Below are positions 1 through 64,000 of a stretch of DNA of 64,000 nt, piece after piece. Under the pieces are notes generated by a model. It did not search any database. It saw nothing but the letters and a program-made list of their open reading frames with translations, and was not told the origin of the DNA. A program made the translations under genes and the position numbers. Origin of the DNA: Methylotuvimicrobium buryatense 5G (lineage in GTDB: Bacteria; Pseudomonadota; Gammaproteobacteria; Methylococcales; Methylomonadaceae). The stretch covers positions 3,668,191 through 3,732,190 of the forward strand of contig NZ_KB455575.1 of assembly GCF_000341735.1 (NCBI RefSeq), read 5' to 3'. Position 1 is the first letter of the stretch, and every line of letters starts with the position of its first letter.

Positions 1-528
1 AATCAAGGCGAATTGCATGAAGCCGTCGAGGATTTTTTCAACACGGCCAAGCAAGCGAATTTTAACCACGTCGAATACGCTTATCACGAAGAAATCGACA
101 ACGACCATGGGCGTTTAGAAACCCGCCGTTATTGGATTACCGAGGAGCTTTGTACGCTCCCGAAAACGGAGCTCTGGAAAGAATTACGCAGCATTGGCTT
201 CGTGGAGCGCGAATGCCACATCGGCGATAAAGTAACAATCGAGCAGCGTTGTTTCATTAACAGCATTAAAGCCGATGCGCAGCTATTTGCGCGGGCTGTG
301 CGCCATCACTGGGGTATTGAAAACCAATTGCACTGGCGCTTAGACGTGGTCTTTCGAGAAGATGACAACCGAATTCGAAAAGGTAATGCCGCTGCGATTA
401 TGACCACCATCCGGCATATCTGTGTCAATCTGTTCCAGCAAGAGGAATCTAAACTCAGCATGAAAAAGAAAAGACTCAAAGCCGCCTGGAACGATCGCTA
501 CCGCGCTAAATTGCTGTTAGGAATGTAA
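1..528 (+). CDS. ISAs1-family transposase, C-terminal part (cut by window edge)
   Basis: The reading frame is open from base 1 and runs to TAA, so the gene starts outside the window and about 175 C-terminal residues are visible. The sequence carries the end of the ISAs1 / H-repeat DDE transposase fold: NQGELHEAVEDFF near the start, RRYWITEEL, then HHWGIENQLHWRLDVVFRED followed by a basic tail. In this family the E of the GIENQLHW segment is the last acidic catalytic residue. These enzymes move the insertion sequence that carries them. No terminal inverted repeat is evident just after the stop codon, and a methyltransferase gene follows within 100 bp. Whether the element is complete cannot be judged without the left flank. 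Confidence 0.85.
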   Translation, partial: NQGELHEAVEDFFNTAKQANFNHVEYAYHEEIDNDHGRLETRRYWITEELCTLPKTELWKELRSIGFVERECHIGDKVTIEQRCFINSIKADAQLFARAVRHHWGIENQLHWRLDVVFREDDNRIRKGNAAAIMTTIRHICVNLFQQEESKLSMKKKRLKAAWNDRYRAKLLLGM

Positions 529-626
529 TTTTAATGCGTTTGCCCTGCCCTTGATGTGCATTCAATGCTGAATTTTGCACTGCTATGGGTATAATTGTCG
601 ATTTTAGAAAAAATGGGGACTGCATT

Positions 627-1367
627 ATGGCTGTACGACTAGATATCGAGTTAACTGAAAGTGAGAAAGCCGCTATGGCCGCGATTCCATCTACATCATG
701 GTTTACGCAATTTATATATCGAAACGCGGAGTCTCCTGTCCACCCAAATCGAAAGCTCGCCGAAAATAACGAAATGAAGCAGGCCATGGTTAGCGATTGG
801 GTGACTGAATCGGTTAAAGGCAAAAGAGTCTTAGATTTGTTTTCAGCCAATGGAGGGTTTTCTATTATGGCTGCTCTTGCAGGCGCTAAAGAAGTGGTGG
901 GTGTGGAGTTCTCGGAAGAACGGATCAAATGCGCTCAGTTTATAGCGAGTACACTGAAATCTGATTGCAAAATCGAGTTCATACATGGCGATGTCTATCA
1001 AATCGAAAATTATTTCGATGAGCCGTTCGATGTCGTACTTTGTCTTGGTGGGCTTTATCACATTGCAGACCCGGCGTTTGTATTGCGTCAAATTGGAGGC
1101 CTGACTAAGGAACGCCTACTTATGCAGACATCTCAGGTGCTGCCTATTCCCGGCAATTGGGCTAAATTCATTGTGCGGCGCCAAGATAAAACTCAGGGCG
1201 GCATGACAAGTATTCGGGGTGGTTATGGAACCTGGTTCTATTCGCCCGGTTGCCTTCGAGAGCTGCTGCTGCACGGTGGCTTTGATATTGTTGAAGAACG
1301 GCAGCCATCGATACTTAAACGCCAACGATTTCCGTGGTTCTTTGCATCTTGTGAGCCCTTGACCTAA
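627..1367 (+). CDS. class I SAM-dependent methyltransferase (DUF1698/CmoB-like)
   Basis: A 246-residue protein with a Rossmann-type methyltransferase core. Motif I is VLDLFSANGGFS (about residues 71-82), the acidic end of beta 2 is GVEFSEE, and a GDVYQIENYF / FDVVLCLGGLYHI stretch follows. The LGGLYHIADP segment recalls the CmoB / DUF1698 group that modifies wobble uridine, but the protein is shorter than CmoB and the substrate cannot be read from sequence. I chose the ATG at 627 because GGGGA lies 7 bases upstream; an in-frame ATG at 585 lacks such a site. The gene stands alone between a transposase remnant and repeat family A, which suggests cargo of a mobile region. Confidence 0.75.
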   Translation: MAVRLDIELTESEKAAMAAIPSTSWFTQFIYRNAESPVHPNRKLAENNEMKQAMVSDWVTESVKGKRVLDLFSANGGFSIMAALAGAKEVVGVEFSEERIKCAQFIASTLKSDCKIEFIHGDVYQIENYFDEPFDVVLCLGGLYHIADPAFVLRQIGGLTKERLLMQTSQVLPIPGNWAKFIVRRQDKTQGGMTSIRGGYGTWFYSPGCLRELLLHGGFDIVEERQPSILKRQRFPWFFASCEPLT

Positions 1368-1393
1368 CGGGTAAGCAGGAAGCAACCAGTCAA

Positions 1394-1553
1394 ATACACC
1401 CTTTGCCAGTTAAATTTCGGCAGTGCCCGAGGAGGCGCCGGGGTGTGCGGCAAAGGCTTTGCCAGCATGGAGCTGGCATAGAGCCTACATGGACGTATTC
1501 ACGGCGTCCTTTGGCGGACACCCCGGCGCCGAATTTTGATCTACGACGGGTAA
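1394..1553. repeat. dispersed repeat family A, degenerate copy 1
   Basis: This is a copy of a roughly 160-bp element seen at least five more times in the window. The core begins AAATTTCGGCAGTGCC and ends ACACCCCGGCGCCGAATTTT, which are imperfect inverted repeats. The outer TATACC/GGTATA ends of the better copies are eroded here. No protein is encoded. Confidence 0.8.
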
Positions 1554-1717
1554 ATTGAATACTTTCTTAGTCTTGAACGCGCTTTAAATCATTACAAAAA
1601 CTCCGGTATGTAAGCCAAATAATGTTCGAAGTTCGTGCACTGGTCGAGTAAATTATTCGTCATAATTTTTCCGACCCTAGCTATTCGGTTAACATGCAGC
1701 CATAATTTAAAATTCAA

Positions 1718-1877
1718 TATACCTTTCGCACTTCAAATTTCGGCAGTGCCTGAGGAGGCGCCAGGGTGTGCGGCAAAGGCTTTGCCAGCATGGAGCTGGC
1801 ATAGAGCCTACAGGGATGTATTCACGGCGTCCTTTGACGGACACCCTGGTGCCGAATTTTGATCTGCGATGGGTATA
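1718..1877. repeat. dispersed repeat family A, copy 2 (complete)
   Basis: A complete 160-bp copy bounded by TATACC at the left and GGTATA at the right. Inside these lie the inverted GAGGCGCCAGGGTGT and ACACCCTGGTGCC arms and an inner short dyad (GCCAGCATGGAGCTGGC). It looks like a MITE or large REP element. It abuts repeat B within 25 bp. Confidence 0.85.
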
Positions 1878-1899
1878 AATCGTTTGTACCGGCTTGTGA

Positions 1900-2177
1900 C
1901 AGCAATTCCCCATTTGGGGATCAAAAAGGGTGTGGGGTGTGTTTGGCGAGGATGTCGGCAGCAGGGCAGATGTTTGCTCCTCGGCAATTGCTGAGTTACA
2001 TGGATGTAATGAATGCAGAAAATGCAGGAGCATTTTTCTGCCCTGCATTGCCCTAATACACGCCATCCGTGGCGTTCGAGCTGCCGCCAAGCTCCCCATG
2101 GATGGGTTTACGGCGTTCCTCGACAGGCATACCCCACACCCTAAGATCGGCGAAACTGCTCAAACTGGGAATTGCTG
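1900..2177. repeat. dispersed repeat family B, copy 1 (long form)
   Basis: MITE-like element of 278 bp with terminal inverted repeats CAGCAATTCCC and GGGAATTGCTG, followed inward by AAAAAGGGTGTGGGG and its complement CCCCACACCCT. Three more copies of different length occur at 4334, 37026 and 53677. It has no coding capacity. From 2178 to 2521 I see no gene, only the short leader of the following diguanylate cyclase gene. Confidence 0.85.
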
Positions 2178-2521
2178 GGCTTGTGAGGTATGCCCATTTT
2201 CCCTAACGTTACGATGCTATACTTCGCCTGTTTTCGGCTTTTATGGCAATGCTATTTTGTTCGGTAGCAAGGCGCGAAAACAGGCGCATAGCAAGCTATG
2301 TAACTGTTTTCACAACGCAGTTACCGAACTAAAGAGCGCGTTAGAAAACCGAGCATGTGACCGCGCGATGTATATACTTCGGCCGTGTCAACAATGCAAA
2401 GCGCGCCAGCAATTCCTTGAGACTTTGTCGAAATGCGCAGTGCAATAAGGTATGTCTCTGATATTTGCTATCAGCCTATCGCAATCGATAGCTTCCCCGT
2501 CAATCTAATTTATCAGGCCGA

Positions 2522-4276
2522 TTGATACCGTTGCTTACACGATTAGTCGTTTACGTAATAAATTTTGTGACGGAACACCGGCTGAAAGGCGGGTTGTTGC
2601 TTTGTCTGTCATTTTTTACGGTTAGCCTCCAAGCGTATGAATCAACCCTGCAATTGCATAGCGGTTGGCAATACCGCTGGGGCGATTCATCTTTCGATGC
2701 CCAAGGGCGGCCGGAATGGGCTCTGCAAGACAACGCCAATGGAGCATGGCACCCAATCGACTTTCCTTCCAATCCTCCGGGACGCGACGGACAAACCAAT
2801 ATTTGGTTCCGTACCGTTTTACCGAACGGCAATTGGCAAGACCCGGTCATTTATATCTACAGTGTAGACTTGATTGTTCAAGCCTATCTGGATGGGCGAA
2901 AAATCTATCAGTACGGCAATTTCGATCATAACGGCCAAGGACGTTTCGAAGGTTGGCCTTGGCACATGATCCAACTGCCTGCCGATTTTGCCGGCAAGTT
3001 TCTTTATTTTCGGGTGTTTTCCGACTATAGCGACATCGGCCTGTGGGGCGAGGTCAAGTTGATGGAACGACTCGATTTGATCAAATTGATTCTCGAACAT
3101 TCGGTGGAACAGATTGTCGTCAGCGGCTTTTCCTTGCTGATTGCCGGTTTGGCATTTGTTTTCGCATTACTGCAAGCCGAGCGGAGAAGTTTTTATTATT
3201 TGGCATTGTTCGCCTTGGCTTCCGCCTTGATGGTCTTCGGGCAGAGTCAAGTCAGATTGTGGTTGTTCAACGCGCCATTGTTTTGGGATCATTTGGCCGC
3301 GACCGGCTATTTTTTATTGCCGGTCGCTATGGCTTTATTGTTCGGCGAATGGTGTGCCGGTATCAAGTATCAAAGATTGATCGGGGCGCTATGGCGATTT
3401 CATTTAGTCTATGTAGTAGGCGCCAATATATTGCCATTAGTCGGTTATAGTGCAATTTCCAGAATGTATTTCGTTTTTGACGGTTTATTTGCGATCAGTC
3501 TGTCGTTATTGTTTGCAGTGGCTTTCTCGAGATTTCGTCATACCAACAATGAACAAAAAGTCATCATCGTCACATTTGCTTTTTTCGGTCTATTGCTGTT
3601 GCTCGACATGGCTGTGGCGCATAGTATTCTGCCTTGGCGGCGAATACCTCTGGGTTGGGGCTTGTTAAGTTTTTCTTTGGCATTGATCGCTATTTCGTTA
3701 CATCACTTCGTACAAACGCAAACCGAGTTAAAGCGACTCAACGCAACGCTGGAACAAAAGGTCAAAGACCGCACGCAAGAGCTCGAATTATTAGCAACAA
3801 GAGACTCGTTGACCAATATGATGAATCGGCGCGCATTCTATCAAAAAGGCGAACCGATATTTCGCGCCGCCCAGCGTTACAAACGGAACCTGTCGGTCAT
3901 CGTGTTGGATATCGATCACTTCAAGCGCTTCAACGATGCCCATGGACACGCGGTGGGCGACCAAGTGTTAGTCATGGTCGCCGATTGTTTACGGAAAAGT
4001 TGTCGAGATAGCGATTTTGCCGCGCGTTTCGGCGGCGAGGAATTTGTCTTGCTGCTGGAAGAGGCGGATTCGCATAGCGCGCTTAAATTTGCAGAGCGAC
4101 TTCGTGACACTATCGCCGAATTGAGTCTTCCCGGTATCGAGCAATCAATTACCGCGAGTTTGGGTGTTGCGTGTTTGAGACCGGAAACGCAGAGTCTCGA
4201 TGAACTGATCATAAGAGCCGACCGAGCGCTTTATGAAGCCAAGCATGGAGGGCGAAACAGGTGTTGTTATTTATAA
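2522..4276 (+). CDS. membrane diguanylate cyclase with 7TMR-DISM sensor
   Basis: A 584-residue c-di-GMP synthase. The order is: a signal-like hydrophobic stretch ending near LQAYES (about 39), a periplasmic jelly-roll-like DISMED2-type region (about 40-175), seven membrane segments (about 190-395), a short coiled coil (LNATLEQKVKDRTQELE) and a GGDEF domain from about 425 to the end. The active-site motif is GGEEF (about 503-507). RDSD lies five residues before it, matching the RxxD inhibitory site, so product inhibition is expected. The N-terminal domain probably senses a carbohydrate-like or envelope signal, as is known for 7TMR-DISM proteins. The start is a TTG with only a weak AGG upstream; the real start could lie a few codons further in. 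The gene is monocistronic between copies of repeat B. Confidence 0.88.
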   Translation: MIPLLTRLVVYVINFVTEHRLKGGLLLCLSFFTVSLQAYESTLQLHSGWQYRWGDSSFDAQGRPEWALQDNANGAWHPIDFPSNPPGRDGQTNIWFRTVLPNGNWQDPVIYIYSVDLIVQAYLDGRKIYQYGNFDHNGQGRFEGWPWHMIQLPADFAGKFLYFRVFSDYSDIGLWGEVKLMERLDLIKLILEHSVEQIVVSGFSLLIAGLAFVFALLQAERRSFYYLALFALASALMVFGQSQVRLWLFNAPLFWDHLAATGYFLLPVAMALLFGEWCAGIKYQRLIGALWRFHLVYVVGANILPLVGYSAISRMYFVFDGLFAISLSLLFAVAFSRFRHTNNEQKVIIVTFAFFGLLLLLDMAVAHSILPWRRIPLGWGLLSFSLALIAISLHHFVQTQTELKRLNATLEQKVKDRTQELELLATRDSLTNMMNRRAFYQKGEPIFRAAQRYKRNLSVIVLDIDHFKRFNDAHGHAVGDQVLVMVADCLRKSCRDSDFAARFGGEEFVLLLEEADSHSALKFAERLRDTIAELSLPGIEQSITASLGVACLRPETQSLDELIIRADRALYEAKHGGRNRCCYL

Positions 4277-4333
4277 TATTCGGGCTCGCTTTTAACTCGA
4301 ATATTTGAAAAGATATCAATCTGTCAATTTGGT

Positions 4334-4569
4334 CAGCAATTCCCAATTTGGAGATCAAAAAGGGTGTGGGACATGCTTGGCGAGGATGTGGGCAGCAGGA
4401 CAGATTTTTGCTCCTCGGCAATTGCTGATTTACATGGATGTAATGAATGCAGAAAATGCAGGAGCATTTTTCTGCCCTGCATTGCCCTAATACACGCCAT
4501 CCTTGGCGTTCCTCGACAGGCATACCCCACACCCTAAAATCGGCGAAACTGCTCAAACTGAGAATTGCT
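4334..4569. repeat. dispersed repeat family B, copy 2
   Basis: Same terminal inverted repeats as the 1900 copy (CAGCAATTCCC; right end reads GAGAATTGCT). The internal part is partly deleted: the CGAGCTGCCGCCAAGC segment of copy 1 is missing, while the GAATGCAGAAAATGCAGG hairpin is kept. The ISKra4-family element was inserted 90 bp to the right. Confidence 0.85.
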
Positions 4570-4658
4570 TCAATTTGGCTATGGATGTTTGATCCTAGAA
4601 AAAGCATTTCATCATGAAGAATAAGAAGACAGTTCAATAATTTGGTATTCGTTTGGAT

Positions 4659-6037
4659 GGGTGTTGATTTTGAATAAAGTTACATTCTAAGGTAAGGTTG
4701 TGATTTTTAAATAGAGCAAGGAAAACCAATGGCTGAAATTATAGCGCGTAACGGTAACGATCTGACGGTTCAAGTCACTATAAAACTGACCGGCAGTTTA
4801 ATGGAGATGGAAAATACGATATTGGATGGCTGTAATGAAATAGGCTGTTTGGCAACCACAGAAGCGTTGAAAATATTTGATACGGATGGGGGGCCAATAA
4901 AATTGGGTGATACTAAAATGACAGCTCGAGACAAGGACAACAAAACCTATCAAACGCCATACGGCAGTGTGCAGCTGGGGCGCTATGTTTATCAAACCTC
5001 AAAAGGCGGCAGAATTTATTGCCCTCTGGAGCACAAAGCACGGATTATCCGGGGTGCAACGCCAAAATTTGCCCAACAACTGTCGCATAAATATGCCAAC
5101 ATGAATGCACCGGCGGTCTGTTTGGATTTAGAAGACAATCATCATCGAAAAATAGCGCATTCTTATTTGCAGGATGTGAGCGATTGGGTGGGTGGCATTG
5201 CGGGGGCCAAAGAAGAGCTTTGGGAATATGACATTCCGCCCTTGGATGAAGCGATAACGACCATTGTCGTCAGTCTTGATGGCGCTTATGTATTGATACG
5301 TGAGGACGGTTACCGGGAAGCGATGGTGGGCAATATTTCGCTTTATGATGTGACCGGCAAACGTCAGCATACCATCTATATCGGTGAAGCCCCCGAATAT
5401 GGGAAAGGCACATTTTTTCAGCGTTTGGAAAAAGAAATTGTTACCGTCAAAAAACACTATCCCGATGCCCTCTATTTAGGTATTGCCGATGGTGCAAAAA
5501 ATAATTGGTCGTTTTTAGAGCAACATACCAGTCGTCAATTACTGGACTTTTTCCACGTCACTGAGTATCTGGCAAACGTCGCTTATGCTGCCTATCCAGG
5601 AAAAACGGACAAACCCAAGCGCATAATTTGGCTAGATGAACGCTGTAAACAGCTAAAACGTGAACCCGGTGCAGTCGAAACACTGATCAGTGAAATGGAA
5701 AAATTGGCCCAAAAAACCAGCCTGACAAAAACAGTCAAAGAGAATTTGGAGGCCGCGCTAACCTATTTTAAAAACCATAACCAGATGATGGATTATGCAA
5801 TGCATACAGAAAAAAACTTACCTATTGGCTCAGGCGTCACCGAAGCTGCTTGCAAGACGCTGGTGAAGCAACGGCTTTGTGGTTCAGGTATGCGCTGGAA
5901 AAACCAAGGGGCTAAAGTGATTTTATCTTTACGTGCATTGGTTCAGTCTAAAGGAAGATGGCAACAGTTTTGGGATAAGATTGATCAATATGGTTCCCAT
6001 GTGTGCGTATAATTCACATTATTCAAAATCAACACCC
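4659..6037 (+). mobile_element. ISKra4-family insertion sequence (ISMich2-like), copy 1
   Basis: A complete 1379-bp element. The terminal inverted repeats are GGGTGTTGATTTTGAATAA at the left and its perfect complement at 6019-6037. It is flanked by an 8-bp target duplication GTTTGGAT (4651-4658 and 6038-6045). GGG ends, 8-bp duplications and about 1.4 kb length are the profile I know for the ISMich2 subgroup of ISKra4. It holds a single transposase gene. Confidence 0.95.
4729..6012 (+). CDS. ISKra4-family transposase (copy 1)
   Basis: A 427-residue transposase, identical in protein sequence to the copy at 12569-13852. The N-terminal part has ISKra4-type features (YQTPYGSVQLGRYVYQ, then a segment about clearing 'CPLEHKARII'). 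A catalytic core follows with VVSLDGAYVLI as the probable first Asp, YLGIADGAKNNWSFL as the second and the C-terminal LPIGSGVTEAACK segment as the Glu region. It begins with ATG after AGCAAGGAAAACCA, where AAGGA is a plausible ribosome binding site. The intact frame and exact target duplication suggest recent activity. Confidence 0.93.
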   Translation: MAEIIARNGNDLTVQVTIKLTGSLMEMENTILDGCNEIGCLATTEALKIFDTDGGPIKLGDTKMTARDKDNKTYQTPYGSVQLGRYVYQTSKGGRIYCPLEHKARIIRGATPKFAQQLSHKYANMNAPAVCLDLEDNHHRKIAHSYLQDVSDWVGGIAGAKEELWEYDIPPLDEAITTIVVSLDGAYVLIREDGYREAMVGNISLYDVTGKRQHTIYIGEAPEYGKGTFFQRLEKEIVTVKKHYPDALYLGIADGAKNNWSFLEQHTSRQLLDFFHVTEYLANVAYAAYPGKTDKPKRIIWLDERCKQLKREPGAVETLISEMEKLAQKTSLTKTVKENLEAALTYFKNHNQMMDYAMHTEKNLPIGSGVTEAACKTLVKQRLCGSGMRWKNQGAKVILSLRALVQSKGRWQQFWDKIDQYGSHVCV

Positions 6038-6045
6038 GTTTGGAT

Positions 6046-6664
6046 AGAGCTTTCGATTACCAAAAAGGTTAGCGAGAATGTTTAGGTAATTTTGTGAAAT
6101 CTTTTAAGAGAGCTTTATGTGCTTCATGGATAAACGGCCGAATTTAGGTTGATTGCAAAACTCGGTAATGTTTTACCTCGACAAGGAATTGACTTTTTAT
6201 GATATTGTCTTATAGTATCGATTCACTACTAGCATGAGGTTGACGCATTTCCTCATAGAAGACGGATCGCTTGATCGAGTCATAGCGGTGAATGTTTAGG
6301 AGCGAGCATGAAATATCTTCTTCAAATGTCGTAAGGTGTTTGGTTGCTCGATTGACAAGTGTCTGCGGTAAAGCTGGTTTTTCCGCGCTGCTCTAGTGCA
6401 CACCATTCTTGGTAATCAGACGCCACCCGCATGCATACAAGGATGAATTTCCCTCTACTCCCTTATGATTGAAAAACCGCCTAAGAATAAAAGGTATGGG
6501 ATATGTCTCTCGAGGGCTGCCTAAGCTAATTTAGGTTCTGGGTATGCTGCGCGTCCTGTCAACCGCGTTGCCGAGCTCTCAATAAAGCTCATAGCTCCAG
6601 GAATTTATTTTGTGCATATTTCTTTTCTTAATAATCGAATATAACGACAAATACGAGGTAATCA
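6046..6664. other. 620-bp gap without a recognisable gene
   Basis: No frame of convincing length or similarity was found on either strand. A 35-bp sequence around 6464-6497 (ATTGAAAAACCG, then CTAAGAATAAAAGGT) recurs almost unchanged at 28896-28925. The stretch from about 6640 provides the leader of the small membrane-peptide ORF that follows. Confidence 0.5.
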
Positions 6665-6835
6665 ATGAGAAACGGGACCCCTGCAACTGATAGATTTTGG
6701 TTATATACCGGTTTTATTTCTTTGGCATTAGTTGCAACTTTGATACTAGTCAAATTCAATGATGACGGCTTGTGCGGTACATGCAGGTATTTTACGATTT
6801 TAATCGACGATCTTTTTTATCAAGCAGAAGAATGA
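6665..6835 (+). CDS. small single-pass membrane protein (56 aa)
   Basis: A 56-codon ORF preceded by GAGGT five bases before the ATG. The product has a polar N-terminus, one hydrophobic helix (FWLYTGFISLALVATLILV) and a C-terminal part with a CGTC pair, then a short acidic end. I do not recognise it. The good ribosome site and the clean hydrophobic profile argue that it is real; length and isolation between repeats argue for caution. The CxxC could bind a metal or form a disulfide, which is inference. Confidence 0.45.
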   Translation: MRNGTPATDRFWLYTGFISLALVATLILVKFNDDGLCGTCRYFTILIDDLFYQAEE

Positions 6836-7047
6836 TGAGCAAACTTTTCGGAAACTCCTAGGAGGCTGTCCGAGAGCTAACGTTTAACTCATTCCGTTTG
6901 GCAGGACGGGGGTTGCAACTCCGTCCGAAACGTTTCAACCGTGGCCGAAGCAAGCGGAAACATTGGAGACGGGTTAAATAACCCGTTTCGCAGGAGGTGG
7001 TTTATTCATCTCAAAGTGGAATAGAAAGACTAACACTTTATTGATGG

Positions 7048-7207
7048 TATACCTTTCGCACTTTAAATTTCGGCAGTGTCTAAGGAGGCACCGGGGTGCT
7101 CGGCAAAGGCTTTGCCAGCATGGAGCTGGCATAGAGTCTACAGGGACGTATTCACGGCGTCCTTTGACGGGCACCCCGGCGCCGAATTTTGATCTACGAG
7201 GGGTATA
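7048..7207. repeat. dispersed repeat family A, copy 3
   Basis: Complete 160-bp copy with TATACC and GGTATA ends, directly downstream of korB. Small changes from copy 2 (GGCACCGGGGTGCTC against GGCGCCAGGGTGTGC) leave the inner inverted arms partly paired. Confidence 0.85.
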
Positions 7208-7230
7208 AATCGGTAAATAATAGGCAATTT

Positions 7231-8076
7231 TCACCACCCTACCTCGAAGCTAGCCGCGATCGCTTCAAGACTTCGGGTTGCGGCGGTATCGGGCTGAAAG
7301 TAGGGTCGTGGAGCACGATAAAGAATCCCGGTGCCGATGCCGTCGTCGTCAAGTAGCCTAAGGTAGGCCTCGCGCTTGTCGGCGGTCGGCGTAAAAGCCT
7401 CGTGTACCTGTTTCTTCCAGTTGAGCTGCTCCGGACGGAAAGTAACGCACGGACTCAATATCTGCACAAAAGCGAAACCGGGAAACTTGATGGCCTCGCT
7501 AATGATCTGCGCCAGTTCGTTGGGGGCATTCGAGAAGGCCCTCGCGATGAACGGCGCTCCCGCAGCCAGCGCCATTTCCAGCGGCTGGAAGGGGGGTTGA
7601 TGCGTGCCTTGTGGCGCCAGTTTCGAACCGGTCCAGTCACTCTCAGTGGTCGGCGAAGCCTGTCCCTTCGTCATACCGTAGACCGCGTTGTCCATCACCA
7701 GGTAACTGAAATTGGCGTTGCGCCGGCAGGCATGGATGAAGTGGTTGCCGCCGATCGAGAAACCGTCTCCGTCGCCGCCTACGGCGATGACCGTGAGCTC
7801 CGGCCGGCTTATGGCTAACCCTGCGGCCACCGGCAATGCACGGCCGTGTACGCCGTGGAAACCGTAGGCCCGGGTGTAGGCCGGAAGCCGCGATGAGCAA
7901 CCGATGCCGGCAATCAGGGCAACCTGTTCAGTGGGGATTTCCAGTGCTGCGAGCGACTTCGTGAGCGCGTTGAGCACGCCGTAATCACCGCAGCCTGCGC
8001 ACCACACGGGCTTGTAGCTCGACTTGTAGTTCTTGTGCGCGTGGGTACGGATCTTGACTTGAGGTTCGCTGCTCAT
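7231..8076 (-). CDS. korB: 2-oxoacid:ferredoxin oxidoreductase, beta subunit (KorB-like)
   Basis: A 281-residue thiamine-diphosphate-binding subunit. Near the N-terminus is WCAGCGDYGVL and further on the ThDP/Mg motif GGDGDGFSIGGNHF; the length is normal for KorB. With the alpha-gamma subunit it would oxidatively decarboxylate a 2-oxoacid (2-oxoglutarate in the best-known KorAB) to the acyl-CoA, reducing ferredoxin. The gene overlaps korA by four bases (ATGA), so translation is coupled. Both genes are visibly richer in GC than the genes around them and sit between repeats, consistent with acquisition from another lineage. Substrate choice (2-oxoglutarate or pyruvate) is not settled by sequence. 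Confidence 0.88.
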   Translation of the reverse strand: MSSEPQVKIRTHAHKNYKSSYKPVWCAGCGDYGVLNALTKSLAALEIPTEQVALIAGIGCSSRLPAYTRAYGFHGVHGRALPVAAGLAISRPELTVIAVGGDGDGFSIGGNHFIHACRRNANFSYLVMDNAVYGMTKGQASPTTESDWTGSKLAPQGTHQPPFQPLEMALAAGAPFIARAFSNAPNELAQIISEAIKFPGFAFVQILSPCVTFRPEQLNWKKQVHEAFTPTADKREAYLRLLDDDGIGTGILYRAPRPYFQPDTAATRSLEAIAASFEVGW

Positions 8077-9818
8077 TTGACCTCCTCCATTTCTAGTACG
8101 CGAAGCGCGGCGGCGATCCGACCCGGCCGGAACAGCAGGGGGCCGGGCTCGGCAAGGCTGCGAGTGTGCGGCGGCAGCTCGCAGCTGGCCCGCAGATACT
8201 GAAAGAACTGAGCTCCGTGGCTTTGTTCGACCACCAACAGTCGCTTGATCCCGTCTAAAGCTGTAGTGAGTCGCACAGGATCAAGCGGTGCGATCAGCCT
8301 TAGCGACACGAGGCGTACCGCCAATCCATCGGCACGAACCCGCGCAACGGCCTCGCGAGCCGCTTGGGTGGAGGAACCCCAGGTCAGTAACCCAAGAGAT
8401 CCATCGCCCTCGATATCGGCCCAGTCATCACCGTAATCGAATTGCTCGAGCTTGCGGCGGCGCTTGTCCAACTGTAGGCGATGGTCGGCGGGCATGGCCG
8501 AGGGACGCGCCGACGGCTTGTGGCTTAACCCCGTGGCTGTGTATTCGCTGCCCGGCGTGCCGGGAATGCCCATCATCGAAATGCCGTCGCTGCAATCCCT
8601 GAAACGTTGAAAATCCGCGATGTTCGCCGGCGCCCTGCGCCGCTTGGCGCGCCACTCGCGATCTTTCGGCGGCATAATGGCAGCGCGTGACTGGCCCAGA
8701 AACTGGTCGCTTAACACCACTGCCGGACATTGCAACGCCTCGGCCAGATATACGGCCCACTGGGTGGTCGTCATGCAGTCGCCAATGCCGTTGGGCGCCA
8801 ACACCAACCGAGGTGCATCGCCGTGGGCGCCATAAACGGCAATGGCGAGATCAGCCTGCTCGGACTTGGTGGGAATGCCAGTAGCCGGCCCGCCACGCAT
8901 AACATCAACCACAACCAGTGGCGTCTCGGTCGCCACCGCAAGCCCAAGCGCTTCGACCATCAGGGAAAAACCGGGGCCCGAAGTGGCAGTCATGGCCGGC
9001 ACCCCGCCAAACGAGGCGCCAATGCACATGTTTATCGAGGCGAGTTCGTCTTCGGCCTGCACCAGGCAGCCGCCTACCTCGGGGAGCCGTTCTGCCAACC
9101 ACTCCTGAATCTCGGTAGAGGGCGTGATCGGATAGGCAGCACAGAACCGCACCCCGCCGCGCAGCGCCCCCATGCCGACGGCTTCGTTACCGGTCAACAG
9201 CCAACGCGGTTGCGCTTGAGGCGGCGCGAGCTTGCAGGCACATTGAAGCGACTCGGCCGCGGAAATACCCGCCTGTAGTCCAGCCTGTATGACATCGGCA
9301 AACAGGTTTTCTTTTCCGATTAGCCGGCGTTTAATAGTATTCTTCATGCTGTCGAAATCGAGACCGACGAGTGCCCCGACGATGCCCACGGCAATGATAT
9401 TGGCGCGTAAGCCGGAATGTTCGCGCGCAAGTTCGCTAAGCCTTACCGCGTAGTGGCGAGCACCCGAATCCGTCACCCAGACGGGCGGCTCGCCTTCAGC
9501 AGAGTCAGCAATAACCACGCTATCGGCATCCAGCACCAACTCGTCGGAAAAGTGCTCGGCCTTGCCCCAGTCCAGCGCGACTAAGAGATCGATGCGATCA
9601 TCCTGGCAGCCGATAGACGTCACGCCGAGCCGAAGCACCGCTGCGGCTTCGCCTCCCCGGATCTGTGGACCGGTGGAACGCGTCATCAAGCCGAAATAAC
9701 CTGCCTCGGCAGCAACATCCAGAAGAATCTGCCCGGCGGTCATTACGCCGGCACCGCCGCTGCCGATCAGAGTCAACGAGCAACTGTCCACGAGCGGTTT
9801 TTCTTGCGCCTCGTTCAT
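8073..9818 (-). CDS. korA: 2-oxoacid:ferredoxin oxidoreductase, fused gamma-alpha subunit (KorA-like)
   Basis: A 581-residue fusion. Residues about 10-190 are the gamma domain (LTLIGSGGAGVMTAGQILLD, then STGPQIRGGEAAAVLRLG). From about 205 the alpha domain begins with LLTGNEAVGMGALRGG and the diagnostic YPITPSTEIQEWLA, followed by TSGPGFSLM and the substrate-binding PTKSEQADLAIAVYG segment. The C-terminal part has LLVVEQSHGAQFFQYLR. This gamma-alpha order is the usual KorA architecture. It is the first gene of the pair on the minus strand. The 5' region to about 10180 shows no other gene. Confidence 0.88.
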   Translation of the reverse strand: MNEAQEKPLVDSCSLTLIGSGGAGVMTAGQILLDVAAEAGYFGLMTRSTGPQIRGGEAAAVLRLGVTSIGCQDDRIDLLVALDWGKAEHFSDELVLDADSVVIADSAEGEPPVWVTDSGARHYAVRLSELAREHSGLRANIIAVGIVGALVGLDFDSMKNTIKRRLIGKENLFADVIQAGLQAGISAAESLQCACKLAPPQAQPRWLLTGNEAVGMGALRGGVRFCAAYPITPSTEIQEWLAERLPEVGGCLVQAEDELASINMCIGASFGGVPAMTATSGPGFSLMVEALGLAVATETPLVVVDVMRGGPATGIPTKSEQADLAIAVYGAHGDAPRLVLAPNGIGDCMTTTQWAVYLAEALQCPAVVLSDQFLGQSRAAIMPPKDREWRAKRRRAPANIADFQRFRDCSDGISMMGIPGTPGSEYTATGLSHKPSARPSAMPADHRLQLDKRRRKLEQFDYGDDWADIEGDGSLGLLTWGSSTQAAREAVARVRADGLAVRLVSLRLIAPLDPVRLTTALDGIKRLLVVEQSHGAQFFQYLRASCELPPHTRSLAEPGPLLFRPGRIAAALRVLEMEEVK

Positions 9819-10188
9819 CGCCGGTTGGCCCCGTCAGGCTTATCCATTCTTAAAATGTTCATGATTTATTCTCTGCACGGCGCGTCCTGACAGCTTGCAG
9901 GGGGGGGCGGCACTGCTGTGTGGGATTAAGCATAAGAAGTCCAATGGGCTGAATCGCGCATTTCAACCGGATTATGATCCGGGGAGGAAATGCCGTCAAG
10001 CGGGAGAAGAAGGCTAGAAAAATGGGTTGGGTTGAATTACAAAATAAACCCGGCGTCATTTATTTCACATTTTCAAAAAAGGCTATGAATCTCGATCTGA
10101 CCCCGTCCATGTGCGCAAACGAAACGTTGCGTAAATTTGTCCGAGTGAATGTGCATTGTTAGCTACATCTAATACTCGAACATTTCTT
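9819..10188. other. intergenic region with REP-like fragments
   Basis: No gene is supported. The stretch 10050-10110 (TTTCAAAAAAGGCTATGAATC, then TCTGACCCC) resembles 14285-14310 and 15600-15640, where a similar TTTCCAAAAAAAGCTATG block precedes a CCTGACCCC-type motif. It therefore belongs to a short repeat family scattered through this accessory patch. Confidence 0.5.
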
Positions 10189-10485
10189 TTAAGCACGACA
10201 CAGTTCTTTTTGTGTCTTTGCGCTCACCGCCCCAAGTTTTGTAACAAGCCTTGATTTATCAACTGCCCTAATTTTATCCAGCAGGATCAGACCGCTTTTT
10301 CCTTTGAACTTACATGGAACACGACAAGGAAACTCAAAACCCTTAGTCGTCATTGGAGCCATAAGAACCGTAGACAGAGCCGACACTTCATTGGGAGAAA
10401 TGACAACGCAAGGGCGTTTTTTATTGATCTCTCTTTCTTTTGTGGGATTGAGGTCAACGAGCCAAACTTCAAATCGCTTTATCAT
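10189..10485 (-). CDS. MazF/PemK-type endoribonuclease toxin, C-terminus altered
   Basis: A 98-residue PemK/MazF-fold toxin: IKRFEVWLVDLNPTKEREINKKRPCVVISPNE at the N-terminus, then VLMAPMTTK and GLILLDKIRAVDKSRLV. Such toxins cut mRNA and are neutralised by the MazE partner encoded just upstream, whose stop overlaps this start (TAATG). The family usually ends with a LxxMFxY helix. Here the frame stops after KELCRA, while another frame immediately downstream reads VLKEMFEY if one A of the AAAA run is removed. I infer a small frameshift that cost about nine residues; activity is uncertain. Confidence 0.82.
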   Translation of the reverse strand: MIKRFEVWLVDLNPTKEREINKKRPCVVISPNEVSALSTVLMAPMTTKGFEFPCRVPCKFKGKSGLILLDKIRAVDKSRLVTKLGAVSAKTQKELCRA

Positions 10486-10739
10486 TACCAGTCAAGCTCA
10501 TCATCCGAGTCGAGAGGGAAATCCAACCATTCATCATCTAGCGACTCTTGCCCCTGAGCCGAAATTGTTTGTTCTATAGCTTCTTTCCATCCTTCTCTAA
10601 CTCCATTCTCCGGAGTTATGAGGAGGCCACTGTTAACCAATTGTAATTTTAGCTCTTTTCCTTCCAAACGAGCTTGTTCAATCAAAGGCTTAGGTATTCT
10701 TATGCCTTGCGAATTCCCTATTCGTACTAGCTGAGTCAT
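10485..10739 (-). CDS. MazE-type antitoxin (AbrB-like domain)
   Basis: An 84-residue protein with the AbrB/MazE swapped-hairpin DNA-binding domain at the N-terminus (LVRIGNSQGIRIPKPLIEQA) and an acidic, probably unstructured tail (ESLDDEWLDFPLDSDDELDW) that would wrap the toxin. It is the first gene of the pair, as is normal. The N-terminal domain is expected to repress the operon. Confidence 0.88.
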   Translation of the reverse strand: MTQLVRIGNSQGIRIPKPLIEQARLEGKELKLQLVNSGLLITPENGVREGWKEAIEQTISAQGQESLDDEWLDFPLDSDDELDW

Positions 10740-10849
10740 TTGACTGCACTCCCATTATTTACCGAATTTAGCGTAACTATAATGTAATTAAAACTTGAGA
10801 GAATGATTGTTTTTGAGCAGCTAACGCCAAGCTTCAAGCTGAACGCGCC

Positions 10850-10932
10850 AAAGGCGCGTCGGCTGAAAAGAAGTCGGAAGAATTTATATGGAGAATGGAA
10901 GTCGGTAATATCAATTGTAAGACCTGACCTCA
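10850..10932. repeat. short repeat family F, copy 1
   Basis: About 80 bp (GGCGCGTCGGCTGAAA, then GAATTTATATGGAGAATGG) that recurs at 14180-14262 with a handful of changes. It ends in a GACCTGACCTC motif of the scattered CCTGACCCC group. Short ORFs across it in either direction come from the repeat and are not credible genes. Confidence 0.75.
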
Positions 10933-10962
10933 AGAACCAAGCAAAAAATTTAGGGTTATGTA

Positions 10963-11235
10963 TTATTCGTAGTGGCTCCAGAGCCGAAGAACTTTAACTA
11001 CTCGTTCATCTTCAAGTACTTGGTACACTAGGCGATGCTGAATATTGATCCGGCGGGAATAGGCTCCCGTAAGATCGCCGATGAGCTTCTCAAACGGAGG
11101 CGGCTTACGATACGGATCTTTTGCTATCAGCTCCAGCAATTCCTGTGCTTTTAGCTTCAGGCCGCTGGAGGCCAACTTCTTTGCATCCCTCTGAGCTTGC
11201 TTGGTGTAAACCAACTTCCATGCGGTAAATGTCAC
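10963..11235 (-). CDS. YoeB-type ribosome-dependent mRNA interferase toxin
   Basis: A 90-residue Txe/YoeB protein: LVYTKQAQRDAKKLA at the N-terminus, PFEKLIGDLTGAYSRRINIQHRLVYQV in the middle and a C-terminal LRLWSHYE. The His and Tyr at the end are the usual catalytic residues. YoeB cuts mRNA in the ribosomal A site. The start overlaps the stop of the YefM-type gene by four bases, so the pair is translationally coupled. Confidence 0.92.
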   Translation of the reverse strand: MTFTAWKLVYTKQAQRDAKKLASSGLKLKAQELLELIAKDPYRKPPPFEKLIGDLTGAYSRRINIQHRLVYQVLEDERVVKVLRLWSHYE

Positions 11236-11474
11236 CAGTCGAGCTCTTCATTGCATTCATCCACAGGAGTATCCATACCCTTCCGAATAGACTCACGCAT
11301 GCCTGGTACGGATAGCAGGTAAAGCGTTTCCTGAATTGCAGACCAATCTTCTTCGGAAACCAGAACAGCTTTATTCCGTTTACCCGTGATGACGATTGGT
11401 TGGTGAGATTCGGCGGTTTCATCAATCAACCGATAAAGGTTGCTGCGCGCCTCAGTTGCAGTTATTCCGGTCAT
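11232..11474 (-). CDS. YefM-type antitoxin (Phd/YefM family)
   Basis: An 80-residue protein with the YefM pattern ITATEARSNLYRLIDE followed by PIVITGKRNKAVLVSEEDW, and a toxin-binding acidic tail. It precedes the YoeB-type toxin, binds it and represses the shared promoter upstream of 11474. A second YefM-YoeB pair of different sequence lies at 53.0-53.6 kb. Confidence 0.92.
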   Translation of the reverse strand: MTGITATEARSNLYRLIDETAESHQPIVITGKRNKAVLVSEEDWSAIQETLYLLSVPGMRESIRKGMDTPVDECNEELDW

Positions 11475-11709
11475 GACATACCTCTGCTGTGTTCAAATTA
11501 TCTTAAGTGTACGCCTTTTAGTACGTACGTCAAGACGAACGCTATGTAGAAAAAAGGGAGAAGGTTAAATTATTAATTAAACCTGACCCCTTTTTTTGTG
11601 AACCCCGTTATGCTCAGAATTGGGCATCCGAGTAAAAAAACGATCCGGGTTTGAAATTGAGCTGGTATATTTACCAAATAGAGAAATCAACAATCTTTCG
11701 AGGGCTGTT

Positions 11710-11946
11710 ATGGACGAACTACTATCAAACCGTATTACGATAAATGCCGATATTTGCCACGGAAAACCCTGTATTCGAGGCTTGCGTTATCCGGTTGAAA
11801 ACATCCTGGAATGGTTGAGCGCCGGAATGACCGTCGAAGAAATACTGGCCGATTATCAAGATCTGGAAAGGGACGACATCATGGCCGCTTTGGAATTTGC
11901 CGCTCGGTTAGCCAAAGTTAAACGGATTGAAAATTTGGCGGCATGA
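11710..11946 (+). CDS. DUF433 antitoxin-like protein
   Basis: A 78-residue protein with the DUF433 signature RITINADICHGKPCIRGLRYPVENIL followed by GMTVEEILADYQDLERDDIMAALEFAA, a winged-helix-like domain commonly found beside DUF5615 PIN-like proteins. I prefer the ATG at 11710 because AGGG lies five bases upstream and the domain starts right there; the frame is open further upstream from 11620 without similarity. The stop overlaps the next gene by four bases. Confidence 0.85.
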   Translation: MDELLSNRITINADICHGKPCIRGLRYPVENILEWLSAGMTVEEILADYQDLERDDIMAALEFAARLAKVKRIENLAA

Positions 11947-12296
11947 AATTTTTGGTTGACGCCCAACTCCCCAGGCATCTTTCGGATAGCCTGAAGTGGT
12001 GGGGGCATGATGTTGTTCATACGTCGGATTTGCCAGCAGGTGACCGCACTCCTGACTGGCGTATCAACGATATATCGTTAGCGGAACAAAGAGTGGTTAT
12101 CACCAAAGATGCCGATTTTGTGAGTTCGCTTTTGATTACATCAGCGCCATTTAAGCTATTGCTAGTATCTACGGGAAACATCAGCAATAGGGCGTTAGTT
12201 GAGTTGTTCGAGAAAAACCTTTCGGTGATCGTCGCCGCATTGGAAATCTATGACTATGTGGAAATAACCCGTGGCCAATTAATCGAGCACCGGTAA
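11943..12296 (+). CDS. DUF5615 PIN-like toxin
   Basis: A 117-residue PIN-like nuclease-fold protein: KFLVDAQLPRHLSDSL with the first Asp, GHDVVHTSDLPAGDRTPDW in the middle and VVITKDADF with the second acidic pair. In this family these Asp residues form a metal site and the protein is taken to be the toxin of the DUF433 pair. ATGA overlap with the upstream gene indicates one operon. Confidence 0.87.
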   Translation: MKFLVDAQLPRHLSDSLKWWGHDVVHTSDLPAGDRTPDWRINDISLAEQRVVITKDADFVSSLLITSAPFKLLLVSTGNISNRALVELFEKNLSVIVAALEIYDYVEITRGQLIEHR

Positions 12297-12310
12297 ATGC
12301 GAGGGATATA

Positions 12311-12434
12311 CTTTGAGGCAACGTATAAAACTTCAGTTTGCAACGTAATCATGGGTTGCGCCAAACATACACCAGACCTCGACTTGTCACCCCAATAATC
12401 AGACGATTTTTGCTATATTTCAAGACCTGACCCC
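12311..12434. repeat. 124-bp repeat family E, copy 1
   Basis: It begins CTTTGAGGCAACGTATAAAA and ends TTTCAAGACCTGACCCC. A nearly identical copy lies at 15646-15769 in the same orientation, and both lie next to toxin-antitoxin genes. Function is unknown; homologous recombination between the two would delete about 3.3 kb including the second insertion sequence. Confidence 0.85.
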
Positions 12435-12543
12435 GTTGCCGTGATTCAGTTTGTGCCTTTTATTACCTAAATAATTTGTATCTGGCCCTGAGGTATCCCC
12501 ACGAAATAGCCAAATAAAACAATTTGCTATGGCTGAAAATTGA

Positions 12544-13922
12544 GGGTGTTGATTTTGAATAATGTGAATTATACGCACACATGGGAACCATATTGATCAA
12601 TCTTATCCCAAAACTGTTGCCATCTTCCTTTAGACTGAACCAATGCACGTAAAGATAAAATCACTTTAGCCCCTTGGTTTTTCCAGCGCATACCTGAACC
12701 ACAAAGCCGTTGCTTCACCAGCGTCTTGCAAGCAGCTTCGGTGACGCCTGAGCCAATAGGTAAGTTTTTTTCTGTATGCATTGCATAATCCATCATCTGG
12801 TTATGGTTTTTAAAATAGGTTAGCGCGGCCTCCAAATTCTCTTTGACTGTTTTTGTCAGGCTGGTTTTTTGGGCCAATTTTTCCATTTCACTGATCAGTG
12901 TTTCGACTGCACCGGGTTCACGTTTTAGCTGTTTACAGCGTTCATCTAGCCAAATTATGCGCTTGGGTTTGTCCGTTTTTCCTGGATAGGCAGCATAAGC
13001 GACGTTTGCCAGATACTCAGTGACGTGGAAAAAGTCCAGTAATTGACGACTGGTATGTTGCTCTAAAAACGACCAATTATTTTTTGCACCATCGGCAATA
13101 CCTAAATAGAGGGCATCGGGATAGTGTTTTTTGACGGTAACAATTTCTTTTTCCAAACGCTGAAAAAATGTGCCTTTCCCATATTCGGGGGCTTCACCGA
13201 TATAGATGGTATGCTGACGTTTGCCGGTCACATCATAAAGCGAAATATTGCCCACCATCGCTTCCCGGTAACCGTCCTCACGTATCAATACATAAGCGCC
13301 ATCAAGACTGACGACAATGGTCGTTATCGCTTCATCCAAGGGCGGAATGTCATATTCCCAAAGCTCTTCTTTGGCCCCCGCAATGCCACCCACCCAATCG
13401 CTCACATCCTGCAAATAAGAATGCGCTATTTTTCGATGATGATTGTCTTCTAAATCCAAACAGACCGCCGGTGCATTCATGTTGGCATATTTATGCGACA
13501 GTTGTTGGGCAAATTTTGGCGTTGCACCCCGGATAATCCGTGCTTTGTGCTCCAGAGGGCAATAAATTCTGCCGCCTTTTGAGGTTTGATAAACATAGCG
13601 CCCCAGCTGCACACTGCCGTATGGCGTTTGATAGGTTTTGTTGTCCTTGTCTCGAGCTGTCATTTTAGTATCACCCAATTTTATTGGCCCCCCATCCGTA
13701 TCAAATATTTTCAACGCTTCTGTGGTTGCCAAACAGCCTATTTCATTACAGCCATCCAATATCGTATTTTCCATCTCCATTAAACTGCCGGTCAGTTTTA
13801 TAGTGACTTGAACCGTCAGATCGTTACCGTTACGCGCTATAATTTCAGCCATTGGTTTTCCTTGCTCTATTTAAAAATCACAACCTTACCTTAGAATGTA
13901 ACATTATTCAAAATCAACACCC
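12544..13922 (-). mobile_element. ISKra4-family insertion sequence (ISMich2-like), copy 2
   Basis: Complete 1379-bp element, inverted relative to copy 1, with the same GGGTGTTGATTTTGAATAA terminal repeats. It is flanked by a different 8-bp target duplication, AAAATTGA (12536-12543 and 13923-13930). The only difference I noticed is one base beside the transposase-side terminal repeat. Two distinct target duplications show two independent insertions. Confidence 0.95.
12569..13852 (-). CDS. ISKra4-family transposase (copy 2)
   Basis: A 427-residue protein, identical to the product of the copy at 4729-6012. Same catalytic-region landmarks: VVSLDGAYVLI, YLGIADGAKNN and LPIGSGVTEAACK. The frame is intact. 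Being in opposite orientation to copy 1, the two elements form an inverted pair about 6.5 kb apart that could invert the korBA and toxin-antitoxin segment by recombination. Confidence 0.93.
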   Translation of the reverse strand: MAEIIARNGNDLTVQVTIKLTGSLMEMENTILDGCNEIGCLATTEALKIFDTDGGPIKLGDTKMTARDKDNKTYQTPYGSVQLGRYVYQTSKGGRIYCPLEHKARIIRGATPKFAQQLSHKYANMNAPAVCLDLEDNHHRKIAHSYLQDVSDWVGGIAGAKEELWEYDIPPLDEAITTIVVSLDGAYVLIREDGYREAMVGNISLYDVTGKRQHTIYIGEAPEYGKGTFFQRLEKEIVTVKKHYPDALYLGIADGAKNNWSFLEQHTSRQLLDFFHVTEYLANVAYAAYPGKTDKPKRIIWLDERCKQLKREPGAVETLISEMEKLAQKTSLTKTVKENLEAALTYFKNHNQMMDYAMHTEKNLPIGSGVTEAACKTLVKQRLCGSGMRWKNQGAKVILSLRALVQSKGRWQQFWDKIDQYGSHVCV

Positions 13923-13952
13923 AAAATTGATAGCTATATTGATTTTTCATCG

Positions 13953-14120
13953 TTCCTACGCTCTGCGTGGGAATGCATCCCGGGACGCTCTGCGTCCCCA
14001 GAGGTCGATAATCCCGACAAGAGCAACCAGGCATTCTCTATAGTTTCTTAATCCAATTGCCTGCGGCAGTCGACGCAGAGCGTCTAAATCGGCATTCCCA
14101 CGCAGAGCATGGGAACGAGC
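13953..14120. repeat. repeat family D: CGTTCC(T/C)ACGCTCTGCGTGGGAATG hairpins, copy 1
   Basis: A set of short hairpins built from CGTTCCTACGCTCTGCGTGG and its complement near the right end (CCCACGCAGAGCATGGGAACG). A related copy is at 42871-42976. REP-like extragenic palindromes; no coding capacity. Confidence 0.75.
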
Positions 14121-14179
14121 GTTTTGTGGGGATACATCAGTATCTGACCCCGATTATTTAGCTTCCAGCCGCGCACACC

Positions 14180-14262
14180 TTTGGCGCGTCGGCTGAAAGG
14201 AAGTTGGGAGAATTTATATGGAGAATGGAAATCGGTAATGTCAAATGTAAGGACTGAGCCTA
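14180..14262. repeat. short repeat family F, copy 2
   Basis: Matches 10850-10932 over about 80 bp (GGCGCGTCGGCTGAAAGG, then GAATTTATATGGAGAATGG). It is followed at 14285 by the TTTTCCAAAAAAAGCTATGG block also found near 10070 and 15605. Confidence 0.75.
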
Positions 14263-14381
14263 AGATTTACGGGGGTGGGCACCTCTATTTTCCAAAAAAA
14301 GCTATGGATCTAGAACCTGTTGCATGGCTGTGGCCGTATTTACTCGGAATCTATTCAAGTGATAGAATGCGAATTAAAAGC

Positions 14382-14421
14382 AACCTCGAAAACCTAGAAC
14401 CTAGTGTTTTCGAGGTTTTTT
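14382..14421 (+). terminator. strong intrinsic terminator
   Basis: A 12-bp perfect stem, AACCTCGAAAAC paired with GTTTTCGAGGTT, around a 12-base loop and followed by a T run on the plus strand. It would stop transcription entering the small operon at 14505. The gene it originally served is not visible; it may have been lost to the insertions upstream. Confidence 0.8.
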
Positions 14422-14504
14422 GTTGCACTCATTTTTTGAAACGAGTATCTATAATGATAATAAGAGCTGTATAAGCAGCCGATTTAATAACCGGCGGAGA
14501 CATA

Positions 14505-14747
14505 ATGATGAAGCAGCAAGAAGAGTATGTCACAAAAAAAGATGCGTCAGTATTCTGGAAAGCATTTTTTGAAGTCCTATCCGGCTCATCGCTCTATGCC
14601 TCTCAAGGACATATAAATTTAGAGCAACGGGGGGACGCTATGAATAAAATGTCTGATCTTGAAAGATTGCGCGGAGATTGGCAAAAAATAGGAGCGGATT
14701 TCCGTGTCTCGATCAACAAAGCAAAACAAACAACAGAACGATTCTAA
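14505..14747 (+). CDS. small hypothetical protein upstream of the DUF2335 gene
   Basis: An 80-residue frame with GGAG five bases before the ATG. An internal ATG at 14640, preceded by GGGGGACGCT, would give only the last 35 residues (starting MNKMSDLERLRGDW). That shorter product resembles small proteins I associate with DUF2335 loci, so both starts are possible. Its 3' end overlaps the next gene by 44 bases in another frame, suggesting coupled translation. Function is unknown. Confidence 0.5.
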   Translation: MMKQQEEYVTKKDASVFWKAFFEVLSGSSLYASQGHINLEQRGDAMNKMSDLERLRGDWQKIGADFRVSINKAKQTTERF

Positions 14748-15378
14748 TCATATCGTGTCGGCGCAATGGCAAGGCCCGTTGCCGCCGCCGTCTACCCTTA
14801 GGGAATTCGACGACATTATCCAAAATGGCGCCGAACGGATCATGAGAATGGCGGAGATAGAGCAACAGCATCGGCATGATTCTGAGAAAAAATTGATAGA
14901 ACAAGCGCGCCAAGATTTTTCGCGAAAGCTGAAATGGGGTCCGTCCGATTTCAGCAGCGAAAAATGACTTGGCGATTATTGCCTTCGGCGGCCCCGATTC
15001 GCCCTGCGTCCGTGCCACTACGCCACATCATCGTAAACTCGATGCGGCTCCGTAGCACTCCCACAAATGGCTTTACGCCGTGTCGCGATGCCTTGTATTT
15101 TGCCTCCGCCTGCGCTATTCGCGCAGACTCCGGCAAAACACCCGGCGCTACGGCTATCGGGGACTAAAAATCTTCACTTCGCTAACGCTCCGTTTCCAAG
15201 ATTTTCAGCGAATGATGTCAGGTCAATTAGGCGAGGTCAGTATTTAGGCTGGTTGGTCGCCGCATTATCGATTACCGGCGCGGTGGTCACCGCCTATTGG
15301 GGCGCACATTGGGCTGTTTCTTGTGCGCTGGTCGGCGTTCCTATTTTGGGTACCGTCAAAGCCATTATTGGGAAATAA
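14704..15378 (+). pseudogene. DUF2335 membrane-protein gene interrupted by an insert of about 250 bp
   Basis: The 5' part (to about 14935) encodes the DUF2335 signature GPLPPPSTLREFDDI followed by GAERIMRMAEIEQQHR and a helical region. The frame then stops at 14967. The expected C-terminal membrane part reappears in the same frame at about 15225-15378: RGQYLGWLVAALSITGAVV and ALVGVPILGTVKAIIGK. Between them lies GC-rich sequence with no similarity to the family (about 14935-15220). The gene was therefore broken by a short insertion, or joined to foreign sequence. The start is a GTG with GGAGC eight bases upstream. DUF2335 proteins are phage- or mobile-element-associated membrane proteins of unknown role. 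Confidence 0.72.
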
Positions 15379-15645
15379 CGGAAAAATTCGCGCTGCTCAA
15401 CACTGAGCAACAACGGGATAAAAGCAAAAGATCTAGATTAGTAGTATTGTTTGCTATTCATTAAGGCAGAATAGCCGGTTACCCGATTGCTCTACACAAA
15501 TCCCGGTGTGCGGGATTACCGCACCGGGCGTTTCAAAGCTCCTCGTTTTGGAAAAAAGGCCTAGTTGAAATATAAAATAAACCGGTCTTTTTATTTCCCA
15601 TTTCCAAAAAAAGCTATGAATCTAGACCCGACCCCTTTGCCTTTG

Positions 15646-15769
15646 CTTTGAGGCAACGTATAAAACTTCAGTTTGCAACGTAATCATGGGTTGCGCCAAA
15701 CATACACCACACCTCGTCTTGTCACCCCAATAATCAGACAATTTTTGCTATATTTCAAGACCTGACGCC
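15646..15769. repeat. 124-bp repeat family E, copy 2
   Basis: Near-identical to 12311-12434 in the same orientation, ending CAAGACCTGACGCC. It lies immediately downstream of the HigA-like gene. The remainder of the 15379-15804 gap holds only a TTTCCAAAAAAAGCTATG block with a CCCGACCCC motif at 15600-15640. Confidence 0.85.
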
Positions 15770-15804
15770 ATTGTTCGGATTGAATGTCATGTTGGGCAAC
15801 TTGG

Positions 15805-16104
15805 TCAATTGTGTTCGGCTTTGGCATGCAACTTCAGCCCAAGCGCACCGATAACTTTAAGGATGGTGTCGAAGCCTGGGCTGCGTTCACCGGAAAGCGC
15901 CTTGTAAAGGCTTTCACGGGATAGTCCTGCATCTCGCGCGACCTGTGACATACCTTTGGCCCGAGCTATGTCACCAAGTGCTTTGGCAATGAATGCTGCA
16001 TCCCCATTAGCTTCTTCAAGGCATGCCTCAAGATAAGCAGCCATTTCTTCTGGTGTTCTGAGGTGTTCGGCAACGTCATAGCGAGTAGTAACAGTCTTAG
16101 TCAT
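15805..16104 (-). CDS. HigA-like antitoxin (HI1420-type, helix-turn-helix)
   Basis: A 99-residue protein with DVAEHLRTPEEMAAYLEACLEE, typical of the 'putative addiction module antidote' family, and a Xre-like helix-turn-helix ARAKGMSQVARDAGLSRESLYKAL. It follows the toxin gene by eight bases, so the order is toxin first, as is usual for this class. The HTH is expected to repress the operon. Confidence 0.9.
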   Translation of the reverse strand: MTKTVTTRYDVAEHLRTPEEMAAYLEACLEEANGDAAFIAKALGDIARAKGMSQVARDAGLSRESLYKALSGERSPGFDTILKVIGALGLKLHAKAEHN

Positions 16105-16112
16105 GATAAAAG

Positions 16113-16409
16113 CTATTCCGAAAGATTACGTGCGAGGCGTAAGGCGGTCTTAATATCCTTGGCTTGGGTACTCTTGTCACCGCCAGCCAGCAGAATGATC
16201 AGTTCTCGCCCCCGCTTCTTGAAATACACCCGGTAACCGGGGCCATAATTGATTCGCAATTCCGAGACACCTTCGCCAACGGGTTCAACATCTCCAGGGT
16301 TTCCAGCGGCAAGCCGCTCGATCCTTGTTTGGACGCGCGCTCTCGCTTGAAGATCATGCAGGTTGTCGAGCCATTTAGCGAAGTCGGCGGTTTTGCGAAT
16401 TTCGATCAT
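16113..16409 (-). CDS. RelE/HigB-type toxin (addiction module killer protein family)
   Basis: A 98-residue protein starting MIEIRKTADFAKWLDNL, with RIERLAAGNPGDVEPVGEGVSELRINYGPGYRVYF and a C-terminal LLAGGDKSTQAKDIKTA. This is the profile of the HigB-like killer proteins that pair with HI1420-type antidotes. The ATG is followed directly by the family's usual N-terminus. A TAGTCACATGACTA dyad just upstream (around 16419-16432) could be the operator. Confidence 0.9.
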   Translation of the reverse strand: MIEIRKTADFAKWLDNLHDLQARARVQTRIERLAAGNPGDVEPVGEGVSELRINYGPGYRVYFKKRGRELIILLAGGDKSTQAKDIKTALRLARNLSE

Positions 16410-16800
16410 GCAACTACTGTAGTCACATGACTACATATTGTCAATATCCATGCGCCAGTTCTTAGGTGTCCAACGGACTGCAGTTGAGCGCCCCCGTCGC
16501 GACAGCAAAGTTGGAGCAAGTGGGGCATAGCCGCGACACGGTGTTCGCACGAACATAAGGATGGTCGACGCGTAGCGGTGCGCCATCGCGCCGTTGAAAC
16601 CAACGTAACGAAACTGCGCACGTCCGAGCCTACTGAGGCTTCAGTTATTTTTAACGCACTTACCACCCTATAACCAGTTGTTCTTAATTGCTTTTGCAAA
16701 ATTAAAGACCTGACCACGTCGCCCTCGCTGTTCTCTACTCTACCCGTTGCCCGGACCCCTTTGCCGACAGGCTAATGGGCGACCCCTTTTTTAATTCGAG
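16410..16800. other. 390-bp gap without a supported gene
   Basis: Near the left end is the dyad TAGTCACATGACTA that probably belongs to the HigB promoter. The rest is GC-rich sequence with no recognisable frame, and another GACCTGACCAC motif near 16709. A 103-codon frame on the minus strand has no similarity or ribosome site. Confidence 0.5.
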
Positions 16801-17514
16801 CTAAGCCCCATAGATACCCAAAACTAATTCGCTTATTTTAGAGTGCGCTGTAACTAGCAATTCCCTAATATCCAATGATGTTCCTTTTAGTACAAACTTG
16901 ACCCATTCGTAATTACGGTCAATCGGGATATCAAGCAAAATCTCTTCCCGAATTTCTTTTACTGGCTTCTCTTTGGTAAGTATTAGTGGTCCTTTAGGGT
17001 TCGCATGTACCCCGTCAATAACTAGCTTTCCGATAGTCACAGAACCACTGCCTTCCATTTTTAGCAGGTTACCAATTTGAGTTACTGAATTTTCACTATA
17101 AATTCTATCTTGTCGCTGAAGTTCAGTGTGCTTATTGATATTTGTTGTTTTACAGAGGTGAAGTAACCAATTGCTACCACACTTATGAGGCTGAATAGTT
17201 TCCAGAATAATCTTATACTTATTATGGAGATCAGGAAGATTTTTCTCTAAACTTTTTTCATATATTTTTCTATCTTTTCCGTATGGAAAATATACATATT
17301 TTGGAGCTTTAGCTGAGTTTGTTATCTCGGAAAGATCTGCTGCAACATAGTCCAGGCAACTTCTAAGATGCTCAAGGCAGCTTTTCACCTTTGGGCGAGC
17401 TATTTGAATAATGTCTTCATTTTTAATTGCGCCCGCATAAACTCCTTCGATTTCTTGCAAAAGTTCAGCAGCTTCAACGAGGAGTTCATCTACATCAGAT
17501 TGTCGTGTTAACAC
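16801..17514 (-). CDS. hypothetical protein (237 aa)
   Basis: I do not recognise the family. The N-terminal half is helical (DELLVEAAELLQEIEGVYAGAI, then a segment with two Cys in KSCLEHLRSCLDYVAADL, a pattern seen in HEPN-like or abortive-infection-type helical proteins). The C-terminal half looks beta-rich and ends ISELVLGIYGA. The DNA is clearly AT-richer than the neighbouring nrdJ genes, suggesting a different origin. The neighbourhood of toxin-antitoxin genes would fit a defence role, but that is inference. Confidence 0.6.
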   Translation of the reverse strand: MLTRQSDVDELLVEAAELLQEIEGVYAGAIKNEDIIQIARPKVKSCLEHLRSCLDYVAADLSEITNSAKAPKYVYFPYGKDRKIYEKSLEKNLPDLHNKYKIILETIQPHKCGSNWLLHLCKTTNINKHTELQRQDRIYSENSVTQIGNLLKMEGSGSVTIGKLVIDGVHANPKGPLILTKEKPVKEIREEILLDIPIDRNYEWVKFVLKGTSLDIRELLVTAHSKISELVLGIYGA

Positions 17515-17648
17515 CTTGCCTCTTTGGATTGCTAATGGGTTAAATAATTCCGTAAGGCGGAACGCGCTAGCGGTTCCGTTGAAAGCCGAATGCTAACCGA
17601 CACCAGCGGTCCACCATCCGGCGGATCGCCTATCGGCATCCTCCCTAC

Positions 17649-18332
17649 TTAACCGCACTTGGACTCCCCACAATTCAAGCAAGTCATGCATCCGTCCATC
17701 AGCACCATCGCTTTGGTGCTGCATTTGGTGCAGAGTACGGCTTGTTCCGGGAAGGCGTCGCCGTTGTTTGCCGCGCCGTGGTGGGCTTCGAATTCGCGGC
17801 GTTTTTCGGCGAGAAACTGTTTCTGGTGATCGCTCATTTCTTCGGGCTGAATCATGCCGATGTGTTTCAAGTGCGATTCGATCGCGTGGCCGATTTCGGC
17901 GACCAGCGAGGGCATGAATACGCCGCCTTTTTTGAAGTAGCCGCCGCGCGGGTCGAATACCGCTTTCAGCTCTTCGACCAGGAAGCAGGCGTCGCCGCCT
18001 TTGCGGAATACCGCCGAGATGACGCGCGTCAGCGCCAGCACCCATTGGAAATGCTCCATGTTCTTTGAGTTGATGAAGACTTCGTAAGGTCGGCGTTCTT
18101 CGTGCTCGGAGCCTTGGTTTAGGATGATGTCGTTGATCGTGATGTACAGCGCATGTTCGGATTGCGGCGTTTTGATCTTGTAGGTCGAGCCGACCAGAAC
18201 TTCGGGCCGTTCGATGTTTTCGTGCATCGATTCCGGGGACGGTTTTTCCGCTTCGGGCTGGGCTGTTTCGGCGCTGTCTTTGGTCAGCACTTTGTAGCTG
18301 ACGATTTTTTTGTTGATTTTGTGCAAGGTCAT
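17649..18332 (-). CDS. nrdJb: NrdJb: TSCPD and Cys-tail component of class II ribonucleotide reductase
   Basis: A 227-residue protein that carries what is the C-terminal end of one-piece class II reductases. It has the TSCPD-type region (YEVFINSKNMEHFQWVLALTRVISAVFRKGGD, then ELKAVFDPRGGYFKKGG) and a cysteine-rich end with CTKC, DGCMTC and CGESKCG. In Pseudomonas the adenosylcobalamin-dependent enzyme is split as NrdJa and NrdJb and both parts are needed. The Cys-rich tail is expected to deliver reducing equivalents to the active site. Gene order on the minus strand is nrdJa, a DUF2442 gene, nrdJb. Confidence 0.85.
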   Translation of the reverse strand: MTLHKINKKIVSYKVLTKDSAETAQPEAEKPSPESMHENIERPEVLVGSTYKIKTPQSEHALYITINDIILNQGSEHEERRPYEVFINSKNMEHFQWVLALTRVISAVFRKGGDACFLVEELKAVFDPRGGYFKKGGVFMPSLVAEIGHAIESHLKHIGMIQPEEMSDHQKQFLAEKRREFEAHHGAANNGDAFPEQAVLCTKCSTKAMVLMDGCMTCLNCGESKCG

Positions 18333-18433
18333 GATGATTACCTTAAATAGTTTGGGATTCGCCGGTTTAACGAATCGTCGATGTTTTTAACTGTCCTGGT
18401 TTTTACGCCCCGGCCGATGAATGCGGCTTCAGT

Positions 18434-18475
18434 GTGGGAGTGACGCTCTTGTCGCGACGTAGGCGTCGCTCCCAC
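18434..18475. repeat. REP-like hairpin between nrdJb and the DUF2442 gene
   Basis: GTGGGAGTGACGC pairs with GCGTCGCTCCCAC with one wobble. Sequences of the same 'CGCTCCCAC' type recur at 27088-27130 and 47092-47105, so this is an extragenic palindrome family. Confidence 0.7.
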
Positions 18476-18487
18476 AGATCGTATTAA

Positions 18488-18736
18488 CTACGTTGCGTTT
18501 TCCAGTTTTACGGAGTCCAGATATAAAGTATCCGGGCAAATATCTTGTTCGTGAGGCCACACCACCGTGCCGTGTTCGACCGCCTCGCGCTTGAAATAGG
18601 GCTTATCGCGCAGCTCTTTGAAAACGCTGAAGTCCAATAGCGGCTTGCAGTCGTATACGCCTCGGCTGCCGTCGGTAAATTGCAGTATCAACGAATAATC
18701 GTCGGTAACCTGAACTGTTTTGACGCGTGGGTTCAT
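18488..18736 (-). CDS. DUF2442 family protein
   Basis: An 82-residue protein with the DUF2442 pattern: PRVKTVQVTDDYSLILQFTDG, GVYDCKPLLDF, then FKREAVEHGTVVWPHEQDICPDTLYLDS. These small proteins often sit beside DUF4160 or toxin-antitoxin genes and their role is not established. Here it lies between the two nrdJ genes, possibly a later insertion. Confidence 0.85.
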   Translation of the reverse strand: MNPRVKTVQVTDDYSLILQFTDGSRGVYDCKPLLDFSVFKELRDKPYFKREAVEHGTVVWPHEQDICPDTLYLDSVKLENAT

Positions 18737-18828
18737 AGAACTGTCTCCGGATTAATTTCGTAGGTTGAGTTTACTCTGCAGGACATAAGAGCGAAGCCTA
18801 ACCCAGCCTAAGATTACTTTCCCGGAAA

Positions 18829-21800
18829 TCAAAACTTTCCGTAATATCCTTCCTTCAGCGCATCGAACAAATTCGCGGCGGAATGGATTTCGCCGTCGTA
18901 CTCGACTTCTTCGTTGCCTTTCAATTCGATGACATGGCCGTCTTCGAGCGTGAACTGGTAGGTCGTGTTTTCGAGGTCTTTTTCCTTGACCAGCACACCC
19001 TGGAACACTTCCGGATTAAAGCGGAAGGTCGTGCAACCTTTTAGGCCCTTGTCGTAGGCGTACTCGTAGATCGACTTGAAGTCTTCGTACGGATAGTCGG
19101 TCGGCACGTTGGCGGTTTTGGAGATCGACGAATCGATCCATTTTTGCGCGGCGGCCTGAATATCGACATGTTGTGTCGGCGTGACATCGTCGGCGGCGAT
19201 GAAATAATCCGGCAATTGCGCGTTCGGGTCGTCGCTGTACGGCATCGCGTCGGGATTGACCAGGTGGCGATAAGCCAAGAGTTCGAACGAGAACACGTCG
19301 ACCTTTTCCTTGGACTTTTTGCCTTCGCGGATCACGTTACGCGAATAATGGTGCGCGAAGCTCGGTTCGATGCCGTTGCTGGCGTTGTTCGCGAGCGACA
19401 AAGAAATCGTGCCGGTCGGTGCGATCGAGCTGTGATGCGTGAAGCGGCTGCCGGTTTTGGTTAGTTCTTCGACCAGTTCCGGCTCTTCTTGTGCCAGTTG
19501 CTGCATGTAGCGGCTGTATTTCGCGTGCAACACTTTGCCTGGCACTTTGTCGCCGATTTTATAGCCGTCTTGCTGCATTTCCGGGCGTTTGTACAGCATT
19601 TCGCCGGTGACCGTGAACACTTGCTCCATTATCGGTGCCGGACCTTTTTCTTTCGCGAGTTCCAGTCCGACCTTCCAGCCTTCAATAGCCAGCGCTTTGG
19701 TGACTTCTTCGGTAAAGGCCAAAGACTCTTCCTCGCCGTATTTCAGGCCGAGCATCGTCAAGGTTGACCCTAAGCCGAGATAGCCCATGCCATGGCGGCG
19801 CTTGCCGAAGATTTCGTCGCGCTGTTGTTGTAGCGGCAGTCCGTTGATTTCGACGACGTTGTCGAGCATGCGGGTGAAAATACGCACGGTCTTGCGGAAA
19901 CCTTCCCAATCGAATCCGGCTTCTTTGCTGAACGGTTTTTCGACGAATCGGGTCAGGTTGATCGAGCCGAGCAGACAACTGCCGTAGGGCGGTAATGGTT
20001 GTTCGCCGCATTGTCCTGTAACCAGTCCGTTAAAAATTACGGCATTGCAATCCGGCTGCGTGGTATCGAACACCGCTTCACGACCAGCATAATCAATGCT
20101 TTTTACCCGTGTCGTAAAGCGCTGTGATTTGCGCAAGGCTTTGTCCGCTGCCCACTGGCGATATTTCTCGTTTTTATAGTCGAGTAAGAAACCTATTTCG
20201 CGCATGAAGGTTTCCCGAGATTCGCCGTCGATAATCAATTCATAATCGGCTTTACACTGATAGTCTCTATGTCCGCCCTTACCGTCCGGCAATTGACGCA
20301 TTTGCGCAGGACGCCGTTGTCTTATCCGCGAAAATACGCCGAAGTTTGCCAGCAATTGTTGTATGTCTTTAAGCAATCCGGGATAACTCGAAGCTAATCG
20401 AATCGAGCAGCTTTGGCTATTGCTTGAGATGTTGACAGTGCCGTCGGCTTGGAATAATGCGCGAAGATAGTTTTGGACGCAGTCTTCGGTACCGCGCCAA
20501 ACGACTTCCGGTACGCGCAGTTTGCTATCACGCGAAAAGCCGTAATGTTCGAGTACGCGCGCCAGCACGACCGAGCGAATAAAAAGATGATTGCGTTCGG
20601 GCACGGCCACCGGAGAAACCTGGTATTGGCGAGCCGTTCTAGCGCTCTGTGCGATCAATGAATTGACATAAGTAGTAATCGTTTCAGCCAGACCTCTTTC
20701 TTCATTCCACAAATTCACGATTACGGCTTCCTGATTATTGCCGCGATTCGTAAAATGACCGTCCCCGGTAATCAGGCCCAGTAGCATGCCAAGCTTTTCA
20801 TCGCCTTCATGACCGAATTGCCCTTTGCCAGATTGCACGAGTATTTCATCTCCCGGGCGAAGTTCGCGCAATTTGATTTTGCCGCGATCAGTATAAAAAT
20901 CGTGCCATTCGGTGGCTTTGATTTCATAACCGTCTTCGGTGACTACACGATAGACTTCCGCTTGCTTTGCAGTCATGAAGGCAGGTTTAGCCGGTCGCAC
21001 TTCAACACCCCGATGGTCTTGTCCCAAAGACCGGCAATCTACGGAAACCTCCAACGGCAAGCCGCGTCGGTACAATTCGCCTATCGTGACCAGCCCGTAT
21101 TGGGTCGCGAGCCGAGTATCGGCGGTCACGCACGGGTTAGTCGCCCGAATGTTTTCGCAGAACCAGTTATTGTTCATTTCGTTGACTTTGTCGATCAGGA
21201 TGAATCCCGGTTCGGCGTAGTCGTAGGTCGACGACATGATTATGTCCCAGAGGCGTCGGGCCGGCATGGTTTTGGTGATACGGCACGCGACTAGGCCGGC
21301 TTCGTTGACGACATAGCCTTTTTTGTTCGGCAGATCGCGCCAGACGATTTTGTCGGAATCGGTCAAATCGATAGCATCGGCTTTGACTTCGCGCTCGGTG
21401 ACAGGAAACGACAACGGCCATTGCGCATCGTTTTTGACCGCTTCGACGAACTCGCGGGTGATCAGCAGCGACAGATTGAACTGGCGCAGACGGCCGTCTT
21501 CGCGTTTGGCCCGGATAAAATCGACGACATCGGGGTGCGCGACATCGAAGGTCGCCATTTGCGCGCCGCGGCGGCCGCCGGCCGAAGAAACCGTAAAACA
21601 CATCTTGTCGTAGATGTCCATGAACGACAGCGGTCCGGACGTGTAGGCGCCGGCGCCGGACACGTAGGCGTTTTTCGGGCGTAGGGTCGAAAATTCATAG
21701 CCGATGCCGCATCCCGACTTGAGTGTAAGCCCTGCCTCATGCACTTTCGCCAGAATGTCGTCCATCGAGTCTTCGATGATGCCCGATACGGTGCAGTTGA

Positions 21801-22101
21801 TAGTCGAGGTTGCCGGTTTGTGTTCAAGCGCGCCGGCGTTCGATGTGATACGGCCTGCGGGAATCGCGCCTTTACGCAATGCCCATAGAAATTCTTTGTG
21901 CCAATGCTCCTGCAAAGACTTGTTGGTCTCGACCTCGGCCAAGGCTTTCGCGACGCGTTTGTAGGTGTCGTCTATCGTGCCGTCGACGGCTTTGCCGTCT
22001 TTGGTTTTCAGGCGGTATTTGCTGTCCCAGATGTCCAGCGATGCGCTTTGCAGCGGAATTTCGGTCGCGTGTTGCGTAACGACTTGGAGTTTTGCGGTCA
22101 T
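18829..22101 (-). CDS. nrdJa: NrdJa: adenosylcobalamin-dependent ribonucleotide reductase, with intein
   Basis: Without its intein the protein is about 716 residues, the normal NrdJa length. It reduces ribonucleotides using an adenosylcobalamin-derived radical. The N-terminal extein carries PAGRITSNAG, the STINCTVSG segment with the first active-site Cys, GCGIGYEFS and GGRRGAQMA. The C-terminal extein begins CGEQPLPPYGSC and includes GKRRHGMGYLG and APTGTISLSLANNASNGIEP. The mature NPCGE motif, which in class II enzymes holds the thiyl-radical Cys, is created only by splicing. I chose the ATG at 22101 because AAGGG lies upstream at good spacing; an in-frame start at 22143 has none. The C-terminal end (NVPTDYPYEDF, then a VELKGNEEVEYDGE segment) continues functionally in NrdJb. 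A DUF2442 gene and nrdJb follow on the same strand. Confidence 0.9.
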   Translation of the reverse strand: MTAKLQVVTQHATEIPLQSASLDIWDSKYRLKTKDGKAVDGTIDDTYKRVAKALAEVETNKSLQEHWHKEFLWALRKGAIPAGRITSNAGALEHKPATSTINCTVSGIIEDSMDDILAKVHEAGLTLKSGCGIGYEFSTLRPKNAYVSGAGAYTSGPLSFMDIYDKMCFTVSSAGGRRGAQMATFDVAHPDVVDFIRAKREDGRLRQFNLSLLITREFVEAVKNDAQWPLSFPVTEREVKADAIDLTDSDKIVWRDLPNKKGYVVNEAGLVACRITKTMPARRLWDIIMSSTYDYAEPGFILIDKVNEMNNNWFCENIRATNPCVTADTRLATQYGLVTIGELYRRGLPLEVSVDCRSLGQDHRGVEVRPAKPAFMTAKQAEVYRVVTEDGYEIKATEWHDFYTDRGKIKLRELRPGDEILVQSGKGQFGHEGDEKLGMLLGLITGDGHFTNRGNNQEAVIVNLWNEERGLAETITTYVNSLIAQSARTARQYQVSPVAVPERNHLFIRSVVLARVLEHYGFSRDSKLRVPEVVWRGTEDCVQNYLRALFQADGTVNISSNSQSCSIRLASSYPGLLKDIQQLLANFGVFSRIRQRRPAQMRQLPDGKGGHRDYQCKADYELIIDGESRETFMREIGFLLDYKNEKYRQWAADKALRKSQRFTTRVKSIDYAGREAVFDTTQPDCNAVIFNGLVTGQCGEQPLPPYGSCLLGSINLTRFVEKPFSKEAGFDWEGFRKTVRIFTRMLDNVVEINGLPLQQQRDEIFGKRRHGMGYLGLGSTLTMLGLKYGEEESLAFTEEVTKALAIEGWKVGLELAKEKGPAPIMEQVFTVTGEMLYKRPEMQQDGYKIGDKVPGKVLHAKYSRYMQQLAQEEPELVEELTKTGSRFTHHSSIAPTGTISLSLANNASNGIEPSFAHHYSRNVIREGKKSKEKVDVFSFELLAYRHLVNPDAMPYSDDPNAQLPDYFIAADDVTPTQHVDIQAAAQKWIDSSISKTANVPTDYPYEDFKSIYEYAYDKGLKGCTTFRFNPEVFQGVLVKEKDLENTTYQFTLEDGHVIELKGNEEVEYDGEIHSAANLFDALKEGYYGKF
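20011..21132 (-). other. intein in NrdJa (374 aa, LAGLIDADG homing-endonuclease type)
   Basis: The insert starts with Cys (CVTADTRLATQYGLVTIGEL, splicing block A), has block B KATEWHDFYT with the TxxH pattern, and two LAGLIDADG-like motifs (GMLLGLITGDGHF and YLRALFQADGTV). It ends VFDTTQPDCNAVIFNG-LVTGQ (blocks F and G). The +1 residue is Cys of CGEQ. The last intein residue is Gln and the penultimate is Gly instead of the usual His-Asn, so the terminal cyclisation step must use Gln. Insertion point is between NP and CGE of the host motif. Confidence 0.93.
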
Positions 22102-22501
22102 TCTTTGATTCCCTTGTCTGGTTGAACGTATTGGCTTTATCACATCCGGGAAAGGTCCGGATCATTGATGTTTCGTGCGGTCGATCGAGAAAATCCGCAA
22201 GCAACGCGAATCCCTCATATAGTGTTTATGGATATATCTTAAATCAATATGTTGTGTTTTTCGCGGTTTTTTTGCGCGCCAAAAGGAGCGATTGAGAGGT
22301 AGTTTTTTAAGTTCAATGAGTTAGCTTTAAAAAAAATTTTAGGCGACTCGAACATGGGAAAACCTTATTTTTTTTCAGCAAATCGATAGGCAAATTCGAA
22401 ATTTGTGACATCGCGCGGCCAATGGCTTAACGATTGCAATGATATAGACCTATCATGTCTATCAGTGTTGTATAATCGCCATTTTTTCAAAGCTCCTTGT
22501 C
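22102..22501. promoter_or_regulatory. divergent promoter region of nrdJa and the SNF2 helicase gene
   Basis: About 400 bp without a gene, AT-rich around 22300-22380. It must hold both promoters. I looked for cobalamin-riboswitch landmarks (a B12 box such as GCCACTG near conserved stems) and for NrdR-type paired boxes and saw neither clearly. Confidence 0.5.
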
Positions 22502-25500
22502 ATGTTCAACGAACAACGCTCCCAGTTACTCGAGAAATATCAAAATCTGACTGATAGCGACAAAGCCGTCATGCAGTTTTTAGCCGTTTGCCATAGTTAC
22601 GAAACGGCCGCGTTTATCGCTCAAAATCTTTCGAAGCTAGGCATTCGCAGCGACCAAGGAAAGCCGTTTACCGCCGTTTCGATAAAACCGGTTTTGGTAG
22701 CTTTAAAAAACAATCGATTGCTGGAAGTCCAAGCCGGTAAAAGCGGTTACCGATGTAATCGCTTGCTTGCCGAACCGATTACCCGGCAATTAGTCGAGGA
22801 TAAGCAATTCGAGCGCTATGCATCGTTATTCGACCAACCGACGCCGATCGCTAAGAAAGCCTCCTATGCCAATCAACACCAGTGCCTGCGCGATGCGCGT
22901 ATTTCATTTCATCGCGGCGATTATGCTCTGGTTAATCAATGTCTTAGTATCGGTAACCGCTATTATTACCAATACCAATTGCCCGACCAAATCGATGTAT
23001 ATTTATCATGGATACTGAATCCGCTGGATGTCGCGTGGCTCAAGCGGCGGCACCCGCAGATGATCAACGACATGACCGGCTTTATCGGCCTGCATCAGCT
23101 CGTTTATCTCTATCACGACCCCGATATCTTCAATTTTTTAGCGGAATACGCTTCGGGAGACGCAGGCGCTTTACTATTGAAAATGGCGCCCCGGATTTAT
23201 GCCGAATTATTGCTGCTACGCGGCGATTGGGACACTCTGGCGTTAGGAGTTGCGGACAGTGAAGATCCGGAATTACAGGCGTTAAGCGCCGCATTGGCGT
23301 TTTTAAAAGGCGATTTTTCCGGAGCCATCGCGCAATATGAAACAGCGTTAAAGTTAATTAGAAAAATAACCGGAAAAAAGACTATTTATTTTTACGGATT
23401 GGCCGGCATATTTTATCCGTTGGCGATCTTGAAATGCCGCGATGCGCACGATAAAAAATTGACGATGCTGTTGGGTCAGGCCATCAAGCTCAAAGGCTTT
23501 TGGGCCAATTGCTATCGTTATTTGGAAATTTTCCAGAAGTTTTTGCAAGGCGACTTGAGCCAGCGCGACAATGCGGTGTTCTATAACAAAATCGACCCGA
23601 TTTCGAAGGGTTATGAAGACAATGGCGAACCGCATTCCGCAATTGAATTTCCGAAGTTAATTCTATTATTTCGCTTACTGGTGCGCTCCTGGATGACCGA
23701 TGCGCCATTATCAGGATATCCGCTAGCCTCATTGGAAATCGTCCAAAATTTGTACCTGCGTTTAGTCGATAACGGTTACCGCTGGCCCGCCGCAGAACTG
23801 GCGAAATTATCAGGGCGCGCCGAAACCTTGTCGTCCAAATCCTGGGATGACGGCTTTCTGGATGGCCGGCCGGTTAGTCTGGCCGATTTGTTCGCGAGCC
23901 GACCCGACTGGGATTTAGCGCTCGATGCCTTGCTGGGCCTCGGCAATAGCGGGCTCCAAAGCGGCGCTGTACAAACGGAGAAGCCGACCCGCATGGCCTG
24001 GTTGGTCAGTTTTCAGGAAATATATAAAACGGTATTGATCGAACCGCGCGAGCAAAAACAGCAAGCCAAGGGAGGCTGGAGTAAAGGCCGTGCGGTGGCG
24101 CTGAAAAGGCTGCATACCGAGCGCGACAGTTTCGATTATTTGAGCGAGCATGACTCAAGGATTTGTTCTACGATCAAATCCTATACCGAAACTAGCGGTT
24201 GGTATGGCAGCAGCATTTATTATGAATTCAGCGAAAAAATGCCGCTTGCTCTGGTCGGGCATCCGCTGCTGTTTTGGTCCGACTCGCCGAATGTGCGGGT
24301 CGAAGTGGTCAAAGGCGAGCCGGAACTTCGCGTCAGCAAGGCCAAAGGCGGCAAAATCAAAATTACATTTACACCTGCGCCTAGTCATCAGCAAAACATA
24401 ATCATCAGTAAGGAAACGCCGACCCGATTGAAAATGATCGAATTGACCGCCGATCATCATAAAATCTATCAACTTCTGGGCCCGAAAGGCCTGGAAGTAC
24501 CGGTAACGGCTCAAGATCGCGTGCTGCAAACACTAACAGGCATCTCCGGTTTGTTGACCGTGCAATCGGATATCGGCGGCAGTTCCAGCACGGCCGAACA
24601 GGTCGAAGCCGATGCCACGCCTCGACTTCATTTATTGCCGCTCGGCGAAGGGCTCAAGGCCGCGCTGCTGATTCGCCCTTTTTCGACAAGCGGCGCTTAT
24701 TATCAGCCCGGCCAAGGCGGTGCGAGCGTTTTTACCGAAGTCGACGGCAAACCGTTGCAAGCGCAACGCGATCTCAAGCTGGAAAAAATGCGTTGCGAAG
24801 AGGTCTTGTCCGCATGCTCTGCAATAGCCGAAGCCGATCGCGACGACGGAGGCGAATATCTGCTCGAAGATCCGGAACACTGCCTGGAATTGTTGTTACA
24901 ACTACAATCCTTGCCGCCGGATCGCGTGTTATTGGAATGGCCCGAAGGCGTTAAATTCCGCTTGCTCGGGCACAGTACCGGCAGCGGTTTCAATATGCAG
25001 ATCAAACGCGATAATGATTGGTTCGCGCTGCAAGGCGAGCTGCAGGTTAACGAAGATACCGTCATCGATATCCGCCAATTGCTGGGCTTATTGGGTAACC
25101 GCCAAGGCCGATTTTTACAATTGCAAGACGGACAGTTTATTGCATTGACCGACGAATTCCGCCGCCGTCTCGACGACTTGAAGGCTTATGCCGATTTGAC
25201 AGGCAAAAAAGTCCGCATCAATCCGCTCGCGGCATTGACGCTAGAGGACTGGCAGGACGAAGCCGGTTTCAAGGTCGACAAACATTGGCAAAACCACATG
25301 CAGCGGCTCAAGGCCGCGCGCGAGTATCAGCCGGCCGTACCGTCCACGTTTCAAGCGGAATTGCGCGATTATCAAACGGACGGTTACAACTGGCTGGCGC
25401 GCTTGGCGCAATGGGGCGTCGGCGCCTGTTTGGCCGACGACATGGGGCTCGGCAAAACCATACAAGCGCTGGCGCTCCTGGTCGACAAAGCGCCGAACGG

Positions 25501-26737
25501 ACCGAGCTTGATCATCGCGCCGACTTCGGTATGTATGAATTGGGAAAGCGAAGCGCGCCGTTTCGCGCCCACGCTCAATCCCATTCTATTCGGTAGCGGA
25601 GATCGTCAGCGTAAGCTCGACAGCCTGGGGTCTTTCGACTTGTTGATTTGCAGTTACGGATTGCTGCAACAAGAACAAGCCGCCGAGATGCTCTCGAAAA
25701 TCCCTTTTCAAATCGCGATACTCGACGAGGCGCAGGCGATCAAAAACATCGCAACGCGGCGCTCGCAAGGCGCGATGAATTTACAGGCCGAATTCCGGGT
25801 GATCATGACCGGCACACCGCTGGAAAATCATCTCGGCGAATTATGGAATCTGTTTCGCTTTATCAATCCGGGGCTACTCGGTTCGCTGGAACAATTCAAT
25901 AAACGCTTCGCGGGGCCTATTGAGCGCGATCGGAGTCAAGAGGCCCGTCAGCAATTAAAGAAATTGATTCAGCCGTTCATTTTGCGCCGCACTAAAACCC
26001 AAGTTCTGCAAGAGCTTCCGCCAAAGACCGAAATCCCGGTCTACGTCGAAATGAGCGGCGAGGAAATGGCGTTTTATGAGGCCTTGCGCCGCGAAAGTCT
26101 CGAAATTTTGAACAGTACCGGCAGTCAGGCCGGCGCCAAGCATTTGCAGATACTCGCCGCGATCACCAAATTGCGCCGCAGTTGTTGCAACACGCGGCTC
26201 GCCAATGCGGATATCGCACTGCCCAGTAGCAAATTGGCGGCATTCGGCGAAATCGTCGATGAATTGCTCGACAACAAACACAAAGCTCTGGTGTTCAGTC
26301 AATTCGTCGACCATTTGCAATTGATCAAGGACTATATCGAACAGCGCGGTATCGGCTATCAATATCTGGACGGCAGCACGCAGGCCAAGGAGCGTAAAAA
26401 ACGGGTCGATGCATTTCAGCGCGGCGATGGCGAATTGTTCTTAATCAGTCTAAAAGCCGGCGGCGTCGGTTTAAATCTGACCGCGGCCGATTATGTGATT
26501 CACATGGATCCCTGGTGGAATCCTGCGGTCGAGGATCAAGCCTCGGACCGCGCGCACCGCATGGGCCAACAGCGGCCCGTAACGATTTACCGAATGATCG
26601 CGAAGAACACGATCGAGGAAAAAATCGTTGCACTGCACAGCCACAAGCGCGACTTGGCAGACAGTCTATTGGAAGGCGCGGACATCAGCGGCAAGATGTC
26701 GGCCGACGATTTGCTTGATTTGATGCGTGGGGAGTAG
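22502..26737 (+). CDS. SNF2/SWI2-family DNA translocase (1411 aa)
   Basis: A large SF2 ATPase of the Swi2/Snf2 type, likely a nucleic-acid translocase that remodels DNA-protein complexes. Residues 1 to about 930 are a long N-terminal region with few recognisable motifs. The motor follows: ACLADDMGLGKTIQALALL (Walker A, Lys at about 985), DEAQ at about 1075, MTGTPLENHLGELW, then the second lobe with LVFSQFVDHLQL, SLKAGGVGLNLTAADYVIHM and SDRAHRMGQQRPVTIYR near 1350. The C-terminus (LADSLLEGADISGKM, then LMRGE) is typical of bacterial family members. The gene has its own promoter and no operon partner; the start is an ATG a few bases after AAGCTCCTTGTC, without a strong ribosome site. Confidence 0.92.
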   Translation: MFNEQRSQLLEKYQNLTDSDKAVMQFLAVCHSYETAAFIAQNLSKLGIRSDQGKPFTAVSIKPVLVALKNNRLLEVQAGKSGYRCNRLLAEPITRQLVEDKQFERYASLFDQPTPIAKKASYANQHQCLRDARISFHRGDYALVNQCLSIGNRYYYQYQLPDQIDVYLSWILNPLDVAWLKRRHPQMINDMTGFIGLHQLVYLYHDPDIFNFLAEYASGDAGALLLKMAPRIYAELLLLRGDWDTLALGVADSEDPELQALSAALAFLKGDFSGAIAQYETALKLIRKITGKKTIYFYGLAGIFYPLAILKCRDAHDKKLTMLLGQAIKLKGFWANCYRYLEIFQKFLQGDLSQRDNAVFYNKIDPISKGYEDNGEPHSAIEFPKLILLFRLLVRSWMTDAPLSGYPLASLEIVQNLYLRLVDNGYRWPAAELAKLSGRAETLSSKSWDDGFLDGRPVSLADLFASRPDWDLALDALLGLGNSGLQSGAVQTEKPTRMAWLVSFQEIYKTVLIEPREQKQQAKGGWSKGRAVALKRLHTERDSFDYLSEHDSRICSTIKSYTETSGWYGSSIYYEFSEKMPLALVGHPLLFWSDSPNVRVEVVKGEPELRVSKAKGGKIKITFTPAPSHQQNIIISKETPTRLKMIELTADHHKIYQLLGPKGLEVPVTAQDRVLQTLTGISGLLTVQSDIGGSSSTAEQVEADATPRLHLLPLGEGLKAALLIRPFSTSGAYYQPGQGGASVFTEVDGKPLQAQRDLKLEKMRCEEVLSACSAIAEADRDDGGEYLLEDPEHCLELLLQLQSLPPDRVLLEWPEGVKFRLLGHSTGSGFNMQIKRDNDWFALQGELQVNEDTVIDIRQLLGLLGNRQGRFLQLQDGQFIALTDEFRRRLDDLKAYADLTGKKVRINPLAALTLEDWQDEAGFKVDKHWQNHMQRLKAAREYQPAVPSTFQAELRDYQTDGYNWLARLAQWGVGACLADDMGLGKTIQALALLVDKAPNGPSLIIAPTSVCMNWESEARRFAPTLNPILFGSGDRQRKLDSLGSFDLLICSYGLLQQEQAAEMLSKIPFQIAILDEAQAIKNIATRRSQGAMNLQAEFRVIMTGTPLENHLGELWNLFRFINPGLLGSLEQFNKRFAGPIERDRSQEARQQLKKLIQPFILRRTKTQVLQELPPKTEIPVYVEMSGEEMAFYEALRRESLEILNSTGSQAGAKHLQILAAITKLRRSCCNTRLANADIALPSSKLAAFGEIVDELLDNKHKALVFSQFVDHLQLIKDYIEQRGIGYQYLDGSTQAKERKKRVDAFQRGDGELFLISLKAGGVGLNLTAADYVIHMDPWWNPAVEDQASDRAHRMGQQRPVTIYRMIAKNTIEEKIVALHSHKRDLADSLLEGADISGKMSADDLLDLMRGE

Positions 26738-27333
26738 GGATTGCCGGAATCCGGTTGCCATGGATTAGCAGACCGTAACCTAAAAAGTGCAGCTGAGGGC
26801 CTCAATCTACCGTTCACCCCGAGCCCTTCGGCGGCGCTCATGAGCGCCATTGTATTAAATCGCGGGTTTGGTTAATGGCTGCATTACCACAACCTTACCT
26901 GCACTCAAACAAAGCGATGGGTTTCCGCTTCGCTGCTACCCATCCTACGGCCGTGCGTACCATGGTGGCTTCCTGCTGTTTCCCAATCCCAGTTCTCGTC
27001 GTTATACTTAATTCGTGTATTGCCAGCTTAGCTAATGTGACCTCGATACCCTTTATTGTTAACTAGCGCACCCGGCTTCGAAATCGCGATCAGGGGATCG
27101 CTCCCACAGAGCTTTCGGAACCCTTGAGGGAGCGACGCCTTCGTCTCGATTATCGAAGCCAAGGATGTTCGGCTTTTATCGAAATCCCCGATGCGTAATG
27201 TTCCCGCTGTTTCACAGGCTCCAGCTCGGGAAGCCCGATCACGAAGCTCGAGCTTCGCATTTCCGAAACCGGTAGCTCGATGCTAGGCCATTCGTAGGAC
27301 TAACCGGAATACGTCATTCGCAAAACCGAATTA
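26738..27333. other. 600-bp gap with extragenic repeats
   Basis: No gene is supported. 26786-26850 matches part of 50868-50960 (the GAGCCCTTCGGC(G/T)GCGCTCA hairpin type), and 27088-27130 carries the ATCGCTCCCACA / AGGGAGCGACGCC hairpin. These are REP-like repeats. Confidence 0.6.
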
Positions 27334-28020
27334 TTAACTCTCCGATTCTTTCTCGAGATAGGCTTCAACTTCGTGCCCGCAGCTATGGCAGAATTTTTGA
27401 TCTTCCTGCAATGCTTCGCCGCAGGCCGAACATTTGAATTCCTTGTGCTTAGGATGACCGCAGTGACAGCAAAATTTTGCGCTTCGCGACGACAATTGCC
27501 CGCATTCGGGGCAGACGCTAGTACGCAGACTTGGCAGCGCCGGCAGAGTTTCCCTGACTTCCTCGATCGAATCGATCAGATAGGGCGAATTCTGAAAGGC
27601 GACCCATACCAGCCAAATGCCAATTAGTACGATCAACAGAATCGCGATGCCGAAATAGAACGATCTGCCGGAAGCGCCGACGAAAAGCCCCAAGACTTGC
27701 CAAATGACGGCTTGTCCGATAATGACGATGACCAACAAGGCCGCCGGCACGCTGATCGCTTTGACAAAAAACAGCGCGCCGCCGGTTTTCGGGAGCGCTG
27801 CGATCGCATTCACGGCAAAAAGATAAAACAAAATCAGCGCGGTTATTTGCGTGACGAACAGCACCAAATCCGCCGCCACCAAACGATCGGCGATGACCAA
27901 TCGTGACATGACCGGCAGTAGGCTAATTAAATAACCGACCAGCAGCACAATCAAAATTGTGATCAGATATTGCGCGGCGCGATAACCGCCGCTGCTTTTG
28001 AATGACGACATTATTTCCAC
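27334..28020 (-). CDS. membrane protein with double zinc ribbon
   Basis: A 228-residue protein: four to five hydrophobic helices in residues 15-165, then two C-terminal zinc ribbons (CPECGQLSSRSAKFCCHCG and CSACGEALQEDQKFCHSCG, four Cys each in CxxC pairs). The ribbons probably face the cytoplasm and bind zinc; the partner is unknown. Either the GTG at 28020 (GGAG six bases upstream) or an ATG three codons later could be the start. It stands alone, with no visible operon. Confidence 0.75.
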   Translation of the reverse strand: MEIMSSFKSSGGYRAAQYLITILIVLLVGYLISLLPVMSRLVIADRLVAADLVLFVTQITALILFYLFAVNAIAALPKTGGALFFVKAISVPAALLVIVIIGQAVIWQVLGLFVGASGRSFYFGIAILLIVLIGIWLVWVAFQNSPYLIDSIEEVRETLPALPSLRTSVCPECGQLSSRSAKFCCHCGHPKHKEFKCSACGEALQEDQKFCHSCGHEVEAYLEKESES

Positions 28021-28233
28021 GGCGATCTCCGCATCGTTTGAAAATTAAGATTAATCGGGGTCGATTCAACAAGGCCTTAACCAACCTTGATGAGATAAAA
28101 CCTAAACCTTATCGGGTATTCTACTTATGAAAACGTAATATGTTGCCAGCTAAAGCTGGATTTTGAGGAATGAATGGGTTGCCTTCCTTGGCCTCGATTT
28201 TTGAACACTAAGAATTGCATTACTCTTTATCAT

Positions 28234-28770
28234 TCAAAAACATAATGTCCCACTAACTATATTAAAATTGTTCTTGCCTGTAGCTAGATCAAGACTGCCG
28301 CTGACATTTATTTTGCTTTCTGGATATGGTTTAAGATTTTCAAACTTTCCGGTTCCAGCAATTGGCTTTAATGTTTCTTCAACTAGCAACACAGTTTCAG
28401 TTTCAAAAAAAGCAGAGGTGACCTCATCATCTTTAGTAAAAATCAAGCCTGCTTGATCGGAAGAACTTAAGACATGATTTAGCTTAATAAATGGAAAATC
28501 TGGGGCAATGATTTTTCCTTTAAATGGACCGCTAATCTTGATGGCAAGCTTTGGATTCTTGGGCAGTCTAGCGTTAACAAGGCTGATTTCATATTCGCCG
28601 ATTTGCTCACTACCAGGAATATAGTATGAATCGGCTAGGTCATATGGAATAGAGTTAGATTTAGCAGTGCCTCCTGTTACAATATAACAATCGTTCAATT
28701 TATTATTTGCAGAAACATTGGCAATCGAAATGAAAATAACGCTAGCCGCCGCGATTAGAAATTTAAACAT
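28234..28770 (-). CDS. secreted hypothetical protein
   Basis: With the ATG at 28770 the product is 178 residues and begins with a clear signal peptide (MFKFLIAAASVIFISIANVSA-NN). GAGG lies nine bases upstream of this ATG; an upstream in-frame start at 28818 would hide the signal. Two Cys (DCYIVTGG near the mature start and SGTLCF at the end) could form a disulfide joining the ends. The body is beta-rich without a family I recognise. Codon use is AT-rich compared with the neighbours, which suggests transfer. Confidence 0.65.
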   Translation of the reverse strand: MFKFLIAAASVIFISIANVSANNKLNDCYIVTGGTAKSNSIPYDLADSYYIPGSEQIGEYEISLVNARLPKNPKLAIKISGPFKGKIIAPDFPFIKLNHVLSSSDQAGLIFTKDDEVTSAFFETETVLLVEETLKPIAGTGKFENLKPYPESKINVSGSLDLATGKNNFNIVSGTLCF

Positions 28771-29117
28771 TTTTGCGAACCTCAAGGAAAAAAAGTGCTG
28801 AATAGACGATGGTTTCATTTTAAAAACACAAACTAGCTCAATGAGAATCCTTGGAGTCTAACCGAGGGCTGATTTTTACAACAATCTACTTCCTTGTGAT
28901 TGAAAAACCGTCTAAGAATAAAAGGTTATTCATAAAGTTAGCTAATTTTTGAGTATAAAGGGAGTAGAAACTAATAGAATCAATCACAAGCCTAGCAAAG
29001 CGTAATTTAAATTTGTCAAGAGAACAAGTTAACAAAAAATTATTTTTCCAGCCTTCCTTTGCTCCACGCTTTTGAAAGAAGGCATTCCCATCAGTAACCC
29101 TATCGATCAATGCCGCT
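28771..29117. other. gap downstream of comM with a 35-bp dispersed repeat
   Basis: 28896-28925 repeats the sequence ATTGAAAAACCGTCTAAGAA found near 6464 with one change. A 74-codon minus-strand frame spans the gap but has no similarity, no ribosome site and includes the repeat, so I do not call it a gene. Confidence 0.5.
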
Positions 29118-30629
29118 TCAGTCCGTTTTCCTATCCAATCTACGGTAGCCGATCGCCTCGCTCAAATGCGCAATTTCTATCGTTTCGGAACCGGCCAGGT
29201 CGGCTATGGTTCTTGCCACCTTGAGAATACGATGATAGGCGCGGTGCGACAGTCCGAACTTATCCATGGCTTGTTCGAGCAGTTCATGGCCTTGATCGGA
29301 CAATCGGCAATGCTGTTTGACTTCGCGAGCGTTAAGCGCCGCATTGGTTTTTCCTTGACGCGACAACGCGATATTTCGTGCCGTGACTACACGCCCTCTG
29401 ATTTGCACGCTGCTTTCTTCGCCTTCCTCCGAACCTTTTCGCAGCACCTCGCGAGACACTCTCGGCACCTCCAAATGCATATCGATACGATCGAGTAACG
29501 GCCCTGAAATGCGGGCACGGTATCGTGCGACTTGTTCTATCGAACAATGGCAACGTCCGGACGGATCTCCGAGATAACCGCATGGGCATGGATTCATCGC
29601 GGCAATCAATTGAAATCGCGCCGGAAATTCGGCTTGCCGGGCCGCCCGCGAAATACTGATATGACCGGTTTCGAGCGGTTCACGTAATACTTCCAGCACC
29701 CTACGGTCGAATTCTGGCAACTCGTCCAAAAACAAAGTGCCGTTATGAGCCAACGAAATTTCCCCCGGTTTCGGATTGCCGCCGCCACCGACCAACGCGG
29801 CGGCCGATGCGGTATGATGCGGCGCTCGAAACGGCGGTTTCAACCAATTGGCAACATCGAGACCTTTGTCGCTAATCGATGCAATCGCGGCGGTTTCTTG
29901 AGCTTGCTGTTCGGTCAACGGCGGCAGAATCGTCGGCAAGCGCGCGGCCAGCATCGATTTACCGGTGCCGGGCGGTCCGAGCATGATCAAATTATGCGCA
30001 CCCGATGCGGCGATTTCGAAGGCACGCTTGACGTGATATTGCCCATGTACATCGGAAAAGTCGACCGATTCCGTTTCCGCTGGTAATACAAGGGTTTCCT
30101 CGTCGACGACGATCGATTTCTGTCCGTTCAGATGCGCGCACACTTCAAGCAAATGATTAGCCGGCAACAGATCGATGTCTTTGATCAAGGCCGCTTCGGC
30201 GCAATTTTCTTTGGGCAGAATAAGCGGTTTTCCGCTGTTACGGGTTTGTATCGCTATCGGTAAAACTCCGCTGACCGGACGCAATTCGCCGCCAAGAGAA
30301 AGTTCGCCGACACATTCGACTTCCGCTAGGCGGCCGGCTGGAATTTGGCCTGATGCCGCTAGAATACCTAAGGCGATAGCCAGATCGAAACGCCCGCCTT
30401 CCTTCGGTAAATCGGCCGGAGCCAGATTGATCGTGACGCGCTGCATCGGAAATTCGAAATATGAATTGATGATCGCACCGCGCACCCGGTCCCTGCTTTC
30501 CTTGACCGCCGTTTCGGGTAAACCGACGATATTGAGTGCGGGTAGGCCGCTCGTGACATGGACTTCCACCGTCACTAACGGCGCATCGATTCCGGAACGA
30601 CCGCGGCTATAGGCTACGGCTAGAGTCAT
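29118..30629 (-). CDS. comM: ComM / YifB-family AAA+ helicase
   Basis: A 503-residue YifB-family protein of normal length. The N-terminal Lon-S5-like domain (TLAVAYSRGRSGIDAPLVTVEVH, then LPALNIVGLPETAVKESRDRVRGAI) is followed by the Mg-chelatase-type AAA+ core with Walker A GPPGTGKSMLA at about 220, the Walker B region TLFLDELPEFDRRVLEVLREPLE and a zinc site around PCPCGYLGDPSGRCHCS. ComM is known as a hexameric helicase that promotes branch migration during integration of transformed DNA. It lies downstream of ubiK on the same strand with a 64-bp gap, an arrangement seen in many gammaproteobacteria. Confidence 0.95.
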   Translation of the reverse strand: MTLAVAYSRGRSGIDAPLVTVEVHVTSGLPALNIVGLPETAVKESRDRVRGAIINSYFEFPMQRVTINLAPADLPKEGGRFDLAIALGILAASGQIPAGRLAEVECVGELSLGGELRPVSGVLPIAIQTRNSGKPLILPKENCAEAALIKDIDLLPANHLLEVCAHLNGQKSIVVDEETLVLPAETESVDFSDVHGQYHVKRAFEIAASGAHNLIMLGPPGTGKSMLAARLPTILPPLTEQQAQETAAIASISDKGLDVANWLKPPFRAPHHTASAAALVGGGGNPKPGEISLAHNGTLFLDELPEFDRRVLEVLREPLETGHISISRAARQAEFPARFQLIAAMNPCPCGYLGDPSGRCHCSIEQVARYRARISGPLLDRIDMHLEVPRVSREVLRKGSEEGEESSVQIRGRVVTARNIALSRQGKTNAALNAREVKQHCRLSDQGHELLEQAMDKFGLSHRAYHRILKVARTIADLAGSETIEIAHLSEAIGYRRLDRKTD

Positions 30630-30693
30630 AAGTAATTTGGAGAAAAGCCGAATTTTTATCGAAAAACCGGCTTGAAAGGGTAGCGGTTAATTA

Positions 30694-30963
30694 TTAATTA
30701 GCTTGATCGGAAGGGTTTTGATCAAGTTGTCTTTCCAACGCGGCAACGCGAATCTCCAGATCTTCGAGTTTCGTGCGTGTTTTGGTTAACACGGCTTTTT
30801 GCACTTCAAACTCTTCGCGGGTGACCAGGTCCAGTTTGCCGAGGGCGCCTTGCAAAATGGCATGGAAGTTTCTTTCCATATCTTCTTTCAAATGAGACAA
30901 ACCGGGCGGCATGGCATTCGCCAGACGGTTGGCGATATCGTCAATGGCTTTGGGATCGAACAT
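30694..30963 (-). CDS. ubiK: UbiK accessory factor for ubiquinone biosynthesis
   Basis: An 89-residue protein with FDPKAIDDIANRLANAMPPGL and a long C-terminal coiled coil (LEDLEIRVAALERQLDQ), the UbiK/YqiC (BMFP) pattern. UbiK assists the UbiJ-containing ubiquinone assembly complex. It probably shares a transcript with comM. Confidence 0.92.
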   Translation of the reverse strand: MFDPKAIDDIANRLANAMPPGLSHLKEDMERNFHAILQGALGKLDLVTREEFEVQKAVLTKTRTKLEDLEIRVAALERQLDQNPSDQAN

Positions 30964-31121
30964 AGTAATACCTCGTAAATAATAAAGTGATGACTACTCA
31001 ACAAGAGCAGTATCAGCGATTTGAACACAAATTAAGCAGGAAGCAAATTTTTCGAAAGGTGCGACAATACTATTCACATTTACCTCAGCACCTTTAGGTG
31101 AAATACAAATAGCGGATAAGT

Positions 31122-31149
31122 CCATTCACCATTCACCATTCACCATTCA
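31122..31149. repeat. heptanucleotide tandem repeat (CCATTCA)x4
   Basis: Four perfect head-to-tail copies directly touching the stop codon of the MarR-type gene. Such a tract is prone to slippage, but being outside the coding frame it would change only the mRNA end. Confidence 0.9.
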
Positions 31150-31725
31150 CTATTTACCACTCCCCTCAAACAATACATGTTCACGGCATATTTTAACGGC
31201 AGCATGTTGATTAAGCGGCTGTTGCGTTAAATCGCAGTGATAATGTTGGTCGAGCTCTAAAAAATAATAGCACGAGTAACAGACGCCGAAACTTTTTAAA
31301 TTGTTGGCTTTTTGCAATGCGAGCAGTGTCGACAGCAATGCTTGGTTTAGCGCATCAAATTGTTCCTTAGGAATCGCTTGCTCGGTAGCAGGATAAATGT
31401 CGCAAGCTTGTATTTCCTTTAGAACAGACTCCCCGGCTGCCGACAGCCGCAAATGCAAGATACGCCGGTCCTGCTCATTCGGGTTTTTCTCGATATAACC
31501 TTTTCGCTCCAGCACTTGTAACGATTGCGAAACCGTACCTTTGGTTAGACCGAAATATTCGGCGACAGCGGCGGGCGTGTCGCTCATGCTATTGCATTGC
31601 GCCAAATAATCGAGAATTTGACCCTGTATCGGTTGCAAACCAAGCGCGGTGTACTTTTTCCGCTCTTCAGAGCGCACCAGCGTGCTGATCCTGTCGATCA
31701 ATTTAAACGTGTTTAATTCCTGCAT
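31150..31725 (-). CDS. MarR-family regulator with Cys-rich C-terminal extension
   Basis: A 191-residue protein. Residues about 20-140 form the winged helix of MarR proteins (QGQILDYLAQC, AVAEYFGLTKGTVSQSLQVLERKGYI, then the wing with DRRILHLRL). Unlike typical 140-150-residue MarR proteins it continues with GVCYSCYYFL, HYHCDLTQQPLNQHA and ICREH. These four Cys plus several His could hold a metal or an iron-sulfur cluster, so it may sense metal or redox state (inference). It reads convergently towards the ubiK-comM pair; no target gene is adjacent apart from recC upstream. Confidence 0.85.
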   Translation of the reverse strand: MQELNTFKLIDRISTLVRSEERKKYTALGLQPIQGQILDYLAQCNSMSDTPAAVAEYFGLTKGTVSQSLQVLERKGYIEKNPNEQDRRILHLRLSAAGESVLKEIQACDIYPATEQAIPKEQFDALNQALLSTLLALQKANNLKSFGVCYSCYYFLELDQHYHCDLTQQPLNQHAAVKICREHVLFEGSGK

Positions 31726-31870
31726 GGGTAGTATTTGGTCAGTTGCCGCGAGAGCGGTTTTTTAAGGACATTATACCGATTACAAAGGAATTTTCGGTAT
31801 TCGCTTTAGATGAGATGTTCGAGAGCGAGTATATTCGTATCACCGGGTATAGTAGTTTTCAGCGCACGTT

Positions 31871-34800
31871 TTAATTTTCTGCCGACTGATCAATCAGTCC
31901 CCATACCGGTAACAACAGGTTTCGGCAATGGTCTTCAAATACCTCGTTCAACAATTCCACCGGATTGTAGTCTTCGAGAAACAATTTTCTAAGCTCAGGT
32001 TCGTAAGCTTGTTCGATCGCACGGGTTAGCTGGTCGATTGCCGAATCCAAGGCCGGCTTCGCCGCGCGGCTGCTTTGCGACAATTTATGCGCTTGTTTAA
32101 CATAAGCGAAAGCCGGCTCGACGAAAAACGAATCGGGTCTGTGCAATCCTTGCCGATAGATTTCAATCCAAGCTTCCAATTCGCCTAACGCACAATAGTC
32201 CGGCTCGAACGTTATATCCTGGTCGAGAGCGATCAAGCAAGTCTGTTGAGGTTCGATTTGATTGATCATCAGATGATGCAACCAGGCAAGCATAAAATCC
32301 TTGCCTTTCAAATCGGCGTAACGATAAAACAGACTGCCGCGCTCATAACGATTGCCGAGTTTACCGGCCAACCGATAACTTCCGACCGCTAGGTCGACCG
32401 ATAAATCCTCGAGCGGTTTGCCGAGCGCCTTGGCCTTGATTGCTTCGGCAAAGGCATCGATGTTTTGTTGCTGCCGGGCAAACTCGAGATCGCCGGCCAC
32501 GCCCGATAGCCATCGCCCCTGTGCCTTCAGTTTTTGTGCAGTCAACGGTTTGTCGTGCAGTACCCCATCGATCCATTCGTGATAAATCGCATAACCGTCC
32601 AATTGACCGATCGCGAAGGGTTCGCGCTCCTCGGCATCCGCTGCAATGCCGTTGAAACGGACATCGAGTCGGCGTTGCATGAAATATTTTTGCGGATGTC
32701 GGTAAAATGCGAACAATTCGCCTATTTCAATGATTGTTTGGCCGGTTTCGTCCTCTAAACTGCCTTGCCACCAAGGTGCCGGCTCCGGTTTGGGCTTAAC
32801 CAACGCCGCTGCTGCCTGGCAATCGGCCTCGGAATAACTGAACAAAGCCGATTCCGGCTCGAAATAACGCGGGCTGAAAGCCTGTAGCGGATGATAGGTC
32901 AGGCCATTGTCCAGGCCGTAATGATCGCGAAGCACGGCGAGCAGTTCGCTGATTACGACCGAAGGCGGTATCGTTTCGTTATGGCTAATCGACCGACCGA
33001 TATAAGTCATAATCAATTGTTGCCGTGCCGACAGCAGGATCTCCAGAAACTGATAACGGTCGTCGGCGCGGCGCGAACGGTCGCCCTTGCGGAAATGGGC
33101 GGCAAGCAAATCGAAGGTCGGATTGCGGTCGACTTTCGGAAACTCGCCGTCGTTCATGCCGAGCAAGGCGATCACTTTAAACGGAATCGAGCGCATCGGC
33201 AGCATCGAACAAAACGTGAGTTGACCGCGTAAAAAGCCGTTTGACGATTTGTGTTCTTCCAATCGGCCTTCAAGCCAGGCGCAGACGACTTGCCACTCGA
33301 TCGGCGCGTTGTGAATTTCGGGCAATCTTTCGGTTAATTCCGCCAATAATTCGTTGAGTTGTTGGCGCTCGACGGCATCGGCTTCGGGCAATAATTGATC
33401 GGCATAATAATAAAGCTTTTCGCCCCATGCCTTGAGCGATTTGGCCGTGCTTAAATCATTGCCGGCTCTAAACAACAATTGCATAAAATCGTTCAAGCCG
33501 CCAAGCGCCAACGCCGAAGAACCTTCGATATCGATATAAGGCAAGACGCCGTCGACAAAATCGTCGTCGGTGCCGACCGCATAACCCATCAACAAGCGAT
33601 CCAATGCGGCTTGCCAGGTATTCTCATCGAGCTCGGGTAGGCCCAATTCGCGTTTATGTTCGGCCGATTTTCCCCAACGCACTTGCGTATCCCGAACCCA
33701 ATGTTTGATCAATTCCAAATCGGTTTCGGACAAGCCGAAGCCCGGATAAACCGACGGTTTTTCGAGCAAATCCAGGACCGAGCGCCAACCGAACCGACTT
33801 TGGCTCAGCTTCAAAAAAACAATAAAAGCATCCAAGGCATGATTACTCAAGCGCAGACTGCGGTCGGCCACCGCATGCTGAATATCGTCGAATACCGCGG
33901 AAATAAACGGTTCGTATAATTCGATATCCGGCGCCATCACGACGATATCGCGTAGTTCCAACTCGGGGTCATGTTCCAGTGCGGCCAACAATTGGTTTTT
34001 CAAGACTTCGACTTCGCGCATACGGGAATGGCACGCATGAATAGCGATCGACCCGTCGCGGGTTAAAGGCGTCGATTCGCTGTCGTTATTGAGAATATCG
34101 TTTTGCAACTGCCGCAGTACCGTGCTCGGCTCGTCTTGTTCGAAACTGTCCAGCTCCAATTCGAACTGAACCTGCTCCAACAACATCTCTTGAAATTCGC
34201 GGCCTTGTTGACCCAATGCCGCCAACAGCGGATGCCCGCCGGCATCCTCTTGATCGATACGCTGACGCTTAGTCGCTAAATCCGCCCAAAAAGCTTGGGC
34301 GGGGTTGAGCAAATACAAGTGCACTTGCGCATGATTCGCCAATCCCTGTAAAAAACCGAGAAACAGGGGCGGCATGGTATTGACGCCGAAGATCGAAATT
34401 CGCTCAGGCAAAACGGCGGAAAATTGTCCAGGCGGCGCTGAATTAAAACGCTCGATTACTTCCAGCCATAAACTACCCCGATGCCTCGTGCCTGAATTTT
34501 CGGCAATCCGTTGCCATAACGCGCGTTGCCAGCGTTCGGTTTCCGTGTCGTAAAGCGTTTCGCCTTGCTGCCAGGCAGCCAGCATATCCGGACGCATGAT
34601 TTGATATTGGTCGAAAATCAAGGCCAATTGTAACGCTAGCTGATAACGTTTTAAGGCCGCGGTTTCGCCGACCAAATAATTATTCAGCGGCGCAAATATT
34701 TCGTTGTCGAGTTCGCGAAGCAGTGCTTCGAAGCGCCAATGCAGCACATGGCGATCGAAGGCTTCGTCATTTAATCGACTGTCGATTCGTTGTGCCAAGG

Positions 34801-35011
34801 TACTGAAAAACCGTCCCGGAAATAAAAACTCATAATTCCCCCATACGCCGAGCAGGCTTGCCAATTGCTGTGACAACCAACGTTCCATACCCTGGCTTTG
34901 GATCAGAAACACTTCTTTGGCAAACGGCGAACTTAGCGGCCGGGTTTCGATGACTGCTGCCAAATGTTCGAGCAGGTTTTCGGTTTTATTGGAACTGTGC
35001 AGAATGAACAT
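31871..35011 (-). CDS. recC: RecC: exodeoxyribonuclease V gamma subunit
   Basis: A 1046-residue RecC, slightly shorter than the E. coli protein (about 1120). The N-terminus FILHSSNKTENLLEHLAAVI, the VFLIQSQGMERWLSQQLA segment and the IFGVNTMPPLFLGFLQGLA region are family landmarks. The middle contains PMRSIPFKVIALLGMNDGEFP and the C-terminal part the inactive nuclease-like fold. In RecBCD this subunit recognises Chi and splits the DNA strands. No recB or recD gene follows: the next gene downstream is marR, so the partners lie elsewhere or the operon is dispersed. Confidence 0.95.
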   Translation of the reverse strand: MFILHSSNKTENLLEHLAAVIETRPLSSPFAKEVFLIQSQGMERWLSQQLASLLGVWGNYEFLFPGRFFSTLAQRIDSRLNDEAFDRHVLHWRFEALLRELDNEIFAPLNNYLVGETAALKRYQLALQLALIFDQYQIMRPDMLAAWQQGETLYDTETERWQRALWQRIAENSGTRHRGSLWLEVIERFNSAPPGQFSAVLPERISIFGVNTMPPLFLGFLQGLANHAQVHLYLLNPAQAFWADLATKRQRIDQEDAGGHPLLAALGQQGREFQEMLLEQVQFELELDSFEQDEPSTVLRQLQNDILNNDSESTPLTRDGSIAIHACHSRMREVEVLKNQLLAALEHDPELELRDIVVMAPDIELYEPFISAVFDDIQHAVADRSLRLSNHALDAFIVFLKLSQSRFGWRSVLDLLEKPSVYPGFGLSETDLELIKHWVRDTQVRWGKSAEHKRELGLPELDENTWQAALDRLLMGYAVGTDDDFVDGVLPYIDIEGSSALALGGLNDFMQLLFRAGNDLSTAKSLKAWGEKLYYYADQLLPEADAVERQQLNELLAELTERLPEIHNAPIEWQVVCAWLEGRLEEHKSSNGFLRGQLTFCSMLPMRSIPFKVIALLGMNDGEFPKVDRNPTFDLLAAHFRKGDRSRRADDRYQFLEILLSARQQLIMTYIGRSISHNETIPPSVVISELLAVLRDHYGLDNGLTYHPLQAFSPRYFEPESALFSYSEADCQAAAALVKPKPEPAPWWQGSLEDETGQTIIEIGELFAFYRHPQKYFMQRRLDVRFNGIAADAEEREPFAIGQLDGYAIYHEWIDGVLHDKPLTAQKLKAQGRWLSGVAGDLEFARQQQNIDAFAEAIKAKALGKPLEDLSVDLAVGSYRLAGKLGNRYERGSLFYRYADLKGKDFMLAWLHHLMINQIEPQQTCLIALDQDITFEPDYCALGELEAWIEIYRQGLHRPDSFFVEPAFAYVKQAHKLSQSSRAAKPALDSAIDQLTRAIEQAYEPELRKLFLEDYNPVELLNEVFEDHCRNLLLPVWGLIDQSAEN

Positions 35012-35111
35012 GACTTGGTTTGATTTTTTTCGGTTTTGGCGGCAAGCTCTTGGGAAAATTATTTATCGGCGGGAGTATAACAAGCGGAGACCGTAAACTA
35101 AGGCTATCGGT

Positions 35112-35258
35112 TATACCTTTCGCACTTCAAATTTCGGCAGTGCCTGAGGAGGCGCCAGGGTGTGCGGCAAAGGCTTTGCCAGCATGGAGCTGGCATAGAG
35201 CCTACAGGGATGTATTCACGGCGTCCTTTGACGGACACCTTGGTGCCGAATTTGTATA
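35112..35258. repeat. dispersed repeat family A, copy 4
   Basis: Begins TATACCTTTCGCAC and ends GAATTTGTATA, lacking the last dozen bases of the full form. Inserted between the recC start and the small membrane-protein genes, where it may carry or disrupt promoter sequence. Confidence 0.85.
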
Positions 35259-35371
35259 AACTAATGCTTTTGAGGATTACTATAGCCTTTTTGGGCTCTG
35301 TATAAAATATTTGCATCATTGGCCTATAAAACATTGAGCCTATTAAATACGAACTTTGGAACGATTAAACA

Positions 35372-35548
35372 ATGAACGAAACCGAACAAGCTAAAAAAGT
35401 AAGACGCCTAACGGCAATCATTTATATCGTGTTAATGATTTTTTTAGTGATAGGAACTCTCTATTCCGAACAACGAAAGGAACAAGCGCGCGAGGCGCAA
35501 AAGCTTGCCGAACAAGGTATTATCGAGCAGCCATTCGAAGCGGAATAA
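35372..35548 (+). CDS. small single-pass membrane protein (58 aa)
   Basis: A 58-codon ORF: basic N-terminus (ETEQAKKVRR), one hydrophobic helix (LTAIIYIVLMIFLVIGTLY), then a charged helical tail rich in Glu and Gln. It lies 33 bp upstream of another membrane-protein gene on the same strand and probably shares its transcript. The ribosome site is weak. I do not recognise the family. Confidence 0.6.
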   Translation: MNETEQAKKVRRLTAIIYIVLMIFLVIGTLYSEQRKEQAREAQKLAEQGIIEQPFEAE

Positions 35549-35581
35549 TTCGTATCAGAATCATTAAATAGGAAGCGACTC

Positions 35582-36094
35582 ATGTTCATCAATAGCTTGC
35601 CGACTCTATTTACCTTTACCGACTTCATTAGTCCGATCGAAACCATCCTCATTTTGGTCGCGCTTTTGTTACTCGTTCATGTTTCCACGCGAGAGGCGCT
35701 TTATGATAGGGCATGGCCGGCGGCGGCCACGCCTTACCAAGCTTTATTAAACATCTGGTTGGGACAGGCGCCGTTATGGAAGGCATTTTGGCCGTTTTTT
35801 ATTTTCGTGAACGGCGTTTTTCTTTATATCGATTACCGGATCATGAACGTCACGTTTACGATTGCGAGTTGGAAAACGGTACATGGCATGCTCTTTATCC
35901 CGGTGATTTGGTGGATCGTATCGGTCTGGCGCTGCGCGAAATATACCCGCTACCGGTTCGCCAACACCTTGGCGAAAACCATGACACTGTATTTTTTATT
36001 CGACTGTTTTTTGCGCTTCGTCATCAGCGCTTATTATCCGAATAGTTTTTTCGATTGCCGTTTGTTGGTCATGGAGTATGGCGATTGCTTTTGA
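35582..36094 (+). CDS. hypothetical polytopic membrane protein
   Basis: A 170-residue protein with four hydrophobic segments (ILILVALLLLVHV, FWPFFIFVNGVFLYI, MLFIPVIWWIVSVW and MTLYFLFDCFLRFVI). AGGAAG precedes the ATG at good distance. Downstream lie two more genes on the same strand (36146 and 36541), so it may be the second gene of a four-gene group. No family recognised. Confidence 0.7.
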   Translation: MFINSLPTLFTFTDFISPIETILILVALLLLVHVSTREALYDRAWPAAATPYQALLNIWLGQAPLWKAFWPFFIFVNGVFLYIDYRIMNVTFTIASWKTVHGMLFIPVIWWIVSVWRCAKYTRYRFANTLAKTMTLYFLFDCFLRFVISAYYPNSFFDCRLLVMEYGDCF

Positions 36095-36145
36095 GTAAGG
36101 GGGGTGTAGAATCGAATACTCCAACCATTAAGCGGAGGACATGTT

Positions 36146-36499
36146 ATGAGCTGCTGCGACGACCCTACCGAGATCTCTAAAGTCGATCCACGGGAGTTAG
36201 TCCGCGAACAACAACATTACGGTAATCTAGTTCGCGATTTATTCACCGATGATCCCGAAAAAGTCCTACTCAAACTACTAAACGAAAGCAATGCTTATCT
36301 CAGGGAGCTGGCCGCATTAAGAGCCCATTACCCGTCGGTTCGATTGCGAGCGATCGAATTGTTGGATAAAAAAAGTCAGGCGGTACTCGAACAATTGATC
36401 GAACAAGAACCGGATTCGTCATTCGGAATCGCCGCAAAACAGCGCATAGAACAGTTAAGTAACGAAACCGGCCTATTCGGCAAATTGTTCAAGTCCTAA
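36146..36499 (+). CDS. hypothetical helical protein
   Basis: A 117-residue protein beginning with SCCDDPTE; the adjacent Cys pair could bind metal. The rest is helical, with ELAALRAHYPSVRLRAIELLDKKSQAVLEQLIEQEP resembling a HEAT-like repeat pair (inference). GCGGAGGAC provides a good ribosome site before the ATG. Function is not known to me. Confidence 0.7.
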   Translation: MSCCDDPTEISKVDPRELVREQQHYGNLVRDLFTDDPEKVLLKLLNESNAYLRELAALRAHYPSVRLRAIELLDKKSQAVLEQLIEQEPDSSFGIAAKQRIEQLSNETGLFGKLFKS

Positions 36500-36540
36500 T
36501 CGACCCAAGCACAACTACAATAACAACACGAGGCGGAATC

Positions 36541-36921
36541 ATGAAATCACTAGCACTGCTCGGAACACTTGTCTTAATGACGGCTGCGACCAACTGTTGG
36601 GCTTACGGTAGCAGCAGCAGTAGCACCAAATCTTGCGATAAGCCGCGCTTCAGCGACTTCAATCCGGCCGAAAAATCGGAAGTTCCCGCGCAATCGGCCT
36701 TTTCGTTTAGCGCATCCGGCGTTAGCGACCCGAACAGTATTAAAGTAACTGTTAAAAACCAACCGGCCGAAGTCGCCATCACCGATAAAGGCGGTACTTA
36801 TCAAGTTTCCGGGAACCTACCCGAAGGCTTGACCGGCACTTATGCCCGCATCGCCATCAGCGCCGACGGCCGCAACCGCTGCAAAGGAACGGGCGGCTGG
36901 TTGATCAAGATTACAGACTGA
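36541..36921 (+). CDS. secreted hypothetical protein with Ig-like fold signs
   Basis: A 126-residue protein with a signal peptide (MKSLALLGTLVLMTAATNCWA-YG), a serine-rich linker, then a beta-rich domain: KPRFSDFNPAEKSEVPAQSAFSF followed by NSIKVTVKNQPAEV and YARIAISADGRNRCKGTGGW. The pair of mature Cys may form a disulfide. The pattern is that of a periplasmic Ig-like domain; the partner is unknown. Confidence 0.7.
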   Translation: MKSLALLGTLVLMTAATNCWAYGSSSSSTKSCDKPRFSDFNPAEKSEVPAQSAFSFSASGVSDPNSIKVTVKNQPAEVAITDKGGTYQVSGNLPEGLTGTYARIAISADGRNRCKGTGGWLIKITD

Positions 36922-37025
36922 TCATTCTTAAAAACCCGAAATCAGCCTGCGAAAAGCTTGACGATCTATTCATTAGCCGTAGGGGTCACTACCATTAAGT
37001 TAAGCCGTCAAAGAATAAGAAATGC

Positions 37026-37240
37026 GAGCAATTCCCATTTTGGGGATCAAAAAGGGTGAGGGGTGTGCTTGGCGAGGATGTCGGCAGCAGGGCAGATTTT
37101 TGCTCCATGCAAAATCTGCATTCGCGCCATCCTTGGCGTTCGAGCTGCCGCCAAGCCCCCATGGATGGGTTTACGGCGTTCCTCGACAGGCATACCCCAC
37201 ATCCTAAGATCGGCGAAAATGCTCAAACTGGGAATTACTG
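37026..37240. repeat. dispersed repeat family B, copy 3
   Basis: Ends GAGCAATTCCC and GGGAATTACTG. Internally it carries TTTTGCTCCATGCAAAATCTG in place of the longer insert of copy 1. The DNA from 37252 to 37335 (CTGGATTCCGCCAATCC, then GGCGGAATGACG) belongs to another repeat also seen near 42345-42425. Confidence 0.85.
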
Positions 37241-37455
37241 AAGTAATGCTGGCATTTACCGCATTCAGGCTCGAATGTGCTTCAAAAGCCTGCCATCCCT
37301 GGCCCTGGATTCCGCCAATCCCTGGCGGAATGACGCGTTTTTCCTTAAGTTGGCGCCTAGAGGGGTAGGGTACGCTGCGCGTACCATGGGCGGCTTGTGT
37401 AGATACTTATACTTGGAAAGCAAGAAGATTCGAAACTAAGCCGGTCAAACCACCG

Positions 37456-40400
37456 TCAAGCCTCACGATTTTCGATGAATTTTCCGTAATCGGCGCTGGG
37501 CCGGCCTAAATGATAGCCTTGGGCCAAATCGATGCCGAGTTCCTTGAGCATCTGCAGAGTTGCCGCGTCCTCGACAAATTCGGCTAAGACCGTTTTGTGC
37601 ATACCTTTTGCGATACCGACCATTGCTTTGACAAATATTTGATTCTCTCGGTTATTCGGCAAATCACGAATGAACATGCCGTCGATTTTTAAAATATCGA
37701 CTTCGAGATATTTTAAGTAAGCAAAAGTGGAAAAGCCGCTGCCGAAATCGTCCAGGCAAACCGTGCACCCCGCTTGGCGAATGCCCTCGATAAAGCGCTG
37801 TGCATCGCGGATATCCGAAACCGCAGCGGTTTCGGTTAACTCGATGATCAAGCGGTTCGCATCGACTCGGTTTTCTTCCAAGCAAGCGCGGATAAATTGC
37901 GGCAATTCGGGGTCGTCGAACGAACGTCCGGAAATATTGACCGCCAAGGACGGTAAAATGGAATTTTCGCTTAATAAGGCAATACTGCTCCGTAAAACCC
38001 AGCGGTCGATTTCCAGTATTTGCCCGCTATTTTCGGCGATTGGGATAAATTGGCCGGGCATGACTAATTGCTCGGGATGTTGCGGATCGCGCATGCGAAC
38101 CAGCACTTCGAAATGACAGAGTTGACCGTTATCGACTCGATAGATGCCTTGAAAATGCAATTCCAACAAATCTTGCCGTAAAGCCTGTTCGATGCGTTGA
38201 CGCCAAGACATTCTTTCCATTGCCGCGCCGGAGTTGTCGCGCTTGGGATCGTAAACGGCCCAAGTGTTTTTTCCATTGGCTTTGGCCTGATACATCGCGG
38301 TATCGGCATGGGCCACCAAATCTTCGACCGTTTCTCCGTGCTCCGGAAAGAAAGCCAACCCGACACTGGTCGTCAGACGAATATTGGTGCCCCGAAACCG
38401 GAACGGGATCGACGCGACAGCTTGATTAATCCGATTCGGCAACACCGTAATGTCGTTTTGCGGATGTAGATAGCTTAATATCGCAAACTCGTCGCCGCCC
38501 AAACGCGCGAATATCTCAACCTCGCGCAAAACCACCGAAATTTCCCCGGCTATCCGAACCAGCACGGTATCGCCGGCTCTATGGCCGAAGTTATCGTTAA
38601 TGTATTTAAATTCATCCAAATCGAAATAAATTAACGCGAATTTATCGTGATTGCGGCGCGCCATTGCAATCATGTGATCAAGCTGTTCTTGAAAACGGTG
38701 TCGATTGTAAAGTCCGGTTAACGCATCATGTTCGGCTAAATAAAGCAATTGCTGAGCGGTTTGCCGCTCGTGGGTAATGTCTTCATAAATCCACAAACGG
38801 CCTAAAATTCGACCCTCGGTATCGGTCACCGGATAAGAAACTTGCGTCAGAATGCGACCGTCGTAGAGATCCAGTTCGAAACGTTCGCTGATTTCATGCG
38901 TATCCAGGACTTTCAACACGTATTTGGAGGCATGATCGGGCCGCGCGAACCGGTGCGTCGAATTTTCCAATACGAATTGAGTCGATTTGCCGACCGGATC
39001 CAAATCGTCTTCTATGGCCCACATTCGGCGAAAGGCAAGATTAACGTATTCGATGGCGCCGGCCTTGTCTTCGAACAAAATGCCGATGCTCATCGCCGAC
39101 AACAATGCCGCCATCCGGCCTTGTTCGGCTTCGGCCACGATGCGTAACTCCCTTTGTTTTTGTTCGGCGCGGCTCAAGTCTTCGAAGGATTGTTGAAGGG
39201 CCAATTCGGCTTGTTTCAATTCGGTAATGTCTTGCACGGTACCGACTGCGCCAATCATTTTTCGCTGCCGATCGAATTCCAATTCGGCCCGTTCGCGTAA
39301 CCATTTGACCTTGCCGTCGATCAATGCTCGGTGTTCAATATTGTACTCGGCCCCTTTTAAAGCGGCTTGCCAAGCTCGATCGACAAACGCTCGATCTTCC
39401 TCGTGCACGCGCTCCAAAAATTCTTCATAAGTCAACGGCATGCCCGGCGGCACGCCGAATATCCGATAAGTCTCGGGCGACCATTCCAAACCGTTATCGG
39501 CCTGATTTAAATACCAACTTCCGATATGGGCAACACTTTGCGCACGATTCAAGTTTTCTTGGCTTTGCCGAAGCGATTCTTCGATATGTCGCCGCTCCTC
39601 GACTTCCTGTTGCAATTTTTCATTCGCACGCTCTAATTGTGCAGTGCGAGCGGCAATGGTAGTTTCCAAGCGGGCATTCAAATCGGCCAATTGCGCCGAT
39701 GCTTGAAACTCCCTACGATGTTTTTCGACATTAACCCGATACAGCATGATGCCGGTTGCCGTCGCCAAGGCCAAAGCGCACAAAGTGCGCAACGCCTCGA
39801 TAGGAATTCCGGTTGTTTCTGAAAATATCCGGGCGTCGGCAAGGCTTGGTGTCGCAAACCAAGGAGCGTTAACGACCAATCCGGTAAAAAGACTGTAAAA
39901 AGCCAGACTATAGCCGGCCAACAGCATTGCAAAGTTAAGTTTGAGTGTACTCAAATACGGTCGGTTGCGGTATTCGTAAACCAAAAACGCAATGCCAGCC
40001 GAAGCCGCCCCGGGAAAACCGAGCAAATAGCGAATGCCGCTGTCGAATATAGCGGCGTAATTTTGCGATAGCGCCGCCGTTATCCCGGCAATTAGCAGGG
40101 AAACAACAGGAAATAAGCGGATGTATTTTAACCGGCGTCGATTGTTTTCGGAATTACATGTTAGCAACAGCCAAAAGCGTCGGGAGAATTCAAATAAAGC
40201 ATAGAAGGAAGCAAGGTTTAATAAGTTTCCGACCAAGGAATTTGTTTGCAGGGATTCATCAATCAGTTCCCAAGCACATTGAAGCTCCCTAATGCCATGC
40301 AACATTCCGAAGCGAGCCAGCCAAACCAGTATTGTCGAAAAAGGCAGAACCGAATTATCTTTAGGTTGTAAATAAATCGCCGCGGCCAGGAATAAAAAGG

Positions 40401-40464
40401 CCATTCCGTAAACCAGATAGATTTCCGTCATATGTGCCTGAATGAGCGGCGGCAAGGTATCCAT
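37456..40464 (-). CDS. membrane PAS-PAS-GGDEF-EAL c-di-GMP protein
   Basis: A 1002-residue signalling protein. The order is about seven membrane helices (residues 15-240), a coiled coil (LNARLETTIAARTAQLERAN), two PAS domains (about 300-420 and 440-560), GGDEF (motif GGDEF at about 656) and EAL to the end. The EAL domain begins FEVLVRM, a tolerated EVL variant at about 786, and has DDFGSGFSTFAYLKYLEVDILKIDG with the metal-binding acidic pair. The residues five before GGDEF read REVE, so no canonical RxxD inhibitory site is present. Both cyclase and phosphodiesterase activity look possible. Single gene facing the PpnN gene. Confidence 0.9.
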   Translation of the reverse strand: MDTLPPLIQAHMTEIYLVYGMAFLFLAAAIYLQPKDNSVLPFSTILVWLARFGMLHGIRELQCAWELIDESLQTNSLVGNLLNLASFYALFEFSRRFWLLLTCNSENNRRRLKYIRLFPVVSLLIAGITAALSQNYAAIFDSGIRYLLGFPGAASAGIAFLVYEYRNRPYLSTLKLNFAMLLAGYSLAFYSLFTGLVVNAPWFATPSLADARIFSETTGIPIEALRTLCALALATATGIMLYRVNVEKHRREFQASAQLADLNARLETTIAARTAQLERANEKLQQEVEERRHIEESLRQSQENLNRAQSVAHIGSWYLNQADNGLEWSPETYRIFGVPPGMPLTYEEFLERVHEEDRAFVDRAWQAALKGAEYNIEHRALIDGKVKWLRERAELEFDRQRKMIGAVGTVQDITELKQAELALQQSFEDLSRAEQKQRELRIVAEAEQGRMAALLSAMSIGILFEDKAGAIEYVNLAFRRMWAIEDDLDPVGKSTQFVLENSTHRFARPDHASKYVLKVLDTHEISERFELDLYDGRILTQVSYPVTDTEGRILGRLWIYEDITHERQTAQQLLYLAEHDALTGLYNRHRFQEQLDHMIAMARRNHDKFALIYFDLDEFKYINDNFGHRAGDTVLVRIAGEISVVLREVEIFARLGGDEFAILSYLHPQNDITVLPNRINQAVASIPFRFRGTNIRLTTSVGLAFFPEHGETVEDLVAHADTAMYQAKANGKNTWAVYDPKRDNSGAAMERMSWRQRIEQALRQDLLELHFQGIYRVDNGQLCHFEVLVRMRDPQHPEQLVMPGQFIPIAENSGQILEIDRWVLRSSIALLSENSILPSLAVNISGRSFDDPELPQFIRACLEENRVDANRLIIELTETAAVSDIRDAQRFIEGIRQAGCTVCLDDFGSGFSTFAYLKYLEVDILKIDGMFIRDLPNNRENQIFVKAMVGIAKGMHKTVLAEFVEDAATLQMLKELGIDLAQGYHLGRPSADYGKFIENREA

Positions 40465-40596
40465 AAACGAGTTCCCAATTGTTATTGTTATTTTTTCGAC
40501 TTCGTGTTTTTTTCTCTAAACCTAAAAAGAGCGCTTAGAATTTGCTGTAGACCGTTCGCGCCAAGCCAAGTCACTAAAACTGAAGCATCGACAAGG

Positions 40597-40805
40597 TATA
40601 CCTTTCATACTTCAAATTTCGGCAGTGCCCGAGGAGGCGCCGGGGTGTCCGGTCGGTTTTCGCTCCTGCAAAATCGACATTCACGCCATCCATGGCGTTC
40701 ACAAAGGCTTTGCCAGCATGGAGCTGGCATAGAGCCTACATGGACGTATTCACGGCGTCCTTTGACGGACACCCCGGTACCGAATTTTGATCTACGATGG
40801 GTATA
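40597..40805. repeat. dispersed repeat family A, copy 5, with an internal B-like insert
   Basis: Complete TATACC and GGTATA ends, but about 50 bp longer than other copies. The extra segment (TTTTCGCTCCTGCAAAATC, then CGCCATCCATGGCGTTC) is not of family A. It resembles the inside of the B copy at 37026 (TTTTTGCTCCATGCAAAATC, then CGCCATCCTTGGCGTTC). The element is thus a mosaic of two families. Confidence 0.85.
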
Positions 40806-40823
40806 TCAGGCAACTTCGATGGT

Positions 40824-42194
40824 TTATTTAACGATGCGATAACACGGCTTATAAGTCTTGCCGGGCAGCTTCATGCGTTGTTGCTTGACAAAAGCGCTCA
40901 ACAATTCGTCTACCGGCCCCATGATTTCGGCATCGCCTTTAATCTCGAAATGGCCGTGCTGTTCTATCGCTCTAATTCCGTCGTCTTTAACGTTGCCTGA
41001 GACAATACCGGAAAACACACGGCGCAGATTCGCGGCTAACAGATGGCTTTCCTGATCTTTATGCAATTTTAAGGCGGCCATGTTTTCGTGGGTCGGATTG
41101 AAGGGTTGTTGAAAATCGGGGCTGATTTTTAAGCCCCAGTTAAAATAATAGGCGTCTTCGCGCTGCTGGCGAAATTCGCGTACCCGCTGCATACCCTCTT
41201 TCATATCTCGCGCGACCCTGGCCGGATCGTCGATGATGATTTTGTAACGTTGTTGCGCGGCCAGCCCTAAGGTCTCGCCTATAAAACGGTTGATTTGCTT
41301 GAAATATTCCTCGGAACCTGCCGGCCCGGTAAAGATTAACGGAAACGAAATGTCCTTGTTGTCAGGGTGCAGCAAAATACCCAATAAATATAATATTTCC
41401 TCGGCCGTGCCGACTCCGCCCGGGAATACGACGATACCGTGGCCGGCTCTTACGAAGGCCTCGAGCCGTTTTTCGATATCCGGCATGATCACCAAATCGT
41501 TAACGATCGGATTTGGTGCTTCGGCGGCGATGATGCCCGGCTCGGTAATACCGATATAATGCCCGGTTCCGATACGCTGCTTGGCATGACCGATCGTTGC
41601 GCCTTTCATCGGCCCTTTCATCGCGCCGGGTCCGCAGCCGGTGCAAATGTCAAGGCCCCGCAAGCCCATTTGATAACCGACCACTTTCGAATAATCGTAT
41701 TCCTCGCGCGAAATCGAATGGCCGCCCCAGCAAACCACCAATTGCGGTAGCTTGCCGGCTTTCAAGATATTGGCGTTGCGCAGTATATGAAAAACCGAAT
41801 TGGTCACGCCTTCGGAGCTTTGCAGATCGAATTTCGGGTTATCGTTGATCTCGTCGCTGACATAGATAATATCGCGTAAAACGGCAAACAAATGTTCTTT
41901 AATGCCTTTGATCATATGACCGTCGACGAATGCGGTGGCCGGAGCTCCTTTCACTTCGAGTTTGATCCCTCGCTCTTCTTGAAGAACGCGGATTTCAAAG
42001 GATTTGTAGCGTTCGAGCAGTTCCTTGCCGTCATCCATATAATTGCCGCAATTCAACACCGCTAGCGAGCAATTGTGCAGTAAGCGGTAAAGCCCGCCTT
42101 GACTGGTATCGAGTAATTTATTGACTTCGGTCTTGGACAGAACGGCCAAGTGACCGGCCGGAGAGATTCTTGCGTCTACGACATCTTGTTTCAT
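40824..42194 (-). CDS. ppnN: PpnN: pyrimidine/purine nucleotide 5'-monophosphate nucleosidase
   Basis: A 456-residue protein of the YgdH/PpnN family, longer than plain LOG proteins. The conserved nucleotide-binding motif is GHGIVVFPGGVGTAEEILYLLG, preceded by CTGCGPGAMKGPMKGATIGHA. The N-terminal part (ARISPAGHLAVLSKTEVNKLLD) is typical of PpnN. In E. coli the enzyme cleaves nucleoside monophosphates to base and ribose 5-phosphate and is stimulated by (p)ppGpp. The stop lies about 20 bp from repeat A copy 5. Confidence 0.93.
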   Translation of the reverse strand: MKQDVVDARISPAGHLAVLSKTEVNKLLDTSQGGLYRLLHNCSLAVLNCGNYMDDGKELLERYKSFEIRVLQEERGIKLEVKGAPATAFVDGHMIKGIKEHLFAVLRDIIYVSDEINDNPKFDLQSSEGVTNSVFHILRNANILKAGKLPQLVVCWGGHSISREEYDYSKVVGYQMGLRGLDICTGCGPGAMKGPMKGATIGHAKQRIGTGHYIGITEPGIIAAEAPNPIVNDLVIMPDIEKRLEAFVRAGHGIVVFPGGVGTAEEILYLLGILLHPDNKDISFPLIFTGPAGSEEYFKQINRFIGETLGLAAQQRYKIIIDDPARVARDMKEGMQRVREFRQQREDAYYFNWGLKISPDFQQPFNPTHENMAALKLHKDQESHLLAANLRRVFSGIVSGNVKDDGIRAIEQHGHFEIKGDAEIMGPVDELLSAFVKQQRMKLPGKTYKPCYRIVK

Positions 42195-42237
42195 ATTTTC
42201 CTTGGATGTATTGCGGTGTTCTTAAAATATAGCCCAT

Positions 42238-42511
42238 AGGCTATGGAATTTAGGTGCTGGGTGAATACATCCATGTAGGCTCTATGATCCCTCACCTAAG
42301 GCTCATTGCCATTAAGTTAAGCCGTCATAAAAATAAGTAATTCTTGCATTCAAGCTAATGTACCTTAAAAGCCTGTCATCCATGGCACTGGATTCCGCCA
42401 GTCCATGGCGGAATGACGGGTTACCTAAGGCAAGGTGAGGGACTGTCAAAGCCAAACACCCCGGCGGCTCCATACGCTAATGCCGAAATTTGAAGTCCGA
42501 TAGGTATACCA
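42238..42511. repeat. dispersed repeat family A, inverted copy split by another repeat
   Basis: The right part (CCGGCGGCTCCATACGC, then GCCGAAATTTGAAGTC and GGTATACC) is the complement of an A left end. The left part (GAATACATCCATGTAGGCTC) is the complement of A's interior. Between them lies a repeat also seen at 37252-37335 (GGATTCCGCCAGTCC, then GGCGGAATGACG). One repeat has been inserted into another. Confidence 0.65.
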
Positions 42512-42540
42512 AAAATCAGAGGCGGCGCGAATTTACCGAA

Positions 42541-42780
42541 TCAGTCACCGTTATGCTTATTTTCGTAGCTAATTTCCTGTTCGGGTATTTCGTTTTCAAC
42601 TGGCGTCTGTTCGGCATTAAGCGTGCGCAATTCTTTTAAAACGGATCGCAAAATGCGCGTTTGCTGGTCTTGCTTAGCCTTGATACCAAACACGGCAAAC
42701 GGCAATAATGTCCATAAAATAACCAGTAAAATTAGCACAACCAATCCGGCTATGTGCAAATGAGGTAATAAATCGGTCAT
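42541..42780 (-). CDS. small membrane protein (79 aa)
   Basis: One or two hydrophobic helices (HIAGLVVLILLVILWTLLPFAVFG), then a basic coiled-coil-like stretch (QDQQTRILRSVLKELRTL) and an acidic tail. No family recognised. It precedes, with a 220-bp gap filled by repeat D, the DUF3014 gene on the same strand. Confidence 0.6.
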   Translation of the reverse strand: MTDLLPHLHIAGLVVLILLVILWTLLPFAVFGIKAKQDQQTRILRSVLKELRTLNAEQTPVENEIPEQEISYENKHNGD

Positions 42781-42870
42781 CGTTTATATCGGATTTAGTT
42801 ATCAAGAAATGTTTATCGTAGGCTAATCGGTTAAATCCCGCATTTTTTGTAGCTATTCAGTCCCCCGGCA

Positions 42871-42976
42871 ATTATCGTTCCCACGCTCTGCGTGGGAATG
42901 CCTGAGTACCGCTCCAGCGGTACGAGACGCGAGAGCGTCTCGGTCTTCGTTCCCACGCTGGAGCGTGAGAACGATA
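42871..42976. repeat. repeat family D hairpins, copy 2
   Basis: CGTTCCCACGCTCTGCGTGG at the left and CCCACGCTGGAGCGTGAGAACG at the right, with inner hairpins GTACCGCTCCAGCGGTAC and GAGACGCGAGAGCGTCTC. Related to 13953-14120. Confidence 0.75.
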
Positions 42977-43000
42977 GGGGGTGTGAATAATTACCATTTT

Positions 43001-43861
43001 TTAATTCGTGTCGTCCATGTTTATCAAGGCCTCGATCAATAAACGTAATTTATTTTGAATGATACGGGTATTTTGCGGCCCCATTCTGAGCATTTGTTTT
43101 TGAACGGGACTGAGCGCTTCCATATCGTTATCGGCAAATTGATATAGTACCGACGGTTTAATCAACGCAATTCGCGTTTCTACGACCGGTGCCGATAAAA
43201 TTTCGGCGCCTGCTTTTTTGATCAAATCCTCTAACCGATAACTGTCCGGATAGCCGAATTGTGCAAAGACTTCTTGGCAAAGCGGTCTGACTTTTTGATA
43301 AAACTCCAGAATATCATGGACGTTGACCGAGTCGATTGCTTCGGCGAACGCGTTATAACGCTGATAACTTTTGGACGGAAGATAAAGTCCTTGTTGGTCT
43401 TCCTCGGCAATGAACGGTTCATCCAAGCTGAGCCAACGCATATGCTTATGAAGGCGCTGGCCTTGAGAAAAGTCGTTGATAATCAGAATAATCTTACGAA
43501 TCTGCTCGTCCGATCTCAACCAGTAGGCAAGTTCAGGCGATAACGCGGTCAATTTTTCGTTGATAAAGTCGTCGCTTTCTTTGAGACTGGGTACAGCTGT
43601 AGGCTCCGTTTCTTCTGTTTCTGCTTGTTCGCTATTTGTTTTTAATTCGTTATCCGACAAAACGTCGGACACCAATGCCTCATCAAGTTTTGTTACCGAG
43701 GGAACCGGCAGCTCATAAGTTTCTAAACCTACCTCAGATTCAATCGTCTGCGTCGAACGCCAATATAGCCATACGCCTCCGGCAATAATTAATAGCAGTA
43801 TTAACAAGAAAACGGTCATTCCGATCGGTTTTCTTCGTTGATACAAATCATAGCGCCCCAT
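43001..43861 (-). CDS. DUF3014 family protein
   Basis: A 286-residue protein with a single N-terminal membrane helix (PIGMTVFLLILLLIIAGGVWLYW), a low-complexity acidic linker and the DUF3014 domain (LSPELAYWLRSDEQIRKIILIINDFSQGQRLHKHMRWL, then SYQRYNAFAEAIDSVN). The domain probably lies in the periplasm. Function not known. It is divergent from the LpxH-like gene at 44082. Confidence 0.82.
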   Translation of the reverse strand: MGRYDLYQRRKPIGMTVFLLILLLIIAGGVWLYWRSTQTIESEVGLETYELPVPSVTKLDEALVSDVLSDNELKTNSEQAETEETEPTAVPSLKESDDFINEKLTALSPELAYWLRSDEQIRKIILIINDFSQGQRLHKHMRWLSLDEPFIAEEDQQGLYLPSKSYQRYNAFAEAIDSVNVHDILEFYQKVRPLCQEVFAQFGYPDSYRLEDLIKKAGAEILSAPVVETRIALIKPSVLYQFADNDMEALSPVQKQMLRMGPQNTRIIQNKLRLLIEALINMDDTN

Positions 43862-44081
43862 GTTTTTCCCCTTTTATCATTATGTATTTTCATCTCAGAA
43901 ATACTTCGTATGGTCATGTTTTCGTCAAACACAACTCGAAACTCCCAAATAGCAGACGTTTTTTGCTCGGGGAGGTCTATCAAAACCTTCGCCTTTCATG
44001 GAAACGTCATCGAACGGTTAACAAGTTGTAACATTATCCCGGTAGTTTAGCCGCCATGTACCGCTTTTGGGATCTATTACA

Positions 44082-44879
44082 ATGAAACTACATTACCGTT
44101 CCATTTGGATATCCGACACGCATCTAGGCACCCGGGGTTGTAAAGCCGAATATTTGCGCGACTTTCTCGATCATACCGAATCCGATTATCTGTATTTGGT
44201 CGGCGACATCATCGATTTTTGGAAATTCAAAACCGGCGCTTATTGGCCGATGCTGCACAGCGATATCGTACAGCGTATCATCAATAAAGCGCAAAACGGC
44301 ACACGGGTCATCTATATTCCGGGCAACCACGACGAAGTATTTCGCAAGCATGCAGGCATGCATTTCAACGGCATCGATATTCAACTGAATGCTGTCCATA
44401 CCACCGAAGACGGCCGTAAATTTTTGGTTTTACACGGCGATGAATTCGACAGCATCGTTTGTCATAACAAAAGCCTAGCCTATATCGGCGGCGAAGCCTA
44501 TGAAGTCTTGTTACTGGTCAACCGCTGGTTCAATGCCGTCCGTACTCGATTGGGCTACAAATATTGGTCTTTATCCGCGTTTTTAAAACACAAAGTTAAA
44601 AACGTGGTCAGCTTTATGACTAATTATCAGCACATTCTGAGCCTCGAGGCGCAAAAACGCAAAGTGGACGGCATTATTTGCGGCCATATTCATCATGCCG
44701 ATATTGCTACGATGGAGTTCGGTAAAACTTATTGCAATTGCGGCGATTGGGTCGAAAGCTGCACCGCGCTAACCGAGGACGAGTACGGAACGCTCAGTAT
44801 CGTACGCTGGCTCGAAGATAGCCATGTATTGCTCGATGATGCCGTCAGCGAAGACACCGGGCTTGCGCAAGCGGCATAA
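44082..44879 (+). CDS. LpxH-like metallophosphoesterase (UDP-2,3-diacylglucosamine diphosphatase family)
   Basis: A 265-residue calcineurin-like phosphoesterase. The metal-binding motifs are all present: ISDTHLGTRG near residue 10, GDIIDFWK near 42, PGNHDEVFRKH near 80, LHGDEFDSI and CGHIHHAD. The family includes LpxH2-type UDP-2,3-diacylglucosamine hydrolases of lipid A synthesis, but many members act on other substrates. I chose the ATG at 44082 rather than an upstream TTG. It is followed closely by a small membrane protein, then a PAP2 phosphatase and a glycosyltransferase, which suggests a glycolipid or envelope-lipid pathway. Confidence 0.85.
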   Translation: MKLHYRSIWISDTHLGTRGCKAEYLRDFLDHTESDYLYLVGDIIDFWKFKTGAYWPMLHSDIVQRIINKAQNGTRVIYIPGNHDEVFRKHAGMHFNGIDIQLNAVHTTEDGRKFLVLHGDEFDSIVCHNKSLAYIGGEAYEVLLLVNRWFNAVRTRLGYKYWSLSAFLKHKVKNVVSFMTNYQHILSLEAQKRKVDGIICGHIHHADIATMEFGKTYCNCGDWVESCTALTEDEYGTLSIVRWLEDSHVLLDDAVSEDTGLAQAA

Positions 44880-44882
44880 TCG

Positions 44883-45113
44883 GTGCTCAAAAAAACCATT
44901 CTCATGTCGGTCGGCGGCACTGTCTTTGTCGCCGGACTTATCCTCTTTCCGTTGCCGGTTCCGCTTGGTCTGCCGACCATGGTCGTGGGCTTGTCGATCA
45001 TGCTTAAAGCATCGAACAAAATCAAGCGCACCGTCATCAGACTCTTCAAGAAAAACCGCCATAGCTCACACGTCTGGCGCAAGGGTCGCGCTCTACGCCG
45101 CAAGGTTCGTTGA
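44883..45113 (+). CDS. small membrane protein with basic tail
   Basis: A 76-residue protein starting with GTG three bases after the previous stop (an in-frame ATG follows at 44904). Hydrophobic core SVGGTVFVAGLILFPLPVPLGLPTMVVGLSIML, then a strongly basic end (KRTVIRLFKKNRHSSHVWRKGRALRRKVR). The first part recalls PGPGW-type putative transmembrane proteins. Tight spacing implies co-expression with the phosphoesterase gene. Confidence 0.7.
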   Translation: MLKKTILMSVGGTVFVAGLILFPLPVPLGLPTMVVGLSIMLKASNKIKRTVIRLFKKNRHSSHVWRKGRALRRKVR

Positions 45114-45289
45114 TGCCATCTCAGTTCGGCGCACCGTCATCAAATCTTAAACAAATCTTCATCTAATTGTCACAGAGTAGCCTTAAGCTTTGCCCTGAAT
45201 TAAGGAGCTGAACATAAATGGAAAATCGATGATTTTCACCGCCCTACGTTGTCGCGGTCGACGCGCGGGCACCTAACGAGGGCAAGACT

Positions 45290-45817
45290 ATGAAACTGAT
45301 TTATTCGATTCACAAATGCGATGTGTTCATGTTTACCTGGCTGAATAACGTAAGCATCCACACGCATCTGGTTCGTCTATGCCGTTATATTTCGAAAACC
45401 GGCGACGGCATACTTTATGTGTTAGCGGCCGCGTGGCTGTATTGGGAAAGCGGTGCCGAATCGCCGCTGTTTAAAGCCATGGCCCTGGCGTTTCTTATCG
45501 AACGTCCGATTTATTTCATTCTTAAAAATAGTTTTAAACGAAATCGTCCGCAAGCGGCATTGGAAAATTTTCGTAGCGTCATTATCCCTTCGGATCAGTT
45601 CAGTTTTCCCTCCGGACACACTTCCGCAGCCTTCATGATGGCGACCTTGGTTGGTTTTTTCATGCCGGTCTTATTGATTCCGCTTTATCTATGGGCGGCA
45701 TCGGTCGGTTTCTCACGCGTGGTACTGGGAGTGCATTTCCCAACCGATACCTTGATGGGCGCCGCAATAGGCGTCGGCACGGCAATTTTCAGCTTGGATT
45801 ACTTATTATCACTATGA
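45290..45817 (+). CDS. PAP2-family membrane phosphatase
   Basis: A 175-residue type 2 phosphatidic acid phosphatase. All three signature motifs are visible: KNSFKRNRP, PSGHTSA and SRVVLGVHFPTD, with several membrane helices. Substrates in this family are lipid phosphates or undecaprenyl diphosphate. GAGGG lies seven bases before the ATG. The stop overlaps the glycosyltransferase start (ATGA), so the two are coupled. Confidence 0.92.
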   Translation: MKLIYSIHKCDVFMFTWLNNVSIHTHLVRLCRYISKTGDGILYVLAAAWLYWESGAESPLFKAMALAFLIERPIYFILKNSFKRNRPQAALENFRSVIIPSDQFSFPSGHTSAAFMMATLVGFFMPVLLIPLYLWAASVGFSRVVLGVHFPTDTLMGAAIGVGTAIFSLDYLLSL

Positions 45818-46866
45818 AGATATTTTATGGAGTACAAGGCACCGGTAACGGACACATTACTCGGGCCAGAGTCATGGCGAAAGAACTTTACGCCCAAGGT
45901 TTTGAGGTTACGTTTCAATTCAGCGGCCGTTCCGCCGACAAATATTTCGACATGGAAGTGTTCAACGGTTATCAGCTTAAAGAAGGACTAACCTTCAACA
46001 CCGAAAAAGGGCAAGTCAATTACCTCAAAACCGCGCTACAGGCGCGGCCGATTCGTTTCATTCGGGATGTCAATACTCTGGATTTAAAGGGTTACGATTT
46101 GGTCATCAGCGACTTCGAGCCTGTGACGGCCTGGGCCGCTAAAAAGCAAAAAGTTCCGGTACTCGGTATCGGCCATCAGTATGCATTCAACCATAAAATT
46201 CCTAAGACCGGCTCGGATCCGATCGCCGACCAAGTGATGAAATATTTCGCTCCGGCCGACCAAGGCATCGGCTTGCATTGGCATCATTTCGGTCAACCGA
46301 TCCTGCCGCCGATCATCGAAACACCGGAATTTCCGAAATCGATCGTCAACAATAAAATCATCGTCTATTTGCCGTTCGAAGATCAAAGCGAAGTCATAAA
46401 GTATTTGTGCCCGTTCGAAAATTTCGAATTTCATATTTACGCGCCGCAACCGGTCGAATCAAGATATCCTCATATTCTGTGCAAGCCGCTATCGCGTGAC
46501 GGATTTCAAAAAGACTTATACGACAGCGCCGGCATCATAAGCAATGCCGGTTTCGAGCTGGCCAGCGAATCGCTGCAACTCGGCAAAAAAATTCTCGCCA
46601 AACCACTGCACGCGCAAATGGAACAAATTTCCAACGCCGCAGCGCTCGAACAACTCGGCTATGGCCATACGATGTTCAACATGGATGTCGCCGTCATTGA
46701 AAATTGGCTGCATAATCCGCATGCAGTACACATCACCTACCCGAATGTCGCCAAAATTATTGTGCAATGGATCAAAGACGGCATGCCGCAAATGGACATG
46801 AAATTTACCGAAGCGGTATGGGATAGCGTTGACGTATTGCAGATCAAGCGGCTTGCGGATATTTGA
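45814..46866 (+). CDS. glycosyltransferase of the MJ1255/VC2487 type
   Basis: A 350-residue protein. The N-terminus IFYGVQGTGNGHITRARVMAKEL is the GT-B fold start with the GNGH motif of the MJ1255-type family. The C-terminal donor-binding part has SAGIISNAGFELASESLQLGKKILAKP. I place the start at the ATG overlapping the PAP2 stop; the longer open frame upstream lies in the PAP2 gene. With the PAP2 phosphatase and LpxH-like protein it suggests glycosylation of a lipid; donor and acceptor are unknown. Confidence 0.85.
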   Translation: MKIFYGVQGTGNGHITRARVMAKELYAQGFEVTFQFSGRSADKYFDMEVFNGYQLKEGLTFNTEKGQVNYLKTALQARPIRFIRDVNTLDLKGYDLVISDFEPVTAWAAKKQKVPVLGIGHQYAFNHKIPKTGSDPIADQVMKYFAPADQGIGLHWHHFGQPILPPIIETPEFPKSIVNNKIIVYLPFEDQSEVIKYLCPFENFEFHIYAPQPVESRYPHILCKPLSRDGFQKDLYDSAGIISNAGFELASESLQLGKKILAKPLHAQMEQISNAAALEQLGYGHTMFNMDVAVIENWLHNPHAVHITYPNVAKIIVQWIKDGMPQMDMKFTEAVWDSVDVLQIKRLADI

Positions 46867-46928
46867 TGACCCGCGCCTTTCTGTCGCTCAATTCGCATCG
46901 GCCAATTTGAAAAAAGCAAAAAGAAGCA

Positions 46929-46975
46929 AAAAAGGGGTCGGGTTAAATTAATAATTCAACCCGACCCCTTTTTGT
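46929..46975. terminator. palindromic hairpin of the GGGGTC(A/G)GGTT type, terminator-like
   Basis: AAAAAGGGGTCGGGTT pairs perfectly with AACCCGACCCCTTTTT around AAATTAATAATTC. With T runs on both strands it can act as a bidirectional terminator for the glycosyltransferase operon. Half copies occur near 11560-11600, 51617-51645 and 53632-53668, so it is also a mobile repeat family. Confidence 0.75.
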
Positions 46976-47243
46976 TATCGTCGATGCCATTGACGCTCGG
47001 CAGCCGATGGCGTTGATCGAAGCTTTGGCGTTTTGACTTCGACGCCTTCAACTGGCTATTCGAACTTCTCGACCTCGATAATCGCGCTGGGGATCGCTCC
47101 CACAACGGAGTAAGGAGGCATTAATCGTTTTGGTGCGCGATATGTACACGCCTCATTGAAAAACACATGCTAGGTGGCTGTGTTTCCGGCTCCCGAAATG
47201 GTATTAAGGGTCTTTACAGTGACCAAGTTTGATGGGGCTTTAT

Positions 47244-48950
47244 TCAACGTTGAAAATCGCGCCCCGCAATCATCGCTTCGACATAGCCGGTTCTGATTAC
47301 AAAGTCGCCGAAACGTTCGCCGGCTTGGCGGTCGTCGGCATAATGCTGCAGTAAAGGTGCTAATTCAGCCAGAATCTGCTCCTCATTGATATTTTCCCGA
47401 TACAGCTTATTCAGTCGTTGACCTTCGAACCCGGCGCCTAAATACAGATTATATTTGCCCGGCGCCTTGCCGACTAGGCCGATTTCACCGAGAAAAGGAC
47501 GGGCACAGCCGTTTGGGCAGCCGGTCATGCGCAGTAAAATGGGGTCGTTCTCCAGGCCAAACTGTTGCAGTAGCGGCTCCAGTTTGTCGAGGAAAGCCGG
47601 CAGATAACGTTCGCTTTCGGCCATTGCCAGGCTGCAGGTCGGAAAGGCGACACAGGCCATCGCATTCAAGCGTAACGCGCTTTGCTGTCCCGGTTCTATA
47701 AAACCGTATTGGCGCAGCAGCGATTCGATTACCGGCTTATTGTGATCGCTGACCTTGCCGATGATCAGGTTTTGGTTTGGTGAAATCCGAAAGTCGCCGT
47801 CATGGACCTTGGCGATTTCGCGCAGCCCGGTCATGACGGGCATATCGTCGTCGGCGATACGGCCGTTCTGGATGAACACGGTGTAATCCCAGGTGTCGTT
47901 AATGCCCTTGATCCAACCGTAGCGGTCGCCCGAATATTCGAACCTGTATTCTCTCGGCGCTTCCAATTGCCAGCCCAGGCGACGATTCAATTCGAATTTG
48001 AACCAGTCGATGCCGCGGTCGTCTATGGTGTATTTCAGACGCGCATGCTTGCGGTTGGTTCTATTGCCGAAATCGCGCTGGATCTTGACGATTTCTTCGG
48101 CGACTTGCAGTGTCTTATGCTTGGGGCAGTAGCCGATCACGTCGGCCAAACGCGGATAGGTGTTCGGCTCTCCGTGGGTCAGGCTCATGCCGCCGCCGAC
48201 CGTGACATTGAAACCGACCAGGCGGTCGTTCTCGGCAATTGCAATGAAGCCTAGATCGTTGGCGAAGATATCGACATCGTTGGCGGGCGGTACCGCGATT
48301 GCGGTCTTGAATTTACGCGGCAAATAATGTTTTCCGTAGATCGGTTCCTCGTCTTGTCGGCTGGAATCGATCAGCTTTTCGTCCAACCAGATTTCATGGT
48401 AGGCGGTCGTTCTCGGAGTCAGATGATCGTTGATGCGGCGGGCATATTCGTAGGCTTCCCCGTGCAGCCGGGATTGTTCCGGCACCGGGCTGCACATGAC
48501 ATTGCGGTTGACGTCGCCGCAGGCGGCGATGGTGTCGAGCAGCGAGGCGTTGATTTCGGCGATACTGCGTTTCAGGTCGCGTTTAAGGATGCCGTGGAAC
48601 TGCAGCGCCTGGCGCGTGGTCAAGCGTATGCTGTCGTTGCACCAGGTGGTGGCGATACGGTCCATCTCCAGCCACTGCGCCGGCGTGCAAATGCCTCCGG
48701 CGACTCGGACCCGAACCATGAATTGATAATGCGGCTCCAGCTTTTGCTTGCGCCGCTCGTCGCGCAGGTCGCGGTCGTCCTGCTGATAAATGCCGTGAAA
48801 CTTGGATAGTTGGGTATCGCTATCGGTCAGCGCGCCGGTCAACGGGTTATTCAGGCTTTCCACCAGGCTGCCGCGCAGATAATTGCTGGCATCCTTGATG
48901 CGTTCCACTTCGACCCGTTTGTTCAATTCTTCCTCAGACACGTTGGTCAT
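47244..48950 (-). CDS. cysI: CysI: sulfite reductase hemoprotein beta subunit
   Basis: A 568-residue siroheme protein. It holds the two cysteine motifs for the coupled siroheme and 4Fe-4S centre (CVAFPTC and [15 protein letters not shown]) and the N-terminal ferredoxin-like half ([20 protein letters not shown]). With CysJ it reduces sulfite to sulfide by six electrons in sulfate assimilation. I start at the ATG at 48950 because GAGGA lies seven bases upstream; the GTG at 48977 lies inside cysJ. Only 13 bp separate it from cysJ, so both form one operon. Intergenic DNA downstream to 46976 holds only REP-like fragments. Confidence 0.95.
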
Positions 48951-48963
48951 GTTTGTATCCTCG

Positions 48964-50760
48964 TTAATAAATATCACGCTGATAGCGTTTTTCTTTCTGT
49001 AAGGTTTTCACATAGTGTTCCGCCGCATCGCGGTTCATGCCGCCTTCACGTTCGACCAGACCCAGCAGGGTTTCGTGCACGTCGCGAGCCATGTGTTTTT
49101 CGTCGCCGCAGACATAAAGATAAGCACCTTCCTGCAGCCAGGCATATAAGTCGCGGCTGTATTCCTGCATGCGCTGTTGCACATAGACTTTCTCGGCCTG
49201 GTCGCGGGAAAAGGCGACGTTCATCCGCGTTAGCAAGCCGCTTTTTAGATAACGCAGCCATTCGCTTTGATAGAGAAAGTCGGTCATGAAATGCTGATCG
49301 CCGAAAAACAGCCAGTTCTTGCCGTTGGCGCCGACGGCCTCGCGTTCCTCGACGAAGGCGCGGAACGGCGCGATACCGGTGCCCGGGCCGATCATGACGA
49401 TCGGCGCACTGGGGTCGCTCGGCAGTTTGAAATTTTTGTTGTGATCGACATAGACCGGTATCGTAGTTTCCGAACCGATACGGTCGGCCAGGAAGGTCGA
49501 GCAGACGCCATGACGGCGGCGGCCGTGACTTTGATAGCGGACCGTTGCAACGGTCAAATGCACTTCATCGGGATGTTGTTTCAGGCTTGAGGCGATTGAA
49601 TAGAGACGCGGCGGCAATTTGCGCAGACTATCGATGAAATCTTGCGGATTCAAATCGTCGCAGGGAAAATCGGTGATCAAATCGATGATTTCGCGGCCAT
49701 ATAAATAGTCGGCCAGGTCTTGCTTATGCGCCTCGTCAAACAGACCTTCCAACTTGGGGTTGCCGTTTAGAGCGGCATATTTCTGCAGTATCGGCCGGGT
49801 CAAGGTCGTGATTTCATAGTCGCAAAGTAGGGCTTCATACAATGAACGATCTTTTCCGTCGCTGCTGACCGCGTCATCCCCGTTAAAATGCAGGATTTCG
49901 AGCAGTTCTTCGACTAGCTCCGGAGCATTGCTAGGATAGATACCTAAGGCATCGCCGGGTTCATAGCTTAAACCGGAACCCTCCAGCGACAATTCATAGT
50001 GATGGGTTTCCTTGTTCGAGCCGCGCCCGTTCAACACGATGTCATCCAACAGCACGGCCGGAAATGGATTTTTGCGTGAATACGGAGATATTGCGGCGGT
50101 ATTAGCCGTGGCCGGCGTCAGGCCCGTTTCCTCAGAGACACTCAGCGTGCGCTGGCTTAATACGTTCAGCACCGAAGTCATCCAGTCTTCCGCCGCCGTC
50201 TCGTAATCGACATCGCAATCGGCCCGCTCGAACAGCCGGGTGGCGCCAAGTTCTTCCAGGCGTTGATCGAAATCGGCGCCGGTTTTGCAGAAAAATTCAT
50301 AACTGGTATCGCCCAACGCCAGCACGGCGAATTGGGTGTGTTTTAATGACGGCGCCCGTTTGCTGAACAAAAAGTCATAGAGATCTCGAGCATTATCGGG
50401 TGGATCGCCTTCGCCATAGGTGCTTACGATTACCAGCAAATACTTTTCAGTCTTCAGTTGCGGCGCCTTATAATCGCCCATGTCCTTGATCACGGTTCGC
50501 AGCCCGCGTTCGGCGGCTAAGTCATGGACTTGTTCGGCCAGCTCTTCGCAGTTGCCGGTTTGCGAACCGACCAGAATGGTGATTTCGTCGGCTGTTGCCT
50601 CATGGGCGGTGGTGCTTACCGCCGATGACAATTGCGCGGTCAGATAACCGGCTACCCAGGCTTTTTGTTCCGACGTTAACAGGGATGAAAACTGCCGGAA
50701 CAACCGATAACGTTCCTCGTCTAACGGCGTTTGAGTTTGTTCGGGGAAGGTATTACGCAT
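48964..50760 (-). CDS. cysJ: CysJ: NADPH-sulfite reductase flavoprotein alpha subunit
   Basis: A 598-residue diflavin reductase: flavodoxin domain ([16 protein letters not shown] at about 62), FAD domain with RLYSIASS at about 390 and the NADPH domain ([14 protein letters not shown], then WLFFGDQHF and the C-terminal [13 protein letters not shown] and QRDIY). It passes electrons from NADPH through FAD and FMN to CysI. First gene of the cysJI pair. The upstream region shows no clear CysB site by eye. Confidence 0.95.
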
Positions 50761-51231
50761 AAATATTTTCCTTATACAGTAGGGCTGAATAGTTTTTAAC
50801 TATTGAAAAGTCCCATGTCTACCGACAAAAATCTATCAACCTAAAAAGAGCAGTTGAGAGCCAGAAACTGCCGTTCGCCCTGAGCCCTTCGGCTGCGCTC
50901 AGGAGAGCCCTGTCGAAGGGTGAGGGCTGGTTTGAGGCTTCACCAAGCCGGTGAAAGTGTTGTAGACCCTTCATGCTTCGACTTGGCTCAGCACGAACGG
51001 TCTACAACACATGCCAACTGCTCTGTTCAGGGTCAACGTTTGGCCCTGATTAAACAGATTCAGTTTTAAGTCGGACGCTAATAACCAAGTATTTTACTCA
51101 GCAATTATCATTAAAGCTAGTTTCCGTCCGTTGAGAACATTAATCCAGCTTCCGCTCGGTATAATTAGCTTTGATTTATTGGCCGTCGTGGTATAGATGA
51201 AGCAAGGTTTGGCGATTTTTCGGGACAAATA
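50761..51231. other. 470-bp gap with an extragenic hairpin repeat
   Basis: 50868-51003 is a long repeat beginning CTGCCGTTCGCCCTGAGCC and GGCTGCGCTCAGGA, with an inverted partner at its right end (CTTCGACTTGGCTCAGCACG). Part of it is also present at 26786-26850. The remaining sequence holds only the promoter of cysJ and the leader of the DCC gene. Confidence 0.65.
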
Positions 51232-51624
51232 ATGACGACACCACAATTCTCAACGAAAGTTAGATGTTTCCATGATGGCGACTGCCCTCTATGCAAAGCC
51301 GAAGTTAAGGCGATGAAAAGACTCGATCGAGACGGCGCGATTGAATGGGTTGATATAGTCCGCGACCAGGCAGCTCTCGATAGCGCCGGAATCAGTTATA
51401 AACAGGCGATGGACCGTATCCATGTCATCGACGAAAACAGGCAGTTGCAAACCGGGGCGCGAGCATTCTTGGTTCTGTGGAAGCGTTTGCCCTATTATCG
51501 CCGGTTGGCTGTCTTGGTCGAAACACTTCCTGGACTCTTACCTCTGATGGAATGCGCTTACCGCCTATTCGCCTATTATCGTCTGCCGTTGACCGGAAAA
51601 CGGCGCATCGACGAAAAAAATTAA
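51232..51624 (+). CDS. DCC-family thiol-disulfide oxidoreductase-like protein (DUF393)
   Basis: A 130-residue protein of the DCC family, named after its N-terminal motif, here RCFHDGDCPLCKAEV with a CPLC pair. The rest fits: IEWVDIVRDQAALDSAGIS, then MDRIHVIDENRQLQTGARAFLVLW and the membrane-proximal YRLFAYYRL. The fold is thioredoxin-like; the physiological partner is not known. Single gene with its stop touching a half copy of the AACCTGACCCC repeat. Confidence 0.9.
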   Translation: MTTPQFSTKVRCFHDGDCPLCKAEVKAMKRLDRDGAIEWVDIVRDQAALDSAGISYKQAMDRIHVIDENRQLQTGARAFLVLWKRLPYYRRLAVLVETLPGLLPLMECAYRLFAYYRLPLTGKRRIDEKN

Positions 51625-51832
51625 TTCAACCTGACCCCTTTTTCTCTACCTTTTTCTCCTTAAGCACCGAATCCCTCCCTAGATCAAACCATTGAGGCTT
51701 GTATTAACATTGGTGGGGACGCCATGGTACGCGTAGCGTACATACCTACAGTCTTTTCGGCATTCGCATAGTATTAATTTCAACTATTAACGCGAACATA
51801 GCACCAACTTTGAGATTATAAGGAATAATCCA

Positions 51833-52195
51833 ATGAAAGCATTTCTGTCACATTGATCTATCGACAAAGAAATTGTTAGGGAAGTAGCGAACCAACAGGG
51901 GCGACTCAACTGCATCTTCGATGAAAGAAGCTTCGATAGTGGCATGGAGTTTCAAAATTCGATCGAAGAAAAGCTTGCACTATCAAAAGCTTTTATATTT
52001 TTCGCAACTAGAGACTCGTTAGATTCTCATTGGTGTAACTTTGAACTTAACCAAGTCTTTTATTCAAAACTAAAGGGAGCGCTTAAGCGTTCAATTGTAT
52101 TTATTTTAAATGACGAAGTTGAAGTTGGTGAGCTGCCTAGTTGGCTGATATCAGCTTATGTTTCGGGCAAAGTCACTTATGAGCTTAAGCGTTAG
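51833..52195 (+). pseudogene. TIR-domain gene with one in-frame TGA
   Basis: From the ATG (AAGGA upstream) the frame reads MKAFLSH, then TGA at 51854-51856, then SIDKEIVREVANQQGRLNCIFDERSFDSG and onward without another stop to 52195. FLSHSSxDK is the usual start of TIR domains, and the TGA replaces what would be a Ser (TCA to TGA, one change). The rest keeps FFATRDSLDSHWCNFELNQ, where the Glu after the Trp-Cys is the conserved NAD-cleaving residue of TIR enzymes. Only about 120 codons are present, so any effector or sensor domain is missing. A shortened product could start at the ATG at 51944. Bacterial TIR proteins take part in anti-phage NAD depletion; here the gene is probably dead or needs readthrough. 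Confidence 0.78.
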
Positions 52196-52271
52196 TAAAC
52201 AGTTAACAAGTCAATAAACTACGCGCCTGCGGCGCCGGACGTGCTAAAAAGCACGCCGGTTATTTCGGGTG

Positions 52272-52571
52272 TTATGGCTTATCGACCTTCTCGCGTGAAA
52301 GAGCCAAATCATAAACTTCATTTCGATTTCTTTTTCCGACGGCAAGGACAGTGACAGTGACGGTAGTATCTGATACTGAATAGACTAGCCGATATCCAAG
52401 TTGACGCAGTTTGATTTTGTAAAGGTTTGTTCCTCCGCTAACTGCTGCAGAAGGAACCTGTGGACTGGAAAGCCGCTCTTTGAGTTTTTTAGCGAAAAGT
52501 TCCCGTACATTGGGACCGAGCTTTTTCCATTCTTTCAGGGCACTTTTCTTAAATGCTAACTCATAGATCAT
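52272..52571 (-). CDS. RelE-type toxin
   Basis: A 99-residue RelE protein: YELAFKKSALKEWKKLG, then VREIF-like KELFAKKLKERL, NLYKIKLRQLGYRLVYSV and VLAVGKRNRNEVYDLA. It cleaves mRNA on the ribosome in characterised relatives. I place the start at the ATG at 52571 inside the end of the antitoxin gene (11-bp overlap), which restores the family N-terminus; a longer frame upstream has none. Confidence 0.92.
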   Translation of the reverse strand: MIYELAFKKSALKEWKKLGPNVRELFAKKLKERLSSPQVPSAAVSGGTNLYKIKLRQLGYRLVYSVSDTTVTVTVLAVGKRNRNEVYDLALSREKVDKP

Positions 52572-52809
52572 CCAGGTTAACCTTAATGCTTTCTTCGTCC
52601 ATGCGGCCCCTGGCAATTTCCAGTAGCTCTTTATCTTCTATAAGGTCCATCATAGCTTCATAGGCTTTGGTGGGGATACAATAAAACACAGGCTCATTCC
52701 TGTTAAGCACGGCAATGGGCATGCCTTCTCCGCTGGCTACGACCTTCATGGGGTTGGCTTTTAGTTCGGAGATGCTGGCAGCCACGTCAGTAAGGATTTG
52801 ATGCGTCAT
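52561..52809 (-). CDS. Phd/YefM-type antitoxin of the RelE toxin
   Basis: An 82-residue protein with VAASISELKANPMKVV, VLNRNEPVFYCIPTKAYEAMMDLIED and a C-terminal acidic toxin-binding tail (MDEESIKVNLDDL). It precedes and overlaps the RelE-type gene. Promoter region to the right up to 53022, between two divergent toxin-antitoxin operons. Confidence 0.92.
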   Translation of the reverse strand: MTHQILTDVAASISELKANPMKVVASGEGMPIAVLNRNEPVFYCIPTKAYEAMMDLIEDKELLEIARGRMDEESIKVNLDDL

Positions 52810-53022
52810 GGAGATACCTTGGGTTAATTATCATGAGGCCAAATATTAGCCCTGGTAATAGGTCTTGTAAAGCCATAACAATCAATTGCACGCGGCCAGC
52901 AAAGCTGGCGCGTGAATACGATCGTTAAAGATGGATTTATTCTGTTCCTCTTGATAATGAGCTATTGAATTGCCGTTCCTTTTGTCTATACTTGTACAAC
53001 TTAATGATCAAGTGAGGCAAGT

Positions 53023-53283
53023 ATGAAAGTCGTTACCTACACCCATGCACGCAATGCTCTCAAGTCTATATTGGATGAGGTAGTACAAGATGCTGACGTT
53101 ACCATTATCAGTCGTCGTGATGCAGAGGGTGATGCAGTGGTGATGTCGCTGGATAGCTACAACAGCATCATGGAGACATTGCACCTGACTAGTAATCCAG
53201 CGAACGCGGCGGCATTAGCCAGAGCCATCGCACAAGACAAAGCGGGACAGGCGCAAGAACATCAATTACACCCTAGTGATTAA
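53023..53283 (+). CDS. YefM-type antitoxin, second pair
   Basis: An 86-residue Yef[25 protein letters not shown], then [37 protein letters not shown]. It lies two bases upstream of the YoeB-type gene. Its sequence differs from the pair at 11.2 kb, so cross-neutralisation is not expected. Confidence 0.93.
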
Positions 53284-53285
53284 TC

Positions 53286-53555
53286 ATGCGTGTCATTCTA
53301 TTTGTTCCCGATGCATGGGAGGATTATCTGTACTGGCAACATCAGGATAACAAAACGCTCAAGCGGTTAAACCTCTTGATTACAGCCTCCGCGCGCGATC
53401 CGTTTACCGGAATCGGAAAGCCCGAACCGCTACGTGGCGATTTATCCGGTTACTGGTCACGACGCATAGATGATACAAACCGCCTGGTATATCGGGCAAC
53501 CGATACAGAGTTAGTCATTATCGCTTGCCGTTTTCATTACGAGAGCCGTCATTAA
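53286..53555 (+). CDS. YoeB-type toxin, second pair
   Basis: An 89-residue Txe/Yoe[25 protein letters not shown], then [33 protein letters not shown] and CRFHYESRH with the terminal His-Tyr. This is the classical YoeB sequence, closer to the E. coli form than the protein at 10963. Confidence 0.95.
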
Positions 53556-53631
53556 CTTTCCTGATTAGCAAGATGCTTCAGCTTGCCGAAGTCAACTGTC
53601 CGAGTAGTGGCCAGTCGTAGCCACTTCTAAA

Positions 53632-53668
53632 AAAGGGGTCAGGTTAAATTGATAATTCAAATCGTCCC
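53632..53668. repeat. half copy of the GGGGTCAGGTT hairpin repeat
   Basis: Reads AAAAAAGGGGTCAGGTTAAA, then a decayed right arm. Same family as the intact palindrome at 46929-46975. Confidence 0.7.
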
Positions 53669-53676
53669 TTTTCTAC

Positions 53677-53841
53677 CAGCAATTCCCAATTTGAGGATAA
53701 AAAAGGGTGCGGGGTGTGCTTGGCGAGGATGTCGGCGGCAGGGAGCCGCCGTCAAGCCCCCATGGATGGGTCTACGGCGTTCCTCGACAGGCATACCCCG
53801 CACCCTAAACACGGCGAAACTTCTTAGACTGGGAATTGCTG
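53677..53841. repeat. dispersed repeat family B, copy 4 (short form)
   Basis: Terminal repeats CAGCAATTCCC and GGGAATTGCTG, 165 bp in total. The whole central hairpin region of the long form is deleted between GGCGGCAGG and GAGCCGCCGTC. Confidence 0.85.
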
Positions 53842-53950
53842 CTTTTCTACAGGTTATCCGTTTCTCCAGATAATATTGCGATGGTTTCTCTATGACTGAA
53901 TGACTGAATAAACGCTAAATTGGCTTCTATCGCTCAAAGTGTTCTCACCC

Positions 53951-54958
53951 TTAGTAGCGCTTCGCCATATCGCGCAATGGCACGGCTTTGATTTTACCCG
54001 CGTTTCCTGCCGAGCCGAACGCTTCGAAGCGCGATTGGCAGAGCGCTTGCATTGCATCCCTGGCCGACTGATATATCTTGCGAGAATCCAGCTCCGATGC
54101 GTTTGCCGGATCGGCAATATAGCGGCGAATCGCGCCCGTGGAGGCCATACGCAGGTCGGTGTCGATATTAATCTTGCGGACGCCGTATTTTATGCCTTCG
54201 ACGATTTCATCGACCGGCACGCCATAGGTTTGCGGAATGTCGCCGCCGTATTCGTTGATGACTTTCAGCCAGTCTTGCGGCACCGAGCTCGAACCGTGCA
54301 TGACGAAGTGGGTATTCGGCAAGCGCTGTTGCAGTTCGCGCAAACGGCTGATCACCAAGACCTCGCCGGTCGGCGGTTTGCTGAATTTATAGGCGCCATG
54401 GCTGGTGCCGATGGCTACCGCCAACGCATCGACTTGGGTTTGTTCGACGAATTCGACCGCTTCTTCGGGGTCGGTCAACAAGCGATTCTTCGCCTGTCCC
54501 GTTTTGTTTTCCAAAGACCCCAGGCAGCCGATTTCGCCTTCCACGGACACGCCGCAGGCATGCGCCATCTTGACGACGGTGCGCGTCACGTCGACGTTAT
54601 AGTCGAAAGAGGCCGGCGTTTTCATATCTTCCAGCAAGGAGCCGTCCATCATCACCGAGCTGAAGCCAGATTGGATCGCCTGGGCGCAGATGTCCGGGGA
54701 TGGTGCATGATCCCGGTGCATGACAACTGGAATGTGCGGGTATTGTTCGACGGTAGCCATGATCAAATGACGCAAGAACACTTCTCCGGCATAGCGGTTG
54801 GCGCCTGCCGAGCCTTGCATGATAACGGGACTGTCGCAGGCATCGGCCGCCTGCATGATGGCCTGGACCTGCTCCATGTTGCTGACGTTGAATGCGGGAA
54901 TGCCGAAGCCGTGTTCGGCGGCATAATCCAGCAGTTGTCGTAATGAGACCAAAGCCAT
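53951..54958 (-). CDS. fba: class II fructose-bisphosphate aldolase
   Basis: A 335-residue zinc-dependent aldolase of the CbbA subtype. Visible landmarks: [18 protein letters not shown], the zinc-binding [32 protein letters not shown] and [18 protein letters not shown]. It interconverts fructose 1,6-bisphosphate and two triose phosphates, central for glycolysis, the Calvin cycle and the ribulose monophosphate pathway. I start at the ATG at 54958, with AAGGAGA at good distance. No glycolytic neighbour is present to the right because an integrative element begins there. Confidence 0.95.
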
Positions 54959-55013
54959 GAGCGGTTCTCCTTCCTTTTTTAATTTAACGGTATTTCTCTG
55001 ACAATGAAATTTG

Positions 55014-55047
55014 ATACCGTCAAAAGTACCGCCAAAATTGACGGTAT
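55014..55047. promoter_or_regulatory. inverted repeat upstream of the aldolase gene
   Basis: ATACCGTCAA and TTGACGGTAT, a perfect 10-bp pair with a 14-base spacer, in the aldolase leader. The left part (TTTGATACC, then AAAAGTACC) recurs imperfectly at 55191-55217, across the presumed island boundary. It could be an operator or an integration-related sequence. Confidence 0.5.
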
Positions 55048-55062
55048 GCAATAAGGCACAAA

Positions 55063-55093
55063 AAAGCCCGCTAAGCTAAAAGCTTGCGGGCTT
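55063..55093 (-). terminator. intrinsic terminator at the presumed left end of the island
   Basis: AAAGCCCGC and GCGGGCTTT form the base of the stem, with AAGCT/AGCTT above a single bulge, and a T run on the minus strand. It would end a leftward transcript coming from the right. Because only island DNA lies to the right, I infer that the gene it served (perhaps a tRNA used for integration) was displaced when the element inserted. Confidence 0.75.
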
Positions 55094-55260
55094 TATGAAA
55101 AATAGGTTCGAGGCCATCGCTTGGTGCTGGGGCCTGTCTCGAAGTCGCTATATTCGCCATATAAAACAATATGATGCAATCTCGTATTTTTTTGATACCC
55201 CTAAAAAGTACCCCCAGTTAATAAGCCCTTACCTAGTTTTCACACTTGCTTACGATCGCT

Positions 55261-55413
55261 TCAACGGGGGAAAAATGGGGTTTCACTTTCACCTTTGTTT
55301 TTTTCGGGGGAACCGGCGGAACCGCCATAAAGCCGCCGCAAGTTCTCTATGTATCCTTTCGGCATAGGTTCGGCCTTATCGTGTATTCTGTGTCTGGGTT
55401 TGCGTCTACTCAT
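55261..55413 (-). CDS. small basic hypothetical protein, last gene of the island operon
   Basis: A 50-residue, strongly basic product (SRRKPRHRIHDKAEPMPKGY, then ENLRRLYGGSAGSP). Its ATG overlaps the stop of the previous gene by four bases (ATGA), which is the main support. Not recognised. Between its stop and the terminator at 55093 I see no further gene. Confidence 0.5.
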   Translation of the reverse strand: MSRRKPRHRIHDKAEPMPKGYIENLRRLYGGSAGSPEKNKGESETPFFPR

Positions 55414-55811
55414 GCTTCGACCTCATAAAGTGAAAGTATCATTCTCGGCATTGCTCCGGGGTTTTTGCGCTCCCATTCGTCCCAATCCGCTGCTTGGTGC
55501 GGGCACGGTTGCAAATAGTCGTCCAAAAAATCACGATAGCAACCAGGGTTAGAGCATGACGCAATCAGAACGCTTTTATTTCGACTGTACGCCTCAAGGA
55601 TCGCTGCCTTGGTTCCGGCATCCACCGCCATTATCCTTAAAAAAATCGCGCCGCCGTCCGTGTTCGCTTTGGCTTTCCGGCATTCTCCCGGCCTGCATTC
55701 ACAAGGATTTTTACAGATGAACCAACTTGCCGCTTTTAACGGGTTAGGCTTTAAGCCTCGCTCTAGCCTGTTTAGCCTCGCTCTAAGCCTCACAGCCAGC
55801 CACCAACGCAC
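55410..55811 (-). CDS. hypothetical protein of the island operon
   Basis: A 133-residue protein. The C-terminal half looks conserved (ILEAYSRNKSVLIASCSNPGCYRDFLDDYLQPCPHQAADWDEWERKNPG), with a Cys-rich CSNPGC. It overlaps its upstream neighbour by 29 bases, so the true start may be further in. Function unknown. Confidence 0.55.
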   Translation of the reverse strand: MRWWLAVRLRARLNRLERGLKPNPLKAASWFICKNPCECRPGECRKAKANTDGGAIFLRIMAVDAGTKAAILEAYSRNKSVLIASCSNPGCYRDFLDDYLQPCPHQAADWDEWERKNPGAMPRMILSLYEVEA

Positions 55812-55983
55812 AAATGACTATAACCTGCTCGGGTTCCGCGCCGTTCCGATCCGTCCACGCTTTCACCTGCTCATCAATGCTCGGCCCGCCTTCGGTTTCG
55901 GCCACGATAGCAACGCGGGGTTGTCGGTAGCCTATAACCTCTATCCGTTTCGTGATTTTGTTTAACCTTGCCTTGATACTCAT
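55783..55983 (-). CDS. small hypothetical protein of the island operon
   Basis: 66 residues from the ATG at 55983, which overlaps the upstream stop by four bases. SIKARLNKITKRIEVIGYRQPRVAIVAETEGG, then DEQVKAWTDRNGAEPEQVIVICAL. The middle looks like a small alpha-beta fold. No family recognised; overlaps and strand agree with one transcript. Confidence 0.6.
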   Translation of the reverse strand: MSIKARLNKITKRIEVIGYRQPRVAIVAETEGGPSIDEQVKAWTDRNGAEPEQVIVICALVAGCEA

Positions 55984-56171
55984 TCGCCCGCCTTTTTCAT
56001 TTGTACTTTGCGCGGAGCCCATCTTGATAAATCGATAGGAGGCTTAGGCTTCGGCAATGTTGAGGTAAAAATTCCACTGCTCGACCTGAAAGGCTTAGGC
56101 GCGGGCCAATAGCCATGCCGCCTTAATGATTCCTCGGTGAATGGTATTATCGGCCCGGTGTACTTTGTCAT
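55980..56171 (-). CDS. small hypothetical protein of the island operon
   Basis: 63 residues, proline- and lysine-rich (YTGPIIPFTEESLRRHGYWP, then PKPKPPIDLSRWAPRKVQMKKAGE). Two bases from its upstream neighbour and overlapping the downstream one. No family recognised. Confidence 0.55.
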   Translation of the reverse strand: MTKYTGPIIPFTEESLRRHGYWPAPKPFRSSSGIFTSTLPKPKPPIDLSRWAPRKVQMKKAGE

Positions 56172-56173
56172 CG

Positions 56174-56419
56174 TTACTTCTTGCCTTCTTTTGCCAGCCG
56201 TTCAAGTTCTTCAAGCCGCTGTTCGATCTCGGTTTGTTGATGAATGTCGGCAACCATTTTTAGAATCTGCGCCAGTGTTCGCGCGTCGTTCGGCGGGATA
56301 GCGTCAGCATTCCCGAAAAAACGACGAGCAAGCCGGTAAATACTGCGCATTTCAGCGCCGATGGCCTTAGCATTGGTCAGCGGGCTTATTCGTTGTTTTC
56401 GCGTCTTTTTTGCCGTCAT
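56174..56419 (-). CDS. small helical hypothetical protein of the island operon
   Basis: 81 residues, basic N-terminus (TAKKTRKQRISPLTNAKA) and helical remainder with MRSIYRLARRFFGNADAIP and a C-terminal coiled coil (EIEQRLEELERLAKEGKK). Its size and helix pattern resemble small phage packaging or DNA-binding proteins, but I cannot assign it. Confidence 0.6.
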   Translation of the reverse strand: MTAKKTRKQRISPLTNAKAIGAEMRSIYRLARRFFGNADAIPPNDARTLAQILKMVADIHQQTEIEQRLEELERLAKEGKK

Positions 56420-56440
56420 TTTTTCGGGTTTCAGCGGAAC

Positions 56441-57385
56441 TTAAGCGGCTTCGCGGGCGCGTATTGGTGAGGCCATAACGCTTTTTTCTTCGATCATATC
56501 GATAAATACCCTTTCCTCGGCAAGAACGCTTAACAGGTTTGACTCCTGCCACGAATAGCCGGTATTCCTAAAAATGTTATCGCGCTCGACCGGATTAAAA
56601 CCGGACTTATCCAGCAAGGACAACAAAACTCGCGCCGCCTCCGTCCACAAGGACTCGGACATTTGGTTATAAATGTCGATTGCGTAACACTCGGCAAAGA
56701 ATGACATAAAAGTGTAGTCGGCTTTCACTTTGCCGTATTGGGCATCATTCAAGCCGGATAATGAAGCCGGCGCGCGAACGATAGCCAACGCCTCAATCGT
56801 GCTGATTCCTTTGAACAGGGCTTTTTTGATCGCGTTTTCATCGGCTCGATACATTGACCTAATTTCCTGATCGATCGCTATTTCATGCGCGGTCGGTTCC
56901 GGCAAGGGGAATAGGTCGATAAGCCGCTTAAGCCGCTTCGATGCGTCAGTCAATGCGCCTATCTCGCGACTATGCGCCTTGATGCGTAAATCAACGAATT
57001 CGGCAATGCGCTTGCTCGACATTTCTAACGACCCCTGTCTTGAGTAACGCTGATCCGCTTGAATTTTTACGATCTCATCTCCCAACGCTTTTGCGGCATC
57101 GTGCAGCGTGCTGAAAGCGGCCCTTGCTTTTGTCCGGTTGGAGTTAAGCTCGTCTATCGTGTCGTTGAGTTCCGAAATTTTGCGCTTGTATCCCTGCGCC
57201 GTGAGTTCGCGGAATGTGTTGTTGTCGGTCAATGGCCGCTCGTGCTGATTGAATCGGCCCGGCCATGGGGCAAGCATGGTTAGCGTATTGGCGATATGGG
57301 CATGCATCGGCATTGATGCATCTTGAATATCGTCTGTTTCGTCGTTCAGGTTAAGCACATAGGCTTGCTGTTTTGAGAATTTCAT
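56441..57385 (-). CDS. coiled-coil hypothetical protein, first gene of the small-gene operon
   Basis: A 314-residue protein with a coiled coil in residues about 65-165 (RKISELNDTIDELNSNRTKARAAFSTL and later DASKRLKRLID) and a helical C-terminal half with FMSFFAECYAIDIYNQMSESLWTEAARVLLSLLD. GAGG lies eight bases before the ATG. It is the gene nearest to the left palindrome array (130 bp away), so it is one candidate partner of that array. No family recognised. Confidence 0.7.
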   Translation of the reverse strand: MKFSKQQAYVLNLNDETDDIQDASMPMHAHIANTLTMLAPWPGRFNQHERPLTDNNTFRELTAQGYKRKISELNDTIDELNSNRTKARAAFSTLHDAAKALGDEIVKIQADQRYSRQGSLEMSSKRIAEFVDLRIKAHSREIGALTDASKRLKRLIDLFPLPEPTAHEIAIDQEIRSMYRADENAIKKALFKGISTIEALAIVRAPASLSGLNDAQYGKVKADYTFMSFFAECYAIDIYNQMSESLWTEAARVLLSLLDKSGFNPVERDNIFRNTGYSWQESNLLSVLAEERVFIDMIEEKSVMASPIRAREAA

Positions 57386-57516
57386 CTAATTAACCTCGAA
57401 AGTTTGAATTTCGGGGTTATTTATACGCTAAAAAGGTAGACTTTGGAATAAGTAAAAACACAACAAGTTGTTTTTATGATATTTAAATGACACAAGATAT
57501 TGTGTTTTTAAGTGGT

Positions 57517-57709
57517 GTGGTGTCGATTGCGCCCCGGGGCGCAAGACTTTTTTCGACTTCGTTACCCCTCGCGCGCGTGGTGTCGATGCTTTGAGTAGCC
57601 AATTGGCTACTAAAATTCCCGTTACCCATCGCGCGCGTGGTGTCGATGAGCTTGTGTCCCATGGGACACAAAGAAATACCTGTTACCCCTCGCGCGCGTG
57701 GTGTCGATG
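57517..57709 (+). repeat. palindrome-interspaced repeat array, left copy
   Basis: Three full copies of a 28-bp repeat (starts GTTACCC(C/A)TCGCGCGCG and ends TGGTGTCGATG) at 57561-57588, 57621-57648 and 57682-57709, plus a 3' half at 57517-57527. Period is 60-61 bp. Every interval holds a different perfect palindrome: 57527-57544 (half TTGCGCCCC), 57594-57611 (half AGTAGCCAA) and 57652-57671 (half TTGTGTCCCA). Same repeat and orientation as the larger array at 63081-63552. There are no cas genes. Sequence between 57710 and 57948 shows no gene. Confidence 0.92.
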
Positions 57710-57948
57710 GCATGCTCAAAAATGGAACCAACTCAAACAAAAATGATTGTAAACAATAAAGCAACAACCGATTCTCTAGCATGATTCCGTGCCAACTCGA
57801 CGCAAGCAAGTAAATATAAGACTTTAAGGCAGGCACGAATATTGGTATAGGTGCTGTTTCGTTTAGTGAAACAATAGAATTTTGCCCCTGTTTGGATTGC
57901 CGGCACATACTGCCTGTGCTGTTGCAGTATGGTCGAATGTCGTAATCG

Positions 57949-59286
57949 TCAGAACGGCTCACTCTTGATAACGTCGAATTCTTTAAGCTGGTAAATCGTG
58001 AGCCGCTTTTTAAAGGTCGAATACCCGAACGGGTGCCTATCGACAATATCTACAACCACTGCTTTAGTTTTGCCGGGATAAGGTCGTCTTGCTCTGCCGA
58101 TGGATTGAATAAGCCTTGTTGCTGCCGGTGTCTCTTTCTCGATTGACGCGCTAACCGGAACCGCGAATACAACGCAGCCCACATGAGGCCAGTTGATACC
58201 CTCGGAAAGCAACGAAAGCGTCCCAACAATAAGTCGGTGATTGGGCGCATCCTTCATGCGCTGTTCGCGGTCCTTTTTGGGTAGCTGCCCATGAATCAAT
58301 AAAACTTCCTCGCCTTCATCCTCGAACAGTTCGAACAATCGTTCTGCGTGTTCGATTGTTCCGGTCATGACAACAACCGATGTATCAACGGTCAATTCGA
58401 TAGCCTCATCGACAATTAACTGATTACGCCCCTGATCCTCGGCCAGAACGGATAAGAACTCCTGCCACGAATCGACCATGCAATCGAACTCAATATGAAT
58501 TACCCGGACCTCTACCGGCAATACAGCGCCTTCAACTTCGCCTTGATCGATCTCCGCGATAATCTCTCCCACGGCGGCAAAAATCATAAATTCTAGATCG
58601 TCCCGCCTCTGTGGTGTGGCGGATAATCCGAAACGATACTTGGCTGGAAGCTGATTGATCGTATTGAATGCCTGCCTTGCCGGTAAATTGTGGCATTCGT
58701 CAGCCAGTACAAGCCCGTAACTCATCCCGCTTAAATCACGATTGGAAAGCGTTTGCATCAATCCCACGGTGAACTGATCTCCTTCGGAACTCTTGCCGCC
58801 ACCAATCAATCCGGCATCCAATCCGGTGAACTCTTTAATGGCCTCGATCCATTGCGCCGCCAAATCTTTTGATTTGACCAGGATCAAGCAACGCTGCCCC
58901 AATCTTGACGCAAGCTCGATTCCCATTGTTGTCTTTCCTGCGCCGGTCGGCGCCACTAAAACTCCTTGTTGGTGTTCCAGGACTTCATCCAGGGCGCGCT
59001 TCTGATAATCGCGCAACTCGATAATGGTTCTAATCTCAACCGGGTGAACTGTTCGGCGGTCGTCAATCTCGATACTGTCACGAAGTCGAACGCCCCTTGG
59101 CACCATAAGGCCGTTGTCGGTTTCGTCGTACAGCCTCAAATTTCGGGGGGTATTTCCGGCATATCGGCCTTGGTTTCTTGCCTCCATGTATGCCGGGTTT
59201 GGATAGGTTAGTTTTTCTTTACATGCCTCAACGATGTTGTCGGGCATATCGATTAATTCAATTTTTGAATGGATGATTGCTTTCAT
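57949..59286 (-). CDS. DEAD/DEAH-box SF2 helicase of the island
   Basis: A 445-residue superfamily 2 helicase. Motifs in order: LRDYQKRALDEVL (Q-like), VLVAPTGAGKTTMGIELA (motif I), LADECHNLPA (motif II, DECH), GLSATPQRRDD (motif III) and the C-terminal QSIGRARRPYPGK (motif VI). The type is that of XPB/UvsW-like helicases found on phages and plasmids. It probably acts in replication or recombination of the element. It follows the RepA-like gene on the same strand with a 150-bp iteron-like region between them. Confidence 0.92.
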   Translation of the reverse strand: MKAIIHSKIELIDMPDNIVEACKEKLTYPNPAYMEARNQGRYAGNTPRNLRLYDETDNGLMVPRGVRLRDSIEIDDRRTVHPVEIRTIIELRDYQKRALDEVLEHQQGVLVAPTGAGKTTMGIELASRLGQRCLILVKSKDLAAQWIEAIKEFTGLDAGLIGGGKSSEGDQFTVGLMQTLSNRDLSGMSYGLVLADECHNLPARQAFNTINQLPAKYRFGLSATPQRRDDLEFMIFAAVGEIIAEIDQGEVEGAVLPVEVRVIHIEFDCMVDSWQEFLSVLAEDQGRNQLIVDEAIELTVDTSVVVMTGTIEHAERLFELFEDEGEEVLLIHGQLPKKDREQRMKDAPNHRLIVGTLSLLSEGINWPHVGCVVFAVPVSASIEKETPAATRLIQSIGRARRPYPGKTKAVVVDIVDRHPFGYSTFKKRLTIYQLKEFDVIKSEPF

Positions 59287-59303
59287 AATCTGTTGTCTGT
59301 TTG

Positions 59304-59435
59304 TGGTAACAAGGTGTGCGTATCAGGTGTGCGTTACATGCGTTACACTTCTAAAGAAGTGTGTAACGCAACGCAACGCCCGTTACACCCGTTACAATGT
59401 AACGTTTTGTAACGTAACGTAACGCCTGTAACGCC
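59304..59435. repeat. iteron-like GTAAC/GTTAC cluster, possible replication origin
   Basis: About eleven copies of GTAAC or its complement GTTAC, most extended to GTAACG, packed between the helicase and RepA-like genes. It includes the dyad ACACTTCT-AA-AGAAGTGT at 59345-59362 and GTTAC-AAT-GTAAC near 59391-59403. Clustered short repeats next to replication genes are typical of origins or of auto-regulatory operators; which applies here cannot be told. Confidence 0.65.
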
Positions 59436-60575
59436 TTAAAAAATACGCCATGCGAAATTGTCATATTCAACGGTAAGACCTTGATTTAAAAGCTTATTTC
59501 TTACTCTCCAGAATGTTGTTCGTTTTGCTTTTTCGGTGCCTCCGTCAACGACGATAACCTTGTAAGATTTGGCCCTCCAGTGTTCGATATTAACCACCTT
59601 CTGATTGCGCCAACCTGTCCGGCCTGGACCGGCAAATTTCGCCTTGATTTCGCCGGTAGGTTCGACGCCGTGTTTGTCGATCGCTTCGCTTAGAGCTGTC
59701 AAAACGGCATCATCTCGAGCAGACAATTTTCGTTTTTTCAATTCCGGCTTGGCTTCGCCGTCGAAATTGAGATACGCGCTCGTTAACGGTTCGCCTTCTT
59801 CGTCACGCCAATCAAGAGGAACCACGTTAAAGCAAAACTTGATTGGCTTTGGCGGCTCAAAGTCTTTTGCCTTGTTGCAGGAAAGAACGACGTATTCATC
59901 TAATTTGACCGCGCTATATTCCGCATCCATCGCCGCGCGGATCGCTGAACTACCGCGCCCTCGGTCTTTTTCTCCGTGTCCACTATGGTGGACAATCAGA
60001 ACGGCGCAACCAAGCGGCTTAATGTGGTTGTCCAAATTTGAAACAAGCTGCCCGATATCCTTGGCGCTGTTTTCGTCGCCGACCATGTTTCGGTGCATCG
60101 TATCAATGACGACTAAGCCGGGGTTTGGGCAAATCGCTTTGATACTCTCCGCAACCCACGCCGCATTCTGAGCATCGGCAAAATTGCCCGGTTGCTCGCT
60201 TATAAAAAGCTGTTCCGGTGTGTTCATTCCGTACTTTGATTCAAGCGCCTTGAGCCTTCGCGCCAGCCCTGCAAAACCTTCGCCAGCAATAATAACAACG
60301 GGGGCTTGCTTCACCTTTTGACCGTTCCAGGCAATGCCCGCCGCAACACAAAAAGACCAATCAAGCGCAATCAGTGATTTTCCGCTTGCGGGGGGGCCAA
60401 ATAAAAGGTTTATGCTGGCTCGCTCGATGTAACCTTTGACCGCCCAATCAAGCGGTTTCGGTTCGCTGGTCAGCTTTGATGCTCGATGGAGTTTAAACTT
60501 CGGCGGCTCATCGATCTCTATTTGAATCAAGCCCGGCTCGACGACTTCAACACTCTCAAAAATATCGCCGTTCAC
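59436..60575 (-). CDS. RepA-like AAA ATPase (RecA/DnaB-type, AAA_25)
   Basis: A 379-residue hexameric-helicase-type ATPase. Walker A is GPPASGKSLIALDW at about residue 58, Walker B GLVVIDTMHRN at about 150, and VLIVHHSGHGEKDRGRGSSAIRAAMD is the sensor or arginine-finger region known from plasmid RepA helicases. The C-terminal 100 residues (RTGWRNQKVVNIEHWRAKSY) may form a winged helix. The start is a GTG overlapping the upstream stop (GTGA). Probable replicative helicase of the integrative element. Confidence 0.88.
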   Translation of the reverse strand: MNGDIFESVEVVEPGLIQIEIDEPPKFKLHRASKLTSEPKPLDWAVKGYIERASINLLFGPPASGKSLIALDWSFCVAAGIAWNGQKVKQAPVVIIAGEGFAGLARRLKALESKYGMNTPEQLFISEQPGNFADAQNAAWVAESIKAICPNPGLVVIDTMHRNMVGDENSAKDIGQLVSNLDNHIKPLGCAVLIVHHSGHGEKDRGRGSSAIRAAMDAEYSAVKLDEYVVLSCNKAKDFEPPKPIKFCFNVVPLDWRDEEGEPLTSAYLNFDGEAKPELKKRKLSARDDAVLTALSEAIDKHGVEPTGEIKAKFAGPGRTGWRNQKVVNIEHWRAKSYKVIVVDGGTEKAKRTTFWRVRNKLLNQGLTVEYDNFAWRIF

Positions 60576-60916
60576 GCCGCCGCCCTCCGTTTCGGCTCAA
60601 TAACAACGAGCGGCCTACTAAGGTCAAACAACACAACCTTAACGGCGCCGGCCTCGAGCAGAAGCCGCGCCAGTTTAAAAAGCGTTTCGTGTGGCTCGGG
60701 TTCGCCACACGTCCAAATTTGACAATACCGGCCCGAAACCGGCCACTGATAAGCCGCTGGGTCATCTTTGGGGGGAAGTACGAGCTTTGGCGTTCTAGGC
60801 AGCCTCGTCTTGCTCCTTGCGACCTGCCAAGCGTTTACGCCGGTGTAAATGATACAGTCGTCGGTGTGCGCGTAACTGTTCATATTCCGCGCGTATGGGG
60901 GAAGTTTTTTGCTCAT
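60572..60916 (-). CDS. hypothetical protein upstream of repA-like gene
   Basis: 114 residues, basic N-terminal part with PPYARNMNSYAHTDDCIIYTG and a C-terminal helix-strand unit (LFKLARLLLEAGAVKVVLFDL, then PLVVIEPKRRAAA). Four-base overlap with the RepA-like gene implies coupled expression. No family recognised. Confidence 0.6.
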   Translation of the reverse strand: MSKKLPPYARNMNSYAHTDDCIIYTGVNAWQVARSKTRLPRTPKLVLPPKDDPAAYQWPVSGRYCQIWTCGEPEPHETLFKLARLLLEAGAVKVVLFDLSRPLVVIEPKRRAAA

Positions 60917-60996
60917 TTAGCAAACTCCATTTTGCCGGGTGTGCGCGTTCCATCCAATCGGGTTATAATTGCCCTTGGTGGGTGATGGAACGCGCA

Positions 60997-61032
60997 AAAG
61001 CCCGGCTTGATTGATTAATCAGCCGGGCTTTT
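60997..61032. terminator. hairpin terminator or attenuator inside the island
   Basis: AAAAGCCCGGCT pairs with AGCCGGGCTTTT around a 13-base loop. It overlaps the end of the 61019-61363 gene and has short T runs on both strands. Placed between early small genes and the replication genes, it could limit read-through (inference). Confidence 0.7.
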
Positions 61033-61363
61033 TATTGCCCGTCTTTTGTGTGGCCGCGCGTTCAATTTGCCGCCTGTCCAGCTCCGCCCGTGCTTCGTCC
61101 GATACGAACACAGAAGCCGATACCGATCTTAGGGAGTCGTGAAGCCCCCAAAGGATGCAAGCAAGGTCTTTATCTCCCGGCTTTGAAATCGTCTCATCGG
61201 CCGATAGAACACACGCCAACGAATTTAGCGTTTCGGCCACGTTGTCACAGTGCATGGTTGCGGCTTCGCCTAAATTGGTGAGCCATTGAAGCTGGTCATC
61301 GGGTAATTGCTCTTTGGCGTGGTCGAATAGAACAGTAAGCGCGTTTCCTGAATGGCATATCAT
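61019..61363 (-). CDS. hypothetical protein of the island
   Basis: 114 residues, mostly helical (LTVLFDHAKEQLPDDQLQWLTNLGEAATMH, then LDRRQIERAATQ near the end). It starts three bases after the stop of the previous gene. Not recognised. Confidence 0.6.
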   Translation of the reverse strand: MICHSGNALTVLFDHAKEQLPDDQLQWLTNLGEAATMHCDNVAETLNSLACVLSADETISKPGDKDLACILWGLHDSLRSVSASVFVSDEARAELDRRQIERAATQKTGNKKPG

Positions 61364-61366
61364 GGC

Positions 61367-61957
61367 TTAACCCTCCGCCCGCGATTGACGAATGAACCGG
61401 CAATAATCGGCCATTCTCTGTGCGTCGATCTCTAGGCAGAGTAGATCTCCCTCGGTTGCGCCATTGGTGAACAAATCGGCATCAACTCGGGTAATCGATT
61501 CGACAAGCCTATCAATCCTACGTTTTAGGGTAACGTTTTTGGATGCTTGGGACTGGTTGCGCTGGTACGCTGGTTTTGATGTGGTCATTGCGGTAACTCC
61601 ACTTGATAAGGAATAACCGCCACGGATACTTCTCACGGTATCGGGTGGCGGGCTTAAGCAGGGTGAGAAACCGCCAAGTGGAGCGGCCAGCGCCGAACGC
61701 TGCCTGAATAAGCCCGCCATAACAGAATAGACACGGATTAAGGCCGTGCTGAATGGTAGGCATAAAAAAGCCGCTAAAGGCTGCGGCGTTTTGATCGCCA
61801 CTTGAAACGGGTTCTCACGCCCGGCGCTCGTTTTTTTCGAGTGCGCTGAAACTGTACCGCATAGAATCTTATCAGTCAACTTCCAGCGCTTTTTTCTGCG
61901 CCGCTTTAACCGGCTTGGCTTGGTGTTCGGGTCGGCTTGGTAGACTGCGGCAAACAT
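61367..61957 (-). CDS. Icd-like ORF joined in frame to a small regulated protein
   Basis: One frame of 196 residues starting at an ATG that shares a base with the alpA stop (TAATG). Residues about 60-120 (LAAFLCLPFSTALIRVYSV, SVMAGLFRQRSALAAPLGG) have the composition of the 'host cell division inhibitor Icd-like' ORFs of P4-type elements, where the DNA mainly encodes an antisense RNA. An internal ATG at 61588, with GGAG eight bases upstream, gives a 73-residue protein (TTSKPAYQRNQSQASKNVTL, then RRIDRLVESITRVDADLF) that looks like the real product. I would treat the upstream part as regulatory RNA more than protein. Confidence 0.55.
   Translation of the reverse strand: MFAAVYQADPNTKPSRLKRRRKKRWKLTDKILCGTVSAHSKKTSAGRENPFQVAIKTPQPLAAFLCLPFSTALIRVYSVMAGLFRQRSALAAPLGGFSPCLSPPPDTVRSIRGGYSLSSGVTAMTTSKPAYQRNQSQASKNVTLKRRIDRLVESITRVDADLFTNGATEGDLLCLEIDAQRMADYCRFIRQSRAEG
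61597..61760 (-). ncRNA. possible C4-type antisense RNA region
   Basis: On the minus strand CTCCACTTG (61675-61683) is complementary to CAAGTGGAG (61597-61605), which overlaps the ribosome site of the ATG at 61588. A second nested pair, CCGCCAC (61645-61651) and GTGGCGG (61617-61623), lies inside. Phage P1 c4 and P4 cI RNAs act through just such pairs of short complementary segments upstream of the gene they control. Known biology of P4-like elements plus the visible pairing support the call; extents are approximate. Confidence 0.45.
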
Positions 61958-62190
61958 TACGCGGCCTCCTCGATGAGTTTGCGAATATCCTCCGCCCGCC
62001 ATGCGGTTGTCCTGGTGCTCAATTTTACGCCGGCTGGATACCGGCCCGACTTAACGCCCCTCCACCAGGTCGTTCGGGAAACCGGAATAATTGCCGGGGT
62101 GCCGGTCTTGGGGTTGCCTAGGATTTGCCAAATTCTGAGAAAGCCGTTTTCAGGAATTACGTTTGCTTGATTGGTGCTTGATTGTGTCAT
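61957..62190 (-). CDS. AlpA-family excisionase/regulator
   Basis: A 77-residue helix-turn-helix protein with RIWQILG, PVSRTTWWRGVKSGRYPAGVKLS and TAWRAEDIRKLIEEA, the AlpA pattern. These proteins activate or act as excisionases for P4-type integrases. Position between integrase and replication genes is normal for such elements. Confidence 0.9.
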   Translation of the reverse strand: MTQSSTNQANVIPENGFLRIWQILGNPKTGTPAIIPVSRTTWWRGVKSGRYPAGVKLSTRTTAWRAEDIRKLIEEAA

Positions 62191-62285
62191 TTTGTCTTTC
62201 CGCGTTTGTTAATGTCGCGGTAAAGACTAAGGGATACACACAAAAAACAATGGCAAGAACATTTAAAAAATTCTAAAACTTCTTG

Positions 62286-62891
62286 TCATTGAAGGTTCAT
62301 AACATCCCGGGTCGTTAGCGGCTCGTCTGGTTGCTCCGATACATTAGCTAAAGCAGCAACAAGACTATGATGTGGCTTTTTAAGCAGTAAAAGTGTTTTT
62401 TCTTTAAGCAATCGCGCCTTGACCAATGCCCGCGCCCGGCTTTGGTTTGACAGTGTTTTTTTGTTCGCATACGCCCCCGCTCCGGTGGCGTCTTGGTCGC
62501 ATATTTCAGACATGATTACCAATAAGCCCAATAGTTCGTTTTTCAGAATATCCGCGCGGTAAAATCTTGCAGTTTTGCCAAAGTTTGTAGCTTTGTCGGC
62601 ATAACGCTGTAACAAGTTAGGGTCGGTCATGCTCAATTGCCTCTGTAATTCAGCCGCCGCGCTACCTAATTCGTTTAATCTTATCGGCTTTGATTCTGGG
62701 TTGACTTGAAAAGCATTAGCGGGAATCGATGCAATATGTAGAAGATCGAAAAGAACCGCCTCATCAAACGATTTTGATAGCTCAACCAAGTTCCTAGAAA
62801 TCTCAGCATCATCTAAAAGCGCCGTCTTAATATCTCGAAAATTCGAATTGATGGTACGGTTACGCAATGCGAAAAGAAAGGGATGATCCAT
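62286..62891 (-). CDS. hypothetical helical protein next to the right array
   Basis: 201 residues from the ATG at 62891 (GGAG eight bases upstream). Helical throughout: NFRDIKTALLDDAEISRNLVEL, LQRQLSMTDPNLLQRYADKATNFGKT, then a basic part SNQSRARALVKARLLKEKTLLLLKKPHHS. It is the only gene between AlpA and the right array and has a 26-bp palindrome at its 5' side, so it is a candidate array partner. No family recognised. Confidence 0.6.
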   Translation of the reverse strand: MDHPFLFALRNRTINSNFRDIKTALLDDAEISRNLVELSKSFDEAVLFDLLHIASIPANAFQVNPESKPIRLNELGSAAAELQRQLSMTDPNLLQRYADKATNFGKTARFYRADILKNELLGLLVIMSEICDQDATGAGAYANKKTLSNQSRARALVKARLLKEKTLLLLKKPHHSLVAALANVSEQPDEPLTTRDVMNLQ

Positions 62892-62930
62892 TGATAACAC
62901 TCCGTTACAAGTGTGCCGTTACGAAAAGCG

Positions 62931-62956
62931 CAAAAGTGCAGTCGACTGCACTTTTG
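62931..62956. promoter_or_regulatory. perfect 26-bp palindrome upstream of the helical gene
   Basis: Half-site CAAAAGTGCAGTC followed by its exact complement; the centre is GTCGAC. It lies 40 bp upstream of the ATG at 62891 and is likely an operator. The TGCACTTTT part also appears in spacer flanks of the neighbouring array (TGCAAAA/TTTTTGCAC), linking it to that structure. Confidence 0.75.
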
Positions 62957-63080
62957 AATCCAACAAATAAGGATTAACCGGAAACGGGGTAACGAATCCC
63001 GCTTGTTGGCCCGTCGGCCTATCCGGTTAAAGTCGATTGTATCAAAAGTTCCCAAAAGCGCACTGCGATTTGGATTTATG

Positions 63081-63552
63081 CACCTCGCGCGTGGTGTCGG
63101 TGTCTCGGGAATTTCTTTGTGCACTATAGTGCACAAACCGTTACTCCTCGCGCGTGGTGTCAGTCTGGGATTTCTTTGGCGCCTATAGGCCCCCAAGCCG
63201 TTACCCCTCGCGCGCGTGGTGTCAGTTTTCCCCCATGGGGGAATTTAGCGACTTTTGTACGTTACCCCTCGCGCGCGTGGTGCCTCGTTTGTCTACCATG
63301 GTAGACAAAGAAATCCCCCGTTTCCCCTCGCGCTCTGGGATTTCTTTGTTGCCCATGGGCAACTCAAGCGATTTATGCACCTGTTACCCCTCGCGCGCGT
63401 GGTGTCGATGGTGCAAAAGAGTTTGTCCACAATTGTGGACAAGTTACCCATCGCGCGCGTGGTGTCGATGGAAGTGCAAAAAAGTTTGTGCGCCATGGCG
63501 CACGTTACCCCTCGCGCGCGTGGTGTCGATGTTTGTCTCCAATTGGAGACAA
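63081..63552 (+). repeat. palindrome-interspaced repeat array, right copy
   Basis: Eight repeats of the GTTACCCCTCGCGCG...TGTCGATG type at 63081, 63140, 63200, 63261, 63320, 63383, 63443 and 63504. The period is 59-63 bp. The last three are complete; the first lacks its start, and the fifth is cut after GTTTCCCCTCGCGC. Each interval has its own palindrome: 63116-63137, 63175-63196 (imperfect, 9 of 11 pairs), 63228-63243, 63288-63309, 63348-63363, 63423-63442, 63488-63503 and 63533-63552. Left halves fit TTTGTNNNCNA, with CATG, AATT or TATA at the centre. Long plus- and minus-strand frames across it (minus peptide IDTTRARGN) arise from the 60-bp period and are not credible genes. Confidence 0.93.
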
Positions 63553-63567
63553 CCTTACCAAATACCC

Positions 63568-63680
63568 CGGCACTTACGGCACTTAACCGCCGTATTACGG
63601 CACTTATAATTTACAAGTGCCGTACCGTGAAGCCGCGCCGTTACTGGGTTTACGGCGGTTACGGCACTTACGGCACTTAG
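63568..63680. repeat. CGGCACTT iteron-like repeats beside the integrase
   Basis: Five direct copies of CGGCACTT (most as ACGGCACTTA) and one inverted AAGTGCCG in about 110 bp between the array and the integrase stop. Position and spacing suggest binding sites for the integrase arm domain or for a regulator such as AlpA, or an origin. No gene is present. Confidence 0.7.
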
Positions 63681-63696
63681 AAACCTACCTTTCCTA

Positions 63697-64000
63697 TTAG
63701 CTTACCTTCTTAAACGGTATAACCTCCGCTCCATTTCTTAATCCGTCCAAATGATCTGCCCACGCTTGCATCATCTTTACCCGCTCCGGTAGATATTGCG
63801 CCCGGTTATAGGCGGCCCTCACGTTATCGCGTGGCATATGGCAGAGCTGCCGCTCGATCGCATCGGGAGAGAATCCTAATTCGTTCAGGATCGTTGAAGC
63901 GACACTTCTAAAGCCGTGCGCGGTCATGGTCTTGCCGTCATAGCCCAATGTCTTTAGGGCTTGGTTTACGGTGTTTTCTGATAATGGACGGCCCGGCCTT
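63697..64000 (-). CDS. P4-type tyrosine integrase, C-terminal part (cut by window edge)
   Basis: About 101 C-terminal residues are visible and the frame stays open to the edge (RPGRPLSENTVNQALKTLGYDG before the TTG at 63948). Catalytic residues seen: Arg in TAHGFRSVAS, His in QLCHMPRDNVR and the Tyr nucleophile in AAYNRAQYLPER. This is the P4/prophage integrase pattern (DUF4102-containing family). All island genes follow it leftwards, so the attachment site on this side lies beyond 64000. Confidence 0.93.
   Translation of the reverse strand, partial: RPGRPLSENTVNQALKTLGYDGKTMTAHGFRSVASTILNELGFSPDAIERQLCHMPRDNVRAAYNRAQYLPERVKMMQAWADHLDGLRNGAEVIPFKKVS

Follow-up and report, generated by a model that had tools for sequence, protein, structure and literature searches.

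CRISPR-like repeat arrays with self-complementary spacers in a putative phage satellite of Methylotuvimicrobium buryatense

A satellite element and its two arrays

The stretch of DNA analysed here (the window, 64,000 nucleotides from Methylotuvimicrobium buryatense 5G) holds two repeat arrays, A and B, in a mobile element with the following features, given in positions of the window.

65053-65139 (beyond the window): tRNA-Leu(taa), adjoining the integrase
63697..64000, minus strand: 3′ part of a tyrosine integrase gene, which continues past the window to about 64893
63082..63556, minus strand: array A, made up of eight units, each a repeat and a palindrome (about 28 + 33 nt); its strand is the one reading CCACGCGCGCGAGG, the same as that of the element's genes
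62960..63029, minus strand: int-alpA RNA (RF02996), RNA family match
62286..62900, minus strand: 204-aa ORF near array A, no family recognised (ORF list, Pfam)
61641..61724, minus strand: C4 antisense RNA (RF01695), RNA family match
59436..60575, minus strand: AAA_25 (RepA-like) ATPase (Pfam)
59310..59440, no strand: iteron-rich stretch (CGTTAC/GTAACG) with ACACTTCTAAAGAAGTGT, by inference a probable replication origin
57949..59286, minus strand: ResIII/DEAD helicase (Pfam)
57510..57720, minus strand: array B, three full repeats and one partial, with three perfect palindromes (core and palindrome scans)
56441..57385, minus strand: 314-aa ORF adjoining array B, no family recognised (ORF list, Pfam)

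Judged by gene content, the carrier of both arrays is a P4-like phage satellite, with a tyrosine integrase by a tRNA gene, a replication ATPase, and C4 and int-alpA RNAs. Among the element ORFs scanned none was recognised as structural, the tRNA 3′ end expected as left attachment copy was not found on the left side of the element, and a 77-aa ORF at the position expected for AlpA had no Pfam match. For the 204-aa ORF, searches of 368 other genomes, of plasmids and of viral contigs turned up no relative. An 18-bp palindrome (ACACTYCTATAGRAGTGT type), close to where the AAA_25 ATPase gene ends, is largely conserved in the window, L410, L412, L415, L417, L419 and L426-L429; where its context was read (L410, L415 and the window), it sits among element-specific iterons, GTAACG, GGGACA and GAACA. 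These ATPase-end sites are probably origins in which the iterons change and the 18-bp palindrome stays constant. A separate perfect palindrome of 26 bp (CAAAAGTGCAGTCGACTGCACTTTTG, 62931-62956) adjoins the int-alpA RNA and is terminator-like on the minus strand, and a ParE-like toxin ORF is present at 52272-52616.

Array A is built on a 28-nt repeat (GTTACCCCTCGCGCGCGTGGTGTCGATG), GC-rich and with a palindromic stem. Its exact core CGCGCGTGGTG starts at 63086, 63149, 63211, 63272, 63394, 63454 and 63515, unit 5 carries a truncated copy (GTTTCCCCTCGCGC, 63320-63333), and unit spacing is 59-63 bp. The initial annotation had described eight units with a period of about 60 bp, each with a palindrome that is perfect in seven units (16-22 bp) and mismatched at two pairs in the other, and had likened the layout to CRISPR; the palindrome scan reproduced this description, and the repeat length and spacing bear out the likeness. 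It had reported a single array: array A is real, but array B had been missed. The palindromes, which have no strand, are as follows.

63116..63137: unit 1, perfect, 22 bp (palindrome scan)
63175..63196: unit 2, imperfect, two mismatched pairs (sequence, pair alignment)
63228..63243: unit 3, perfect, 16 bp (palindrome scan)
63288..63309: unit 4, perfect, 22 bp (palindrome scan)
63348..63363: unit 5, perfect, 16 bp, beside the truncated repeat (palindrome scan)
63423..63442: unit 6, perfect, 20 bp (palindrome scan)
63488..63503: unit 7, perfect, 16 bp (palindrome scan)
63533..63552: unit 8, perfect, 20 bp (palindrome scan)
57527-57544, 57594-57611 and 57652-57671: array B, perfect (palindrome scan)

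Searched with up to three mismatches, the 17-nt core matched the window 10 times where chance predicts 0.25, every match lying in array A or B, and the repeat copies have a mean identity of 0.92 (8 of 12 copies, those matching the full core). The 64-kb window contains 14 perfect palindromes of 16 bp or longer, and ten of them fall within the two arrays; when array A was shuffled 2000 times, such palindromes averaged 0.007 per shuffle and never exceeded one. Downstream of the last repeat of array B there is no perfect palindrome of 12 bp or longer. In array A the repeats are in register but the palindromes are not, their centres being 59, 50, 63, 57, 77, 63 and 47 bp apart. One spacer flank, GGGATTTCTTTG, is present in both orientations (two inverted pairs), and so, seemingly and by eye, is a second, GTGCAAAAGAG. 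The half-sites read roughly TTTGT-NNN-C-N-A, where NNN differs between units and is mirrored within each. Repeats of TTACGGCACTTA, possibly integrase arm sites, occupy 63565-63680, between array A and the integrase stop.

Some simpler readings were set aside. Not all unit lengths are divisible by three, which disfavours protein coding (peptide IDTTRARGN), and a terminator scan flagged only 3 of the 11 palindromes, which disfavours a terminator array. Nor is the palindrome type dispersed over the genome: 59 loose matches to GATTTCTTTGTNNNC were found, and among the 30 inspected the only palindromic ones were two within array A.

Pairing, not sequence, is conserved in the spacers

As the initial annotation had proposed, it is pairing rather than sequence that is conserved in the array spacers. 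When the 11 palindromes of arrays A and B are aligned, 87 of the 88 cells in their eight inner pairs (columns 4-11 with 12-19) hold standard pairs; both sides have changed in 26 cells and one side alone in none, and 89.3% of cells pair over all 11 pairs. The covariation score is 0.673 compared with 0.165 for shuffled sequences (0/500 reach 0.673), and slid registers give at most 0.227. The two innermost pairs pair in 22/22 cells, with three and two pair types, and none of the eight inner positions holds a G-U pair. Folded in the coding sense, the 11 palindromes form local hairpins (mean pair probability 0.44-1.00), and the array fold is strong (z -6.2; equalled by 0/100 shuffles).

This symmetry may have its basis in RNA or in DNA. 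A hairpin loop needs no symmetry at its centre; the symmetry through the centre and the lack of G-U in the inner eight pairs both favour a cause at the DNA level. The array could be a cis site whose palindromes are bound by a dimeric protein or form cruciforms, in the manner of iterons or P4 crr, for replication, partition or packaging. The partly conserved half-site agrees with this, as do the start of the array repeat, GTTAC, which by eye is like the iterons of the probable origin, and the repeat-built cis replication region that P4 has adjoining attP. However, half-sites vary between elements, symmetric change at the variable positions is unexpected for protein sites, several loops in two related arrays described below (L598 and L570) are asymmetric, and 40 regions around relatives of the AAA_25 ATPase contained no such array. 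We consider a DNA site rather unlikely overall. If the array does act as DNA, it would be a cis element that keeps its self-complementarity while its sequence drifts, which is itself unusual. Among the roles offered by the initial annotation, a set of hairpin RNAs is the one that we favour, a replication or centromere site is a less likely candidate, and a cassette array under site-specific recombination drew no specific support.

It is also conceivable that the palindromes are kept by mutation alone, through template-switch correction of quasi-palindromes and tandem duplication, in a functionless relic of a CRISPR-like array. The inner eight pairs, free of any one-sided change, and the flank found in both orientations fit such inverted-copy mutation, and a viral array that is part hairpin and part ordinary (L668) fits a relic as well. 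The good conservation of the repeats (mean identity 0.92 in the 8 of 12 copies counted) and the recurrence of the pattern in separate elements make this improbable.

At the RNA level, the tandem hairpins of the satellite may instead be a structured regulatory RNA unrelated to CRISPR, such as a sponge, an attenuator or a stability element, whose CRISPR-like period and core are coincidental. This reading, possible though doubtful, draws on the strong fold, the covariation, the strand shared with the genes, and the int-alpA and C4 RNAs nearby; pairing with the C4 RNA was tried as a candidate and was no better than in shuffles. It leaves unexplained why the units follow a 28 + 33 layout, why the period hardly varies although the hairpins are unphased, and why arrays with ordinary spacers have the same core.

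Related arrays with hairpin or ordinary spacers

The int-alpA RNA was found in 140 of 301 genomes of the order, and a scan of 163 loci (1.57 Mb, some overlapping; L341 not centred on its own int-alpA match) gave a comparable array in one, L455 of genome G279. It consists of five repeats (CCCTCGCGCGCGTGGGTGCCGT) spaced 61, 61, 63 and 61 bp apart, and all four spacers between them are hairpins; the surrounding element encodes an AAA_25 ATPase and an integrase of its own. As an array, the L455 repeat occurs in G279 only, of 311 genomes of the order, with single two-mismatch matches in three others. The scan also flagged loci for clusters of imperfect palindromes, of which L463, L485 and L487 were inspected and held no array; L366/L430 and L376/L440 were flagged too. 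The exact window repeat formed no array in 236 other genomes of the family, where it gave two single matches with three mismatches, and repeat scans with an 18-mer (genome contigs) and a 15-mer (viral contigs) gave one match per locus among the matches listed. In GC-rich genomes, a loose pattern run across the class gave no useful signal; a tandem pattern, applied to 18 of these genomes, gave three matches, of which L561 was inspected and is no array.

Tandem-core scans of viral contigs added at least three arrays with hairpin spacers. L598, a 10.9-kb sequence with integrase, HTH_17, AAA_25, terminase, portal and capsid genes, has an array of seven units in which one spacer is a 32-bp palindrome. 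L570 is a 4.3-kb fragment with a capsid gene and three hairpin-like spacers; its hairpins, like several of those in L598, have loops that are not self-complementary. In L668, part of a 30.6-kb contig, the spacers are partly hairpins. The last of these scans covered L583-L696, with L668 and L666 coming from L660-L696. Many further tandem matches in viral contigs look, by appearance, like coding repeats.

The viral-contig scans also returned arrays that resemble these in core and approximate period while having ordinary spacers, at least in L615, L666, L622, L577, L571/L582, L578, L562/L580, L565/L566 and others. L615 (3310-4000, in a 208-kb viral contig) has 11 repeats with a period of 61, and L666 (3900-5050, in a 47-kb viral contig) about 15 with a period of 61, some 59; no effector was identified beside these two arrays. 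Cas12f/TnpB-like genes adjoin the arrays of L577, L571 and L578, and by eye a Cas12f/TnpB-type gene lies alongside the L622 array together with a Transposase-2 RNA. The regions L577:3745-6035, L571:11650-13535 and L578:3640-5017 are candidate compact phage CRISPR systems in their own right, with a CGCGCGCG-core repeat and a period of about 61 bp.

Repeat resemblance among all these arrays is largely imposed by the search patterns; outside the pattern core, the window repeat resembles the others at a borderline level (p 0.003-0.65 in 13 uncorrected tests), best in L567 (0.003), L562 (0.036), L589 (0.036) and L577 (0.039). The array strand, taken from the asymmetric core, matches that of 43 of 53 neighbouring ORFs, mechanically called, over 16 arrays that exclude L668 and L666. 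Agreement is low in L567 (0/2, opposing its neighbours), L455 (1/3), and L577 and L562 (2/4), and the strand of L598 is uncertain because its repeats are nearly symmetric.

Spacers were scored by their best hairpin against dinucleotide shuffles, with a cut-off of p ≤ 0.02, leaving out the interval past the last repeat in B, L455, L570 and the control arrays. Self-complementary spacers make up 7/8 in array A, 3/3 in B, 4/4 in L455, 5/7 in L598 (a count that takes in two units outside the first motif split) and 2/3 in L570 (the third at 0.044), or 21/25 when pooled. L668 is intermediate with 3/7, two further spacers reaching 0.036 and 0.10; one of its spacers was scored at 33 nt and a second hairpin follows beyond the cut. 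The ordinary arrays gave 0/10 in L615, 0/7 in L577, 0/6 in L571, 0/4 in L622, 0/2 each in L562, L565 and L578, 0/1 in L567, 1/15 in L666, 0/6 in L589 (two near 0.05), 0/1 in L581 (0.036) and 0/1 in L610 (0.03), so that the twelve with a similar core pool to 1/57; host type I-E arrays (L706, L721, L711 and L700) gave 1/84. As the hairpin and ordinary classes are set by the very property tested, these counts sort the arrays into two kinds and place L668 in between; they are not an independent test. The idea that homologous arrays would carry palindromic intervals everywhere thus held in part: hairpin spacers with a similar core occur in L455, L598, L570 and partly L668, but ordinary ones in, for example, L615, L577, L571, L622, L666 and L589.

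The CRISPR link, a possible decoy role and known systems

The statement of the initial annotation that there are no cas genes stands for the element ORFs scanned, where Pfam, and for four ORFs also PADLOC, recognised no more than general helicase similarity; it does not extend to the chromosome, which elsewhere has cas1 and cas2 loci, type I-E arrays and two other CRISPR arrays, which we take to be I-C and III. The cas2 gene of the type I-E locus lies at 3816562, some 85 kb away from array A. The repeat of this locus is GCGTTCCCCACACCCGTGGGGATGAACCG, recurring every 61-62 bp, and in period the host I-E arrays (mostly 61-62) equal our arrays (about 61 bp). G279 likewise has I-E, and an I-E-type Cas2 was found in 52 of 147 genomes of the order. 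Mimicry of the host's own CRISPR repeats was considered and rejected: similarity is not significant for the window repeat against its own I-E repeat (genome G000, p=0.10) or the host repeat called I-C (p=0.10), nor for L455 against G279 (p=0.07). Better host-repeat scores (p about 0.001-0.03, in 80 uncorrected tests) were obtained for L562, L615 and L577, which have ordinary spacers, and for L570 and L598.

None of 1200 spacers from 19 genomes matches the island at 34 bits. One I-E spacer of G000 weakly matches viral-contig relatives of the ATPase (20/21 bases). In G279, a non-I-E array (L522, contig C51) has a spacer matching the satellite relatives L430 (30/31) and L465 (32/34), which indicates that satellites of this type are CRISPR targets in the order; the array also matches the element relative L342, weakly. 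Conversely, phage or plasmid protospacers, which would have gone against the initial annotation, were sought for arrays A and B by blastn and gave no match at E 1e-5, a search that a 33-nt spacer with several mismatches could escape.

The arrays are thus CRISPR-like in layout: apart from a truncated and a partial copy, their repeats are almost identical, evenly spaced and as long as CRISPR repeats. They depart from CRISPR in spacer origin and cas linkage: their spacers are self-complementary, share a flank and match no phage or plasmid record, no cas genes lie nearby, and their repeat equals that of no cas-linked array in the genome. The same spacer properties disfavour an ordinary CRISPR array with captured spacers. 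A working array aimed at rival elements via a host effector would be in keeping with the period and repeat length, and mini-arrays on mobile elements are known (PMC11656645, in the portion available). With self-complementary, flank-sharing spacers that match no phage or plasmid, and a repeat unlike the three CRISPR repeats found in G000, we regard such function as very improbable.

We hypothesize that A and B, CRISPR-like arrays with hairpin spacers and no cas genes, serve as RNA decoys of phage satellites, a role to which we assign a probability of about one in three. The array would be transcribed together with the element's genes, and its transcript would yield crRNA-like RNAs with a hairpin in place of the guide. 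Such RNAs could occupy a CRISPR effector, either the host type I-E or the Cas12f/TnpB-type effector of a rival phage, and leave it unguided, much as RNA-based anti-CRISPRs do; the spacers could then drift in sequence so long as they still pair with themselves. This reading is favoured by the similar layout in other elements, the self-complementarity and covariation of the spacers, the Cas12f/TnpB-like neighbours of core-sharing arrays, the I-E-like period, the strand agreement with ORFs, the asymmetric loops of L598 and L570, and the local hairpin folding of the 11 window palindromes. It is weakened by the lack of significant host-repeat resemblance, the island left unmatched by 1200 spacers, the repeat likeness imposed by patterns, array classes set by the tested property, the intermediate L668 and the opposing neighbours of L567.

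The architecture itself is real and recurrent in several elements. The initial annotation knew of no described system like it, and neither does the literature that we searched, in which bioRxiv lay outside the scope and subscription journals were thinly covered. Tentatively, we propose a new class of CRISPR-like repeats with self-complementary spacers among satellites and related elements, which would load CRISPR or Cas12/TnpB-type effectors with unguided hairpins under selection on self-pairing. Whatever the role, a period of about 61 bp with self-complementary spacers is a computable signature for such arrays.

Several known systems come close. The crr of P4 (X51522) is likewise a repeat-built cis region near the att of a satellite, but consists of two 120-bp repeats with 8-bp iterons, and no palindromic spacers are annotated in it. 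The phage-type arrays L577, L571, L578 and L622 have in common with ours the repeat core CCTCGCGCG and the period of about 61 bp; they differ in having an adjoining effector-like gene and 0/19 self-complementary spacers (7, 6, 2 and 4 spacers, respectively). Viral CRISPR mini-arrays, as far as the available part of their description goes (PMC11656645), share the repeat-spacer layout, the mobile element and the lack of cas genes, but their repeats are identical to those of the host and they are aimed for the most part at related viruses, whereas the spacers of A and B are self-complementary and had no match in the collections searched. The RNA-based anti-CRISPRs (Racr) are single repeat units, identified because they match CRISPR repeats already known; in the accessible sections of that study (PMC10651486) they too are cas-less CRISPR-like repeats on phage-related elements of CRISPR-Cas hosts with a proposed decoy action. 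A and B differ from these single repeats (PMC10651486, same sections) in being arrays of 8 and 4 copies with hairpin spacers and weak host-repeat similarity (p=0.10), and so lie outside Racr on both mimicry and solitary repeat. The SRUFinder search of that study, by the same sections, sets clustered repeats aside, so arrays like A and B are not expected in its reports (PMC10651486), and if the decoy role is true, no repeat search that discards arrays would be expected to detect them. Satellites would in that case disarm CRISPR by arrays of dummy guides, multi-unit kin of the single-repeat RNA anti-CRISPRs.
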